64,000 nt of DNA from Pontederia crassipes (lineage: Eukaryota > Streptophyta > Magnoliopsida > Commelinales > Pontederiaceae). The notes beneath the pieces are model-generated. The model worked only from the letters and a program-made list of their open reading frames with translations. It was not told the DNA's origin and made no database searches. Positions 1-64,000 of the stretch are shown here, in pieces. Location of the stretch: positions 39,077,909 through 39,141,908 of the forward strand of contig CM060184.1 in assembly GCA_030549335.1 (NCBI GenBank), written 5' to 3'. A program made the translations under genes and the position numbers. The number at the start of each line of letters is the position of its first letter. The first letter of the stretch is position 1.

Positions 1-1279
1 TAGTGACCTTTCTTTCATTATTTATATCAATTGGTACATAATTCATATTCCAGTGCTTTAAATTTTCTTTAAAAGTAGTCTTAATATTAATAAAATTTCT
101 AGAATTTATAACTTTCTGAACTGAGTAGAATAAATTTCACAATTATGAACATGATCTTCCTTAACTTCTCTTATGACAGACTCAGTGAAGTTCAACTAAA
201 CATTTATAACATCCACCAAACATATCCTTTTAGAGTGATTTCAATTATAAGAGCAACATAACATCTGTATCTTTAGACATGAAATGGAGTAGATACACGT
301 AATTTCATAATTTGTATTATTCTATATAAATCTTAGAAAATCTTGTGGTGGCTCGTATTTAGATTGTGCTTTAAAATCTATGAGACCGAGAGGTAATTAA
401 TGTAAATTTGATATATTCGAATATATAATTTATTTTTGAGTGTTTCCAATTGGATTAAGCAACTTACAAAAGCAACACACCCACGTAAATTTTTCAGACT
501 TTATATGATTGATGGAATAAGAGCATAATTTACGAACCAACTAGGTCATTTTGAAAACAACATGACAACTATTCACCATTTTGCAGACAACATTATATAT
601 GCATATGATTTTGAGATCCATATAGCAAACTGCAAGCACAAGTTCTATAACCTATTTGATTCTGAATTAGTATGCACCTATTCCTAAATTAAAACTACAT
701 AGTTCAATCTTATAATCGAATACTACAAGAACTAAATAATTATACACATGAAAAGTGTCCCCTCTGTGTACTTTAGTAATTTCTCTTTTCTCGTTGCTTT
801 TACCTTTTCCATATATATATATAATATGTATATGTATATGTATATATATTATCCAAATACATAATATACTAATAGGGATTAATGGACCTCCAGAGCATCT
901 TTCGTTTTGGAAGGATGTTGAGCGTATCTCAATCGTTGTTCCACTAATTAATGAATCCGATCAGAAGTGATTAAATTTTATCATTTAGAAATATGAATTA
1001 TCTCAATTGTTGATCGGTACATCAAGATGCGCTCAGCATCTCTCTATAACGAAAGGTACTTTGAAAGTACATTAATCTTAATATAATATTATAGCCTATA
1101 TATACATACATTTTCTACATGGTATGCCGAGGTATTTTGTCTGAAAAATATTTACAGTTTTATCCTTGACAAAAAATAATTAAAAAAATCACAAGAGTGC
1201 ATACAAAATAACAAGAAAGAGATCACATACAGAGAGAAACAAAGTAAATAACACATCACATTGTTGCTGATATAAGAGA
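1..1279. other. AT-rich intergenic DNA, nothing recognised
   Basis: This stretch is strongly AT-rich with stop codons in all frames. A short open frame around 755-970 is low complexity and includes a TATATA run; it matches no family I know. I see no gene, RNA gene or element border here. Confidence 0.6.
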
Positions 1280-1795
1280 CGATATTAATGGAATGATAAT
1301 TAATTTGAATATTTGAGTGGCAATTAAAAAAAATAAATTTAATTCAGTTAGGCAAACCCCTCTTTAACCCCCCAACCAAAAAAAAAAAAACCAAGACGAG
1401 TAAGGAACCGACCCAAACTAGGTTCAATAGAAAAATCGCTCAGCCTTTTTAAATTGCAACATATATAGAATAAACAATATATTTGATGAAGGAGCGTGGA
1501 AGAGTAGAAAGGACATGAAATAAATAATCAAGTTCTAACAACAAGAAATGTGCATTTAACTCGTAAAGAAAGGTGGAGAAAAGAGAATCATGGCGTATTT
1601 AATTATTTAAGAAAACAAAAATTAAAATTAAAATTATTACAAATAATATAATTTGACAATAAGAAAACATTTTATTACTGCTTAATTATCTTGAAACGAT
1701 GATTGAATTCCAGTGCCCTTTCAGTTTATATATACTTTAAGTCATACTATATTTCAAATTGAATAAAAATAAAAGTAATAAAATAATTTAATATG
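1280..1795 (+). repeat. dispersed repeat segment B, copy 1
   Basis: The segment begins near the words ATTAATGGAATGATAATTAA and includes GGAACCGACCCAAACTAGG, AAAATCGCTCAGCC and GATGAAGGAGCGTGGAAGAG. The same text recurs in the same order and strand at 38985-39500 with few differences. It is non-coding, no terminal repeats were found, and the family is unknown. Here B lies directly before segment A; in the second locus it lies directly after A. Confidence 0.75.
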
Positions 1796-2530
1796 ATGAT
1801 TTTTTCTATTTATTGAGAAAAATACTATAATAATAAATTTATTATGCTATATTTTAATTTTTCATATTCTAAGCTTAAATTATTTAGAAATAATAATTGA
1901 TATTTTGTCTATAAAATGGGCAATTATGAAATTAATTAATATTATATTAATTATTATTCATGAAATAATTGAAAATTAAGTCTTCTACTTGTATTCAAAT
2001 TAAATTATTTTTTATGTATTTAATCTACTTGTATGTTTAGTTATAAAAATCTTATTATATACTGAAATATAAAAAAAATATATAATAAAAGAGTTTGATT
2101 AAAATAATAAATATAATTATAAAATGTACCATAATGTTTTGAAAATAAATACTCCTATTTTCAGTAAAATTTAATTTCTTCGAATGAAACTTCTTTTATT
2201 TTCAGCTATACAAATCTTATTGAATAATGAAAATTGAAAAAATACTATAATTTCTGTATTCAATCAAACAAAGGCTCATAATTCCGGCAACTTAAATTTA
2301 ATATATTTTTTAGAATTAATAGTAATTTATTTTAGGCTTATATAACAAAAAATTGTCATAAGATAGCTTATTATTTAATAAAAAAACATATATATATATA
2401 TATATTATATTTTATATCTCGTAATTAGTTTTTTTAAAATTATAATTAGCAAATAACATTACACAGAAAGTTTAAAATAATTTTATATATCTTAGCTTTC
2501 TCCATGTAATTAGATGTGCTAAGAAGTTCT
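1796..2530 (+). repeat. dispersed repeat segment A, copy 1
   Basis: This AT-rich non-coding segment runs from TTTTTTCTATTTATTGAG to CCATGTAATTAGATGTGC. It recurs almost complete at 38225-38970 and in part at 28482-28740, always on the same strand. A useful marker word in all three copies is CTGTATTCAATCAAACAAAG. No terminal inverted repeats or coding capacity are visible. Confidence 0.75.
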
Positions 2531-3614
2531 ACTTTTAAGTAAGTTAAAATTACCTTAATATGTTAAATATAATTTAGTTTTCGATTATTTTTTATTTATT
2601 ATTTATCCAAATCAATTCTGCTACTACTCAAATAAAAGTGATTTTTTTAATCTCATTTAATTTTAATTGTACATATATTATTTTCTCATATAACAAATTT
2701 TTGCTATTAGTATTTTTATAAAACACGTTGTTATAAAAATTGGAGACCCGAAGATCTACCTAAAAAGTGCCACTCACACAAGGGCGACCTAACTTGTTTA
2801 AATGATTTGTCCGCTTGGTCAGGCCTTTCTTTAGAGTTTACAAAGCTACCAACTCCATAAGTGAATGGCCTCCATGGACAGGTGGATTTGTTCAAAATCA
2901 AGTGCACTCTGATTCCATCGCGACATTGGAAAATATCAAGCTGATGACAAAGTCGATCCCCACATTATACTATCAACAACCCACCCAAGGTAGACAAGCC
3001 ATTGCATCAATAAACACGCTATTAGAAATTTTTGTTTCCTATGTAATTTTATATAAAAAAAATTGGAAAATAATTATATACATGCATGCCCCTCCTCGTC
3101 CTAAAATTTGGACTGGGTTCGTTCCTGGGTCCATCCGAGTTCAATTTTACTTAGAAATGAGCAGAGGAGGCTCCCATCGAATAGGATTTTGGAGGCTCTC
3201 GGTGGCTCATGTACATGAAGTTCAACGAATGTATTTCCCAAATCGTCGATCGGATGTAAATACAACGAATGTATTTCCCAAATCAACGAATGTAATGCAT
3301 GGCCGGCCCACCTATTCATTACATATATACAAAACTTAGAAAATTTTTCTTATAATGTTAGATGATGATGTATATAATGTTAGATGATGTAATATTTTTC
3401 TTCTTGTCTAACTTTGTTTAGACGTCGAACCGAAAATTTTGTAGTCGTCGAAGTTGGTTGGTGAGGATGGATAATTAATTTGAGCCATGCAAGATAAAGT
3501 GCTTGAGTCATGTTAGATGATGTCGAGTTTCAGTGATGTCGAGTTTCAAGATAAAAAAGAGCTTGAGTTATGTCAGATGATGTCGAATTTATGACGCTAG
3601 ATAAAGTTCATGCT
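2531..3614. other. intergenic DNA with short repeats and an unrecognised open frame
   Basis: An open frame at 2815-3339 (+, 174 codons) has a plausible-looking first third but matches no family I recognise, and its second half is clearly non-coding in texture. The words around 3085-3120 (CCTCGTCCTAAAATTTGGAC) recur at 28760-28795. Positions 3218-3290 contain a duplicated word, ACGAATGTATTTCCCAAATC. Positions 3490-3580 contain a duplicated block around GATGATGTCGAGTTTC. No function is assigned. Confidence 0.4.
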
Positions 3615-4097
3615 TAAGGTGTTCAACGGGTCGGGTCGACTCGCGAACTTGATGATCGGACCTGACCCGACCAAATCCGAACATGACCATCGGGTACGGG
3701 TTGGAATTTTTCAACCCGAGTTGACCCGACCCGATCCGATCCGATTGACCCAATTTTTATTTTTTATTTAAACTTAAATTTATATTTGATTTAAAATTTT
3801 TAAAAATTAAAGTAAAATATTTTAAGTATAGAAATAACATTAAATGTTTTATTTTGTGCGTTAAAATAAATATTGAATAATAATTTTTATATTAAATAAA
3901 TATAAAAATAGTAAAAAAATTTTAAAAAATTGAGTGGTTGGATAACCCGACCACCCGACTATCCGACCCGATCCAAACTGAGTCGGATTTGCCCTCACAA
4001 ACCCTTTGACCCGACCCGATCCGACCCGACCAAATTTGATCGGATCGAGTCGGATTTGTTTACAGGCCGAGTCCAACCCGACCCATGAACACTCCTA
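3615..4097. mobile_element. non-autonomous hAT-type element (MITE-like)
   Basis: The ends are imperfect inverted repeats: TAAGGTGTTCAACGGGTCGG on the left and, read from the right, TAGGAGTGTTCATGGGTCGG. Flanking 8-bp words TTCATGCT (3607-3614) and TTCATGCA (4098-4105) match at seven of eight positions, as expected for a hAT target duplication. The ends are rich in CCCGACCC words and the middle is AT-rich. There is no transposase, so it would depend on a related element elsewhere. The total length is 483 bp. Confidence 0.75.
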
Positions 4098-4122
4098 TTC
4101 ATGCACCTATTTTTATGGTATA

Positions 4123-4155
<33 letters not shown>

Positions 4156-4157
<2 letters not shown>

Positions 4158-4295
4158 ATATATAATACTTTTGACAATAATTATATATTCATTGAACATT
4201 CAAGTGATTGTGAGCTTACTAAATAAATAAAGAGAGGGATAGATTAACCCCAAAGGGAAAGAAGTGAAAAAAGGAGAAGTGAGAAAATAATGTTC
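4156..4295 (+). repeat. fragment homologous to the Athila-like LTR region at 10.8 kb
   Basis: The text from TATAATACTTTTGACAATAA through the AACCCCAAAGGGAAAGAAGT block is repeated at 10798-11030 with a few changes. The second copy sits inside the LTR region of an old Athila-like element, so this is probably a detached LTR fragment. A (TA)n tract lies directly upstream. Confidence 0.6.
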
Positions 4296-5872
4296 ATACA
4301 TTTGTTCTAGGGCTTCCCTTTAATAATGTTCATGTTGTCCAAGACTAGGTAATATGTGCCCCCATCAGATTAATCTCGTTTCAATAATGAATTATTTGCA
4401 GCTAAATGATTGAGAGAAGTTTTCTCACGCTGCGAAAAAAAATTTTAGGAAGCATACTGAGCGATTGGATGTTGCATTCATTAAGAATTAGTTTATGTTA
4501 TTTCAGGCAATTCTTGGAAATTACTATCATTTGATCTTTCAGCAAGAGTTATTTCCGCTGAATACAACTTCAGGATTTATGACAACAAATCATTAGCAGA
4601 AGACTTCTAAATGTTTGGATCTCCTCTGGTATAGAAAAACATCTAAAAAATCTTTCACTACAAACTGATAAAAAAATAACCTATCAAATGTTTTTTTAAA
4701 TTTAGATTGCGATCTTGTTGGGTGTAAAAGGTAATGTATATTTGGAAAATTTATAATTACCACTAATAGTAAATTTATCTGTTTCCAGAACTAAAACCTT
4801 AAGGCCTTTTAGTATCATTGAGTAAACAAAAAATACCTATGGATGTGTCTGAGCAGAATATTCTGCAAAATTGTGGTACAACACCTTGAGATGTGCTCGA
4901 TCAGGCTATTTATTTCCCCGGAACAATATGATGTACAAATTTTTTACATATATTGTGCATTTACGTTTCAGTAGGTGAACCCCATTTCATTTTATAGAAA
5001 TCACCCATTCCAAGACATCAAGAAGCTAGAAGACAGATTGAGAAAACTAATACTTTGTGCAAAGAAATTTGAACTAAGAAGCAGACCAAGAAATACACAT
5101 ACATGAACCTATTGTAAATACACACAAATCTTGTGCTAGCTGATGTGCAGTATTTGAAGGTTCTGAAATTACAGTAAGGGAAATTTATACTCTGGCTCAG
5201 AGGAAATAGTGAATATGGCAGGTATTCAGTTAGTTTATCTTCAAAGTAATGCCTCTCTGGATCATAATTTCCGGGGCTTCAAAACATGTGACGTGGAATT
5301 GGAATTGGCACACAGAGACTGTTAAAATGATAAGTAGAAATTCTGCGAGATTGCCTTTCTAGTATCACATACTAAGAGTTATATGATAAACTCAGGAAAA
5401 GAAAAAAAAATTGAGCAATGTTCTGTTTTTTCCTCAATTTGAATTTAATTTAGTCTTAAGCAAGGGATGTTACTGTTCAATAAAGCACTGTTCTTTTCAA
5501 TTCAGCAATTTTCTTTTGAGGATTTTGTGCTGTGCATTGGAGAGTTTGGAGGAATCAAATTTACTGTAGGAGATCCAATCATCCAAGAAAAGTGGAGTGA
5601 GACAGTCTTATTAACTCTAATGCCACGTCTAATCAAATTTTATTTTGTGTATTGTTCAAACTACACAATTAACTACAATTATAACAATAACAGAGATACG
5701 TGAACCAGTTGTAAACCCGTATACAAGTCCAGTTCTAGCTGATCCGTTTCAACAGATTCCGATAATCATTAATAGAAGCAATAACCAGTAGATGCCATCC
5801 TAAAACAAGAAATCAGTGTTACAAACTGATTGCATATCCAACAAATTTTAAGTTCCCTATAAATAATTCAGA
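4296..5872. other. intergenic DNA with degenerate repeated motif, no gene seen
   Basis: There is no convincing coding region. A diverged block containing the word GCTAGCTGAT or TAGCTGAT appears near 5135, 5735 and 5955, suggesting old local duplications. A short open frame at 5467-5703 is unrecognised. Confidence 0.4.
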
Positions 5873-6090
5873 ATTCAGTTGATGCTGGATTTCATGAATC
5901 ATCTAAGAAAACAGTGATACAGGAATCAACTTTAAGTCCACATACAAGTGTAGTGCTAGCTGATTTCAGAGTTGAAGATTCTTCCGGAGAACATGCTGAA
6001 AATGTGCCAGACCAGTCTGTCAGTGATAATATAGTACATAGACTAAGTCGGACACCAACACAAGAAAAAAGAAAATATATACAATAACAG
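5873..6090 (+). other. possible exon-like relic, unrecognised
   Basis: One frame stays open for about 70 codons, has a balanced coding-like composition (for example VVLADFRVEDSSGEHAENV) and ends in a stop near 6090. No start codon or splice pattern was confirmed and no domain is recognised. It sits just downstream of the minus-strand CDK pseudogene, so it could equally be non-coding sequence that is open by chance. Part of it is duplicated, more decayed, near 12.76 kb. Confidence 0.2.
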
Positions 6091-6287
6091 AATTTGGAGT
6101 ACTTTGAATTGGATCTCCGGTGACAAAAGAATAAGTTCACGTACACATTGACAGTTATATGCTAAAGTCAGGAAAGAAAGAAAGAAGGAGAGCACATATA
6201 TAATTGATAACAATACAAAAAAAATGGGAATTCACTCTACTCGGACGAGGACTCAAAAGAAACTACGATCAACAAATGCTACACTGC
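5966..6287 (+). repeat. local duplication, copy 1 (3' flank of the CDK pseudogene)
   Basis: The sequence from GTTGAAGATTCTTC to ACAAATGCTA recurs at 12762-13113 in the same order and strand at roughly 75% identity by eye. Shared landmarks include CAGGAAAGAAA and ATATATAATTGATAACAATA. The homology stops at the CDK stop codon, so the kinase is present in only one of the two copies. Confidence 0.7.
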
Positions 6288-7645
6288 AATAGACTGTTCA
6301 TGGCTACAGTGCGATTGTTTGTTTTGCTGTAATGTTTTCATCTTCATCCGATCCAGGGCGTCCAGAAAAGCCTCGTCCTCATGGAGGCCTTGGGGCTCGA
6401 CAGGCAGGGGGCTCTCATGGAACCATGCATGCTCGAGTGCAGCCTATGCTGTGAGCCTATGCTCCTGGTCATAATTGAGGAGGCCTTCGAGAAAGTGATA
6501 TCCGTCTTGGGACAACATTGGGCGACCGCGTCGCGGAGTTGCAGGGAAGAGCCTCCGGAGATTGCTCCATTGGCTTCCTGCGCTACCCATGGCCCTAAGA
6601 GCTTCGGGGATTGCAGACATGCCCGGCCACACTTTCAAATCTGGCGTTCCAAGAATGCTGAATATTTTGCGAATTTGATCAGACTCCGTCGTCCCTTGGG
6701 AGAGCGCGTGCTTATTAAGCATCTCCGCCATGATGCAACCTAGGGACCACATGTCGATGGAGGACGAGTACTCCTTGGCCACCACCAGCAGCTCCGGCGC
6801 CCTGTACCACAAGGTGACAACAGTCATCGTGTTACTCGTGTAGGGCGACGTCCCCTGCTGCTTGCAGTCACCGAAATTGCAGATTTTAAGGTCGCCGTAG
6901 TGGTCAACGAGGATGTTGGCCGTCTTGAGATCCCGATGGAGGATGCGGTGGTCGTGTATGCACTTTACGGCCCTCAGTAGTTGCAGCATTAAGAATTTGG
7001 TCTCGCCTTCTATGAACGGATGCTGCCATGACTGCAACACCTGCCAGAGGTTCGTGTAAGCGAAGTCCAAGACCAAGAACATGGCCTTACCATTGGCGTA
7101 TGTGGCCAGGTCCTTGAGCCGCACAACGTTTGGATGGCGGCAGGCGTCGAGGCACTCTACCTCCACCCGCAAGTAGGATCCACCAATCGCTTTAGGGCGA
7201 CGATCTGGCCGTCCCGGCGGTCATATGCCTTGAAGACCGCCGTAGCTGCCCTCGCCGATCTTGGTGGATACGACGAAGTTGCACTCGACGATGCAGCGCG
7301 GGACCATCACTGGCTGCTGTGGCCTCTTCTTGGCGACGTACTGCCGCTTCCGCTCGGCCTCAGCGGTTGCCACGGAGGGATCGTCGAGTCGAGGCTTCTT
7401 GGCGGAAGGCTCGGCCTCAGCAGTTGCAACGCAGGGATAGTGGAGTCGAGGTTTCTTGGAAGCAGCTGCCGCTCTGGTTCGGCCTCAGCAGTTGCGACGG
7501 TGGGATCATGGAGTCGAGCCTCCTTCTTGGCGGCAGGCACAACCTCAGCAGTCGCCACAGAGGGGTCATCCAGTCGAGGCCGTTTCTTGGAAATGGGAGT
7601 CCTCTCGACGGGGTAGACCAGCGTGTAGATAACAGGCGGAGCCAT
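6279..7645 (-). pseudogene. cyclin-dependent kinase pseudogene (CDKG/CDKF-2-like, intronless)
   Basis: This is a serine/threonine kinase of the CDK family. The start is the ATG at 7645 (MAPPVIYTL). An N-terminal region carries four tandem copies of a roughly 21-residue unit, KKxRLDDPSVATAEAEP, followed by the kinase fold: glycine loop GEGSYG, ALKRL lysine, HRDLKTAN catalytic loop, LWYRAPE and DMWSLGC. The PSTAIRE-type helix is replaced by ECLDACRHP. The gene is dead: there are reading-frame shifts in the N-terminal repeats, after the glycine loop near 7233 (apparent loss of a GT dinucleotide) and near 7172. A TAG interrupts the frame at 6444-6446 where Glu is expected, although the homologous frame continues 54 residues to the stop at 6279. 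The DFG aspartate is Asn (CNFG), which would abolish metal binding. No introns are visible, which fits a retrocopy or one of the intronless CDK types of monocots. Kinase family certain; subfamily tentative. Confidence 0.9.
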
Positions 7646-8899
7646 CGACGCAGCAGTAGCGAGCTATCGGTGGAAACACAGAGACAGGGAGCACAAGCGC
7701 GGGCACAGAGCAAGAAGAGCAGAGATCAGAAGAGAAACGGAGGAGGAGGAAGTGAAGAGAAGAGGAGAGAAGACGGAGACCGTAATCTTGAAAAGGGAAG
7801 AGGAAGAAGGCGCAGAACTGTTGGAATTTGAAAAACAAGAACAAGAATCACACAGAACCATTGGGGCTCAACTCAAGAACACAGAACAACAAGGCAGGGC
7901 GCCAAATTTTGCTTCTTTTATTTTTTTATAATCTACATTCTTTAATTATTTCGGTGATATATTTTGTATTTATTCAATATATATATGTACTTAATGGTGA
8001 TAAACTTAATTACCAATACACCATTGTTTTTTTAATGATTTTATCTATAAACGTAATCGTGTCACATTTATATTATTTTTGCACGTGGATGTAGAAATTG
8101 TGCGCACTATTATATTAAAAGTTCATTGTGCGACGTGGATGCTATGAATAATGATTTTTTTTATTTAAAAGAAAATTCAAAGTGTATATATTTTTGTTAC
8201 AAAAATTATTTTAATGTAACAATGAATTTTCACAAGATATTTCATTGCTTTATTTTGTACTAAAATTATGCAGTCACTGATATATGAATGATATTAGAAC
8301 ATCATATTTTGTTGGATGAATATCCTTTATTATTACATATATGTAATTAAGCCACATCACAAAATAATTTTTTGTTTATTTTATGAAAACTGATATTTTA
8401 ATTATTTAAATGCCTTATGTTATACATATATGTATTTTAAGCATGTGATTTTATTTTACATTTTATATAATTGGTTATAGTCGTACTTATATTATCGCGC
8501 ATATATTTGTTGAAAGCATGTGATAAATTCTTTCATTGTTGAGGAAAATAAATTTTATAACTGTTTGTACGCTTTAAAAGTCATAATTATTATATTACGT
8601 TGGGCGTCATGCATTAATATTCATATTATGAGTGTGATATGTTTAATGAATTGAGGAATCTACTTAATTTGGATCTAAGTTACATATTGCATTATAGAAG
8701 GTCCAAATGGGATTGAGACATCTAAATTATATGATGATGGTGATAGTATTTCTATTGGGTGGTGCATCATGAATATACATGTCTAGGCAAGTTTGTCTTA
8801 TAAAAGATATAATTCTTTTGTGACTTGCCCTATTGTAGTGTTAACACGTTCTTTAAAAATATCTATGTTCATGTGACACTATGATATTTTTTCAATTAG
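7646..8899. other. upstream flank of the CDK pseudogene and AT-rich DNA
   Basis: Positions 7646-7870 are purine-rich (GAGGAGAAG-type) and could be the old 5' leader of the CDK gene. From 7900 the sequence is plain AT-rich DNA with no gene, terminal repeats or RNA gene that I can recognise. Confidence 0.45.
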
Positions 8900-10300
8900 T
8901 TTGGTGTTAAGATAAAGGGTAATTAGCATCATGGAAAAACAATGAAGAGTGAACCATGCATTTTTATACATATTTTGCATGCATTATTTATATTATTTTT
9001 CGTAGTTATTTTATCATTTCATGCATTTATTCTCTTATTTACTTTCTAGAATTTGTTTGAGTCAGAAGCTACCCACTTTTGATCTATTTTTTCTCTAGGA
9101 TCATTACTTCACAGCTTCGAGGTGTACAAAACACAATAGTGGAGAAAATAAGGTCAAAAGAGGGTGGATATGAGGTCTTTCTTGCTATGCGAAGTTCTGC
9201 CATGAGTTCTTAAGTTCTTTTGCAGCTTCTCATCATGAGGGTGATGGTGGACCACCTTGAGTTAGCTTCTGAATCTAAAATCTAGAGTACAATTTATCGT
9301 GCTTCAAGTTTATCTCAACCATGGCTTTACTCCATAGATTTATCTGAAATTCCTTCTCAGTGCAAGCCAAGTGCAAGCCAACGAATTCTTTAAGGCTATC
9401 ATGAATGATGAGCCTCTTGTTTTCTCGAAGGCGAAGGCGAGTCTTATTGAGAATCTTCTGTATGCACATTAAATCCTATCTTATACGATATGCGCCGAGT
9501 AGAGAGTAAAAGGGAGGTTAATCTTATAGCGATCCTGAAACTTTGGGCCATGGTGAAGAGCATTCAAGTCAACATGGGAGCCTTTTAGTAGATAATCTTC
9601 AAAAGCATGCTCAGATGACCTCGTGCAAAGTAATGATGGGAGGTTTGATCATTCCGATAGCATTATACTTTGGGCTAGATTCGTCTACTCACGATTTCAT
9701 TGAGCCATCTTTTATTGGCATGAGCACAATTTTGTAGATGAATCTAGTGAGAAGGACACCAGAGGTCCTTGTGTTCACGTTCAGGAATAGGCCCAAAACA
9801 CTTCTTTGTCCAAATACCAATAGGTTCAAGTCTTCTATCGGGCCAATTGGTTGTATTTTTCATCTTTGAGGCATCCTATTCCGAGTTCTTTTCCCAATTC
9901 TATTGAGTAGGATTAGCCACATGATGAGGAGCAAGTACATAGGTAGGAAGAGAGGACTTCAAACTATGAGAAGCCGCCTTTTACAGCTCCAAGTCCACTT
10001 CTACATCACAACTGGCTTACTCTTCTGCGTCGGCTCTGATGTTTCAGTTTTGCAAGATTCCTTAGTCACTATTATTTTTATATAAGAGCAACAATTTCAT
10101 ATGATGCAATAGCACCATAAGAAGTATCAAACCTAGTTCTGAACACTTACAAACCGTCAGTATTCGCCACCTCCACCACCTCCACAGATGTGCCTTTCTT
10201 TCCTTCTTTTATCCTTTCTCTAGTCTTGCATCATATACTCTTTACATTGTTTGGCTAACACTGAGGACAATGTTTAATTCAATCTTGGGGAAGTTGGATT
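8900..10300 (+). mobile_element. degraded Athila-like Ty3/gypsy remnant, 3' internal region
   Basis: The text just before 10300 (an AACACTGAGGACAATGTTT block followed by CTTGGGGAAG) is the usual tail of the internal region of plant Athila-type elements. The part before it consists of broken coding-like fragments with no clean domain. It is an old, heavily decayed fossil with many breaks; the left border is not defined. Confidence 0.45.
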
Positions 10301-11608
10301 TAATGCATCATGTTTGCTTATCGTACTATGTTAGCATATTTGCTTTTCGTGGTTTATTTTAGTACTTCATGTTTGGTTTATGTTTGCATTTTATGGAAAT
10401 CCAAAATAAAAGTAATACCCAAAAATATCATGTCTTAGTTTCATTTGCTTCAGTATTACTTATTTTTAAGGTTTTTTTAGGACATCTTATTAATTAGATA
10501 ATTTCAAAGTAAGTGAGATTTTATCATTTATCACCTTAGTTTTGAGTTTATTTGAATTGAAGAAAGAGTCTTAGTGAAACTTATTGAATTAGCATGTTTG
10601 CTTTCCTAAACTTTTTTAATATTGCATGTTTGGCTTATGGCTTATTTTCAAGCATTACTCAAGGGCATACAATTAATTGGCAAAATTCGATATACCTAAT
10701 GTTTTATCATTTATCGCCTTTGTTGTTGGGGTTATTTCGATTTCAAAAACTATGAATATTTTGATGATGATTTATTGTTCATTCTCTTATTTTTCTGATA
10801 TATATAATACTTTTGACAATAATTATATCCTCATCGAACATTCAAGTGATTGGTGAGCTTAATAAATAAATAAAAAAGAGGGTTAGTCAAACCCCATAAA
10901 ATAAACCCAATAAAAAAGGGGGTTAGTTTAACCCCAAAGGGAAAGAAGTGAAAAAAAGTGAAAATAAAGAGAAGTGAGAAAATAAAGAGAAGAAAAAAAA
11001 GTTGAAAACAAAGAGGGTTAGTTAACCCCAAATGAAAGAAAAAACCATAACTTCATCTTCCACTTGGTTATTCAACATTAATATTCTTATTCGGTAAAAC
11101 AATTATTTTCTTAGTATTTAGAGTTGAACCTAATAAGTTTAAGATGTCTGATATTTAGAATTTTCACATTGAACGTTGGTTTGCAACATAAAACATTTTA
11201 GATAAAGTAAATTCAAGTTGATTGAATTTTCAACATCTTTTACTTTACTTCACTTCTATTTAAAATAGTCAGGTTCTCAAATTTTTAAGTCTTGTACTTT
11301 AAATAATCTTACATATTAAAGCATCTTAGTTAAGTGTATATTAAAGCATATTGAGTTTTCAATGTGCTTTGATTATATTTTTAACTAGTCTAGTTAGGTA
11401 CTTAAGTTCTTGAGTCTATAACCTTTGTTTGTTTCTTTTGTGTACAAAGTATTTTTTTAATTAATTGAAAATTAAGAGAATATGACAGGAATATATAGTC
11501 TGAATTCTAATTTTCTCTCATATTAATTTAAGCATTTAGATTAGTATTCGTGGGTTCAACATTCTATTCACTATTTATTACTTGATACATTTAGTATACT
11601 TGATACAC
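10301..11608 (+). repeat. Athila-like LTR (old)
   Basis: This non-coding stretch follows the Athila-type internal tail and ends at CACATCAAG, just before a degenerate primer-binding site. It contains a purine-rich block at 10850-11030 that is repeated at 4156-4295. The precise left end is not visible because the edges have decayed. Confidence 0.4.
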
Positions 11609-11830
11609 ATCAAGTTTTTGGCATTGTTGTCGGTGACTATTTCAAGTTCTACTTTTCTACTTTTGTTTGTCAACTTGGGAGTTCTTTTTTTCACTTGAAC
11701 TTTTCATTTGCCTATTTTTATTTTAAAATATTCACTTCATATACTTTCATGAGTTTCTGTTTGTATGTGTTTTTAGGAAATTTTTTTTTATAGACAAGTG
11801 GACCAATCTTCAATGACGAAGTGGAACAAA
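11609..11830 (+). mobile_element. Athila-like primer-binding site and leader
   Basis: The words TTTTTGGCATTGTTGTCGG at 11609-11627 resemble the Athila primer-binding region (TTTTTGGCGCCGTTGCCGG type, tRNA-Asp). A T-rich leader follows. Since internal 3' sequence lies on the other side of the same LTR, the arrangement looks like internal-LTR-internal, as left by LTR recombination between tandem elements. The remnant is old and broken. Confidence 0.4.
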
Positions 11831-12761
11831 TCCAAACCATAAGCCAAGACAATTTAAGATAGCAATATAATCATGATTTATCGAGAATAACAATGATGTG
11901 TTAAATTTGTAGCAATAAAATTTCTATCAAGTGCACTAATTATATCAAGCAATAAAGTAGGGAGTAGAGTGTCGAAAATGTGAGTAATTATTTAAATCTA
12001 ATCTATCTTAATAATCTGCTATGAGAAAAAAATATTTTATGGTAAGAGAATAGAAAATTAAAAGTGTAGAAAATGAATGAAAGATAATTAAAATTAATTG
12101 GTTGTTGAACCTTAAGAATTATGTATTATTATAGTTAAGGTAAACATATATGATCCTTTGTAATATTTAGTGAGATATACCATGGTGCATATAGTGTTTT
12201 GCCTTTCTCTTACCCTATCCTTCATGCTCTATTATGCATGTGATGTGATTGTTATTGTGCTGGTTTAAAGTTTAACAAATCAATTTTATGCTTTTTGCGA
12301 GGATTTTCATAAAATGGATATTTTTTATTTGACAACAACTCATCCCCTCTCCATTCTTGATGCCTTGTGATCCAACATTATCATTTTGCTATTTTTGAAT
12401 ATATGCAACAAGAAGACTTAAGTATATGTGCTAACACTAAATTATTCTTGAATATGATATTTAACTAAATGGTGATCAAACAAATAATTGTTGAATTAAA
12501 CAAATGTGATAAGTTGAATAGTGATAACTACGATATATGTCATAGGAAAGTGCAATACATTCAATAAGAAGAGGAACTCATTGAATTCATAAAAAACTTA
12601 TTGGTTGAACTTGAATTTGCATTAGACCTCAACACAGAAGAAATTTATGTGCTTATAATTCTTGAAAAAAGAAAGACAAAAGAGATAATATTACATTGCC
12701 GAGATGTATTGGAAATTCCTTAATGTGTGAATATAAGACGTATGAGACTATCAAAACCACG
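11831..12761. other. AT-rich DNA, possible Athila interior, nothing recognised
   Basis: It may be the decayed 5' interior of the preceding Athila-like element, but no domain could be read. No other feature was seen. Confidence 0.35.
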
Positions 12762-13113
12762 TAGTTGAAGATTCTTCATAATATTATGTTAAAAGTTTGA
12801 TAGATCAGTTTGTCGGAATGATAATATAAAACATAGACAATTACAAAGTTCGACAACAATGCGAGAAAGATAAAATATCTATAATAACAAAATTTGGAAT
12901 ACATGGAGTTGAAGCTTTGATAACAAAAGAATATGTTCATATATGCATTGAAAGTTATATGTTGAAGTCAGGAAAGAAAAAAAAAACAATGGGAGACTCA
13001 TTTTGTTTTTTGGGGGAACAAATGAGACTCTGTTCAGAACATATATAATTGATAACAATAAAAAAAAAGAAACTGGAATTCACTCTGATCTTCCACAAAT
13101 GCTATCCTGCAAC
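12762..13113 (+). repeat. local duplication, copy 2
   Basis: This is the second copy of the block at 5966-6287, in direct orientation about 6.8 kb away and more decayed. It includes a short extra insertion around 12990-13020. It ends at ACAAATGCTATCCTGCAA, matching the point where the CDK stop codon lies in the first copy, and no kinase sequence follows. Confidence 0.65.
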
Positions 13114-13692
13114 AAAATGCCCAGATCTTTAATTTGTTATATTAGGAAAAGATAATGAAATAATATTATCAGATCTTTAATTTGAAACACATAATTCATG
13201 AAGAGTTCCAAATCTTTTATGATTTATTGCACACACTGTTCAAGTTTGATGTTGGAAAATGTGTACCCCCAACTTATTTACTAGGCAGCCATGTTGTTGT
13301 TGACTTATACCATTGTCCGAACTTTTGTAGTCTTCCCTTTTGTTGAAACGAATGCAACTTTTATCAGTTCCGTGGATAAAATGGATTGGGGTTGGAAGAT
13401 TGGAAGTCCCCTTTTATAGTCATAAGGTCTTGTGCTACCTGTCCACTTTAATCAACCGTTGTCTTGTCTTGTTCTGCTTATTTTTTCGGCCAAAGGAATA
13501 TGTGCTTAGTAGAATCTTGAACCTCCTTTCTTTATTGCTTCCCTCTTTACTTTATACTATGGTTCAACTTTACCATCCATTCACCTTTTCAATTCAATTG
13601 CTCCCTTGTCCGCAACTATTCATAAAGTGTAAAAGGAATCCTCTTTCCTCTAGTGCAAGGAAATATGTTGAACTGATGTGAAAAAGGCATCC

Positions 13693-13748
<56 letters not shown>

Positions 13749-14167
13749 CTGATGCATTGAAACTATTTTAAGATCACCTTTACAATTTATCTTTTTTTTA
13801 TTTTTTTTCAAATTTCTAATCTAGTCGTTTCATTAATAACAACCATATACTTAAGGCCATTACTTAATAATTAATGCAGCACTTTTAAATATTATGTATC
13901 TTATATTTATCTGACACTCAAACTTCAGTTTCAAATTTCTGAAATCTAGTCAATGTTCTCAAATCTTGCCAATGTCATTTATCTTTTTTCTTAAATTTTT
14001 AGAACCTGTGTCCTTTTCTTTCTTTTGAGATAGAACACGTACACGTTGTAACGGCAGATGCAATAAGTGAATCCATCACCAGTCCTTATGCCCGCATGGT
14101 GACCTTCTGAAATTCCAACGTGTTATACGCCCATTAAAATCTCATAAACCTTTGCACTTCGTATCAC
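13114..14167. other. intergenic DNA with (TA)n tract at about 13697-13745
   Basis: A pure TA microsatellite of about 25 units lies at 13697-13745. An open frame at 13340-13681 has no recognisable similarity. The last 150 bases may contain the decayed intron or first exon of the acyltransferase pseudogene that follows, but I could not align it. Confidence 0.4.
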
Positions 14168-14651
14168 GCAGACTGCTTTTGCAGAGGTTTTATCTTGGGC
14201 ATTCGTCTGAAGCACATTATGTCCGACGTGCCAGGTCTTTTTCAGTTCATGAACGCCGTCGCCGAGCTCGCTCCCGGCGCCACTGCCCCGTCAGTGCCAC
14301 AGCTGTGGGCGCGCAAGGTCTTGGAGACCCGCAACCCTCCCCGGGTCACCTGCGTCCACCGCGAGTGAGAGGACGTACCTGACATCAAGGGAACCATCAT
14401 CCCCCTCGAAGACATGGTCCACAGGTCCTTCTTCGGTGTTGCCGAGATCGCGGCCTTCAGGAAGCGCATGCTAGCCTGCCTGCGTAAGAGCTCCACCTTC
14501 GAGATCCAGCAGGCGTGCATCCGGAAGTGTCGGACTATCACCATCAGCCCCGAGGAGGAGGTCCGCATGATCTGCATTGTGAACGCACGGGGGGCAACGC
14601 CTTTGCGTTCCCAATGGCAGTCTCGACTGCCGGCAAGCTCTGTGTCATAAC
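14168..14651 (+). pseudogene. BAHD acyltransferase pseudogene, first part
   Basis: The sequence encodes the middle of a BAHD acyltransferase of the benzyl alcohol O-benzoyltransferase/HSR201 type, enzymes that transfer an acyl group from acyl-CoA to an alcohol in the cytosol. The catalytic HxxxD motif is present as HIMSD at 14213-14227. It continues as DVPGLFQFMNAVAELAPGA, VPQLWARKVLETRNPPRV, GTIIPLEDMVHRSFF and EEEVRMICIVNARG. A TGA replaces Tyr after CVHRE, and about a dozen residues expected between NARG and GNAFAFP are missing, with a frame shift there. Codon use is very GC-rich. The part upstream of the usual intron is not recognisable. An LTR element interrupts the gene after GKLC, and it resumes at 25076. 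Confidence 0.9.
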
Positions 14652-17511
<2,860 letters not shown>

Positions 17512-17530
17512 TTGCTACCCCCTTAAAAAG
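17512..17530 (-). other. polypurine tract of the chromovirus
   Basis: On the minus strand the sequence AAGGGGGTAG lies directly before the 3' LTR start TGTAATGC. This is the usual position for the plus-strand primer. Confidence 0.75.
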
Positions 17531-17590
17531 AAATTCGTCCACGAATTTAGAATAAAGTTAGGGCTTACCGAATAGTCTGGAAAATTTCTC

Positions 17591-18950
17591 TCACATTTCT
17601 GACTCTAATTCCCACGTGGCCTCTTTGCCTTGATGGTGCTTCCACGCCACCTTGACCGACGTCACTGTCTTCTTGTCCTTCTGGACCTCTTGGCGTTCCA
17701 ATATCTCTGTGGGCTGCTCCTCGTATGTTAAATCCTCCTTGAGGTTCGGCTCCTCAATTTGGATGACGTTGGCGTAGTCATGTTTGTATTTTCGGAGCAG
17801 CGAGACGTGGAAGACGTTATGCACTCTAGCGTATGCCGGGGGTAACGCCAACCTGCATGCGGAGTCACCAACCATATCCAAAATTTCAAAGGGACCCACG
17901 TACCTTGGGCTCAATTTCCCTTTCTTGCTAAATCTCATTACGCCCTTGGTTGGTGAGACTTTGAGCAAGACTTGTTCACCGGCCTTGAACGTGTGCTCTC
18001 GTCTTTTCTTATCGGCGTAGGCCTTCTGTCGGTCTTGAGCAGACTTCATCCTTTTTCTTTATGAGCTCAATTCGATTAGTGTACTCTTGTGTCTGCTTGC
18101 GAAGCTCAGTACTCAATAGCTTTCTTTCGCCGACTTCTCCCCAACATGCTGGGGAATGATATGGTCTGCCGTACAGAGCTTCAAATGGGGACATCTCTAT
18201 GCTTGCATGATAACTGTTATTATATGCGAACTCGATAAGTGGTAGATGATTGTCCCAATTACCATGCCAGTCAAAGGCACATGCTCGAAGCATTTCTTCC
18301 ACTGTTTGGATAGTTCGTTCTGATTGGCCATCCATCTGCGGGTGGAACGCCGTGCTATAACATAGCCTCATGCCAAAAGCATTCTGTAAACTTTTCCAAA
18401 ATCTGGCGGTGAACCTTGGATCTCGATCGGGCACGATGACAGAGGGGATTCCAAGGAGTCTGACTATCTCTTGCACATACAGATCCATCAGACTATCTAA
18501 TGACTGTTTCACTTTGATGGGTAGGAAGTGAGCCGATTTGGTGAGTCGATCCACCACTACCCAAATAGCGTCGTGTCCCTTCTGAGTTCGAGGGAGGCCT
18601 GTGATGAAATCCATAGTGATTTCCTCCCACTTCCATTGCGGTATTCCGAGGCTCTTAAGCGTACCATGAGGCTTTTGATGCTCTATCTTCACCTGCTGGC
18701 AAACTATACACTTAGACATGTACTCTGCTATTTCTTTCTTCATATCTGGCCACCAAAAGCTTCTCTGCACATCCTTGTACATCTTCGTGCTTCCAGGATG
18801 GATTGCGAATTCGGACTTGTGGCATTCGTCCAAAACTTCCCGTCTCAAAGCTGAGTTGTTGGGTACCCATAATCGTTCTCGATACCGAATGCCTCCATCT
18901 GACGAGACTTTGAAATCGTTTCCTTCCATACTTGTCTTGATCATCATGGT
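17591..18950 (-). pseudogene. chromovirus integrase and C-terminal module
   Basis: The zinc domain reads [18 protein letters not shown] with CIVCQQVK. The DDE core includes [19 protein letters not shown] and [13 protein letters not shown]. The C-terminal part ends with [18 protein letters not shown], which resembles a plant chromovirus chromodomain. Part of the fossil element. Confidence 0.88.
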
Positions 18951-19099
18951 CTGGTAGTCAGAGTGTTCGACTTGCGCTGCGATGATTCTTCCAATAAGGT
19001 CTGGCTCGATCCGCTGGATCATCATGAGCGAGCCATTAGATGTTATCTGTGGAGTCCACTTGAAGAGTTCCTCCATCATCTCGTATTGTCGGAGGCGCA

Positions 19100-19600
19100 T
19101 GAAGGCCACTGAGCCTTCCCATTTCCGACTAAGGGCATCGGCTACTGAGTTCGCCTGCCCTGGATGATAGTTGATGGCGAATTCGTAGTCCTTCAGGAAC
19201 TTCATCCATCGCCTCTGACGCATGTTCAAGTCTCTCTGAGTGAACACATACTTCAAGCTTTTGTGATCCGTATACACTGTGAACTGTTCTCCGTACAAGT
19301 AGTGTCGCCAGAGCTTGAGAGCAAAGACTATAGCTGCTAGCTCGAGGTCATGAGTAGGATAGTTGACTTCATGTTTCTTCAATTATCGTGATGCATAAGC
19401 TACCACCTTTCCATGTTGCATTAAAACACAACCCAGCCCTGTGCCGCTAGCGTCACTGTAGATCACATACCCACCACTGCCTGAGGGTAAGGTGAGTATG
19501 AGTGCGGAAGTCAATCGTCTCTTCAGCTCCTGAAAGCTTTCTTCGCACTTTGTGGACCAAATAAACTTTTCGCCTTTTCTGGTGAGCTTGGTCAATGGTA
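19100..19600 (-). pseudogene. chromovirus RNase H region
   Basis: The words [35 protein letters not shown] and [12 protein letters not shown] are the usual RNase H signature of Ty3 elements, directly after the reverse transcriptase. Part of the fossil element. Confidence 0.85.
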
Positions 19601-20480
19601 GTGCCAGTCTGGAGAAATCTTTGATGAATCTTCTATAATATCCTGCTAGTCCGAGGAAGCTTCTGATCTCCGAGACATTCTTTGGCTGAGTCCAATTTGA
19701 CACTGCCTCGACTTTAGCCGGGTCCACTGATATTCCATCTTTGGAAACGATGTGCCCAAGGAACATCATCACATCATTTGGTCCATCCAAAATTCACATT
19801 TGGAAAATTTTGCATGCAACTTTTTGGCTCTCAACATTTCCAAAATAATCCTCAGGTGCTCCTTGTGTTGTTCTATGCTGGGAGAATAGATGAGAATATC
19901 ATCCACGAAGACGATCACGAACTTGTCGAGATGTTCGTTGAACATTCGGTTCATCAAGTCCATAAATGCTGCAGGAGCATTAGTCAATCCAAATGGCATG
20001 ACAAGAAATTCGTAATGTCCATACCGTGACCTAAAGGCCGTTTTCGGGATATCTTCCTCTGCTACCCTGAGTTGATGGTAGCCGCTCCGCAGATCAATTT
20101 TGGAGAACACTTTAGCATTGGCGAGCTGATCGAATAAGTCGTCAATGCGAGGAAGGGGGTACTTGTTCTTTACCATGACCTTATTGAGCATCCGGTAATC
20201 TATGCATAGCCTCATTGATCCGTCCTTCTTCTTGACGAACATGACTGGAGCGCCCCATGGTGAGACTTGGGCCTGATGAATCCCTTATCTAGTAACTCTT
20301 GAATCTGAATTTTTAGCTCCTTCATTTCCGCTGGGGCCATGCGATACGGAGCTTTAGAAATTGGTGCTGTGCCTGGTACTAGCTCAATGTGGAAGTCGAT
20401 GTCTCTCTTCGGCGGTAGACCACTGACATCTTCAGGGAACACGTCCAGAAACTCCTTTACGACGTCTATGTCTTGAGAGG
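19600..20480 (-). pseudogene. chromovirus reverse transcriptase region
   Basis: Typical Ty3 reverse transcriptase words are present: [46 protein letters not shown] and the catalytic FVDDILIYS near 19890-19910. Part of the fossil element. Confidence 0.9.
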
Positions 20481-21243
20481 TTTTGGTAGGAGCTTCCACC
20501 TTGGTCACACTTGCCAGAAATTCTCTGCAACCTTGCTTGAGCAGTTTCTGAGCTTTCATTGCTGACACTATGATTTTGGGTTCCTTCCGGTGTATACCTC
20601 TGACTGTGACCTTCTCCTTAATGTTTACTCCAATCACCACCTTCTTCTGCTTGCACATGATGGTAGCGTCATGGCGAGCTAGCCAGTCCATGCCCAATAT
20701 GACGTCATAATCCCTCATGGGTATTATGATTAAGTTAGCAGGAAAATTCTTTTTATCAATTTCTACTGATACCTCAGCTAAGTATCTAGTAGTCCGTAAT
20801 GTTCCTTGTGGAGTAAGAATAGTCATGTTAGGTTCTAGATTCATAGGAGATAACCCCAAAGTGATAGCACACTCTTCTGATATGAAAGAATGAGTGGCTC
20901 CAGAATCAAATAAAATAGTAGTAGGTAGCTTGGCAATACAAAGCGTACCTTGAATGACATCAGCGTCATTCTGCTGAGTGTCCTCTTCCAGGTTGAAGAG
21001 TCGTCCTTGCACCAGAGGCTTGCGCTGTGGACACTCCTGGGAAAAGTGGCCCATCGTGCCACAATGATAGCAGGCGCCGGTATTCATGCGGCACACTCCA
21101 GCACGAGTCCTGCCACAAGTGTTGCACAAGACCTTCTCACCTGGTGCTGGTTGAGCCTGGGGAGCTCTGGGTTGTTGAGGCCTTTGTTGTGCCGGTCGTC
21201 TTGTCGACTGTTGGGGTTGCCTCTGCTGAGATTGCTGCTGCAC
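20480..21243 (-). pseudogene. chromovirus zinc knuckle and aspartic protease region
   Basis: The CCHC knuckle reads CYHCGTMGHFSQEC near 21030-21072, and the protease active site reads FDSGATHSF near 20883-20910, followed by VILGMDWL. These bind RNA and cut the polyprotein in active relatives. Part of the fossil element. Confidence 0.9.
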
Positions 21244-21249
21244 TGGAGC

Positions 21250-22075
21250 TTACTGAGGCTGACGAAGTGGTGGTAGAGGTGGTCGAGGCTGCTGCTCATA
21301 ATGATGCCGTTCAGTTTGTTGTGGGGCAGGGTACGGTCGAGGACGGTTATCCCGTCGCTGGTCTCGTCGTTGGTGGTGATTGTTCCTCCTGAATTGTTGG
21401 GGTTGGGACCCTTGTCCCACTTCTTGTTGCCCTCTTCTGGCATGTTGCAGCGCTTGCTGATCTCTTTCCATCAGAGTGGCCAGTTGGACTGCATCTGCAA
21501 AAGTTTTACAGTTGCCGGGTAGGGTTTGAGCTCTCAAACCCGGACGCAATCCATCAACAAAAGTTTTGGCCTTTTCTAGCTCGTCCATGGGTAGCTTTGT
21601 GTACTTCTGAAGACTGAAAAACTTGGCTTGGTACTGGGCCACCGTCATTGCCCCTTGGGTCAAGCTGAGGAACTCTTGTTGCTTCAACCGCTTCTGGAAG
21701 GCAGGGAAGAAGCGGACTTCGAACAATCGTCGGAAGTCGGCCCATGAAACCACCTTGATGCCTGTGAATTCGGTCGCCTTGGTCACCTTCCACCAATCTT
21801 TTGTAGCCTTGGTGAGGGTGTCGGCAGCGAATATCACTCGTTTGTGCTCTGGGCAGTCTAGGAGTTCGAACTTATCCTCCATAGTGCCAATCCACTCTTC
21901 TGCCACTGCTATGTCTCCTTCGCCGTTATAAGTAGGCGGCTTCAACCTCCAAAACTCTGTATGGTGCACTGGGGAGGCGGTTGTCGTTCTTGACGTTCTG
22001 GTTGAGGTGGAGGATTCTGAATTCCCTCATCGTTGGGGTTCTCAACCTCATCATTCAAGACGTGGGGAGGCATCT
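21250..22075 (-). pseudogene. chromovirus gag region
   Basis: The region has the words LKPPTYNGEGDIAVAEEWI and the capsid-like FFPAFQKRLKQQEFLSLTQG that are typical of gag in Tekay/Del-type plant elements. A glutamine- and arginine-rich tail leads to the zinc knuckle. Part of the fossil element at 14652-25069. Confidence 0.85.
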
Positions 22076-22296
22076 ATAAGGATAATATGACTGAATAAAT
22101 AAAAATCTCTTATAAAGAATTTATTTGGTACTTACTTGAGGAGTGGAGTTGCAGTTGCTCAGGAGGCTTGCACATGACTTTGCTCTGACTATGAGACCAA
22201 TGAACAATGAGGATAATGCAATGACTTATACTCTGTTATGAATGACAATGACACTGGTCTATACTCTACTATGAATAATGGGAGCTAAGAACTTAC

Positions 22297-22308
22297 GCTC
22301 TGATACCA
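22297..22308 (-). other. primer-binding site of the chromovirus
   Basis: On the minus strand it reads TGGTATCAGAGC, complementary to the 3' end of the initiator methionine tRNA. It lies three bases inside the 5' LTR, as usual for Ty3/gypsy chromoviruses. Confidence 0.9.
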
Positions 22309-22311
22309 AAT

Positions 22312-23886
22312 TGTAACGCCCCCAAAATCCGCCCTTCCGCCACGCTGGCGGTCAGACTGACTCTGGGAGCGCTACTCACTGCCTATGACTACTTTGACTT
22401 TGACTGGTCAACAACGGACCCACATGGCAAAAAAAATGATAAAGAATAATAATGATATAAAATGCGAAAGAATTATCATTACGAAACAACAAATGCCAAA
22501 AGTGATGAGATAATTCAAAAGAAATAGGGAACTAAGAATAGTTCAAAAGGGTTATGAGAATATCAACAAAAGCAAGGCTAAAAGGGAAATTCAAGGGTTT
22601 CATATTTACAATGTTTGATAATTCAATGCAGAATATAAATGGCGGAAAGCTGTAGTAATATTGCAAGTCATGTGCTGCCACCCTGAAGCTCTGCATTATC
22701 CATCTCCTCCCTAAGCAGGGTTCTCACCTGCAAAATCCCAAAGCAGGGGCATGGAATGCCCGTGAGCTAACGCCCAGTACTCATAGAATCATAGACGATG
22801 AAATGATAATCAATGATCAAATATTGTGTTCATTACTTTAACAATGTTCTATACAATGCTATGCTCTGTGATTCATTACTATGCTCTGATGTTCATTGCT
22901 TTGCTCTACTGACACTTATCATGCTCTGTTGTTCATTACCATGCTCTGTTATACTTTGTGTGGAACTACGTATTTTACAATACTATATGATCCTTGATGT
23001 TCGTTGTCCTATGTGAACTCAACTTTAGTTAATTGGGAAGCTAGATGTGTCTCTGTCTTGAATATTGCCAGGGTGCCCATAACAGGGAAGGTGTACACGT
23101 TGGCACAACCTTTTCGAAATGCAGGTGGGAGAATGTCTACATTCCAGGAACAGTGGTCGTTACGGACCCCGTAGGTTCACTGTCTCCTCAGCTAGCTACC
23201 TGTCCCTCTGACATAACAATGAAATTCACATATGCCCTCGTGGGGAAGAGTGCGTTCCTTGCGTCACTCTTATTCGGAGCACAGGTGGGAGATGACCTGT
23301 GGTCCAGAAGCAGTGGTATTTAAACTCAGTAGATACACTGTCTCCTCAGTGCAGCTACCTGCCCCTCCAATGCATTGACCTTGACCTTGACCTTGAATAA
23401 TACATAGCTATCCCATTAATTGATCTTTGCTTTGCTTATCTTCTTTACCAATATGGATTTTAAATCATGATTCAGAGAAGGGGGTGAAGTCTGATCCCCT
23501 TCCTGCGGACGAAGGGTCCGTTACTTGTTCCACTATATGGGACATGGCCTACAGCGAACCAGTCGAATGTGGGGCCCAATTAGGAAAACATCAAAGTGCA
23601 GACGATTGAGGTGCGTCGATCTGCCCGACATGACTCGGGCCGGATGGGGATGACCCAGGCCGGGCACTGGTGATGTTTTACGAGATATTGATATCACTTA
23701 AATATTTATTGCGATAAATAAAACTAACATTTGATGTAGCAGTTTCATGGATCTATTGGTGTCGGCCGAGCATGCTTCATGATATAACGATATAACAGAC
23801 TCAATACAACTAATGATTACATACTACTTAATAATAATAATACTCATGTATTATTACTGTACCGTAAATCTTGTGCGTGTCCAATT

Positions 23887-23923
<37 letters not shown>

Positions 23924-24264
23924 AACAAGGTAGGTGGATGTGACGAAAGGCGAGGGTGACTGTAAACATTAATAAGTAATAAAGGATATTTGAATTCACT
24001 CTAATCTTAAACATGCAGCATGTCCGAAGGCATTAATATTGCTATGCATTTAATATTGTGGCTATGTGCATATATTAGATGTAATGCCAGCATCTGCATG
24101 TGAGTTTAAGAATGCCACATGGAAAATCATGCAAAGCTATAAACTTACACATCAATTTTGTCCACTTCTTCCCTACAGTGTAATCATTAACGTTGGATAA
24201 TATTATAATCAACTCATGCACTCCAATGTCATCAGCACTCTACCGAGAGCAACAAATCTACCTA

Positions 24265-24325
<61 letters not shown>

Positions 24326-25069
24326 TACATCGATTTACCTCTTAGCAATATTCTAATCCCAAATACAAACGTGTGTGCCATATTCAAGAATTATGGTCGA
24401 CATTATATTCGGGTAAAGCAATATAAGTTAATAAAATTTTACATGTTTATGTGTGGTGTTCAGTTCGGCCGCATCCATTAACATACGTTAAATAATATGC
24501 AAACGGCATTACACTCATAGTATGAATTAAAATAAGTCTTTATATTTCGGAATTAATAATATAACATAAAGGATAATAACACAATAATACAGAAAGAGCA
24601 ATATATAATGTTAAACGATAAAACGAAGTTGAATCGAATTTCATGATAATTGATCTACATTTCTTCATCTAGAAATTTTATACGTCTACGGTACCTCTTT
24701 TGATCGTCCTACGTTTGCTCGTGTGCTTTATGGTTCTTGCGCTGATCACTATTCGTCTGTCGGTCGTAGTTCGTCGGAGACGGAGGAGAAGAAGAGAAGA
24801 TGGAGGCAGTCGCTTGAAAAGTCCAAAGGGGTGAATGTCCATGACCTTCTCCCTTTTATAATTACTGCTGCTTCTCTTCTACTGTGAAGGAGACGTGAGA
24901 GAAGAGGTGAAGGAAGAGTGAGGAAAGAGTGGGAGAGATGGTCTCGTGGGAAGTGGGAGAGAATAGGGGAGAGAAGTGGGGAGGGGAGAATGACCGTTTC
25001 TCACATTCTCCATTTTTTTTTTTTGCATTTTGAATTTTAAATAAAAGGAGTAAATGACCGGACATTACA
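22312..25069 (-). repeat. LTR of the chromovirus (5' LTR in element orientation)
   Basis: The 2758-bp partner of 14652-17511. It is nearly identical, including the same TA tract (near 23888-23922), a shorter AAT tract (24264-24325) and the same GA-rich block near 24780-25000. It should have carried the element promoter on the minus strand. Confidence 0.95.
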
Positions 25070-25335
25070 ATAACCCACTCGGATACGCGCTAGGGCTCCT
25101 CAAGAAGACCAAGTCGGATGTGACAGACGAGTACATGCGGTCGCTGGCAGACTTGATGGCGATCAAGGGTCGTCCCCACTTCATGATGGTGCGGTCGTAC
25201 CTAGTGTCACCTGCGCCAAGTTCACAGACGTCGACTTCATATGGGGGAAGGCCGTGTCTGGCGGTCCGGCGAAGGGCGGCATAGGCGCCATCCCGGGCAT
25301 GGCCAGCTTCTACATCCCCTTCAGGATTAGGAATC
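25070..25335 (+). pseudogene. BAHD acyltransferase pseudogene, second part
   Basis: This is the continuation of the gene interrupted at 14651. It encodes NPLGYALGLLKKTKSDVTDE, YMRSLADLMAIKGRPHF, RSYLVS and, after a small deletion that shifts the frame, KFTDVDFIWGKAVSGGPAKG and IPGMASFYIPFR. The structural DFGWG motif of BAHD enzymes has become DFIWG (25233-25247). The C-terminal tail past FYIPFR is lost or unrecognisable. Positions 25070-25074 (ATAAC) duplicate 14647-14651 and are the target duplication of the inserted LTR element. Together the two parts cover about 250 residues of a family usually near 460. Confidence 0.9.
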
Positions 25336-26173
25336 CGTCCATACCAATATAAAAACACAACCTGTAGGATAAATTCTTTTTTGTTTACCTATTTCTCCTG
25401 CCCGGCTCCAGCAGGGTCAAGCTCAAAGTTTTTTTCCTTTCATCACTCTCATCTTTGTGCGATGCTTATTTAAATTAATAATTTTCTTCTCTTGATCATG
25501 GTTTATCAGATCGGGACAATAATCGTCCTCCTGCTTGCTGAGATAGCCGTCCCCACTGTGGCAAGGTTCTGCCTTCCGTTCCTGCTGCTTCCATGTACTT
25601 GCACCCTACTCGTATTCTCACCGTTTACCTCTTTTTCTCCTCTTTTGCATGAACTGATGGCATGCGGCGATGTATATTTCAGATTTTGTATATTTTTTAT
25701 TTTACAATTTTTTCCGTTGTCTTTTTAATTAGGAAACTTTTTGATGATTTAATTGAAATCCACTATATGCAATCTTTTGTCTTGCTTAGGAATTGCAACA
25801 CTTAATAGTTCTAGGATTTGGCACGTGATATATAAGATCAATTCACAAACATTTTCATCATCCAGAAGGGCATGCCCATACTACAACTGTTCTACCAACG
25901 TGAAGAAGCTCTGGGAACAGCCATGCTTCCTCAAAGGCATCCCCATATATACTACACCTATTTACCAATGTAATCTCTTAATATGGGTAACCTGCCAATA
26001 AAGATACAAAATTGGCATGACCAGCATATATCATTCGCTACGCGAACTCTCTTGGCAATGCAATTCTTCTTGGTGTTTTTCGTTGCAAGTTTTGCCTACT
26101 ATGCATTGCATGACATGGTTCTCATTCTCAATGTAGCAGCTGGATTTATGTGTTTATCTATATCATAGTGCCC
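25336..26173. other. downstream flank of the BAHD pseudogene, nothing recognised
   Basis: The sequence contains short open frames (for example 25492-25728 and 25753-26001) with no recognisable domain. It may include the decayed 3' end of the acyltransferase gene, but no alignment beyond FYIPFR was possible. Confidence 0.35.
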
Positions 26174-26486
26174 CACTACAAGAAAAATAGCTTTTTTCCA
26201 CGATTACAATCATGGGAAAATATCGAAAAATCGTCAGAAACATCAGTGGAAAGCACTACAAGAAAAATTTCCTATGACTCTAGCCGTGGAAAGGTTCCGA
26301 CGGCTTAGGCCATGGGAAGCACTTTCCTTCTCACGGCTTTAACCATCGAAATGATTATTTCTTTTTAAAAAAAACCGTCCCGCGGTTGGAACGGCCGTCC
26401 GCCCGGCCATTCCGATATGCAACAAGCGCATCTCCGATATGCAGCCCGTGGGCTTTCTCTGGCTGAAGAACTCCGTTGAGCGGCCG
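26174..26486 (+). mobile_element. CACTA-type element ends, two in direct orientation
   Basis: CACTACAAGAAAAAT occurs at 26174 and again at 26254. This is the typical terminus of plant CACTA (En/Spm) DNA transposons. After the second one there are short inverted words around CGTGGAAAGG and CCACGG typical of subterminal regions. No matching opposite end was found nearby, so these are one-sided or nested remnants without a transposase. Confidence 0.55.
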
Positions 26487-26490
26487 GATC

Positions 26491-26969
26491 TGATGGGAAA
26501 ATCCGAGAACAAGGAGAGAAGATCGCAGAGAGATTGCAGAAAAATAGAGGAGACACACGAATTTACCCAGGTTCACCCTTGAGATGAGGGCTACGTCCTG
26601 CAAAGAGGTTCCACTATATCGTTTAGGTTTACAGCCGCCGCCACAAATTACATCAGAAATTAGGCTATTAATAGCCTCTCCAAACCGGGTTTAAAACCCA
26701 AACAAACAGAGAAAAAACCTAATCCGAACCACACGGGCTGGCTAAACAAAAGCCCAAAACCCGTCTAGGTTTCGGGGGCGCTGCCCCCGAACCCCCGCCC
26801 GTTCACCGGCGAGCGGGACCGCCGTCGGGGGGCGGGGCCCCCCGAACCCCCTCTTTCGTTCGTACGCCAGCAATACTGTTAATTGGGTAATACTCAGATT
26901 CCCCTAAGCTCACGTGGGCGAACCCGGTGTGAGAAACAAGGGGCCCTGAAGTATTCACCAACTCTAACA
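26491..26969. mobile_element. solo LTR, probably Ty1/copia-like
   Basis: The 479-bp segment starts TGATGGG, ends CTCTAACA and is flanked by the 5-bp duplication GGATC (26486-26490 and 26970-26974). It contains the text TTTACCCAGGTTCACC and CTACGTCC, of a kind common in copia LTRs. It shows no internal coding region, so it is the product of LTR-LTR recombination. The family assignment is tentative. Confidence 0.7.
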
Positions 26970-26974
26970 GGATC

Positions 26975-27340
26975 GGCCGTTGGGCGGCCGCCTGCAAGCA
27001 TGATGGGCTGCCGGGTGGCCAGATTCGGCCGCGACTGACCGCAGGGCCGCCAAATCGGCTGTCGGACGGCCAACTGCGGGAGGTCAGATCCGACCGCCTG
27101 CAGCTGGGTTGGCCAACGCGCTGTTGACGACGAGAGGGAGAGGGCGAGTGGGAGAGGCAGCCGCCGCTGGAGGAAGAACCAACCGCCGCCGGAGAGGAAG
27201 TCGGAGCCGGAGCCTATGCGAGTGAGAAGATGAAAGTATGGATGGCCGGATGGAACCAACCGCGGATGGAAGCATCGTTTATAACGAAGATGGAAGCGCA
27301 TCCGCCCGACGGGAAACCCGCCTGATTGCTAATTTGTTAT
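26975..27340. other. GC-rich island, possible interior of a CACTA-type element
   Basis: This GC-rich stretch has a minus-strand open frame (about 26894-27301) with serine-, arginine- and leucine-rich low-complexity translation, and no domain is recognised. It is the right-hand continuation of the GC-rich DNA into which the solo LTR inserted. Confidence 0.35.
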
Positions 27341-28005
27341 TTAAAATATATGAGAGAATTAGCACAATCCATGCACTATCCTTCCTTGCTGACCTCAAAC
27401 TTGGTCACTACGTGAAGATCCCACCTAGATGCATGTACACTGCACATGCGATGCACCTTCTCTGTACTCTTTAATAGTTGATTGCCTCTTCACTTTTCAT
27501 TATTCTATCTTTTTGTATTTTTTAAAAAATTTAAAATGTTCATAATTATTATTCCAAATTTCCAATATCATATTAACTTATTCCATCATTTAATTCTTTG
27601 AATTGCCACATTATATTCTCATTATTAAATATCATATTAATTAATTGCATCATTTAATTCTTTATATCAACACTTGATATTCTCCTTACTAATTTGTGTA
27701 TTAAAGTTTTAACATTACAAATTACATATTGACTCTTTATATTCCATTTTTTGTTTACAATGACAAATAATCATATATAACAACATTATTAATTAATGTC
27801 TATTAAATTGAACTTCATGGTTAATTTTCATAAATTATAAGATGGCACTTTATATTTTATTATAATTTTTAGTCCTAAAATATACGAATGCATCTTTATG
27901 TATATTAAATTTTTACAACATAATTAAAATTTTCACAAATTACATGTTGACTCTTTATATTCCACTCTATTTTTTATAATAATGGAAGACATAATATTAA
28001 ATAAT
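27341..28005. other. AT-rich intergenic DNA, nothing recognised
   Basis: The sequence is plain AT-rich DNA with no gene, terminal repeats or RNA gene visible. Confidence 0.5.
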
Positions 28006-28203
28006 CGAAGAGCCAACGAGACCGCGCCGGCGAGGGGGGGGGGGGACGACGAGGTCGCAGAGGGGAGGGGGGGAGGCCCCCCCTTTTGCTGTTCGCCGGC
28101 GCGGGCAAGGGGGGTAGCTCGCCCCCCCTCGCCCGCCGCCGCGAATAGCAAAGGGGGGCCTCACCCCCTCTGCAACCTTCGGCGCGGGCTCGTCGGCTCT
28201 TCG
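28006..28203. repeat. GC-rich hairpin (foldback) of about 200 bp
   Basis: The outer arms read CGAAGAGCCAACGAG on the left and CTCGTCGGCTCTTCG on the right. The pairing continues inward (CAGAGGGG with CCCCTCTG, GCCCCCC with GGGGGGC, CTTTTGCTGTTCG with CGAATAGCAAAG). The whole 198 bp is therefore one imperfect palindrome, in sharp contrast to the AT-rich flanks. Target duplication and family are unclear. Confidence 0.7.
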
Positions 28204-28261
28204 AGAGGGGAAGTATTTTTTTAATATTTTATTATTATTATTTTAATAATAATAATACTTT

Positions 28262-28480
28262 TTATTAATTTGTTGATGTGGCGGTGTCACGTCGAATGAC
28301 TTTCCTGCGTGACAAAGAGAGTGCATCATCACGTCAGCAGACCGACTGGAAAATCGGGTATGCTCGATCGGGAGGGCATTCCATGCAATAACTTTAAGAT
28401 GGAGGACATCACTGTTGTGAAGTTGAAGAGCATCGCTGAGCAAACTTGAAAGTTGGAGGGTATTTGGTGTGATTTACCCT
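28262..28480. mobile_element. one-ended Mutator-like terminus related to 31091-32588
   Basis: It ends GGTGTGATTTACCC and carries the words ATCGCTGAGCAAAC, AAAGTTGGAGGGTATTTGG and the ACGTCAGCAGACC block. The same order is found in the right arm of the palindromic element at 31091-32588. The matching left end was not found, so it is truncated or diverged. Confidence 0.55.
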
Positions 28481-28481
28481 C

Positions 28482-28800
28482 TTATTTTCAGTAAATTTTA
28501 ATTTCTTCGAATGAAACTTCTTTTATTTTTAGCTATACAAATCTTATTGTATAAAAAAAATTGAAAAAAATACTATAATTTCTGTATTCAATCAAACAAA
28601 GGCTCATAATTCCTGCAACTTAATTTAATATATTTTTAGAATTAATATTCATTTATTTTAGGCTAATATAACATTTTTTTTCATAAGATAGCTTATTATT
28701 TATTAAAAATCAGAAAAAACATATATATTATATTTCATAATAACATTTTATATACATGCCCCACCTCGTCCTAAAATTTGGACTGGGTTCGTCCTAAAAT
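28482..28800 (+). repeat. dispersed repeat segment A, copy 2 (partial)
   Basis: It matches 2158-2400 and 38595-38840 (marker CTGTATTCAATCAAACAAAG). It then runs into the CCTCGTCCTAAAATTTGGAC word found at 3090-3110, so it is collinear with the first locus but shorter. The Mutator-like terminus abuts its left edge. Confidence 0.7.
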
Positions 28801-31080
28801 TTGAAAAATAATTATAAATATTTTGTTATCTTATTTTTTTGTTATATCGAATCAATCAAAGTGGTACCTATGAAATAATAAAAAAAGTATTTCTGTAGTG
28901 AAGTAGAAAATATTAAGTTGGTAATTTAACATCCAATTATTCAAATAACAATGGACATTTAACAATATTATTTTCATCCAATCATAATATATACTATTAA
29001 AATTGCAACTAATTAAAGGTTTGTAATTTTTATAAAAAATAAAAGTTTAAGCTATATCTCCCAATAAAATAAAATTTTAGATTAAGATCACGACATTTAT
29101 TTTTAAAATAATGTATATAGATTAAGATTAGTATATATACATTAATGTTAATAAGATTGGCATATTACGATTAAAATTGGTTATTTTTAGGATAAGAATT
29201 TAACATATATTAATTTTATTAAATTATCTATATTAAAAGTTCCAATTTTGGATTAAGTGCGATAATTTTTAACTAATATAAAAGTTTTATTATATGACAC
29301 GTGTCATCATGACATTATGCCATTTGTGGTATTTCGTGCTTTTATCTCTTCTTTTATATAGACTAGTATATTCCCCGCACGATGTGCGAAAAAATTAAAA
29401 ATAAAATTTAACAATTAATTTATATTTTCATATTAATTAATTTAATTATAACTTGATAGATAATTGATGCACTTATTTTTATCCTAACTCTATACTTTCT
29501 TGTATACAAATTATTTAATTAAAATGATAATTTTTAAATACATGTGAAGTATAGAATGATTTCATTATACTATAAAGATTTATGTGCCAATTTTCTTTTA
29601 TGTGGCGCGATGCTATTGTCATTTTAATTTTAATTTTTTATTTAAATTAGGACATTTCAAATAGCAAAAAAAAAAATACGAATACAAATAGATTACATTA
29701 ATATATAATTTTTTAGGAAAAATACTTTCAAGGATCATAAAATGTTTTCTCAATCTAATTTAATCATTTATTCCTAATTATTCTTTATTTTTTATAATAT
29801 GCTTGTTAGTTCATATTTTGTGATCTTTTTTAGTTATTAAATATATGTGACAGCATATCGATATGTCAAATATTGGTATTTACTATATTATTAAGTTAAT
29901 GCACCAATTTCTTTTTTAGTGATATATTATTGGTTATCTTAAATATAAATAAAGTATTACACCAATTTTTCTTTTACCCGGCATGGAATCCTTTTAGCCT
30001 TAGTCATTTATATGAGTTAGGATGTTTGTACATAGCATAAAAATATAAATATTATTTATTTGTTATTTATATAAAGTAAATTATTTTTTTTGAGAAACAA
30101 AATACTTTTTGTCTTGTTTATTTTAATGGGTTTTAAAATAATTTGTAACTTTTAATTAGTTACAAATGCTTTAATTCATAATAAATGGAGCGCTTACTAA
30201 TTGTTTGTTTAAATTACTAATTAAACTCGAAATTTGATAAAATTATAAAAAAGAAAATTTCAATAAAATTACTCACTCAAAATGCATGTACCTCAGGTAG
30301 AAATAATCAATGTTATAGTAAAATGATCATGCGTGAATTATAAAGTAAAATGTACATGTCATGCCACTTTCAAATTAGTTACCGAATAATTAGATAAATT
30401 TTATAACTGAAATGAACATCAATATTAAAATTTTACTTTGGAGAATATCATATGTGGCATCATACCACTCTCATAAATATTAAATGCAATTTTTAATTCT
30501 TAACATATTTTTATTAGATAATTTTATTTTCATAGTTTCTATTGTTTAACTGAAAAAAAAATCTATGTTAAAAAATTATTATAGGAGGGCTCCATCAAAA
30601 AGTTTTTTTTTAATTCAAGCGAAACTAACTGCAATTTTTTTAGTTAATGACTAATCATTCACTCAACATTAAAATATATTAATATTTTAATTAATCTAAT
30701 GGAGACAATTCAATAGTTTAGAAAGTGCCTCTCCTTGATCACTATCTTCTCTTCAATAATTTATGGATATATTTTTTTGTATAATACATACATATAAAAA
30801 TGTTTATCGAAGCTGGTTTAGAGGAAAAAAAAATCAAGTTGAGAAATAAGATGAGGAATCAGAGACATATATGCACCCTTCTCAATACACACCCATTTAA
30901 AAAAAACAGTGAGCTATATATATAACATCCATTAGTGAAAATTGTATGTGTGCAAAGCATATGATAATGACAATTAATTTAAAACATAAGCAAATACAAA
31001 TAGTAAACATGCCAAGGGTAATGTTATACAATTGCGCCCTCACATTCTGAACCTTACCACCTAAATCATCTATCATAAAA
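28801..31080. other. AT-rich intergenic DNA, possible Helitron-like end at about 29363-29390
   Basis: No gene is visible. At 29363-29390 the minus strand reads a short hairpin CGCACATCGTGCG followed by GGGAATATACTAGT, which resembles a Helitron 3' end (hairpin then CTAG before T). A related word lies at 33464-33490 and on the plus strand at 50617-50642. The other ends were not found. Confidence 0.35.
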
Positions 31081-31090
31081 GATTAAATGA

Positions 31091-32588
31091 GGGTAAATTA
31101 CACCAAATGCCCTTCAACTTTAAGGTTTCCTCAGCGATACCCTCCAACTTCACTTTGTAACACAAATGCCCTTCATCTCTTAACGCATTTCACTCGATGC
31201 CCTCTTTACCTGGGATAGTCGGTTTTTCAATTTTTCATCGATGTGGCATCCACGTGGCTATCTCCTCTCTCCTCCACGCAAATAGTCGTCCGACGTAGCA
31301 TGCTCCGATGTGGCACATAGAATTACATCAATGCCCTCCAACTTTAAGGTTTGCTCAGCGATACCCTTCAACTTCACTTTGTAACACAAATGCCCTTCAT
31401 CTTTTAATACATTTCACCCCGATGCCCTCTTTACCTGGGACAGTCGATTTTTCGATATTTTTGTCGACGTAGCGTCCACGTGGTCATCTCATCTCTCCTC
31501 CATGCAAATAGCCGTCCGACGTAGCATGCTCCGACGTGGCACTATATATTAAACCATCTTACTTATCGTAAGTTGACCCACTCACTGTTAAATTATTTTC
31601 TTATTTCTCTCTTTATCGTCGTTCGCATGAAACCTCCTTCACCATTCGCACTCCTTCGTCGTTCGCTCTTCTTCATCGTTCGCCTCCTTCATCATTCACT
31701 TTTTGTGTTCGTCGGCGTTGTCTTTGTCCAAATTAGTGTAATTTTATGTGCATTTGGTGAGCAAACTTTAAAGTTAGAGTACACTTGCCCTCTTTACCTA
31801 GGACAGTCGGCTTCTCGATTTTTCATCGACGTGACGTTCACGTGGTCATCTCCTCTCTCTTCCACACAAATAGTCGTCCGACATGGCACTGCTCCGACAT
31901 GACACATAAAATTACACCAAATATTCTTCAACTTTAAAGTTTGCTCACCAAATGCACATAAAATTACACCAATTTAGGCAAAGACGACGCCGATGAACGC
32001 GAAAAGTGAATGATGAAGGAGGCGAACGACGAAGAAAAGCGAACGACGAAGGATGTTTCATACGAACGACGACAAAGAGGGAAATAAGAAAATAATTTAA
32101 CAGTGAGTTGGTCAACTTACGGTAAGTAAGATGGTTTAATATGTGGTGCCACGTCGGAGCGTGCTACGTCGGACGGCTATTTGTATGGAGGAGAGATGAG
32201 ATGACCACGTGGACGCTACGTCGACAAAAAATCGAAAAACCTGACTGTCCCAGGTAAAGAGGGCATCGGGTGAAATGTACTAAAAGATGAAGGGCATTTG
32301 TGTTACAAAGTGAAGTTGAAGGATATCGCTGAGCAAACCTTAAAGTTGAAGGGCATTGATGTAATTTTATGTGTCACGTCGGAGCATGCCACGTCGGACG
32401 ACTATTTGCATGGAGGAGAGAGGAGATGGCCACGTGGATGCCACGTCGACGAAAAACTGACTATCCCAGGTAAAGAGAGCATCGAGTGAAACGCGTTAAG
32501 AGATGAAGGACATTTGTGTTACAAAGTGAAATTGGAAGATATCGCTGAGGAAATCTTAAAGTTGGAGGACATTTGGTGTAATTTACTC
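31091..32588. mobile_element. palindromic Mutator-like element (foldback MULE)
   Basis: The element starts GGGTAAATTACACCAAATG and ends with its inverse, CATTTGGTGTAATTTACTC. It is flanked by the 10-bp duplication GATTAAATGA (31081-31090 and 32589-32598), in the 8-11 bp range of Mutator-like elements. Nearly the whole 1498 bp is an inverted repeat with arms of about 0.7 kb. Each arm carries two direct copies of a roughly 230-bp unit containing CAGCGATA, TTTGTAACACAAATGCCC or its inverse, and ACGTGG-type words. The inner part of each arm has a repeated TTCGTCGTTCG-type block. There is no transposase. A transcript through it could form a long hairpin RNA (inference). A related one-ended copy lies at 28262-28480. 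Confidence 0.88.
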
Positions 32589-32598
32589 GATTAAATGA

Positions 32599-35309
32599 AT
32601 ATCATGTTAACAACTAAAATGATAAAAAATAAAATAATTATAACAACAATATCTAAGATAAGGAGAGAGAGAGACTGGGTGTTTGACGTAGGAAAAAAAT
32701 TGAGAGAGAGTGTGGGGGGGGGGGGGGGGGGGTGAAATTGTGGGAGTGGGAGAGGGAGAGGGCAGGTGGGTATAATCATCACAATCTAGACAACTTCATA
32801 TCTCGAAAAATTTTAACATTTAATAAAACTAATTTGCAAACCCACCCAAAAAAAACTCTCACAAAAAAATTTGACTTGCAGTTTCATATTAAAAAAAAGT
32901 ATGTATAGTTTATGCATATAAATAATAAATAAATATTTAATAGAAATGTGGCTTTCGGTTGCATCCAATAATATCATAATTAAATTTAAAACTAAGTTAT
33001 TTAATATCTTTCATAATTAATCATTAAAAAATCTTTTTGATATTAATTATATATTAATATTAAATATAATATAGATAAATAACTTTCATGTTTAAATAAG
33101 TAATTAATTGTCAATCAAGATATAAATTTTATCTCAATTTTAAAATAATAATAAATTATTGACATAATGTTATCCTGAAATGTTTCACCTTCCATAAACT
33201 ATGTAAGAAAAAAAATTATGCTTTTTTAATTATAAGGATACTACCTAAAAATATTTTTTAAGCATGTAAAATAAGTTGCCGGAAAATCTTTTTCCCTACT
33301 AAACAATCGTCCACTCAAAAGTTTATAATAACATATTAAGTTTTAATTAATTGTAATGCTTATAGATTTTAATTAGTTATAAATTCTAAAGGACACATGT
33401 CATCATAACAAAGTGTCAAATATAATTCTCTCGTGGATAGTACTCTCCTTTTAATATCGTACTAGTATAATGCTTGCACGACGCGTAGATGGATGATACA
33501 AAATTAGACGAATAATAAGTTTATAAAATAAATAAATATTAATTAAATATATTTTAAAATTACTTAAAGAATATAATAATTATAAAATAAAGAAATAATT
33601 TATTAATTTTTCCAATTACCTTTGTGTCTCATTTATTTTATTGTTTTTTTAAAAAAATTATTCTACTAAAATGCATAATAGGGAAGAAGTCCTGTACAAA
33701 TGGTAAACTATATAATAAAATTATCTTAGACAGTAAAAATTTCTCGGTATGATGATATACTTAACCAAAAACTAAAAAGAATAATTTAATTCAAGTTTGA
33801 CTAAATGATTAGTAGATCATTTTTCATAGGCAATATCCTCTACCATGAATAACGCCGGATTCCATGTCTGGATTGATATTAAATTAAATGAGTTAATATC
33901 AATTAATATATTAAGTTAACATAGCCACGTCTAGTATTAGTTTATTTAACTACTTTAGAATTATTATAACCAGTTTCTTGCTACAAATACATTTAGTAAT
34001 TATAATAGTTAATTTAAATAGCATCTCAAGAATAATACCCATATCTAATATTATGAATTGAACAAATTTTATGAGTATACCCTAGTGGTTAAGAAAAATA
34101 AATTGTTATGAACAGATATTATATAAAATGAATCATTTAAAAGGAAAATATAGCATCAATAACTTTAGATAGAGGCATGGAATGCCATAGTTAAAAATTT
34201 AAAATATATGATAATTCACTTATGAGAAATTAATGGCACAAATATAGTAGTAAATAAATAAATAATAAACTACATACACTAATAATGCTTCAAGAAAAAT
34301 AAAATATATTTAGATGGTATATACAAATATGGAAATGCTTAAGCAAAAAATAGGAAGAATTACTTATGAGAAATAAATGCATAATAATTCTCACTGAAAA
34401 ATTAATGGCACAAATATAGAAGAAAAAAAATACTATAAAAACTATTGTGTTTGTACTCTACAATACTTTAAGAAGAAACATAAATTATATCAAAATGCCA
34501 TACACATATAATAATGCTTAAAAGACAAATATAAGGATTGTTATAATAAAAAAAAACATGTTATGGTAGTGTTCTAAAACATCTTAAAAGGGTTCCTCTG
34601 CAAAGAACTAATTCAAAGAAAAAAATGATAGATATGAAAGTGCTGAAAAGCAAACTAAAAGGATTCTCTTAAAAAACAACTAATAAAAATATCTAAATGT
34701 TTGTTGGGTTAGAGCACAAAAAGCACTTAAATTCGTGAACCATGACATGACGTCCAATATCTATCGATGTTGGCAAGACATGTGTTTGAGAGTATTTATA
34801 GGCTGTCATGAACGATTAAGTTCAGTTACATATTGTCTTAGTGGTTTTATTCGTATTGAAGTTAGATTTTGCCATTGGTAGTGGATAGTTATGGATTATT
34901 ATTAACCATTTCCAATAAGTGATAGCATTTTTTTATTGTTAACTTATTCGTAAGTTACAAAGTTAATTATTTTACATGCTTGGTAATATTTATTTAAAAT
35001 TGTGGCTAACTTCTTATGAAAAAAAGTACTTGCTATCTTGTTTTTAACCCACGTTACTTTTATATCCATTACAATACTCATGTTCAATGAGGAAATTAAC
35101 AATTAAACATAATATGATTTAACTGCTGAACATGTCGCATGATATATAAATATCTCCTTACTTACTACTATTTTTTAAAAATATAGCATGCATATGCAAT
35201 AGATAATATACCTTTTACTCTCGAAGAAATAATAAAATTGTTAGAAAAAGAAGACATGGAACTAATATTTATTTTCTTATTCAATTCTTTTAATAAGTAT
35301 ATAATTTCT
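32599..35309. other. AT-rich intergenic DNA with G-run and possible Helitron-like end
   Basis: A run of about 20 G lies near 32714-32733, within a purine-rich tract. A short TAGTATAATGCTTGCACGAC word at 33464-33483 resembles the end at 29363. No gene is visible in the rest. Confidence 0.4.
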
Positions 35310-36960
35310 CACTACAAGAAAATGATGAATTTGCGAGGACATTTTTCGAAGGAAATGAATTCTTCTCATTTATTGACGGCAGTTGCGACGAATACGAAAC
35401 TCCTTCCGAATTACTGAAGGCCAAAACATCATTCGCTATTACGGACGGAAAACACCCGTCGATAAATTATCGACGGGTATAGCCTTCAAAATTACCGATG
35501 AAACTTCCGTCGGAAATTTCGAAGGAAATACCCGTCGGTAATTATATTTATAATAATATATATAATATAAATATATATTCAGTATTTTATTATCAAATTA
35601 TTATTTTATTTATCGAAGGATACTGCCTTCGAAATTATCGAAGGATTTGAAATCCGTCGATAATTTTGAAGGATATTACCCATCGGTAATTACCGAAGGA
35701 AAATGCCTTCGAAATTATCGAAGGATTTGCATCCATCGGTAATTTCAAAGGCATTATCTTTCAGTAATATATATAATAATATTATTATTAAATATTAATA
35801 GTAGTATATGTATTGATATTAATTATATATATCCTTCTAAATTAATTATATGTTATATTATAAATATTTTATGAAAATGGAATAAAGAGACGTGTTATAT
35901 TTTAAACATTAATAATATACTATTTTGTTTACCGAAGGGTGGTGCCTTCGTAATTACCGAAGGATTTAGCATCCGTCGATAATTTTGAAGAACATTACCC
36001 GTCTCATCCTTCGGTAATTTCGAAGGCACTATCCTTCGGTAATATATATAATAATAATATTATTAAACATTAATAATAGTATATGTATTGATACTAATTA
36101 TATATATTAATATATATAATTATAATCATTAGTAATATTATTTTATATTATAAATATTTTATAAAAATGGAATAAAGAGATGTGTTATATTATAAATATT
36201 AATAATATACTATTTATTTACCGAAGGATGGTGCCTTCGAAATTATCGAAGAATTTAGCATCCGTCGGTAATTTCGAAGGACATCACCCGTCGATAATTA
36301 TGAAGAGTATTACCCGTCGATAATTTCGAAGAACATTATCCGTCGGTAATTACTAAAGGAAAATACCTTCGAAATTACCGAAGGATTTGCATCCATCAAT
36401 AATTTCGAAGGCGTTATCCTTCGATAATTAAAATAGTATAATTTATTAACAATATATATAATATTGTTATTAAACATTAATAATATTTATAATATAATAT
36501 TATGATTATTAATATTTTTAGTCGTATATGTTAATATATATAATATTATAGTGTTTAATAATAAAATTTCTTATATAAATATTGATAAAAATACTATTAT
36601 TTTATTTATCGACGGATATTTCCGTCGAAATTATCGACAGATACTATATCCTTCGATAATTCTGAAGAAAATATCCACCGCAAATTCTAATTTTATCCCG
36701 CCTAATTTTCCCCCCTCTCGCGCTCTCCACTCTCCCTATATTAGCCCCTCCACCCTCATAATTTTCCATTCTATCTCTCCTCCTCTTCCCCTCTCTATCT
36801 CTCCCCCTCTCTATCTCTCCCATGGCGGCGCACCAACTCCGGCGGTAGCAGCAACTCTGACGGTGGCAACTCCCGACTTCGGTGATTCCGGCCGCCGGCC
36901 GCCCTCACCGACTCCCTCTCTATTTCTCCCTTCTCGCTCCGGTCACACTGGGCGTATTTT
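35310..36960 (+). mobile_element. CACTA-type (En/Spm) transposon 5' end with long subterminal array
   Basis: It begins CACTACAAGAAAATGATG at 35310. From about 35350 to 36660 it carries dozens of copies, in both orientations, of a word like CCTTCGGTAAT / ATTACCGAAGG, grouped in clusters separated by AT-rich spacers. A spacer-plus-cluster unit of about 276 bp is repeated near 35768 and 36044, with a third partial copy near 36420. In En/Spm elements such words bind the element's own protein. After 36680 a CT-rich leader and an ATG at 36821 (MAAHQLRR, then a stop) may be the old start of the transposon gene. No transposase or opposite end was found. Confidence 0.65.
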
Positions 36961-38224
36961 TTATTTTTTTATGATTAAATATTTTATGATTAAAAAAATG
37001 CTGGTTAAATATTTTTTTTATGATTGTATTTTTTATTTCAGTAGTTATCTAATGGATAGAATTATTTTGATTCAGTTTCCATAATGGATATAATTAGTTA
37101 GTTAACAGGTAAGTTACATTATATGTTCTCATGTTAGCTATAACCAAAATCAAATATTTGCAGAATAAAAATGATAACACATCAACAGTTAAATAATATC
37201 TACAATTATGATTAAAGAAATATAATTTTTAATAATATCATATCAACAATTTTAAATATACTTATATTTTATTTATCAAAAGTTATTTGAAAACTGACTT
37301 CGCACATTATATTTTTAATTGGAAAAAGATGTGTTTTAATCATGTGGGATCATAGGTTTCATTAACTATATATAAATTTATAATATTTAAATCATTATGT
37401 TGTAAAGATGATTTATATAACAGTATATACTTATCATAACTATCTACTAATTTTTAAAATCTATATTTAATATTATTATGGACACTTGTCATTATGCACT
37501 TATGTCAAGTGTCAACTTCTCATTGCAAACTTCTTTGCTTTTAATATAGTATAGATAAATATAGATTATTTTCTTAATTAGGAGACATCAATGATGAATT
37601 ATTTTTATAATTTTAACATAAATCACGACAAATTTTATCAAATCTAACGAATCTTTTGAGAGGACGAGAGGATACACAAATTAAATTTACCAAATAAAAA
37701 TCCTACTTATAATCATATCATATTTCCCTTTAAATTTAATCTTTTTTTACTTTTATTAGCTTATATAACAAACTTTTACCTTATATAACAAAATTTTATT
37801 ATTACCTTATATAAAATATGAGGTTGGGATTATTAATTTAAAATTTATTATTTTATTACATGACATGTGTCATCGTGTTATTTAAAAATTAATAATGACA
37901 TAATTATGTATTTAAAAATTATTAAAAGTATTTTAATATTTAAAGACGACTTCATATAAAAAAATAAATAAATCACATCATTTAAAAAAAAATGTCGGAA
38001 TACATTGTAAATATAACCAATGATTTACATATATTTTTTCTATAATAAAAATTGGCTAATTTGAATTGATGATTTTTCTAAAATGACACAGAAAACAATA
38101 TTCGAATATAAAATTATAGAATTAAGTATAAATTTTTTTATTCAAACAAAAGACACTAACATTTATTCGAAACTTAAATTATTTTTAACTGAATTTTCTT
38201 TTGTTAGACTTTATATGACAAACT
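36961..38224. other. AT-rich intergenic DNA, nothing recognised
   Basis: No gene or element border is visible. A GACACTTGTCATTATG word near 37484 resembles words at 29297 and 33390, hinting at another dispersed repeat. Confidence 0.45.
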
Positions 38225-38970
38225 TTTTATTTTAAGATTGTTTTTTCTATTTATTGAGAAAAATACTATAATAATAAATTTATTATGTTATATTTTAATA
38301 TTTCATATTCTAAGCTTAAATTCTTGAGAGATAATAATTGCTATTTCGTCTATAAAATGAGCAATTATGAAATTAATTAATATTAATATCATATTAATTA
38401 TTATTCCTGAAATAATTGAAAATTGAAGTCTTCTACTTTTATTCAAATTAAATTAAATTTTATGTATTTAATCTACATGTATTTTTTGTTATAAAAATCT
38501 TATTATATAATGAAATTTGAAAAATCTATCATAAAAGAGTTTGATTAAAATAACAAATATAATTATAAATTGTACCATAATTTTTTGAAAATAAATACTC
38601 CTATTTTCAGTAAAATTTAATTTATTAGAATCAAACTTCTTTTATTCTTTTACAAATCTTATTGAATAATGAAATTTGAAAAATACTATAATTTCTGTAT
38701 TCAATCAAACAAAGGTCAGAATTCTAGCTACTTAAATTTAATGTATTTTTTAGAATTAATATTCATTTATTTTAGGTTTATATAACAAAATTTTTGTCAT
38801 AAGATAGCCAATTATTTATTAAAAAATCATAAAAAGCAAAAATATATTATATTTTATATTTCGTAATAAGTTTTATTAGAATTAGAATTAGAATTAGGAA
38901 ATAACATTACAGAGAAAGTTTAAAATAATTTTATATATCTTAGCTTTCTCCATGTAATTAGATGTGCTAA
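38225..38970 (+). repeat. dispersed repeat segment A, copy 3
   Basis: It matches 1796-2530 along nearly its full length in the same orientation. Segment B follows it here, whereas segment B precedes it in the first locus. Confidence 0.75.
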
Positions 38971-38984
38971 GAATTTTTTTGAGG

Positions 38985-39500
38985 ATTAATGGAATGATAA
39001 TTAATTTGAATATTTGTTTAATCACTGAATATTTGAGTGGCAATTGAAAAAAAATAAATTTAATTCAGTTAGGCAAACCCCTTTTTAACAAAAAGAAAAA
39101 AAAGACGACTAAGGAACCGACCCAAACTAGGTTCAATAGAAAAATCGCTCAGCCTTTTTAAATTGCAGCATATATAGAATAAACAATATATTTGATGAAG
39201 GAGCGTGGAAGAGTAGAAAGGGCATGAAATAAATAATCAAGCTCTAACAATAAGAAATGTGCATTTAAATCGTAAAGAAATGTCGAGAAAAGAGAATAAT
39301 GTTGTATTTAATGATTTAAGACAACAAAAATAAAAATTAAATTATTACAAATAATATATTTTGACAATAAGAAAACATTTTATTACTGCTTAATTATCTT
39401 GAAACGATGATTCAATTCCAATGCCCTTTCAGTTTATATATACTTTAAGTCATACTATATTTTCAAATGAATAAAAAATAATAATAAAATATTTTAATCT
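38985..39500 (+). repeat. dispersed repeat segment B, copy 2
   Basis: It matches 1280-1795, including the GGAACCGACCCAAACTAGG and GGAGCGTGGAAGAGTAGAAA words. It ends about 350 bases from the 3' side of the CYSTM gene and may overlap its far 3' flank. Confidence 0.75.
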
Positions 39501-39854
39501 GACCAAGTTCAATTAAGTTGATACAACATAACATAACATAACAATGCAATGCACATAATATAAAAGAGTAAAGGGCAGAGAAAGAAACTGACTGCAACCA
39601 ATAGCCATAATGTTAATTCAGCAAATGAGAGTCTTCACGTCTCTCCTGTTTTCAAAGGGATAAAAGCTAAAATATTAATTCCGAAATGGAAACCAAACAT
39701 CCAAACTCGAGAAGTTTCGCCTTACAATTTAGAAGGGCAAGCAAAAAATGTGAGGAAGATATATTTTAAGTTAACCATCATCCACAAATTCCACTGGCAA
39801 GATGAATGAATGAAACACGAGTCCGCATGGTAGATGACCCACACCACCAAGTCT

Positions 39855-41421
39855 TCAGAAGCAAGCTTCCAAGACGCAGCAACAACAAAGAGCAGCCAAA
39901 CTGCGAACCAGCAAGTACAGAATTAATTTGGGAGGATGGAGTTATTTTTTTGTATTACAAATAGGAAAATATTATTTTTTTTTGTCATGCTATAATAGCA
40001 AACTCCGAATTGTGGAGGTTCAACTCTTAAAGATCGAAAAATCGAAAATTGTAAAATACTACTAATTGGTAAAAAAAAATATTTTAAAAGGTAATAAATA
40101 ATATTTAAAAATTTGTCACATCCAAATATTAAATTCTATCTTTCGAAGTTATATTTTTATCGATTCTTAAGCTAAATTATATTTAAAAATACTTAAAATA
40201 AATAAAACTTTATCTTAAATAATTATTATGATGATACATAGATTTTTATAAGGATTTAAATAATTAGATTAACTGTATGAGAAAATATAGAATTGAATAA
40301 AATTGTAAAATCGTGGACATATATATATATATATATATCTCGATGATTGAGTGGGGGAAAGGATTTCACAAGTCTGATCAATATCGAACAGGGACAAATA
40401 TGAAAACATTTAGAACAGGTGAAGTCCGAACGTCATGGTCATGCTTACCCTTGAATTGCATGGCAAGATGTGTATTTAAATATTTAATCTACACCGTTCG
40501 AGTAATGCCTGCAATTTAATTATTGAGATTTTAATGTATTATTAAAAAACTGTATTACATTACATATATTAATATAATAAGTGTACAAAAATATTAAAGG
40601 CTTCTATTAAATTAATGTAGTGGCTGTTTACGTCTATTAATACATAATAATGAATATTTGATCGTTTTTAATAAACTATGACGCATCACAAGGGATTGGC
40701 TAATAGTTTTTTTGTAGTACAGACTACAAGAGCGCATATCTCCCTTTGTACTCGATGAAACTGGATTAATCTAATTTTTTATATTAACAGAACACTAATC
40801 CTAATACGTGAATTAATTAATTTATAATTCAAACCAAGGAAGCCGCGTATGATGGCGATAAAAGGTATCACCACTATCGTGCGCCGGTTCCGCTGATGTT
40901 GGAACTCCATGATCCGAGAGCGAGCGAACAACAAGGTGGTCGCCGCTGCCGCCGGCGTCGCCCCACGGCGTGTGAGGGGGGGGGGGGGGGGGGGGGGAGA
41001 GCTATCGGCGTCCGTCAGATCATAGACCGGTAGATCGCCGGATTTGGCGGAGATCTGGAAGACGCGAGAGAAGAAAAAGGACCCTGATCATAGGGGGAGA
41101 GAAGTAATGGCTTACCATCCCTCCATGAAGGTAGGTCCGGAACTCTTCTGTTCCGGCTGCTGCTGCTGCGGGTACTGCGGAGGAGGGTAGCCGGCCGGAG
41201 GATAACCCTGCGGGGGTGGTGGTGGTGGTGGTGGGTAACCCTGCTGCTGCGGCGGTGGATAGCCTACTCACGAGCACAACAAATAGAAACCATGGGAACT
41301 AAGAACTAAGTGTGATCTCATCAAATAGAACACTTCTCTGGAATGAGGCAGAAAGACCGGTCAGAGGCGGTGTACCTTGGGGCGGAGGGACGCCGATGGG
41401 CGCCTGGTTGTTGTAACTCAT
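39855..41421 (-). CDS. CYSTM-domain membrane protein (WIH1/WIH2-like), three exons
   Basis: The exons read on the minus strand are 41421-41376 (46 bp), 41263-41116 (148 bp) and 39900-39855 (46 bp), all bounded by GT...AG introns of 112 and 1215 bp. The joined product is 79 residues. It begins MSYNNQAPIGVPPPQ, passes through glycine-tyrosine-proline-glutamine repeats (GYPPP, QQQGYPPP) and ends MEGCLAALCCCCVLEACF. That tail is the CYSTM cysteine-rich transmembrane module, which in plant relatives anchors small stress-related or WINDHOSE-type proteins in membranes. Both introns interrupt a codon after its first or second base and restore the expected residues (Gly, Cys), which strongly supports the model. 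All cysteines expected at the end are present and no breaks are seen. The start at MSYNN is chosen over an upstream ATG at 41520 because family members begin MSY. Relation to WIH genes is by family resemblance only. Confidence 0.9.
40977..41000. repeat. G-run in intron 2 of the CYSTM gene
   Basis: About 24 consecutive G lie on the plus strand (C in the transcript), within a GC-rich part of the second intron. The length may be uncertain because of sequencing of homopolymers. Confidence 0.6.
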
Positions 41422-41434
41422 GACTTCTGCTACT

Positions 41435-41462
41435 ATCTCTCTCTCTCTCTCTCTCTCTCTCT
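41435..41462 (-). repeat. GA-repeat in the 5' leader of the CYSTM gene
   Basis: A CT run on the plus strand is read as (GA)n on the transcript just upstream of the start codon. GA-rich leaders are common in plants and may bind BPC/GAGA factors; that role is inference. Confidence 0.5.
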
Positions 41463-41530
41463 GATCCTCCGATGGTCGCCGAAGGATGAAGGAGAGAGGC
41501 GATGGAGGATCTCCTAGCAAGTTGTGTGGG

Positions 41531-41538
41531 TTTAAATA
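41531..41538 (-). promoter_or_regulatory. TATA-like box of the CYSTM gene
   Basis: On the minus strand it reads TATTTAAA about 110 bases before the ATG. It would place transcription start near 41500 and give a 5' leader of about 80 bases, consistent with a plant promoter. Confidence 0.5.
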
Positions 41539-41584
41539 GGCGACCTCGAACGCGGCTTCAACGTGAAAAGGCGCGACGAGGACA

Positions 41585-41616
<32 letters not shown>

Positions 41617-41907
41617 GTGAAAGAAAAAAATAATAAAACAGATATTTTATTATGTACGCTGCATTGGAGGCGTTGGTCGCGGTAATCGAACGCCAAGGAT
41701 TCGCAGGCAACGTAGGAAGCGAGGGGGGACCGTCGGATGAAATCGTGACGGCCAGCAAAATGGATTATTGTCGTGAGTCCATAATATGGTAGTTTCTTCT
41801 GTAAGAAATACGACCAATGATTATGATCAAATAAATAGGGTGCATGAATAATAATGATAATAATAATAACTTTTTGCCCAAATTAAAATGTGTAACTGGC
41901 AGCTGGC
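41539..41907. other. upstream flank of the CYSTM gene
   Basis: It includes an ATT microsatellite at 41588-41615 and moderately GC-rich DNA that may hold promoter elements. No other gene is visible. Confidence 0.4.
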
Positions 41908-42059
41908 AGAATTAATTACTTTATTTTTTGAGGAAAAGATGATTATCTATTGAATAAAATACCCGGAGCATGAGTACAAAATGTCGAGGAGACTAGTAGG
42001 TGGCGACTCCATCCAAAAAAGATCGGTGCATGCCGATCAGCCAAAATTCACAAGATAAA

Positions 42060-42560
42060 CAATAGCCCTATTAGACTACCGGTATGCATATTTAAATTTC
42101 AAAAAAGGAAAAGAGTCCAATAAGGTTAAGATGTCAGCGACTGCGCAATATGCCATGGAGTCTGGTTCCGCTTCTTCAAAATGTGAATAAGATTGGAGGA
42201 GTGGCATTCGATCTGGAGATGGGAGATCCCTTGGTCCTTGCAACGCTGTAGTCCCCATCGGAGGCCCCAAGTCTCAGCTTCCAAGACAGATGAGAAGCGA
42301 CGCCCAAGAGCACTTGCACAAATGAAAGATGAGTGAGAGAGGATTAAGTTGGATTGCAATCGAGGGGGTTATCAAGAAGCCAGGGGTCAGAAAGGAGACT
42401 TGTTGGTTCCCTGTTTCCGATGACACGCTGCATGCCCAGTCAAACCTGGTCTGCACACAAGAGGAGCATGCACCATGGCCAAAAGAAACTGCGGGCCCCA
42501 GTTGCCAAGGGAGGAGGCGACTAGGGCTGCAAAGGCGGGTACTTTTGCAAAACAAGTTGG
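42060..42560 (-). pseudogene. LINE ORF2, C-terminal RNase H-like part
   Basis: The text LEAETWGLRWGLQRCKDQGI and LQIECHSSNLIHIL matches the RNase H domain that ends many plant L1 ORF2 proteins. It is split across frames, with the tail PWHIAQSLTS near 42130. Confidence 0.7.
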
Positions 42561-42929
42561 GACCAAATATCTGAGTTAGAGTTGAGGGCCATGAAGATAC
42601 GCTTGACTAGTAAGGATGTGTGGATAAAGTTGAGGTTGTGAATGGTCAACCCGCCAAGGAGCCTGTGCTGTTGCAGTGTGCCAATTGGCGAGGTGAAGAC
42701 CAGACTCGTTGCCACTTGAAGACCAGAAAAAACTCCGCATTTGCTTATCGAGCTTAGAGATGGTTCCAGCAGAGATGTTGATAGATGAGAGGGTATGCAC
42801 AGGGACAGAGTTCATGACCGAATTGATGAGCACGACCTTCCCTGCGGAATTGAGGAACTTGGCCCTCCAGCTAGATAATTTGTCTGAGAGCCAATGAGTC
42901 AAGAAAGCCTGTTGTGGAGATGTTAGGCA

Positions 42930-44643
42930 TTAGTAAGTGATAGGAACCCCCAAGTAGTGGAATGGGTATGTACCAATATGGATGCCAAGGGTGTACACAA
43001 TACAGTGGCACTGGTGCTGGTTAAATTTCACCGGGAGGAAGACTTGTGATTTATCAAGATTAGGGTGCTGGCCCGAGAGAAGCACGTAGCGTTGGAAGAG
43101 GTTCTTGATATGCCGACAATTTTGTGGCTGAAGCATAGATGACGAGGTCATTTGCGAAGAAGAGATGGCTAAGCTGGAATTGATTAATCCTAAAGGTCTA
43201 ATGGTATTCTGTGCAACGACATCCTGAATTATCGATGAGAAAGTTGAGACGTGAGGATGAAAAGATATGGGGAGAGAGGGTCCTCCTGGCGAATGTCACG
43301 GCCGACCCGAAAATGGTCCGAGTGGGCGTCGTTGGCACATCAGGTGAAAATGGGGGATGAGATGCACGCTTTAATCCAGTTAATAAAAGGTACTGGGAAT
43401 GCATAAGGGTGAGAACATTAATAATGACAGTTGAGGAAACTTTATTGAAAGCCTTATCCATATCAACCTTGATAAGCATATTCTTAATATGACCAAAGTT
43501 CAGAGAGTGGATGAGCTCCTGCATGATGAGGATGTTGTCCTGGATTGAGCAACCCGACAGAAAAGCATATTGACAATGGTCAATAAAAGAAGAAAGGGTG
43601 GGGCATAGGCGTTCAGCGATGAGTTTGGAGAGGAGACGATAGATGACGTTGCAGAGAGCAATGGGGTGATAATCAGTAACAAGCATAGGATTGGGTTTCT
43701 TAGGGATGAAAGCGATTGAGTTGTCTCCCCAACCCCAACGTAACGAGCTGGTGAGGAAGAAGGATTGGATGGTTCGAAAAACTTGATCACCGACAATAGG
43801 CCAGTAGTGGCGGAAGAACTCAGTAGTGTAACCATCCGGGCCCGGGGCCTTGCCTGAAGGCATGGCCCAGAGAGTGGTGTGGATTTCCTCTTCCGAGACT
43901 GGGTGGATAAGGTGGCTATGCCATGATTGAGAGAGGGTGGGCAGATTCGGCCAGAGGGAAATGTCTATTACAAGGCAGGGGTCAGTGTGCCAACGCGGGC
44001 GATAGTGGTCAGCAAAAACCTTAGGAATCTGATCTTCCGCCGCAAAGGAGTTCCCTGCAGAATCAGTGATGGTAGAAATGTGATACATGCGATGGCGAAC
44101 CATGGTGCTGAGGTGAAAGAAGGTAGTGTTTCTATCGTCGTGATGAAGCCAGGCGGCATGAGATTTACTCCACCACTTGAGGTTAATCTGATGGAGAAGA
44201 GCGACGTGGAGATTATATAAAGCCTCAAGGGAAGAGAGCTCCGAAGGGCTGAGGCTAGATGTGGAGTCTTTGGATTCAAGTACACGAATGCGCTCCTTGG
44301 TGATGGTCAGGCGAGTTTCCAAATGGCCCAGGTCATACCGGTTCCAATGGAGGGTCTGCTTACGGATATTCTTAAGGGATGCCACAATGTCTAGGTTGGG
44401 GGGAAGGGTGGAAGGGGGAATCCACTCCTTGCGAACAATTTCACGGGCTTCGTCGTACTTGAGCCAAAAATGCTTGTAGCGGAAGGGATGAGGCATGGCA
44501 CGATTATGGTTCGTATAAAAAAGAAGTGGGGCGTGATCAAAAGCAGTGCAATCGAGAGTGCGAAGGGTGAGGGAGGGGAAGTTTTGAATCCAATGGTGAC
44601 TAACAACAGCAGTCGAGCCGACACAAAATGCGAGCTCGGCCAC
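42930..44643 (-). pseudogene. LINE ORF2, reverse transcriptase part
   Basis: A 481-codon open stretch (43198-44643) contains the linker, FKYDEAREIVRKEW-type text and the reverse transcriptase: MPSGKAPGPDGYTTEFF, NSIAFIPKKPNP, YHPIALCNVIYRLLSKLIA, CQYAFLSGCSIQDNIL and KVDMDKAFNKV. The catalytic FADD box lies in another frame at 43147-43158 and reads FAND, so one catalytic aspartate is lost. Frame shifts between 43200 and 43400 separate it from the body. The enzyme is therefore inactive on two counts. Confidence 0.9.
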
Positions 44644-45182
44644 TACAATTGTTGCACTAGGTGAAGGGGGTGTTTGATGACGGGATGTAAAAAAAGGCCT
44701 TGATTGGTGATGGTGGATGCAAGTAGTCGACCAACCCGATTAAGACTAAAAGAAGAACCCCCACGCTTCTCTATGCAAAACTATATTAAAATCTTCGATT
44801 AAAAGCCAAGGAAAAATCAAGAGAGGCAAAGTACCAAGGGAGTTCCACAAATCCGTATGCAAAATAGGGAGAACACTAGTATAAACATTAGAGAGAATGA
44901 AGGAGAAAGAATCGTTAGAAACAACAGTGTGCAAAATTTGCGGTGTGGTTAATATACTAGTTACCTGTAGGGTATTGACACGCCAGGCGAGCAGGATACC
45001 CTCCACAGAGCCGCTACCTACTTGGAAGGTGCCTGACCACTGGCGACCGAGACGACGAATGACCCGTAGTGAGTTGGCGACATGAGTGTGCATTTCAACA
45101 AGAATGATTAGATCTAGGAGCTGACTGCGTCCCGAGCCTTGTTGCGAAGGGCCCCGCAACAGTTCCACATTAGGATCTTCAT
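44640..45182 (-). pseudogene. LINE ORF2, endonuclease part
   Basis: The start ATG is at 45182 and the product begins MKILMWNCCGALRNKARDAV, the usual first residues of plant L1 ORF2. A frame shift follows within about 25 residues, and the frame continues as LDLIILVEMHTHV, VNTLQVTSILTT, SFILSNVYTSV and DFNIVLHREAWG, the apurinic endonuclease (EEP) fold. The usual VETH of the active site reads VEMH. A second shift occurs before the region TAFDHAPLLFY, equivalent to the SDH end of the domain. It cannot give a full product. Confidence 0.85.
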
Positions 45183-45203
45183 TCCAGAGAGAATTAATTA
45201 CTT

Positions 45204-45263
45204 GACGTATTCTGGTTTACATTGTTGTGTTTAATTTTTTTGACTATGATGATGATGATGATC

Positions 45264-45302
<39 letters not shown>

Positions 45303-45803
45303 TTCTCAATAATTATTTTCAATTTGCAGAATCACAAATTTGAAGCAAAGGAATGCATCGGAGACCAAACAGAAGTACTACGAGCCTACGAGTTACTTGA
45401 ACATCGGAAACCAAAGAAATTCAACCAATGATCATCATTAGGGAGCATGAATAATCACTTTCTACTCAAACGAAAATGTGGCGATGAGCAAAAGGTTGAA
45501 ACAATTTTGTCATTCCAACTCCGTTTTAAGTCAAGATTTTAGATCTTTGACGAAGACTATCAATAATGTGTTTCCATCCATTGTACACAAAGCTCGGCAA
45601 ATTCTTTCATGTACTCCTTCAATACGAATTTCTAATTAATATGAACAAATAATTTTGACCTCTAATCCCGACTTGGCAGGGCAAAAATAGTTAATAAGCT
45701 GTCTAAATTCTTCTCAAATCTCAATGGAATTGACGTTGTCATGTTTCATGTCATCGCAGTGACGTTCTCAAAGCTCACCGCATCTAGTAGAACTCAATGT
45801 ACC
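45204..45803. other. intergenic DNA with (AAT)n tract at about 45262-45301
   Basis: The trinucleotide repeat is the only clear feature here. Short open frames show no recognisable domain. Confidence 0.45.
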
Positions 45804-45808
45804 GTCAG

Positions 45809-46470
45809 TGTAACACCCTTGCACTTGCGTAAGATATTATCCACTTTGAGCCTCCGCCCACAAGGTTTTCCCAAAATGCGTCCTCCAGTATCAGAGTAGC
45901 GCAGCGGCTCATCTCTATACTTGGCAAGATATTGTCCGCTCTACCACACCCTGGGCTCACGGTTTTCAAATGCATCCTCCAGTATTAGAGTAGTGCAGCG
46001 GCTTACCTCTATACATGATAGGATACTGTCAGTTTTGCATCTCTCCCGTGACTTATGCATGTGGGACTAATCCAAGGCATGCCTCATGCACCCTTCCCCC
46101 CTTAGGAGACTCAAACCCTCGTTGAGTGATCGCACCCCACCATGCACAGAGGCTCAGGAGAAGTCACGGGAGAGATGCTGGGTATATATGAGAGCATGAC
46201 CTTGACTTGGTACGACGCGTAGAAAATCGTGAGCCAGGGAAGAGGCAAAGGGGACAGTATCCTGCCATATATAGAGGTGAGCCGCTGCGCTACTCTGATA
46301 CTGGAGGACGCGTTTGAAAATCGTGAGCCCAGGGTGTGGTAGAGCGGACAATATCTTGCCAAGTATAGAGATGAGCCGCTGCGCTACTTTGATACTAGAG
46401 GACGCATTTTGGAAAAACTGGGGCGGAGGCCCAAAGTGGACAATATCCTATGCAAGTGCAAGGTGTTATA
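45809..46470. mobile_element. TRIM-like element with inverted LTRs
   Basis: The 662-bp insertion begins TGTAACACC, ends GGTGTTATA and is flanked by the 5-bp duplication GTCAG (45804-45808 and 46471-46475). The left 260 bp is an LTR in minus orientation and the right 300 bp is the same LTR in plus orientation. Both have the words GAGCGGACAATATC and CCGCTGCGCTACT twice or more. Between them lies a short internal region containing the GCATGAGGCATGCC word. TRIMs normally have direct LTRs, so this is an inverted, palindromic version. It has no coding capacity. Related copies in this window are at about 53.0-53.3 kb and 59.4-59.8 kb. Confidence 0.75.
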
Positions 46471-46475
46471 GTCAG

Positions 46476-47050
46476 ACACTTCACAGAACTCAATCTCTCG
46501 TCTTTGTACGATCACGACTTTGGCACATCGATTCTTGATTCATGCAAGATGAATGCTTTGAGATCCTGGTCAAGAACATCATCTTCATCAACTTGTTGAC
46601 CATGGAATCCCTTTCCAGCTCTCGCTCATGTATGGTGAGTTTGTCTTGCATTTCGTTGATGTTCACTTAGAACTATTTGAGCTGTCGCTCGAAGGCGGTC
46701 ATGACATCCTTCGATCTAGTGCGCCCTCGCTCCGAGCGACCTTTCTCTAGTGGGCATGATCTTAGGTCATCTTCGAATTCAGCGTCATTTCCTTTTGACT
46801 GTCGAAGATGTCGAATGTGTAGTCCTAGAAAGACTACTCTAATACTAACTTTTCACGGAGTAATTTCTTTTACTCATAATTGTCCCATGCGGGTCTAGAC
46901 AATTCTCTTGATGCGTTTTGCAAAATCTTGCTTTGTGGCTTACCAAATGCCACAATTTCTAGGGTGCTTATCCTGAGCAAATGTTTTGGCGAAGGCATTT
47001 GTGAGCTAATGTACACTTGATGTTAGATATCCAAAAGGTATTGTACAATT
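46476..47050 (-). mobile_element. Ty3/gypsy gag-like fragment (fossil)
   Basis: On the minus strand, around 46520-46760, text such as RGRTRSKDVMTAFERQL and NEMQDKLTIHERELE resembles the N-terminal coiled-coil start of gag in plant gypsy elements. It is short, broken and not linked to other domains. The remainder to 47050 is unrecognised. Confidence 0.35.
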
Positions 47051-47598
47051 GAAATTGAATACATTTGAGGTTATAGGCTAGCGAATTTCGGAGGAGATAT
47101 TGATGATCGAAAATTTGCATCTGGTCACTTATTTTTGCTAGGTGGTGCAGCATGTGTTGCTAGACACACACAAGAAGCTAAATATATTGTCTGTAGTATG
47201 GCGACCACTTATGCTATATGGATGAGACGTTTTCTTTTAGAACTAGGGTTCAATTTGGTCAATGGACCATTACAGATGTATTGTGATAATCAAATTAACT
47301 GCAAGAAGATTGATAGACAATGGAACAAACAATTCTAAAGGAAAGCACGTAGAGATCGAATACCATTATGTATATGACATAGTGGAAAAGAAAGAAGTTA
47401 CAGTAGCCTATATGCCTACAAATAATATTCAGTAGGAATATTCAAAACATGTTGGTTTAATGAGACTCAGAAATATATGAGTCAAAAGAATGTTTCAATC
47501 CCCTATTAATACCTCATGAATAGTGGGAGTGTTAAAGTCGCAATAACACTATATAAATAAGTGTTGAAATTGCATGACTACATTGATCAAGTGGGAGA
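47051..47598 (+). mobile_element. Ty1/copia fragment: RNase H end and polypurine tract
   Basis: The plus strand carries GGAACVARHTQEAKYI-type RNase H text (AACVARHTQEAKY, GPLQMYCDNQ, HVEIEYHYVYD) at about 47130-47430. The polypurine tract AAGTGGGAGA lies at 47589-47598. These mark the 3' end of a Ty1/copia pol region. It is a fossil with several breaks and its 5' part is absent. Confidence 0.85.
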
Positions 47599-48016
47599 TG
47601 TAGTAGTGACCTTCATGGTCATCCAAAGGAGCAAAAGAATAGCTCCTGCGATGACCGCTTCAAATGGCTCGAAAAATGTCGCACGATGAGCGATGGTTAC
47701 GACGCGGTGAGGGGTGGAGTTCGTGGATGCATTGCGCTATATAATTGACTCTCTACTAGTCAGAAGAATGCACTCGATCGGAGCTCTCGAAAATCCTAAT
47801 CAAAACACTACATTAATGATAACACAGATCGAATCGCCCGGCCAGAAGCCTATGCTTCCAAACTCCAACCTTGAGGTGGTCCTATTAATCAGATTGAATT
47901 GCTACTTATAAGATATGGCTACCCCCAAGACCTGAAAAGAAAAATTGCTCTTTGCTCACTTTGAAACCCAAGGTATCAAGGATGATGGCCCTCTTACGAG
48001 AGTTTAGTTTTGGAGT
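47599..48016 (+). repeat. copia 3' LTR, left part
   Basis: It begins TGTAGTAGTGACC directly after the polypurine tract and contains a CTATATAATTG TATA-like word near 47738. It is interrupted at 48017-48022 by the solo LTR that follows. Its right end was not located. Confidence 0.6.
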
Positions 48017-48021
48017 AAAGT

Positions 48022-49970
48022 TGTAACACCCCCGAAATCGCACCTCCCGCCACGTAGGCAGTCAGTTTGACCCCAGGGGCGCTACACTGCCTATTGCTCT
48101 ACTGACCTTGACCATTCAACAAAACAACTTACGTGGCGCTAGTAAAATAATAATAAACATAATAGAGGACTTTAAACGCGGAAGAGTAGTCAAAATGCCA
48201 TGATGAATGACTTAATGCGGAAATCCATAATGTCTTATTTTATAGAAAATAAGCGAAAGTTTGAGATGGTTCATATTACAGAAATATGTAGAAGTTCATA
48301 GAGCGGAAGGAACATGGTGTCTCTGAACATAATATAATAAAACGAAAATGCAATAGAAAAGCTCGGTGTGGACAGGTCAGTCGTGTGCAGCGTTCACCAA
48401 GCTCTGCGTTCTCCAATATCTCCTCAGTTGGCATTCTCACCTGCAAAATCCCAATGCAGGGGAATAAAATACCCATGAGCGAGATCGCCCATTACCATAG
48501 CAATAGACGTGAAATAAGGATTAGTGATGATAAGGAAATCAATGTATGAATCTTTAATCATATCAATACTATGTTCTTTGCTTTACATTACTCTGCTTTA
48601 CTTTACAGTAGTTTGCTTTATATTACTCTGCTGTACATTGCTTTACTTTACATTGCCTTGCTTTCCAATACTCTGCTTTGCTTTGCTTTACTCTGTTGTG
48701 AGTTGTGCTACATCTTTTACATTACTAAATTATCCTTAGAGTTGGTTGTCCTATGTGAGCTCGACTTTATTAGGTTAGGATGCCAGAGGTGCCTCTCTGA
48801 TTCACTGATGCTAGTAAGCCCGTAAATGGGAAAGAGGGTAGGTGTTACAGCCTCACCCCAATTCGGAACGTAGGGGAAAGAATTCCTATAATCCAGGAAC
48901 AGTGGTCGGTTACAAGACCTTATAGGTTCACTGTCTCCTCAGCTAGCTACCTGTCCCTCTGACATAATACTTTAATCTTTAAAGGAAGAGGTGTGGCCAT
49001 AGCATCACCCTTCAATTCGAGATATTGGTGGGAGAACACCTGAAATCTCAGGAATAGTGGCATCTAAGCCAGTAGCTTCGCTATCCCCTCAGCTAACTAC
49101 CTATCACTCCATTGCTTTAAATCTGAACTTTGCTTTAACTTTAAGACGGCACATAGCAATCCCGCTTCTTTGTCTTTACTTTAATCATCTTTAGTTACTA
49201 TGAAATCTATAGTTTGGGGTCCACTGGAAATCTATGTTTGTACAATAAGACTCAGCCAGTGTAGGTGAACTGGTCAGAGTCGTAATTAAGATTGGGAGTG
49301 GATCAATCCGATTAAGCTTTGATTATTGGGTCTCTGTCAGACCGGTCGATTGATAAGAAAGAATACACATGTATAATTACGCAGACCGGTCGACCGTTTA
49401 ATTAAATCGGTTGACCGGTCTCTGCGGTAAAATAGAGCCGCCGGATTTCTCCATGGATTTCGGCAGCCGTCCGGCCGTCGATTGATGCCGACATCAATAC
49501 AAAAATAAAATAGGAAATAACTTTAGGATTATAATGAATTAACTATACGCTTCAATAGATCTTTAATTCTTCGTCTATGGGATTAAAATGCTAAGGGTAC
49601 CTTTTTCGTCGGAAATCGGATTCGCCGGATCACCGCTCGTCGTCCGTCGATCGCCGGACATTCACCGTCGCCTGAAAGGATTTACCTCTGTCCTGCCGCT
49701 CGCGTACGCCGGTCGCCGGACGAGAGGGAAAAGGAAAAGACGAGAACCGAGAGAACGAGAGAGAAGGAGAGAGAGAGTGTGTGAGTGAGAGAGAGAGTGT
49801 ACGAGAGAGTGGGGGAGAGGGAGTACGAGAGAGTGGGGGTGAGGGCCCCCCCCCCCCCCCCCCCCCCCCTTTTATACTCCCCTCGGCCCACTTTTGGAGG
49901 TGAACAATTCGTTTCATCTCTTTTTATTTATTTATTTATTTATTTATTTTTATGTATACGAGACGTCACA
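48022..49970. mobile_element. solo LTR of a Ty3/gypsy family related to the 14.6-25 kb element
   Basis: The 1949-bp LTR begins TGTAACACCCCCGAAATCG, ends GAGACGTCACA and is flanked by the duplication AAAGT (48017-48021 and 49971-49975). Its first 120 bases align with the chromovirus LTR (GCCACGTAGGCAGTCAG, GCGCTACACTGCC). It also shares the GTTCACTGTCTCCTCAGC blocks and an array of TTGCTTTAC-type words. The rest has diverged, so it is a sister family. It has no internal region. A C-run of about 25 lies at 49845-49868. Confidence 0.9.
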
Positions 49971-49975
49971 AAAGT

Positions 49976-52950
49976 AAATTTTAGAGTTATGAGTATTTAC
50001 TTTTTGATACGTGAGTGCTTTGTAGAGGGCAAGAATCTCATTCAAGTTCTTACAGGATTTGTTTTTAGCAACAATACATATTAGGTCATACATATTAATA
50101 AGTGACATTCAAGTTCTTACAGGATTTGTTTTAGCAACAATACATATTAATAGGTCATACATATTAATAAGTGACTAATAGAGGTATCACCCAAGCAAAA
50201 TGGTATGATGAGCCGTACATTGGTATATTGATTTAACATGAGTTGAGTACATTGGTATATTCATTTAACATGAGTTGAGAAATAAGAATACGCTAGGAAA
50301 GAATACGCTAAACATAAAATTAAGGCGTTGATGAGTATGCAGAGCATCTCATTTTACACCTCGGTGTAAATGATTAAGAAATTAATTTTTTGATAATATT
50401 CTCTGTCCTGAATAGAGTTAAGTTCCATATCTAGATATGATAAAAGAACAAAATATTTTTTATTAGTTAATTTTTTTCATATATTACGTTACACTAATAT
50501 AACAAAATATATTATAATTTAGAAGTGGTTATTTTATATTTTTAGTATATATTAATTTATTAACTAACATATTAGATTTGGTTGAAATATTAAATTATTA
50601 TATATTAATTTTTTATCGTCCGCACATCTTGCGCAAGTATACTAGTTACTAATTAATGCACAAACCACACGTTATGCTAGTATCTTTTTTTATATTAATT
50701 GATACAATTTATTGCTGTCCGCTTAGGAAATTAATCACGGTACGTTATTAATTTCTAGCTTAATTGCCTTAATTTCAGTAATTGTTTAATTGTTAATTTA
50801 ATTGTGTAATTTCAGTAATTGTTTAATTGCTAGTTTAATTGCCGTAATTTCATTAACTGTTGAATTGCACCGTATTTTCTTATATATTGTTTAGGTACTT
50901 GCATCAATTTTGGAACTTGCGCATAGCTTTATAATATTTTTTGTAAATGAAATAAATGACTAAAGTCATTTAGATTCTATTAAATTCTTAGGGTCCAAAT
51001 TTCTTATCTTATTATTAGATTTTAATATAATTAGATTTTATCTCATTATGTTTATCCCAACTCCTTTCTATTCTGACGAAGCAACTAATCTTGATTGTTG
51101 AATAAATTTTGTCAAATTATGAATGTTATTATTGTCAATGGATAGGAATATTAATAAGCGATTGGATCCACAATATGTATTTTCTGTGCATGATTACCAT
51201 TCACCTGACATAATACTTATTAGGATATAATCACCATTTTTTGGCATTAATTGTTTTAGCCATTAATTTGAATTTGGTCCTATATTAACGCTGTGAAGAT
51301 ACTAAACATTTTGCATCACATAATTAACTGATTATGCCACCCATATTTGTTTTTACTCAATATTTTATTTTGTCATAACATAAGTGATTATATTCTAGCT
51401 GTTCGTAGTATTTTATTGATATTGATATTTTTTATGTATACAAAGGTGCATATTTTTCAATAAATATCTTTTGTACCCAAGAAAAGCTTTTATGTAATAT
51501 GTATATTTATTATTTTGAGGTTCAAAGATCGTTTATCAAAATATTTTTTTATTTTAGCATATTTTATAATATTAGTTTAAATAAGTTATTATCCCATACA
51601 TTTATAAAAGTTCTGAAATATTATCTTCACATTTTTTACAAGTTTATTTGTTTTTTGGATCAAGTTTTCTATACAGATAATTAATTAAAAAGAATGATAC
51701 ATACTATAAAGTTAGTGTTAAATCAATTATTAATATTTTTTGTAATATTAATTTTCTCATATTGTTCTTGCAGCATATTTTAATTAATTAGATTTCAAGG
51801 TTAAAATAATAAATTTACAAATTTAATTTCTAGTTACAAAACTTGTTACTCTTAGTATACTTAGAGCGAGATTAAGTATCAACACATATACTTAGAAAAT
51901 TCAGATATTTATTGTCTGAATTGACAACTTCGGAGTTAAGAGAATTGAAATGTTTAAAACATAATAAATGAGAATTCAGTAACCGTCATGTTTTCCCATG
52001 TTCTAAAATTTTCGGACAAAATGCAAACTATGAGGTATGTGAAAATTTTTAATAGTGCAAGACAATAGTTCTTTCATGGTAACACATGAAAGATGGTATG
52101 ACGAGGAATTTTGATTACCAATAAGATAGTACATATGATCTATGTAATGTCTTAGGGAGAAGTGTGATTCTAAAATTAAAATTGATATCCAATTACTTCT
52201 GTTTAAGTGAAGTAATAGAATGTTGTGATTGTCATGGCTAAGAATTTAATCATTAAGATATAGTACTAATATAGGTACTAGTTATGAATGTCAACATCAT
52301 ATGACTTAATGGAATAATTAAGTATGCAACCTATTATATTAGTTGGACTAAAGTCTTCAAGGCAAAAATGGCTAAAGAAGAAATCCATAGGATTTACTAT
52401 CAAACGTATCTTGTTATTTGAAATTAGCAGTTAATGAGGCATGAAGCTTGATTTGCATGTAAGAATATTTGGTAAGACAAAAATATTCTATAGCTATATT
52501 TCTGAACCAGGATATGGTGCCGAAAAAAGTGAAACGAAATGTCACGATAGATATTATTTGAGTTTAAACAATCCACTATATTATAAAGATAGAAAAGAGA
52601 AAGTTAAACTTCAAGAACTTGCATAAAAGAGAATGGATGATTTTTAGTTGAAGGCATTAACAATACAGAATCCATCAAGGGGTTGGTCTGATCGCACTCC
52701 AAGATGTGATGTACGCATCTACAATATTGCTTTATGAAAAAATGAATATGCTAGAATCTTACCTCCATCTCGGTCTTTTTATGTAAAAGCATTGAAGTTA
52801 CAACTATAAGTTGTGTATATTGAAAAGAACAAAAATGTCTTATGTATTTTGAAAAATCTTGTTCCTGTTGTTTATCCTATTTTGTCTTCAAGAATAATCA
52901 TGGTGTATACCATATGTCATGGGTCTAATATGAGATTGAGACATCATAAA
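49976..52950. other. AT-rich intergenic DNA, possible Helitron-like end at about 50617-50642
   Basis: Around 50050-50170 a block containing TACAGGATTTG and ATACATATTA is duplicated in tandem. At 50617-50642 the plus strand shows the hairpin-like CGCACATCTTGCG then TATACTAGT, resembling 29363-29390 in inverse orientation. Open frames at 51499 and 52441 are unrecognised. Confidence 0.4.
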
Positions 52951-53310
52951 CTAATAAATGGAATAAATAACTGTGAACTCAGTACCTAATATATTAAGGT
53001 CAAGTATGATATTATATGAGCATTATTTGATTGGTGAAATAACTAGGACATTTTGAAAGCATGGACTTAGCATGGTAGGATGTGTTTGATAAAATCGTGC
53101 GAGCCAAGATCAAGAGTGAACTATATCCTCTACAAGTGCAAGGATGTTACGTATTGTCACAGAGCCACTCTGCATGAGCATCTACATGGTGGGTGCAATT
53201 ACTTAACGAGTATGTTGAATCCTCTAAGAGAGAAGGATGCATGAGACATACCTTGTATTAGTTTCACATGCATAAACCACAAGAGACATGTTGGGTATAT
53301 ATGAACACCA
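52951..53310 (+). mobile_element. TRIM-like copy: LTR end, primer site, interior and next LTR start
   Basis: The text ACTATATCCTCTACAAGTGC then GGATGTTAC is an LTR end. It is followed by TATTGTCACAGAGCCA, a diverged initiator-Met primer site, a short interior and GGATGCATGAGACATACC. The next LTR then starts at about 53262 and shows the TTGGGTATATATG word. It is an old fossil. The left limit is approximate and the second LTR is cut short near 53310. Confidence 0.5.
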
Positions 53311-54880
53311 AATGAATATGTTGTAGGTTCCGGAGATTAGAAAAGTTCCACCTTGTAGGCCACATAGCCCACTCGCTTCAATATGATGAAAGGACCTTCG
53401 TATCTTCTCAGACTTTGGTGTAGGTTTCAAAGTATTATGTGTCCTCAGCTTCACAAGAACCTTATCCCCAACCTGAAACTCGACATGCCCTCTCTGATCA
53501 ACAAACTTTTTCATCTTGCGCACGACCTTGTCTAGGATGGCCCTAGATGCCTCTAGGTTATCCTGTCATCCTCGGGCCACATGATAGGTGGTGGGGCACC
53601 TCTCCGCATACTTGGCCGTAAGCATGGCTAGGGTCATAGGCATCCTGTGACTATCTCAAAGGCATTCTATGGCGTGACCTGTGAACCTCGGATCATGGTC
53701 ACTCGCAATGATTTCTGGCACACCCCAATACCTCATGATGTGCTTGATGAACAAGCGAGCAACCTCCTCCGTCAAACTGTGCTTGGAAGCTGGGAAGAAG
53801 GTACCATACTTTGAGAATTTATCCATCACTACCATGATAGACCCGACTCTCCCAGATCTTGGCAACGCTGAGATGAAGTCCATGGTCACCATCTGTCATG
53901 GATGTTCTAGGACAAGCTAGGGTTCTAGCAGCCCCGCCAGCTTCTTCTATTCAATCTTGTTGCCTTGCACATATGCCTTGACGTCCTTCGTCATCTGAGG
54001 CCACATCTTAAACTAACGCCAAGGTTTGGGCCGTGCCAGGATGGTCAACCCACTTCAAGTCATGCCAGTACTTCAAGATTAGTTGACATAGACCATCCCA
54101 GCGTGGGACATATACCTAGTCTGGCATTTGATAGGGAACAAAAGTCCGTCCTCCTTTTAGAAGCATCGTGACTTGCCTTCCTCCACAAGTCAAAGCATCT
54201 GGAGTCCAACCTCAACCCTTTTCATATTTGCTCCTGGAAGTTCATTCACCACAATTGTGCTCCCAGGAGGTAGTGCCTCTAAGTGCGCAGATAATGTGCT
54301 ATGGCTGTCATCTTCTTGTCGTGCACTGCATATCGCCGATTGACCTCATTGAGCTTCCTTCTTTCAAAGGCCATATGTTGTAAAGTCTGACGCATCCATT
54401 TGCACCTTAAACGGCCAGTCATAGTTGGGCAAGTGCAGCCATGACTCTTCTGCGCCCTTCAGGTCGTCGAATGTCCTCTAGCACTTGTTCGACCAATTCC
54501 ATTTGTTGTTCTTCTTGAGGAGGTCGGCGAGGGGCGCGTCCCGCTGGAAGTAGCCCTCGATGAACCTCTGGTAGTAATTGGCCAAGCTGAGGAACGAGCA
54601 TGTTTTCGGGATGGTAATCAGTGGCTGCCACTCCAAGATAGCCTAAACATTTGCCTTGTCCATGCTAATCACACATGCCTTGATGTGGTGTCTTAGAAAC
54701 ATCACTTATGATTGAGCGAATGAGCACTTCTTTAGCTTGAAAAATAGCTCGTCCTCTCCTAGGTGTTGTACGTGCTCTGCAAGATTCTCAGTGTACACCA
54801 CAATGTCATCAAGGTAGACCACCACACACTTGTCCAACGAGGGGTGGAAGATCTTATTCATTAGGGTACAAAAAGGTCGT

Positions 54881-56558
54881 TGATCACTAGCTGATCATAC
54901 TAAATTTTTATTCATTTTCCATCTTAATTCATGTGCATATAAGCCCTGAAATGTTCATATTCATCAAATTATGCTTAATATACATGCATTGTCCTTCTCA
55001 ACATAATGTTATCTTATATTTGCACATTTGAGCTGGATAATATACTGATTTAGTTATTATTTGTCTAATTTTTATTTGAAGAATTGATGCTTGTTGTTCA
55101 TGTTGTTGCAGGATCAAAATCAAGTAGAAAAGTAAAGAATCTTGTTGGAAAAGGAGAAGGGGACCACTTGCAAGCTGCCCAAAAGATTGCAAAAAGGAAT
55201 CTTTTGATAGAGAAAAAAGAAAGGACTAGAGGACATATGGCAAACTCAGATGGAATGGAAGGTTCTGATGAAGAGATGATGATAATGTCATATATAAAGG
55301 AGATGTTAAGGAGAAAAAAGGGGATCTCCTCTCCTAGCCATTAGGTTGGAGATTGAGTTCTTGTTGGAGTCTTGGAGCTGAGGGTTCTTCTTTATGTTTT
55401 AGGATGCATTTGATCTTGTTCATCATCTATTTTGTATTGCTTTCATCAGTTATGATGAGTTAATTTTTAGTTCTCTTAGGATAGGATAGTAGTTTAATTT
55501 CTATTTATGGATGAATGATTGAACAACACTTTTGACACTAATGTTTGTGTAGTTTCTCTATGTTTTCAAATCAGTTCTATGTTGATGTGAATCCCATTTT
55601 ATAATGACAACTGAGAAGTTGGTGTTTCGTGCTTTCTTGCTCAAAAGTGAGTCAAGAGCATCATCATTTGTTTTAGGGTTTAATCCTTGTCAAGATCTGA
55701 ATGCATCCTTTTACTTCTTATTAATGTGAATCTCATCTTGTAATGGCAGTTGATTCTAGATTCTCTTATTGTTTAGGAATGAACCAAGAACATTAACAAT
55801 TAGTTTCTATATTTGGTTTCACCTATGATTTCTATTGATTTGGTTTTCTGGTTCTAACCTTTCCATGTTGAGAATTGATTCATGCATTTAGCATTTGTTA
55901 ACCGAGAGGTTGAATGTAGACTCCCTTGATGTTTAGAAATAAACCAAGAGCATTAGCACTAGTTTGTGGATCTGATTGTATTTATGCATTTAGTTAGAAG
56001 TTTCATGATAATCTATTATCAGTTGAAACCCTTGTTGAATCAACCTAACTAACATTCATACGAAAGTATGATACTTAGTTCTAATTTTAATGCATTGTGA
56101 GAACAGTCTTTACAGGTTGAATCTGGTTTGATTTGTATTGCTAAGTTGTTCTAATCCAATCCATAACAGAATATTAGATGAACCCCCATTCCTAAGAGAA
56201 TATTTCATTATTTGTTAGTTATCATTTTATATCAATCACCTTAAAACACCAAAAAAGAGTTAACTTTGTTTAGGATTAATTTATATTAGTTAGTGAATTT
56301 TAAGTTTCAAATCACTGTGGATACGACATTCAGACCTACTACACATCTGTGCACTTGCAATTTAGTAAAGTGAGAAATTTAGGCCATATATCATTCTATT
56401 ACATTTTCATTTCTCTTCAATTTTTAGTTGTGCATAGTTTTCGCCTAAACCTTGTTCAGTTTCATATTGTGCATCGTCTATGCCTAAACCTTAATCTTTG
56501 CATTTGGTGCTTAGTCCAATAAATCAGTCAACTAAAATCACACCCAAAATTCACATCA
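54881..56558. mobile_element. solo LTR nested inside the gypsy reverse transcriptase
   Basis: The 1678-bp segment begins TGATCACTAGC, ends TTCACATCA and is flanked by the duplication GTCGT (54876-54880 and 56559-56563). The two flanks are neighbouring parts of the same reverse transcriptase. Near its right end it has the text CACTGTGGATACGAC, common in Athila/Ogre-type LTRs. Its middle has three diverged repeats of about 150-190 bp around the word ACCAAGAGCATTAGC. A short open frame at 55084-55344 is not a known gene. Confidence 0.85.
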
Positions 56559-56857
56559 GTCGTCGGTGTGTTCGTAAGGCCAAAGGGCATGGCTAGAAAC
56601 TTGTATGAACCATACCTCATCACACAAAATGTACGATGGTTTATTGATGAGATTTGGTCACACTTTGACTTACGTCCTCACTCCTACTTCTCGACTATGA
56701 GACCGTCGGAGAGTCCACTGACACCCTTCCTTCGTTACAAATGGGGCAAGGAAGAAACCCTTTACAAGTCTTGTCTTTTCTCCTTTCAAGAGGTAAGGCG
56801 GCACCTCTTTCACTCGTAGGCTTTCACTCATCTTTTCTTCGCTCAAAAGATAAGATC

Positions 56858-57738
56858 TAAACAACTATTAAAATATCACAAGAACACTCCACAATCTCTC
56901 TTTTACAATTTGGAACCTCACACAAAAGTAAGAGAGAAAGAAATGAAAGATTTACAACTTGGAGCTCAAATAGACTTCCCAAATGTTTTTTCCACTTTTT
57001 CTTGGAAGTCTTAATCATTCCTACACATTTGGATCCTCTTTTATAGCGTTTAACTCCATTTAGCCGTTGGGGTTTGTTTACTAATTTTGAGACCAAAATA
57101 TGACAGTTATAGTGTATTCTGCGCACTGACCGATCGATAGTCCTGCACTATTTTAAGTATAACATTTTCCACAGTCATACAAATGAGATGATTTTTTATG
57201 CTATAGAAAGATAACAGAATTCTTTACAACTTTGATATTCATCATTAATTCAATAACTAATGAGATCATAGTCAAATATTGATTCAAATTTCAATATACA
57301 AAATTGTCCATTTCAAATAAAATATTTTAGACCTTTACCCATTTATACATAACTTTTCATACCAGTATCCAAATTAGATGATATTTGATTCTGTGGAAAG
57401 CTAACAACATTATATATAACTTTTATATCACTCTCTCGATCCAAATATCATGATAGAATACTCAACTATTAAGTGCAAGTTTAGCACATAAAATAAACTT
57501 CAAATTAACTTTTCGAGCTTTACTTAAACATGATTTTTTATGTGGTTACCCAAATGAGGTGATTCTTGATTCCCTACAAAGATAAAGAAATTATTTATAA
57601 TGATTATATTCATCCATTAATGTAAATCTCATGGGAATATAAATGAATATTAATCAGAAGTTTAATGCATGAAGCAACTCATTTCTATTTAAACTTTTTC
57701 AGCATTTTAAATATAACTCTAACCTTTTGAAGTATGTA
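56858..57738. other. degraded gypsy interior, no domain read
   Basis: This lies between the protease-like and reverse transcriptase parts of the fossil gypsy element. It is AT-rich, and no domain can be read. It may contain a further insertion. Confidence 0.3.
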
Positions 57739-58790
57739 TCATGAAAACATAATTATATAGAGCATAAAAACTTTACTCCAACATCTCCGATACTCCTGTC
57801 CATGGCTGGCCTCGTGCAACTTCAAGGTCACCAAGTACATGACTTCGTTTCGGTGCACGCTCTTGCACAATTGCATGGCTAAGAGCATTTGGGACTTGGT
57901 GCTTGTTCTTGTCATGGGCACTTCATGCGTAGCCTCCTGAGACAATAAATGCAACCTCTCCTGGGTCACTCTTACCTCACAAAAAATGTCCATGAATTTC
58001 ATGCCCAAGACGAACTTGTGGTCATCCATATTGATGATGGTGATGTTGATCGTGCCCTCCCAACTCCCAATAGCAATAGGTACCTCTTTGGCCACCCCAA
58101 GGATTAGTTAGGATGTGGCATTCACAGTCTTTATCTACCCTAGCTCCTCAGCATAGATGATGCCAAGGCGTGACGCCTCTTGTGCCGCCATGAAGTTGTG
58201 CGTTGCCCGTGTCGACTAGGGCAGTCATGGCATGTCCGTTCATCATGGTCTCCATGAACATCAGGCCCTTCATGGCCCTCTTCATGTCTTTGGTTGGGAG
58301 TGTTACGACTGCCATGATTGATCCTATGTGAGCAGCTCCTCCTTATTCATCTGAGGTAGAGGCCATGGCCGCCAGACTAGTTTTGTGGTCACACTATCTT
58401 GTGTAGTGTGGTCCCCCACAGACATAGCACTTCATTGTCTTCTTGGTGTCACCAAGTAGTCACCCTCTTTTCTTCTTGTCCTTCTTGCCGTTGTCCTTGG
58501 CCCTGCACCTTATATTCTATCAGGGCTTCGGCCACAATCAAAGCCTCCTTTATGGTCCTGACCTTCTTGTTGTCCTGTAACCATCTCCAAATTTCTGACA
58601 GCCGTGTCGGTACCTTGCAGATTATGATCTAGCAGGTTGACGTGCCTCTCCAAATGAACAATAGGATCCTTGGATTGGGATCGTATTCACTTCTTCTCCC
58701 TGTCGTCAACACCAGTGCCACCGCATGTGGCCATCCCAGCCTCCAACTGTCAGTCATGAGTTGTAGGTCGCTGACCCTCTCCCAACATTG

Positions 58791-59400
58791 TTGTGACACC
58801 CTTAGTTTCTGCTCCTAGAAACCTCAGTGCGTGGCCTTGGTTCTTCTCTGCCGGAGAGCTCCAAGCAACCTTCCTGGACATCTGTGAGATGTTCGCTCAC
58901 ACATACAAACCGAATCGGCACAAGATGCGCAAAATAGGAAACACTCAGGTATAGGGGAAGCTTTGTGATCTTCTTCACTGTCAAAATTAGGCGGATACAT
59001 AAAAATTATTTACAAGAGATGTATTAATTTCCACCCTATGTAACTCCACAAATCCTACTAGGCATTCCTCCATGATTACCATCATTGTAGCAAAAACCCC
59101 TACACGTACGCCCCTAATCACCTCATCAAGTATTACACCAGGATAATTCTCCCACTATCCCTATTATTCTGGATCCACCTAGCCATGTAGCATCTTCCCC
59201 AATCACCTGCCATTTGTCGGGATCATCGGATGGTTGGGATGTGACTCTGCGTCCCAAAGTTGTTGCTGCCAAACTTTTTGTCCCATTGGTTTCTCATCGG
59301 AAGATTGTTGCTGATCCTCCTCCTCGACGATTCACCATTTGGGACGGGTAGATATATCTTGGGACGATTGCCCCTATGCTGCAAAGTGAGTGGTGGCATG
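58791..59400. repeat. probable LTR flanking the degraded gypsy element
   Basis: It starts TGTGACACCCTTAG directly beside the gag side of the gypsy fossil, as an LTR would. It is non-coding with promoter-like text. The far end is unclear because TRIM-like sequence follows. Confidence 0.4.
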
Positions 59401-59810
59401 GTGGCGCCGCCTGCGTGCCACTATATCCTAGGCACGTCCCAATCATACTAGCCTATACAAATCATTGCCGAGGTTCCTACTTGACCCTTGCTCGCCGGAT
59501 TACTCATGCTTCTCCTCCCAAGACCTTCAGATGTAGTTTTGGGACATTTGAGACATGACATGTCCACCACATCCCAAAATGTGCGCCTAAGGTGGTGGGT
59601 GACACAAGGCCCGAAGAGGATAATATCCTATTCAAGTGAAAGGATGTTACATATGTTATTAGAGTCAATTCGTATGAGCCTCCAATCATTCAACAAGGTC
59701 ATTGAGGCCCTTAATAGGGGAAGGATGCATGAGGCATGCCTTATATTACTCACACATGAATAAGTCACGATAGAGATGTTGGTTATATATGGTATCCATT
59801 TATGCTTATT
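59401..59810 (+). mobile_element. TRIM-like copy 3
   Basis: The LTR end AATATCCTATTCAAGTG then GGATGTTACA is followed by a diverged primer site (ATTAGAGTCAATTC). A short interior with GGATGCATGAGGCATGCC comes next. From about 59742 the next LTR begins, with GAGATGTTGGTTATATATGG. It aligns with 53110-53310. The left limit is approximate. Confidence 0.5.
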
Positions 59811-60690
59811 TTGATTCTCTTAAATAATTTTTTTTAAAACTTTCGAAAGATGTAAAATAGGTAAGAAGAAAAACTTAGGGAGACCAGTTAAGCGTTAAAG
59901 TACTGTAAAGGAGGAAATACACCTCTCGGGAATAAGGATTATTGGATTCAAGAAGAGATAAGTAGGATACTACTATCGCTTATGCATCACAATAGATGTG
60001 AGAATAAATTTTTTTGAATGCAATAAGAAGTATGTTGTCTCACTCAAATTTGATTAAAGAGTTTGGAGAAAAGACAACTACGAGTTACATATAAAGTATT
60101 CCCAATGAGTCCATACAATTAACGTTATTAATTGTCAATAGCAAGAAGCCTAAGGTTTAAGCAAAAAAAATACATTAATCCCTAGCCAATTTGGAGACAA
60201 GTTGGACTTGAGGATGATAATGCACATGTTTTATTAGATATTATGATACGTTCAAAGGATATGTATATTCTTCTACCTATATTGAGGTCTCATTTAGAAT
60301 TGAGATGATACCTTTTAGAAAATGAAAAAGAGCAAGTATAAGAGGATGATGATCCTCTAGTGGTTTTATGAAATGGTGGAATCTAATTGTAACAACTGAG
60401 AAAAAAAGAAGAAGAAGAAAATAGAAACAAACCAAGATGAAACGGTCAGCCATCCATAACTGCCGAGATCTCAAGATTTATAGGAATAATTACCACCTGA
60501 CATTAAAAGTGGTGATATGGGGGTTTTGATAAGATAAATTCGAATAAGGAACATTAATGGAAAGGATAATACCCTAATCACTATATGGTCACTAATATCA
60601 TGTAGAATGAGCTGCCTTATTATTCCTTTCCACTTCATGCACAACTGTAGAGAGTTGGGAACATCCCTGCTGCAACTCGCACAAGGCACG
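59811..60690. other. AT-rich intergenic DNA, nothing recognised
   Basis: No gene or terminal repeat is visible. Confidence 0.45.
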
Positions 60691-62582
60691 ACTGAGTAAC
60701 ATCCTTCCCCCGACCTTCCCCTGTCTCAAACCTTCCTCACGTTACTGGCCGGATCTACAAGGGGAGAACATCTAGGAGAAGGGTCGGCAGCACAGAAGGG
60801 TGCAGCAAGCTTGAGATATGAAGGATCGAGAAGGAGACAACTTGGATAACATGTGGGTGACAGCAGAAATCACCCTGCATGCTCTTTTTAGAATAGATAT
60901 AGTCAGTTGATCGATCCGTGCCTATTTAAGCATCCATGAAGCATGAATCATATGAAGATGAATTGTAGAGAACTAATTTGTATTTCTGTTTGCATTTGTT
61001 AGATCTTTTTGTGCCATCCTGAATTGTGAACATACATTCTGATTTCATGTAGTCCCTATAATCTATATTGTTAGAGCTGATTAAATTAATTTGATTGCCT
61101 TGCCTTAATTTGGAAACTCCATATCTGTTGATATCAGTCCGATTACATGTGAACATTTCATGATTTGAGATGAAAGCATGTGTAATTATATGTAAACTTA
61201 GATGTTACATAGAGATGAGAAACTCTTGACTTCCTATTATAACTACACACTCGGACCGGATTCTGAGAACATGTGGATTGGGTTCATACAAAAAATTAGG
61301 CCTAGCAGAATAACTGCCCGACCCATATCTGTGGAACCCAGCCCAGGTTAGCTAACGATGAATCGCCGACCTCTCGATATTTTTTCACTCAACCTTGAAC
61401 CCGGACCGAGTTTTGTCCCGTGTCGACCCGACATTGTACGACGCTTTCCACGAATCCTGACCTGAGTGAGTTTTACACTCGGCCCGGATTCATGCTATGA
61501 ACCACCCGGCCCGATCACCCCATGCCCGACCCGGGTTATGACATTGGAAAACCCATGTTTATGGATCTTTACTGATTTATGAGTTTACTTTAAATTGTAT
61601 TTGTTCATTATTTGTTCCTGCTCGAACTTAACATGACCTTTACTGGATTATTGACCCATGATTTCATCCTAATCTGAGATAAGAATTTTTATGCTGATTG
61701 TCACATTATTGATCTATTAATTTCCATATTATGATGAGTAATGAAATATAAGATTCTAAAGTGATTAATAAGATAAAATGAAACATGAACACTGAGTTGC
61801 CAGCCTATACCAAGTGCTTTCATGATAAAGGTCGCTCCTTTGATCATGGCTTGATGACCTGCACATAGTTGTATCATTTCGTTCGGCGTGCTCCATAAGT
61901 AAATAAAAACCCATCCTATGCGGAAATTAAAGGCACATAAAGTCACCTCATTTTTATGTATGATCAAAGATCATGGTTAAGTAAAGGAACATAAATATCG
62001 AATCAAGTTAGGGACATTATATGTCATCATGATTACCAAGCATGCTATTGATTCCAAGCTATTACATATCACTTGATTACTGATATCTACTGATTTGTTC
62101 TTAAATTATGATCTATGATGACTTCATGCTCCTATTCCCAACCAAGATAAGTATTGATCTTTATATTTTGATTTATTCTAGTTGGAGTTATGCATTGTAT
62201 ATTGTTGTTGGTTTCCCATTAGACTATAAAGCTTACGGAAGAATTGTCTCCCCTATGTTTGATTTCCATAGGGCTAGATTAGATTGTGTTGAGCTGGTGT
62301 GCTGCGACGATAAAGCAAATGAACTGAAGGTCTTAATTGTTTATTTTTTCCTATGTTCCGCATTTATGAACTCTGTTGTAATCATTATGACATTATTAAC
62401 TTGAGACTATGTAGTAACTTTTCGACTTCTGCTATTAATGTTATTTTTTGCATTTCCTTTATTTTTATTGGTAACGTGTTTTATTCTTGACCGAGTCTTG
62501 GTCAATATAATGGTCAATGCTATAGAGTTTGTATTGTCTTCAGGTCTTCTCCATGTGGTGTTAGTCTATTTGTGGGCGTTAC
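60691..62582 (+). repeat. LTR-like region, probably Ty3/gypsy (limits uncertain)
   Basis: The right end reads GACCGAGTCTTGGTC, then TGGGCGTTACA, the typical close of plant gypsy LTRs in plus orientation. A CCTATTTAAGCATCC TATA-like word lies near 60923. A matching start and target duplication were not found, so the left limit is a guess. A CCCGAC-rich stretch at 61310-61550 may be a separate insertion. Confidence 0.35.
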
Positions 62583-63030
62583 ACTAACTTTGAAAATACA
62601 CTATGATATCTAGCCGTGCGAGTTGAGACTGTGAATGATATTATACCTTTCAAAGTAGTTAAATAACCCAACATTTTCATGAGTATAATTATGCAACAAG
62701 AAGCCACAAACGAAGCCTGCACAATTAAATGAGTGCAAGATTTTTGAGTTAATCCATCCATATTAATATAGAGGATTGTAAATAGCATATTATTTACATA
62801 AAAGCAATGACTTATAATGAGTCAAAATCATGAATGACCACATAAAATAGACTCAATGATTGATAGAGTATGTGACTTGCTGACAAATAGGTAAAGTACA
62901 TAGAGTACATTGGACAAAATGAGATTGATTTGAAAGGATTATACAAAGGAAGTCAGAATATATTTTCAGGAAACCTATTTTATACTAACTAAAATTACGT
63001 CAACATGATCACTTAATTTAATTTTTCTTT
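62583..63030. other. AT-rich intergenic DNA, nothing recognised
   Basis: Only short unrecognised open frames are present. Confidence 0.45.
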
Positions 63031-63033
63031 CAT

Positions 63034-63532
63034 AGATAATAATGGAAGTGAAGAAGAAACAAGCATGAAATCTCTATAGACACTGCAATTAAAGAATAGG
63101 CAGTTTCTTTATGCATAATATTTTTTTATAAATTCTCAATTTAATTCTTTATTAAAGAAATTGATTTATCAAGTTACGAAAATTTTATTTATCAACTTCT
63201 AAGGAAGGACGGAAGGATTAAAAGTTGAGCGCAAATTAAATAAGAAATACCTCTCAATGATGCACCAACAAATATTATAAGTTAATTGCACCTTTAACCG
63301 TGGATAATAATGGAAGTGAAGAAGAAACAAATCTAAACTTTCTTTTCATATCTTTATAAATGTCGCAATTAAAGAAAATTATAAGTTAATGTTCTCTATA
63401 AATTCTCATTTAGATTTTTTGTTAAAAAAAATGACTTATGAAAGGATCGAAGGAGTAAAAGTTAAGGGCGAATTAAATAAGAAAATGTACAGTCAATAAT
63501 GCACCAACAAATATTATAAGTTAATATCACCG
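63034..63532 (+). repeat. tandem duplication, two units of about 230-270 bp
   Basis: The words ATAATGGAAGTGAAGAAGAA, CAATTAAAGAA, AAAAGTTGAGCG/AAAAGTTAAGGGCG and GATGCACCAACAAATATTAT / AATGCACCAACAAATATTAT appear in the same order in both units (63034-63300 and 63302-63532). It is non-coding, and the family is unknown. Confidence 0.7.
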
Positions 63533-63689
63533 GTGTGAGTTATCTTCACTTGTTTTCATTTATAACTCTTTTGCATTTTCAAAAATATAAATACTAAAAT
63601 TAAGTGCGTTTTTGGGGATGACAATTGATACATTGGTAGCTTTTTGTGGCAGATGTTTGAACTTTGAACCTGTGACCATTGCCATATAT

Positions 63690-63811
63690 CTCTCTCTCTC
63701 TCTGTGTGGTTCAAATTATTGTTCCAACTGCCTCAAGAAACGTTTCAAATCCATGCCAACCTCTTCGCCCCCGTCCTCATCATCCTCCTCCTCGTGTCTC
63801 ATTCCTTCTTT
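63690..63811 (+). pseudogene. possible relic of an extra-large G protein (XLG) exon
   Basis: One frame reads CGSNYCSNCLKKRFKSMP, close in spacing and residues to the conserved cysteine motif of plant XLG proteins (C-x-x-x-YCSNC-VLRAMGSMP). Only about 20 residues match, the rest is serine-rich low complexity, and an LTR starts just downstream. It could be coincidence. Confidence 0.2.
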
Positions 63812-64000
63812 TGTATCGCCCTTAAAATCGCCCCTCATGTCACGTAGACAATCAGGTTGACCCCGGGAGTGCTACACTGCCTATTATTCTATTGACCATG
63901 ACTATTCAATAAAATGTATACGTGGCATCAATATTATAAGAAAATATAAACCAAGACTTTAATGCGGAAGCTTAAATGTTGGAATGTCAAGAGACAATGC
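63812..64000. mobile_element. start of another LTR of the 48-kb solo-LTR family, cut by the window edge
   Basis: It begins TGTATCGCCCTTAAAATCG and continues TCACGTAGACAATCAGG and GTGCTACACTGCC. It aligns with 48022-48200 at roughly 85% by eye. Whether it belongs to a solo LTR or a full element lies outside the window. Confidence 0.8.

Follow-up and report, generated by a model that had tools for sequence, protein, structure and literature searches.

An apparently intact three-exon gene of the CYSTM family on contig CM060184.1 of Pontederia crassipes

The window analysed here is a stretch of 64,000 nucleotides of contig CM060184.1 of Pontederia crassipes, and all positions given below refer to it. 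On its minus strand lie three coding segments which are separated by GT-AG introns and join in frame, exact to the base with respect to the initial annotation. The coding part of exon 1 (41376..41421, 46 bases) ends in phase 1 and is followed by intron 1 (41264..41375, 112 bases). Exon 2 (41116..41263, 148 bases) encodes the P/Q/Y-rich head of the protein and ends in phase 2, within the first Cys codon. After intron 2 (39901..41115, 1215 bases, overall GC content of 33.5%), the coding part of the last exon (39855..39900, 46 bases) provides the cysteine-rich tail and the stop. The joined segments (46 + 148 + 46 = 240 bases) make up 79 codons plus the stop. Splicing at the junctions 41376/41263 and 41116/39900, which are the positions originally claimed, reproduced the 79-residue product with its MSYNNQ start and its CLAALCCCCVLEACF tail. 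At the second junction 12 donor/acceptor pairs were tried; the exact protein was obtained from two of them, and among these two only 41116/39900 has GT-AG borders. When intron 2 was kept, a stop was found immediately past FMEGW, giving 65 residues and the read-through end that had been foreseen. Retention of intron 1 led to a stop after 40 residues.

The strength of the splice sites was also evaluated. Scored against the 9-position donor consensus, the two donors match at 7 and 6 positions and are among the best five of the 72 GT sites located from 41421 to 39855; the better of the two shares its count with a GT at 40448 that the gene model leaves unused. The acceptors are mediocre; when pyrimidines were crudely counted, those of introns 1 and 2 came 29th and 16th, respectively, of 69 AGs, with ties broken arbitrarily. 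The gene model rests more on its product and on the phases common to Arabidopsis, described below, than on site strength.

A CYSTM profile search of the 79-residue product had been proposed beforehand in the initial annotation, and it gave a match to the Pfam family CYSTM (PF12734), with 57.3 bits and E = 1.7e-15, covering profile positions 1-37 of 37. The Pfam cut-off for this family is 25.2 bits. Alternative readings of the same DNA were compared with the profile. The product with intron 2 retained reached 15.1 bits, below the cut-off, and that with intron 1 retained had no match to the CYSTM profile, while two out-of-frame joins gave 22.1 and 18.1 bits. The residues of the last exon alone, extended by a glycine pad, scored 17 bits, also below 25.2. 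One tail sequence scrambled by hand, with its composition unchanged, reached 26.5 bits, just over the cut-off; composition therefore explains part of the CYSTM score, and the order of the residues adds about 31 bits.

The tail was also examined by pattern. The pattern L..[LM]CCCC.[LM]..C occurred once in the six frames of the window and in none of 300 simulated 64-kb windows from a first-order Markov model. CCCC was found at two places in the window, the second being antisense to the repeat-rich exon 2. A stricter tail pattern including the split Cys had no match in the unspliced frames of the window, as expected if an intron interrupts the Cys codon. Judging by these controls, we regard the tail and profile match as not due to chance. 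The claim of an intact-looking CYSTM-family gene was thus borne out by the open spliced frame together with the PF12734 match.

Other searches were less informative. The spliced product had no match among PDB sequences up to E = 10 or in NCBIfam up to E = 1, and none of four tail peptides was found as text in the literature. In searches for relatives, 26 stretches of the viral_contigs and 285 of the genome_contigs collection matched a pattern, with none of these confirmed by tblastn; both collections are described as consisting of viral and prokaryote contigs and have little bearing on plants. A sigma-70 promoter scan of the window is inapplicable to a plant gene. The gene may belong to the WIH (WINDHOSE) clade, to which it had been likened, or to another CYSTM subgroup; membership of the WIH clade is defined by grouping in a tree with Arabidopsis WIH1-3 and by a role downstream of WUSCHEL.

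Upstream of the coding region, a TATA-like box (TATTTAAA, 41531..41538, minus strand) was located as a pattern match only, 117 bases before the ATG. The stretch between them (41422..41530, minus strand) includes a (GA)n tract, is free of ATG from 41530 to the start codon, and probably contains the 5′ untranslated leader. Further upstream and on the same strand there is a decayed LINE-like element (41920-45216), assigned to this class by eye, with an RVT_1 match in the ORF 43201-44739. The A-rich end of the element appears by eye to lie near 41920, upstream of the TATA-like box by a few hundred bases.

Taking into account this decayed reverse-transcriptase element on the strand of the gene, the promoter may be altered. 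It is conceivable, though improbable, that the locus is a recently silenced copy, that is, a pseudogene without visible lesions whose transcription ceased because of transposons landing alongside it. The RVT_1 element (43201-44739) would fit such a history, as would the other transposon-derived sequence found in the window, whereas the reading frame, the phases, the splice borders, the TATA-like box, and the stop are all in place. From the open spliced frame, the GT-AG introns with phases like those of an Arabidopsis relative, and the full-length CYSTM match, we consider it very likely that the locus is an ordinary, probably functional plant nuclear gene for a CYSTM-family protein.

The initial annotation described the gene as hidden by an unusual structure with two "46-base exons". 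The term is a misnomer: in the first and last exons alike, 46 bases is the length of the coding part, and each exon would also carry untranslated sequence. The idea of an unusual structure could not be upheld either, since the 46-base last segment and the junction phases agree with those of Arabidopsis CYSTM1 and the three exons with those of pepper Bs5, as far as the passages on these relatives describe them. At the level of bases, the structure was compared with one relative, CYSTM1 (AT1G05340), by means of fragments that Table A1 of PMC13205671 labels "Exon 1" (31 bases from the ATG) and "Exon 3" (46 bases, to the stop) and for which the passages of that paper give no gene model. The first coding segment has 31 bases in Arabidopsis and 46 in the present gene, and in both it ends in phase 1. 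The last coding segment has exactly 46 bases in both, with the same start of the tail: in the present gene it opens with a T that is the third base of the split Cys codon, and a single T likewise leads the AT1G05340 fragment. The tails read LAAMCCCCALDICF in Arabidopsis CYSTM1 and LAALCCCCVLEACF in the present gene. By script, 31 of the 46 bases of these fragments are identical and 15 differ, and 11 of 15 codons, counting the stop, give the same residue. Eight of the 12 differing codons are synonymous, a pattern that speaks for conservation of the coding sequence.

The excerpts of PMC10030403 describe pepper Bs5 as a gene of three exons, like the present one, encoding 92 amino acids, compared with 79 here. 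The GYPP repeats of its cytoplasmic part were counted as a likeness to the present protein. The bs5 deletion removes two leucines of the transmembrane part, in the third exon. According to the same excerpts, FME opens the transmembrane part in pepper CaCYSTM2, as it does in the present protein, whereas bs5 has LLQ where the present protein has FME. The three-exon layout, which is not a formal Pfam criterion, is therefore known already in two of the studied plant members, as described in these sources, and the layout of the gene is not special. Plant microexons often missed by annotation are, in the passages of PMC8831610, those of at most 15 bases and belong to a different class. On sequence grounds, then, the gene appears to be a further member of the known CYSTM family, with an anatomy already seen in two relatives.

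The protein shows the hydrophobic cysteine-rich C-terminal module behind a polar head which is a feature of CYSTM. Its first 60 residues include 23 P, 12 Q, and 6 Y and have a mean Kyte-Doolittle value of −1.54, against 2.35 in the last 15 residues, where all six cysteines are found. As reported in the passages of PMC3903633, PCC1 depends on its cysteine-rich C-terminus both to anchor in the plasma membrane and to form homodimers, and its N-terminal part meets COP9 subunit 5 (PMC3903633, PMC8049917). Pepper Bs5 is likewise described as a tail-anchored protein (PMC10030403, in excerpts). By analogy with these relatives, the present product is most likely a tail-anchored plasma-membrane protein with a cytosolic P/Q/Y-rich head and a six-cysteine tail. 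It would be made in the cytosol, as in the studied relatives, and its short hydrophobic cysteine-rich C-terminal tail would insert into the plasma membrane, as proposed by analogy with PCC1 and Bs5. The P/Q/Y-rich head would face the cytosol and bind partner proteins, and the tail may support dimerisation, as in PCC1. The eight Arabidopsis PCMs described in the excerpts of PMC8049917 have 71-82 amino acids; PCM1-5 gave a plasma-membrane signal and PCM6-8 a cytoplasmic and nuclear one, which makes the membrane location uncertain for any given CYSTM member. Again by analogy, the gene probably has a role in stress or defence responses or in growth. PMC10030403 states that what CYSTM proteins do at the molecular level is unknown.

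Two readings of intron 2 would change this picture. Its retention could be regulated, so that the gene would yield two proteins, the membrane-anchored CYSTM form and a soluble 65-residue head ending in FMEGW; if true, splicing would switch the protein between membrane and cytosol, but we hold this to be very unlikely. Still less credible is that the principal transcript terminates within intron 2 and encodes only the soluble, tail-less 65-residue protein, a reading suggested by the in-frame stop directly after the second donor and opposed by the 15.1 bits of this form, under the CYSTM cut-off of 25.2, by the agreement of the last coding segment with the Arabidopsis fragment in length and phase, and by the loss of the anchoring tail. 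The fully spliced gene remains the preferred reading, and its significance lies mostly in annotation, as a small gene correctly read from raw sequence. Considering that pepper Bs5, a CYSTM gene, affects disease susceptibility (PMC10030403, in excerpts), it is important that the last exon be modelled correctly; in the present gene, this exon provides nearly the whole cysteine-rich tail.

Other elements are found in the window. On the minus strand, 6447-7220 contains part of a protein kinase, with a Pkinase match of 162.5 bits that spans, in a single frame, positions 45-254 of the 263 in the profile. No Pfam match up to E = 0.01 was obtained for the neighbouring ORF 7224-7484, and a kinase-like start was seen by eye seemingly within this separate ORF, so that 6447-7484 is probably a broken copy. 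We take this fragment to resemble a cyclin-dependent kinase. The broken look of the kinase fragment is in line with the statement that the CYSTM gene is the only undamaged host gene of the window. The Pfam scan covered 19 of the window's 82 stop-to-stop ORFs with a length of 85 amino acids or more, and on that coverage the sole status may or may not hold.

A Ty3-type retrotransposon occupies 14743-24988 on the minus strand, with Pfam matches to gag, protease, RT, RNase H, and the integrase zinc domain; the matches to the integrase core and chromo domains stay under the Pfam cut-off, and the reading frame is split across several ORFs. The element is flanked by direct-repeat blocks that lie some 7.6 kb from each other and are 95-100% alike among the families listed, and its insertion is therefore perhaps fairly young. 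A cluster of long inverted repeats (31093-32586) has arms of up to 249 bases, 86-94% complementary, and could fold into a large hairpin. A run of 22 C was observed on the minus strand within intron 2 (40976-40997). Other G/C runs of at least 15 bases lie at 32714-32732 and 49846-49869, and the long G/C runs of the window are possible trouble spots for sequencing.
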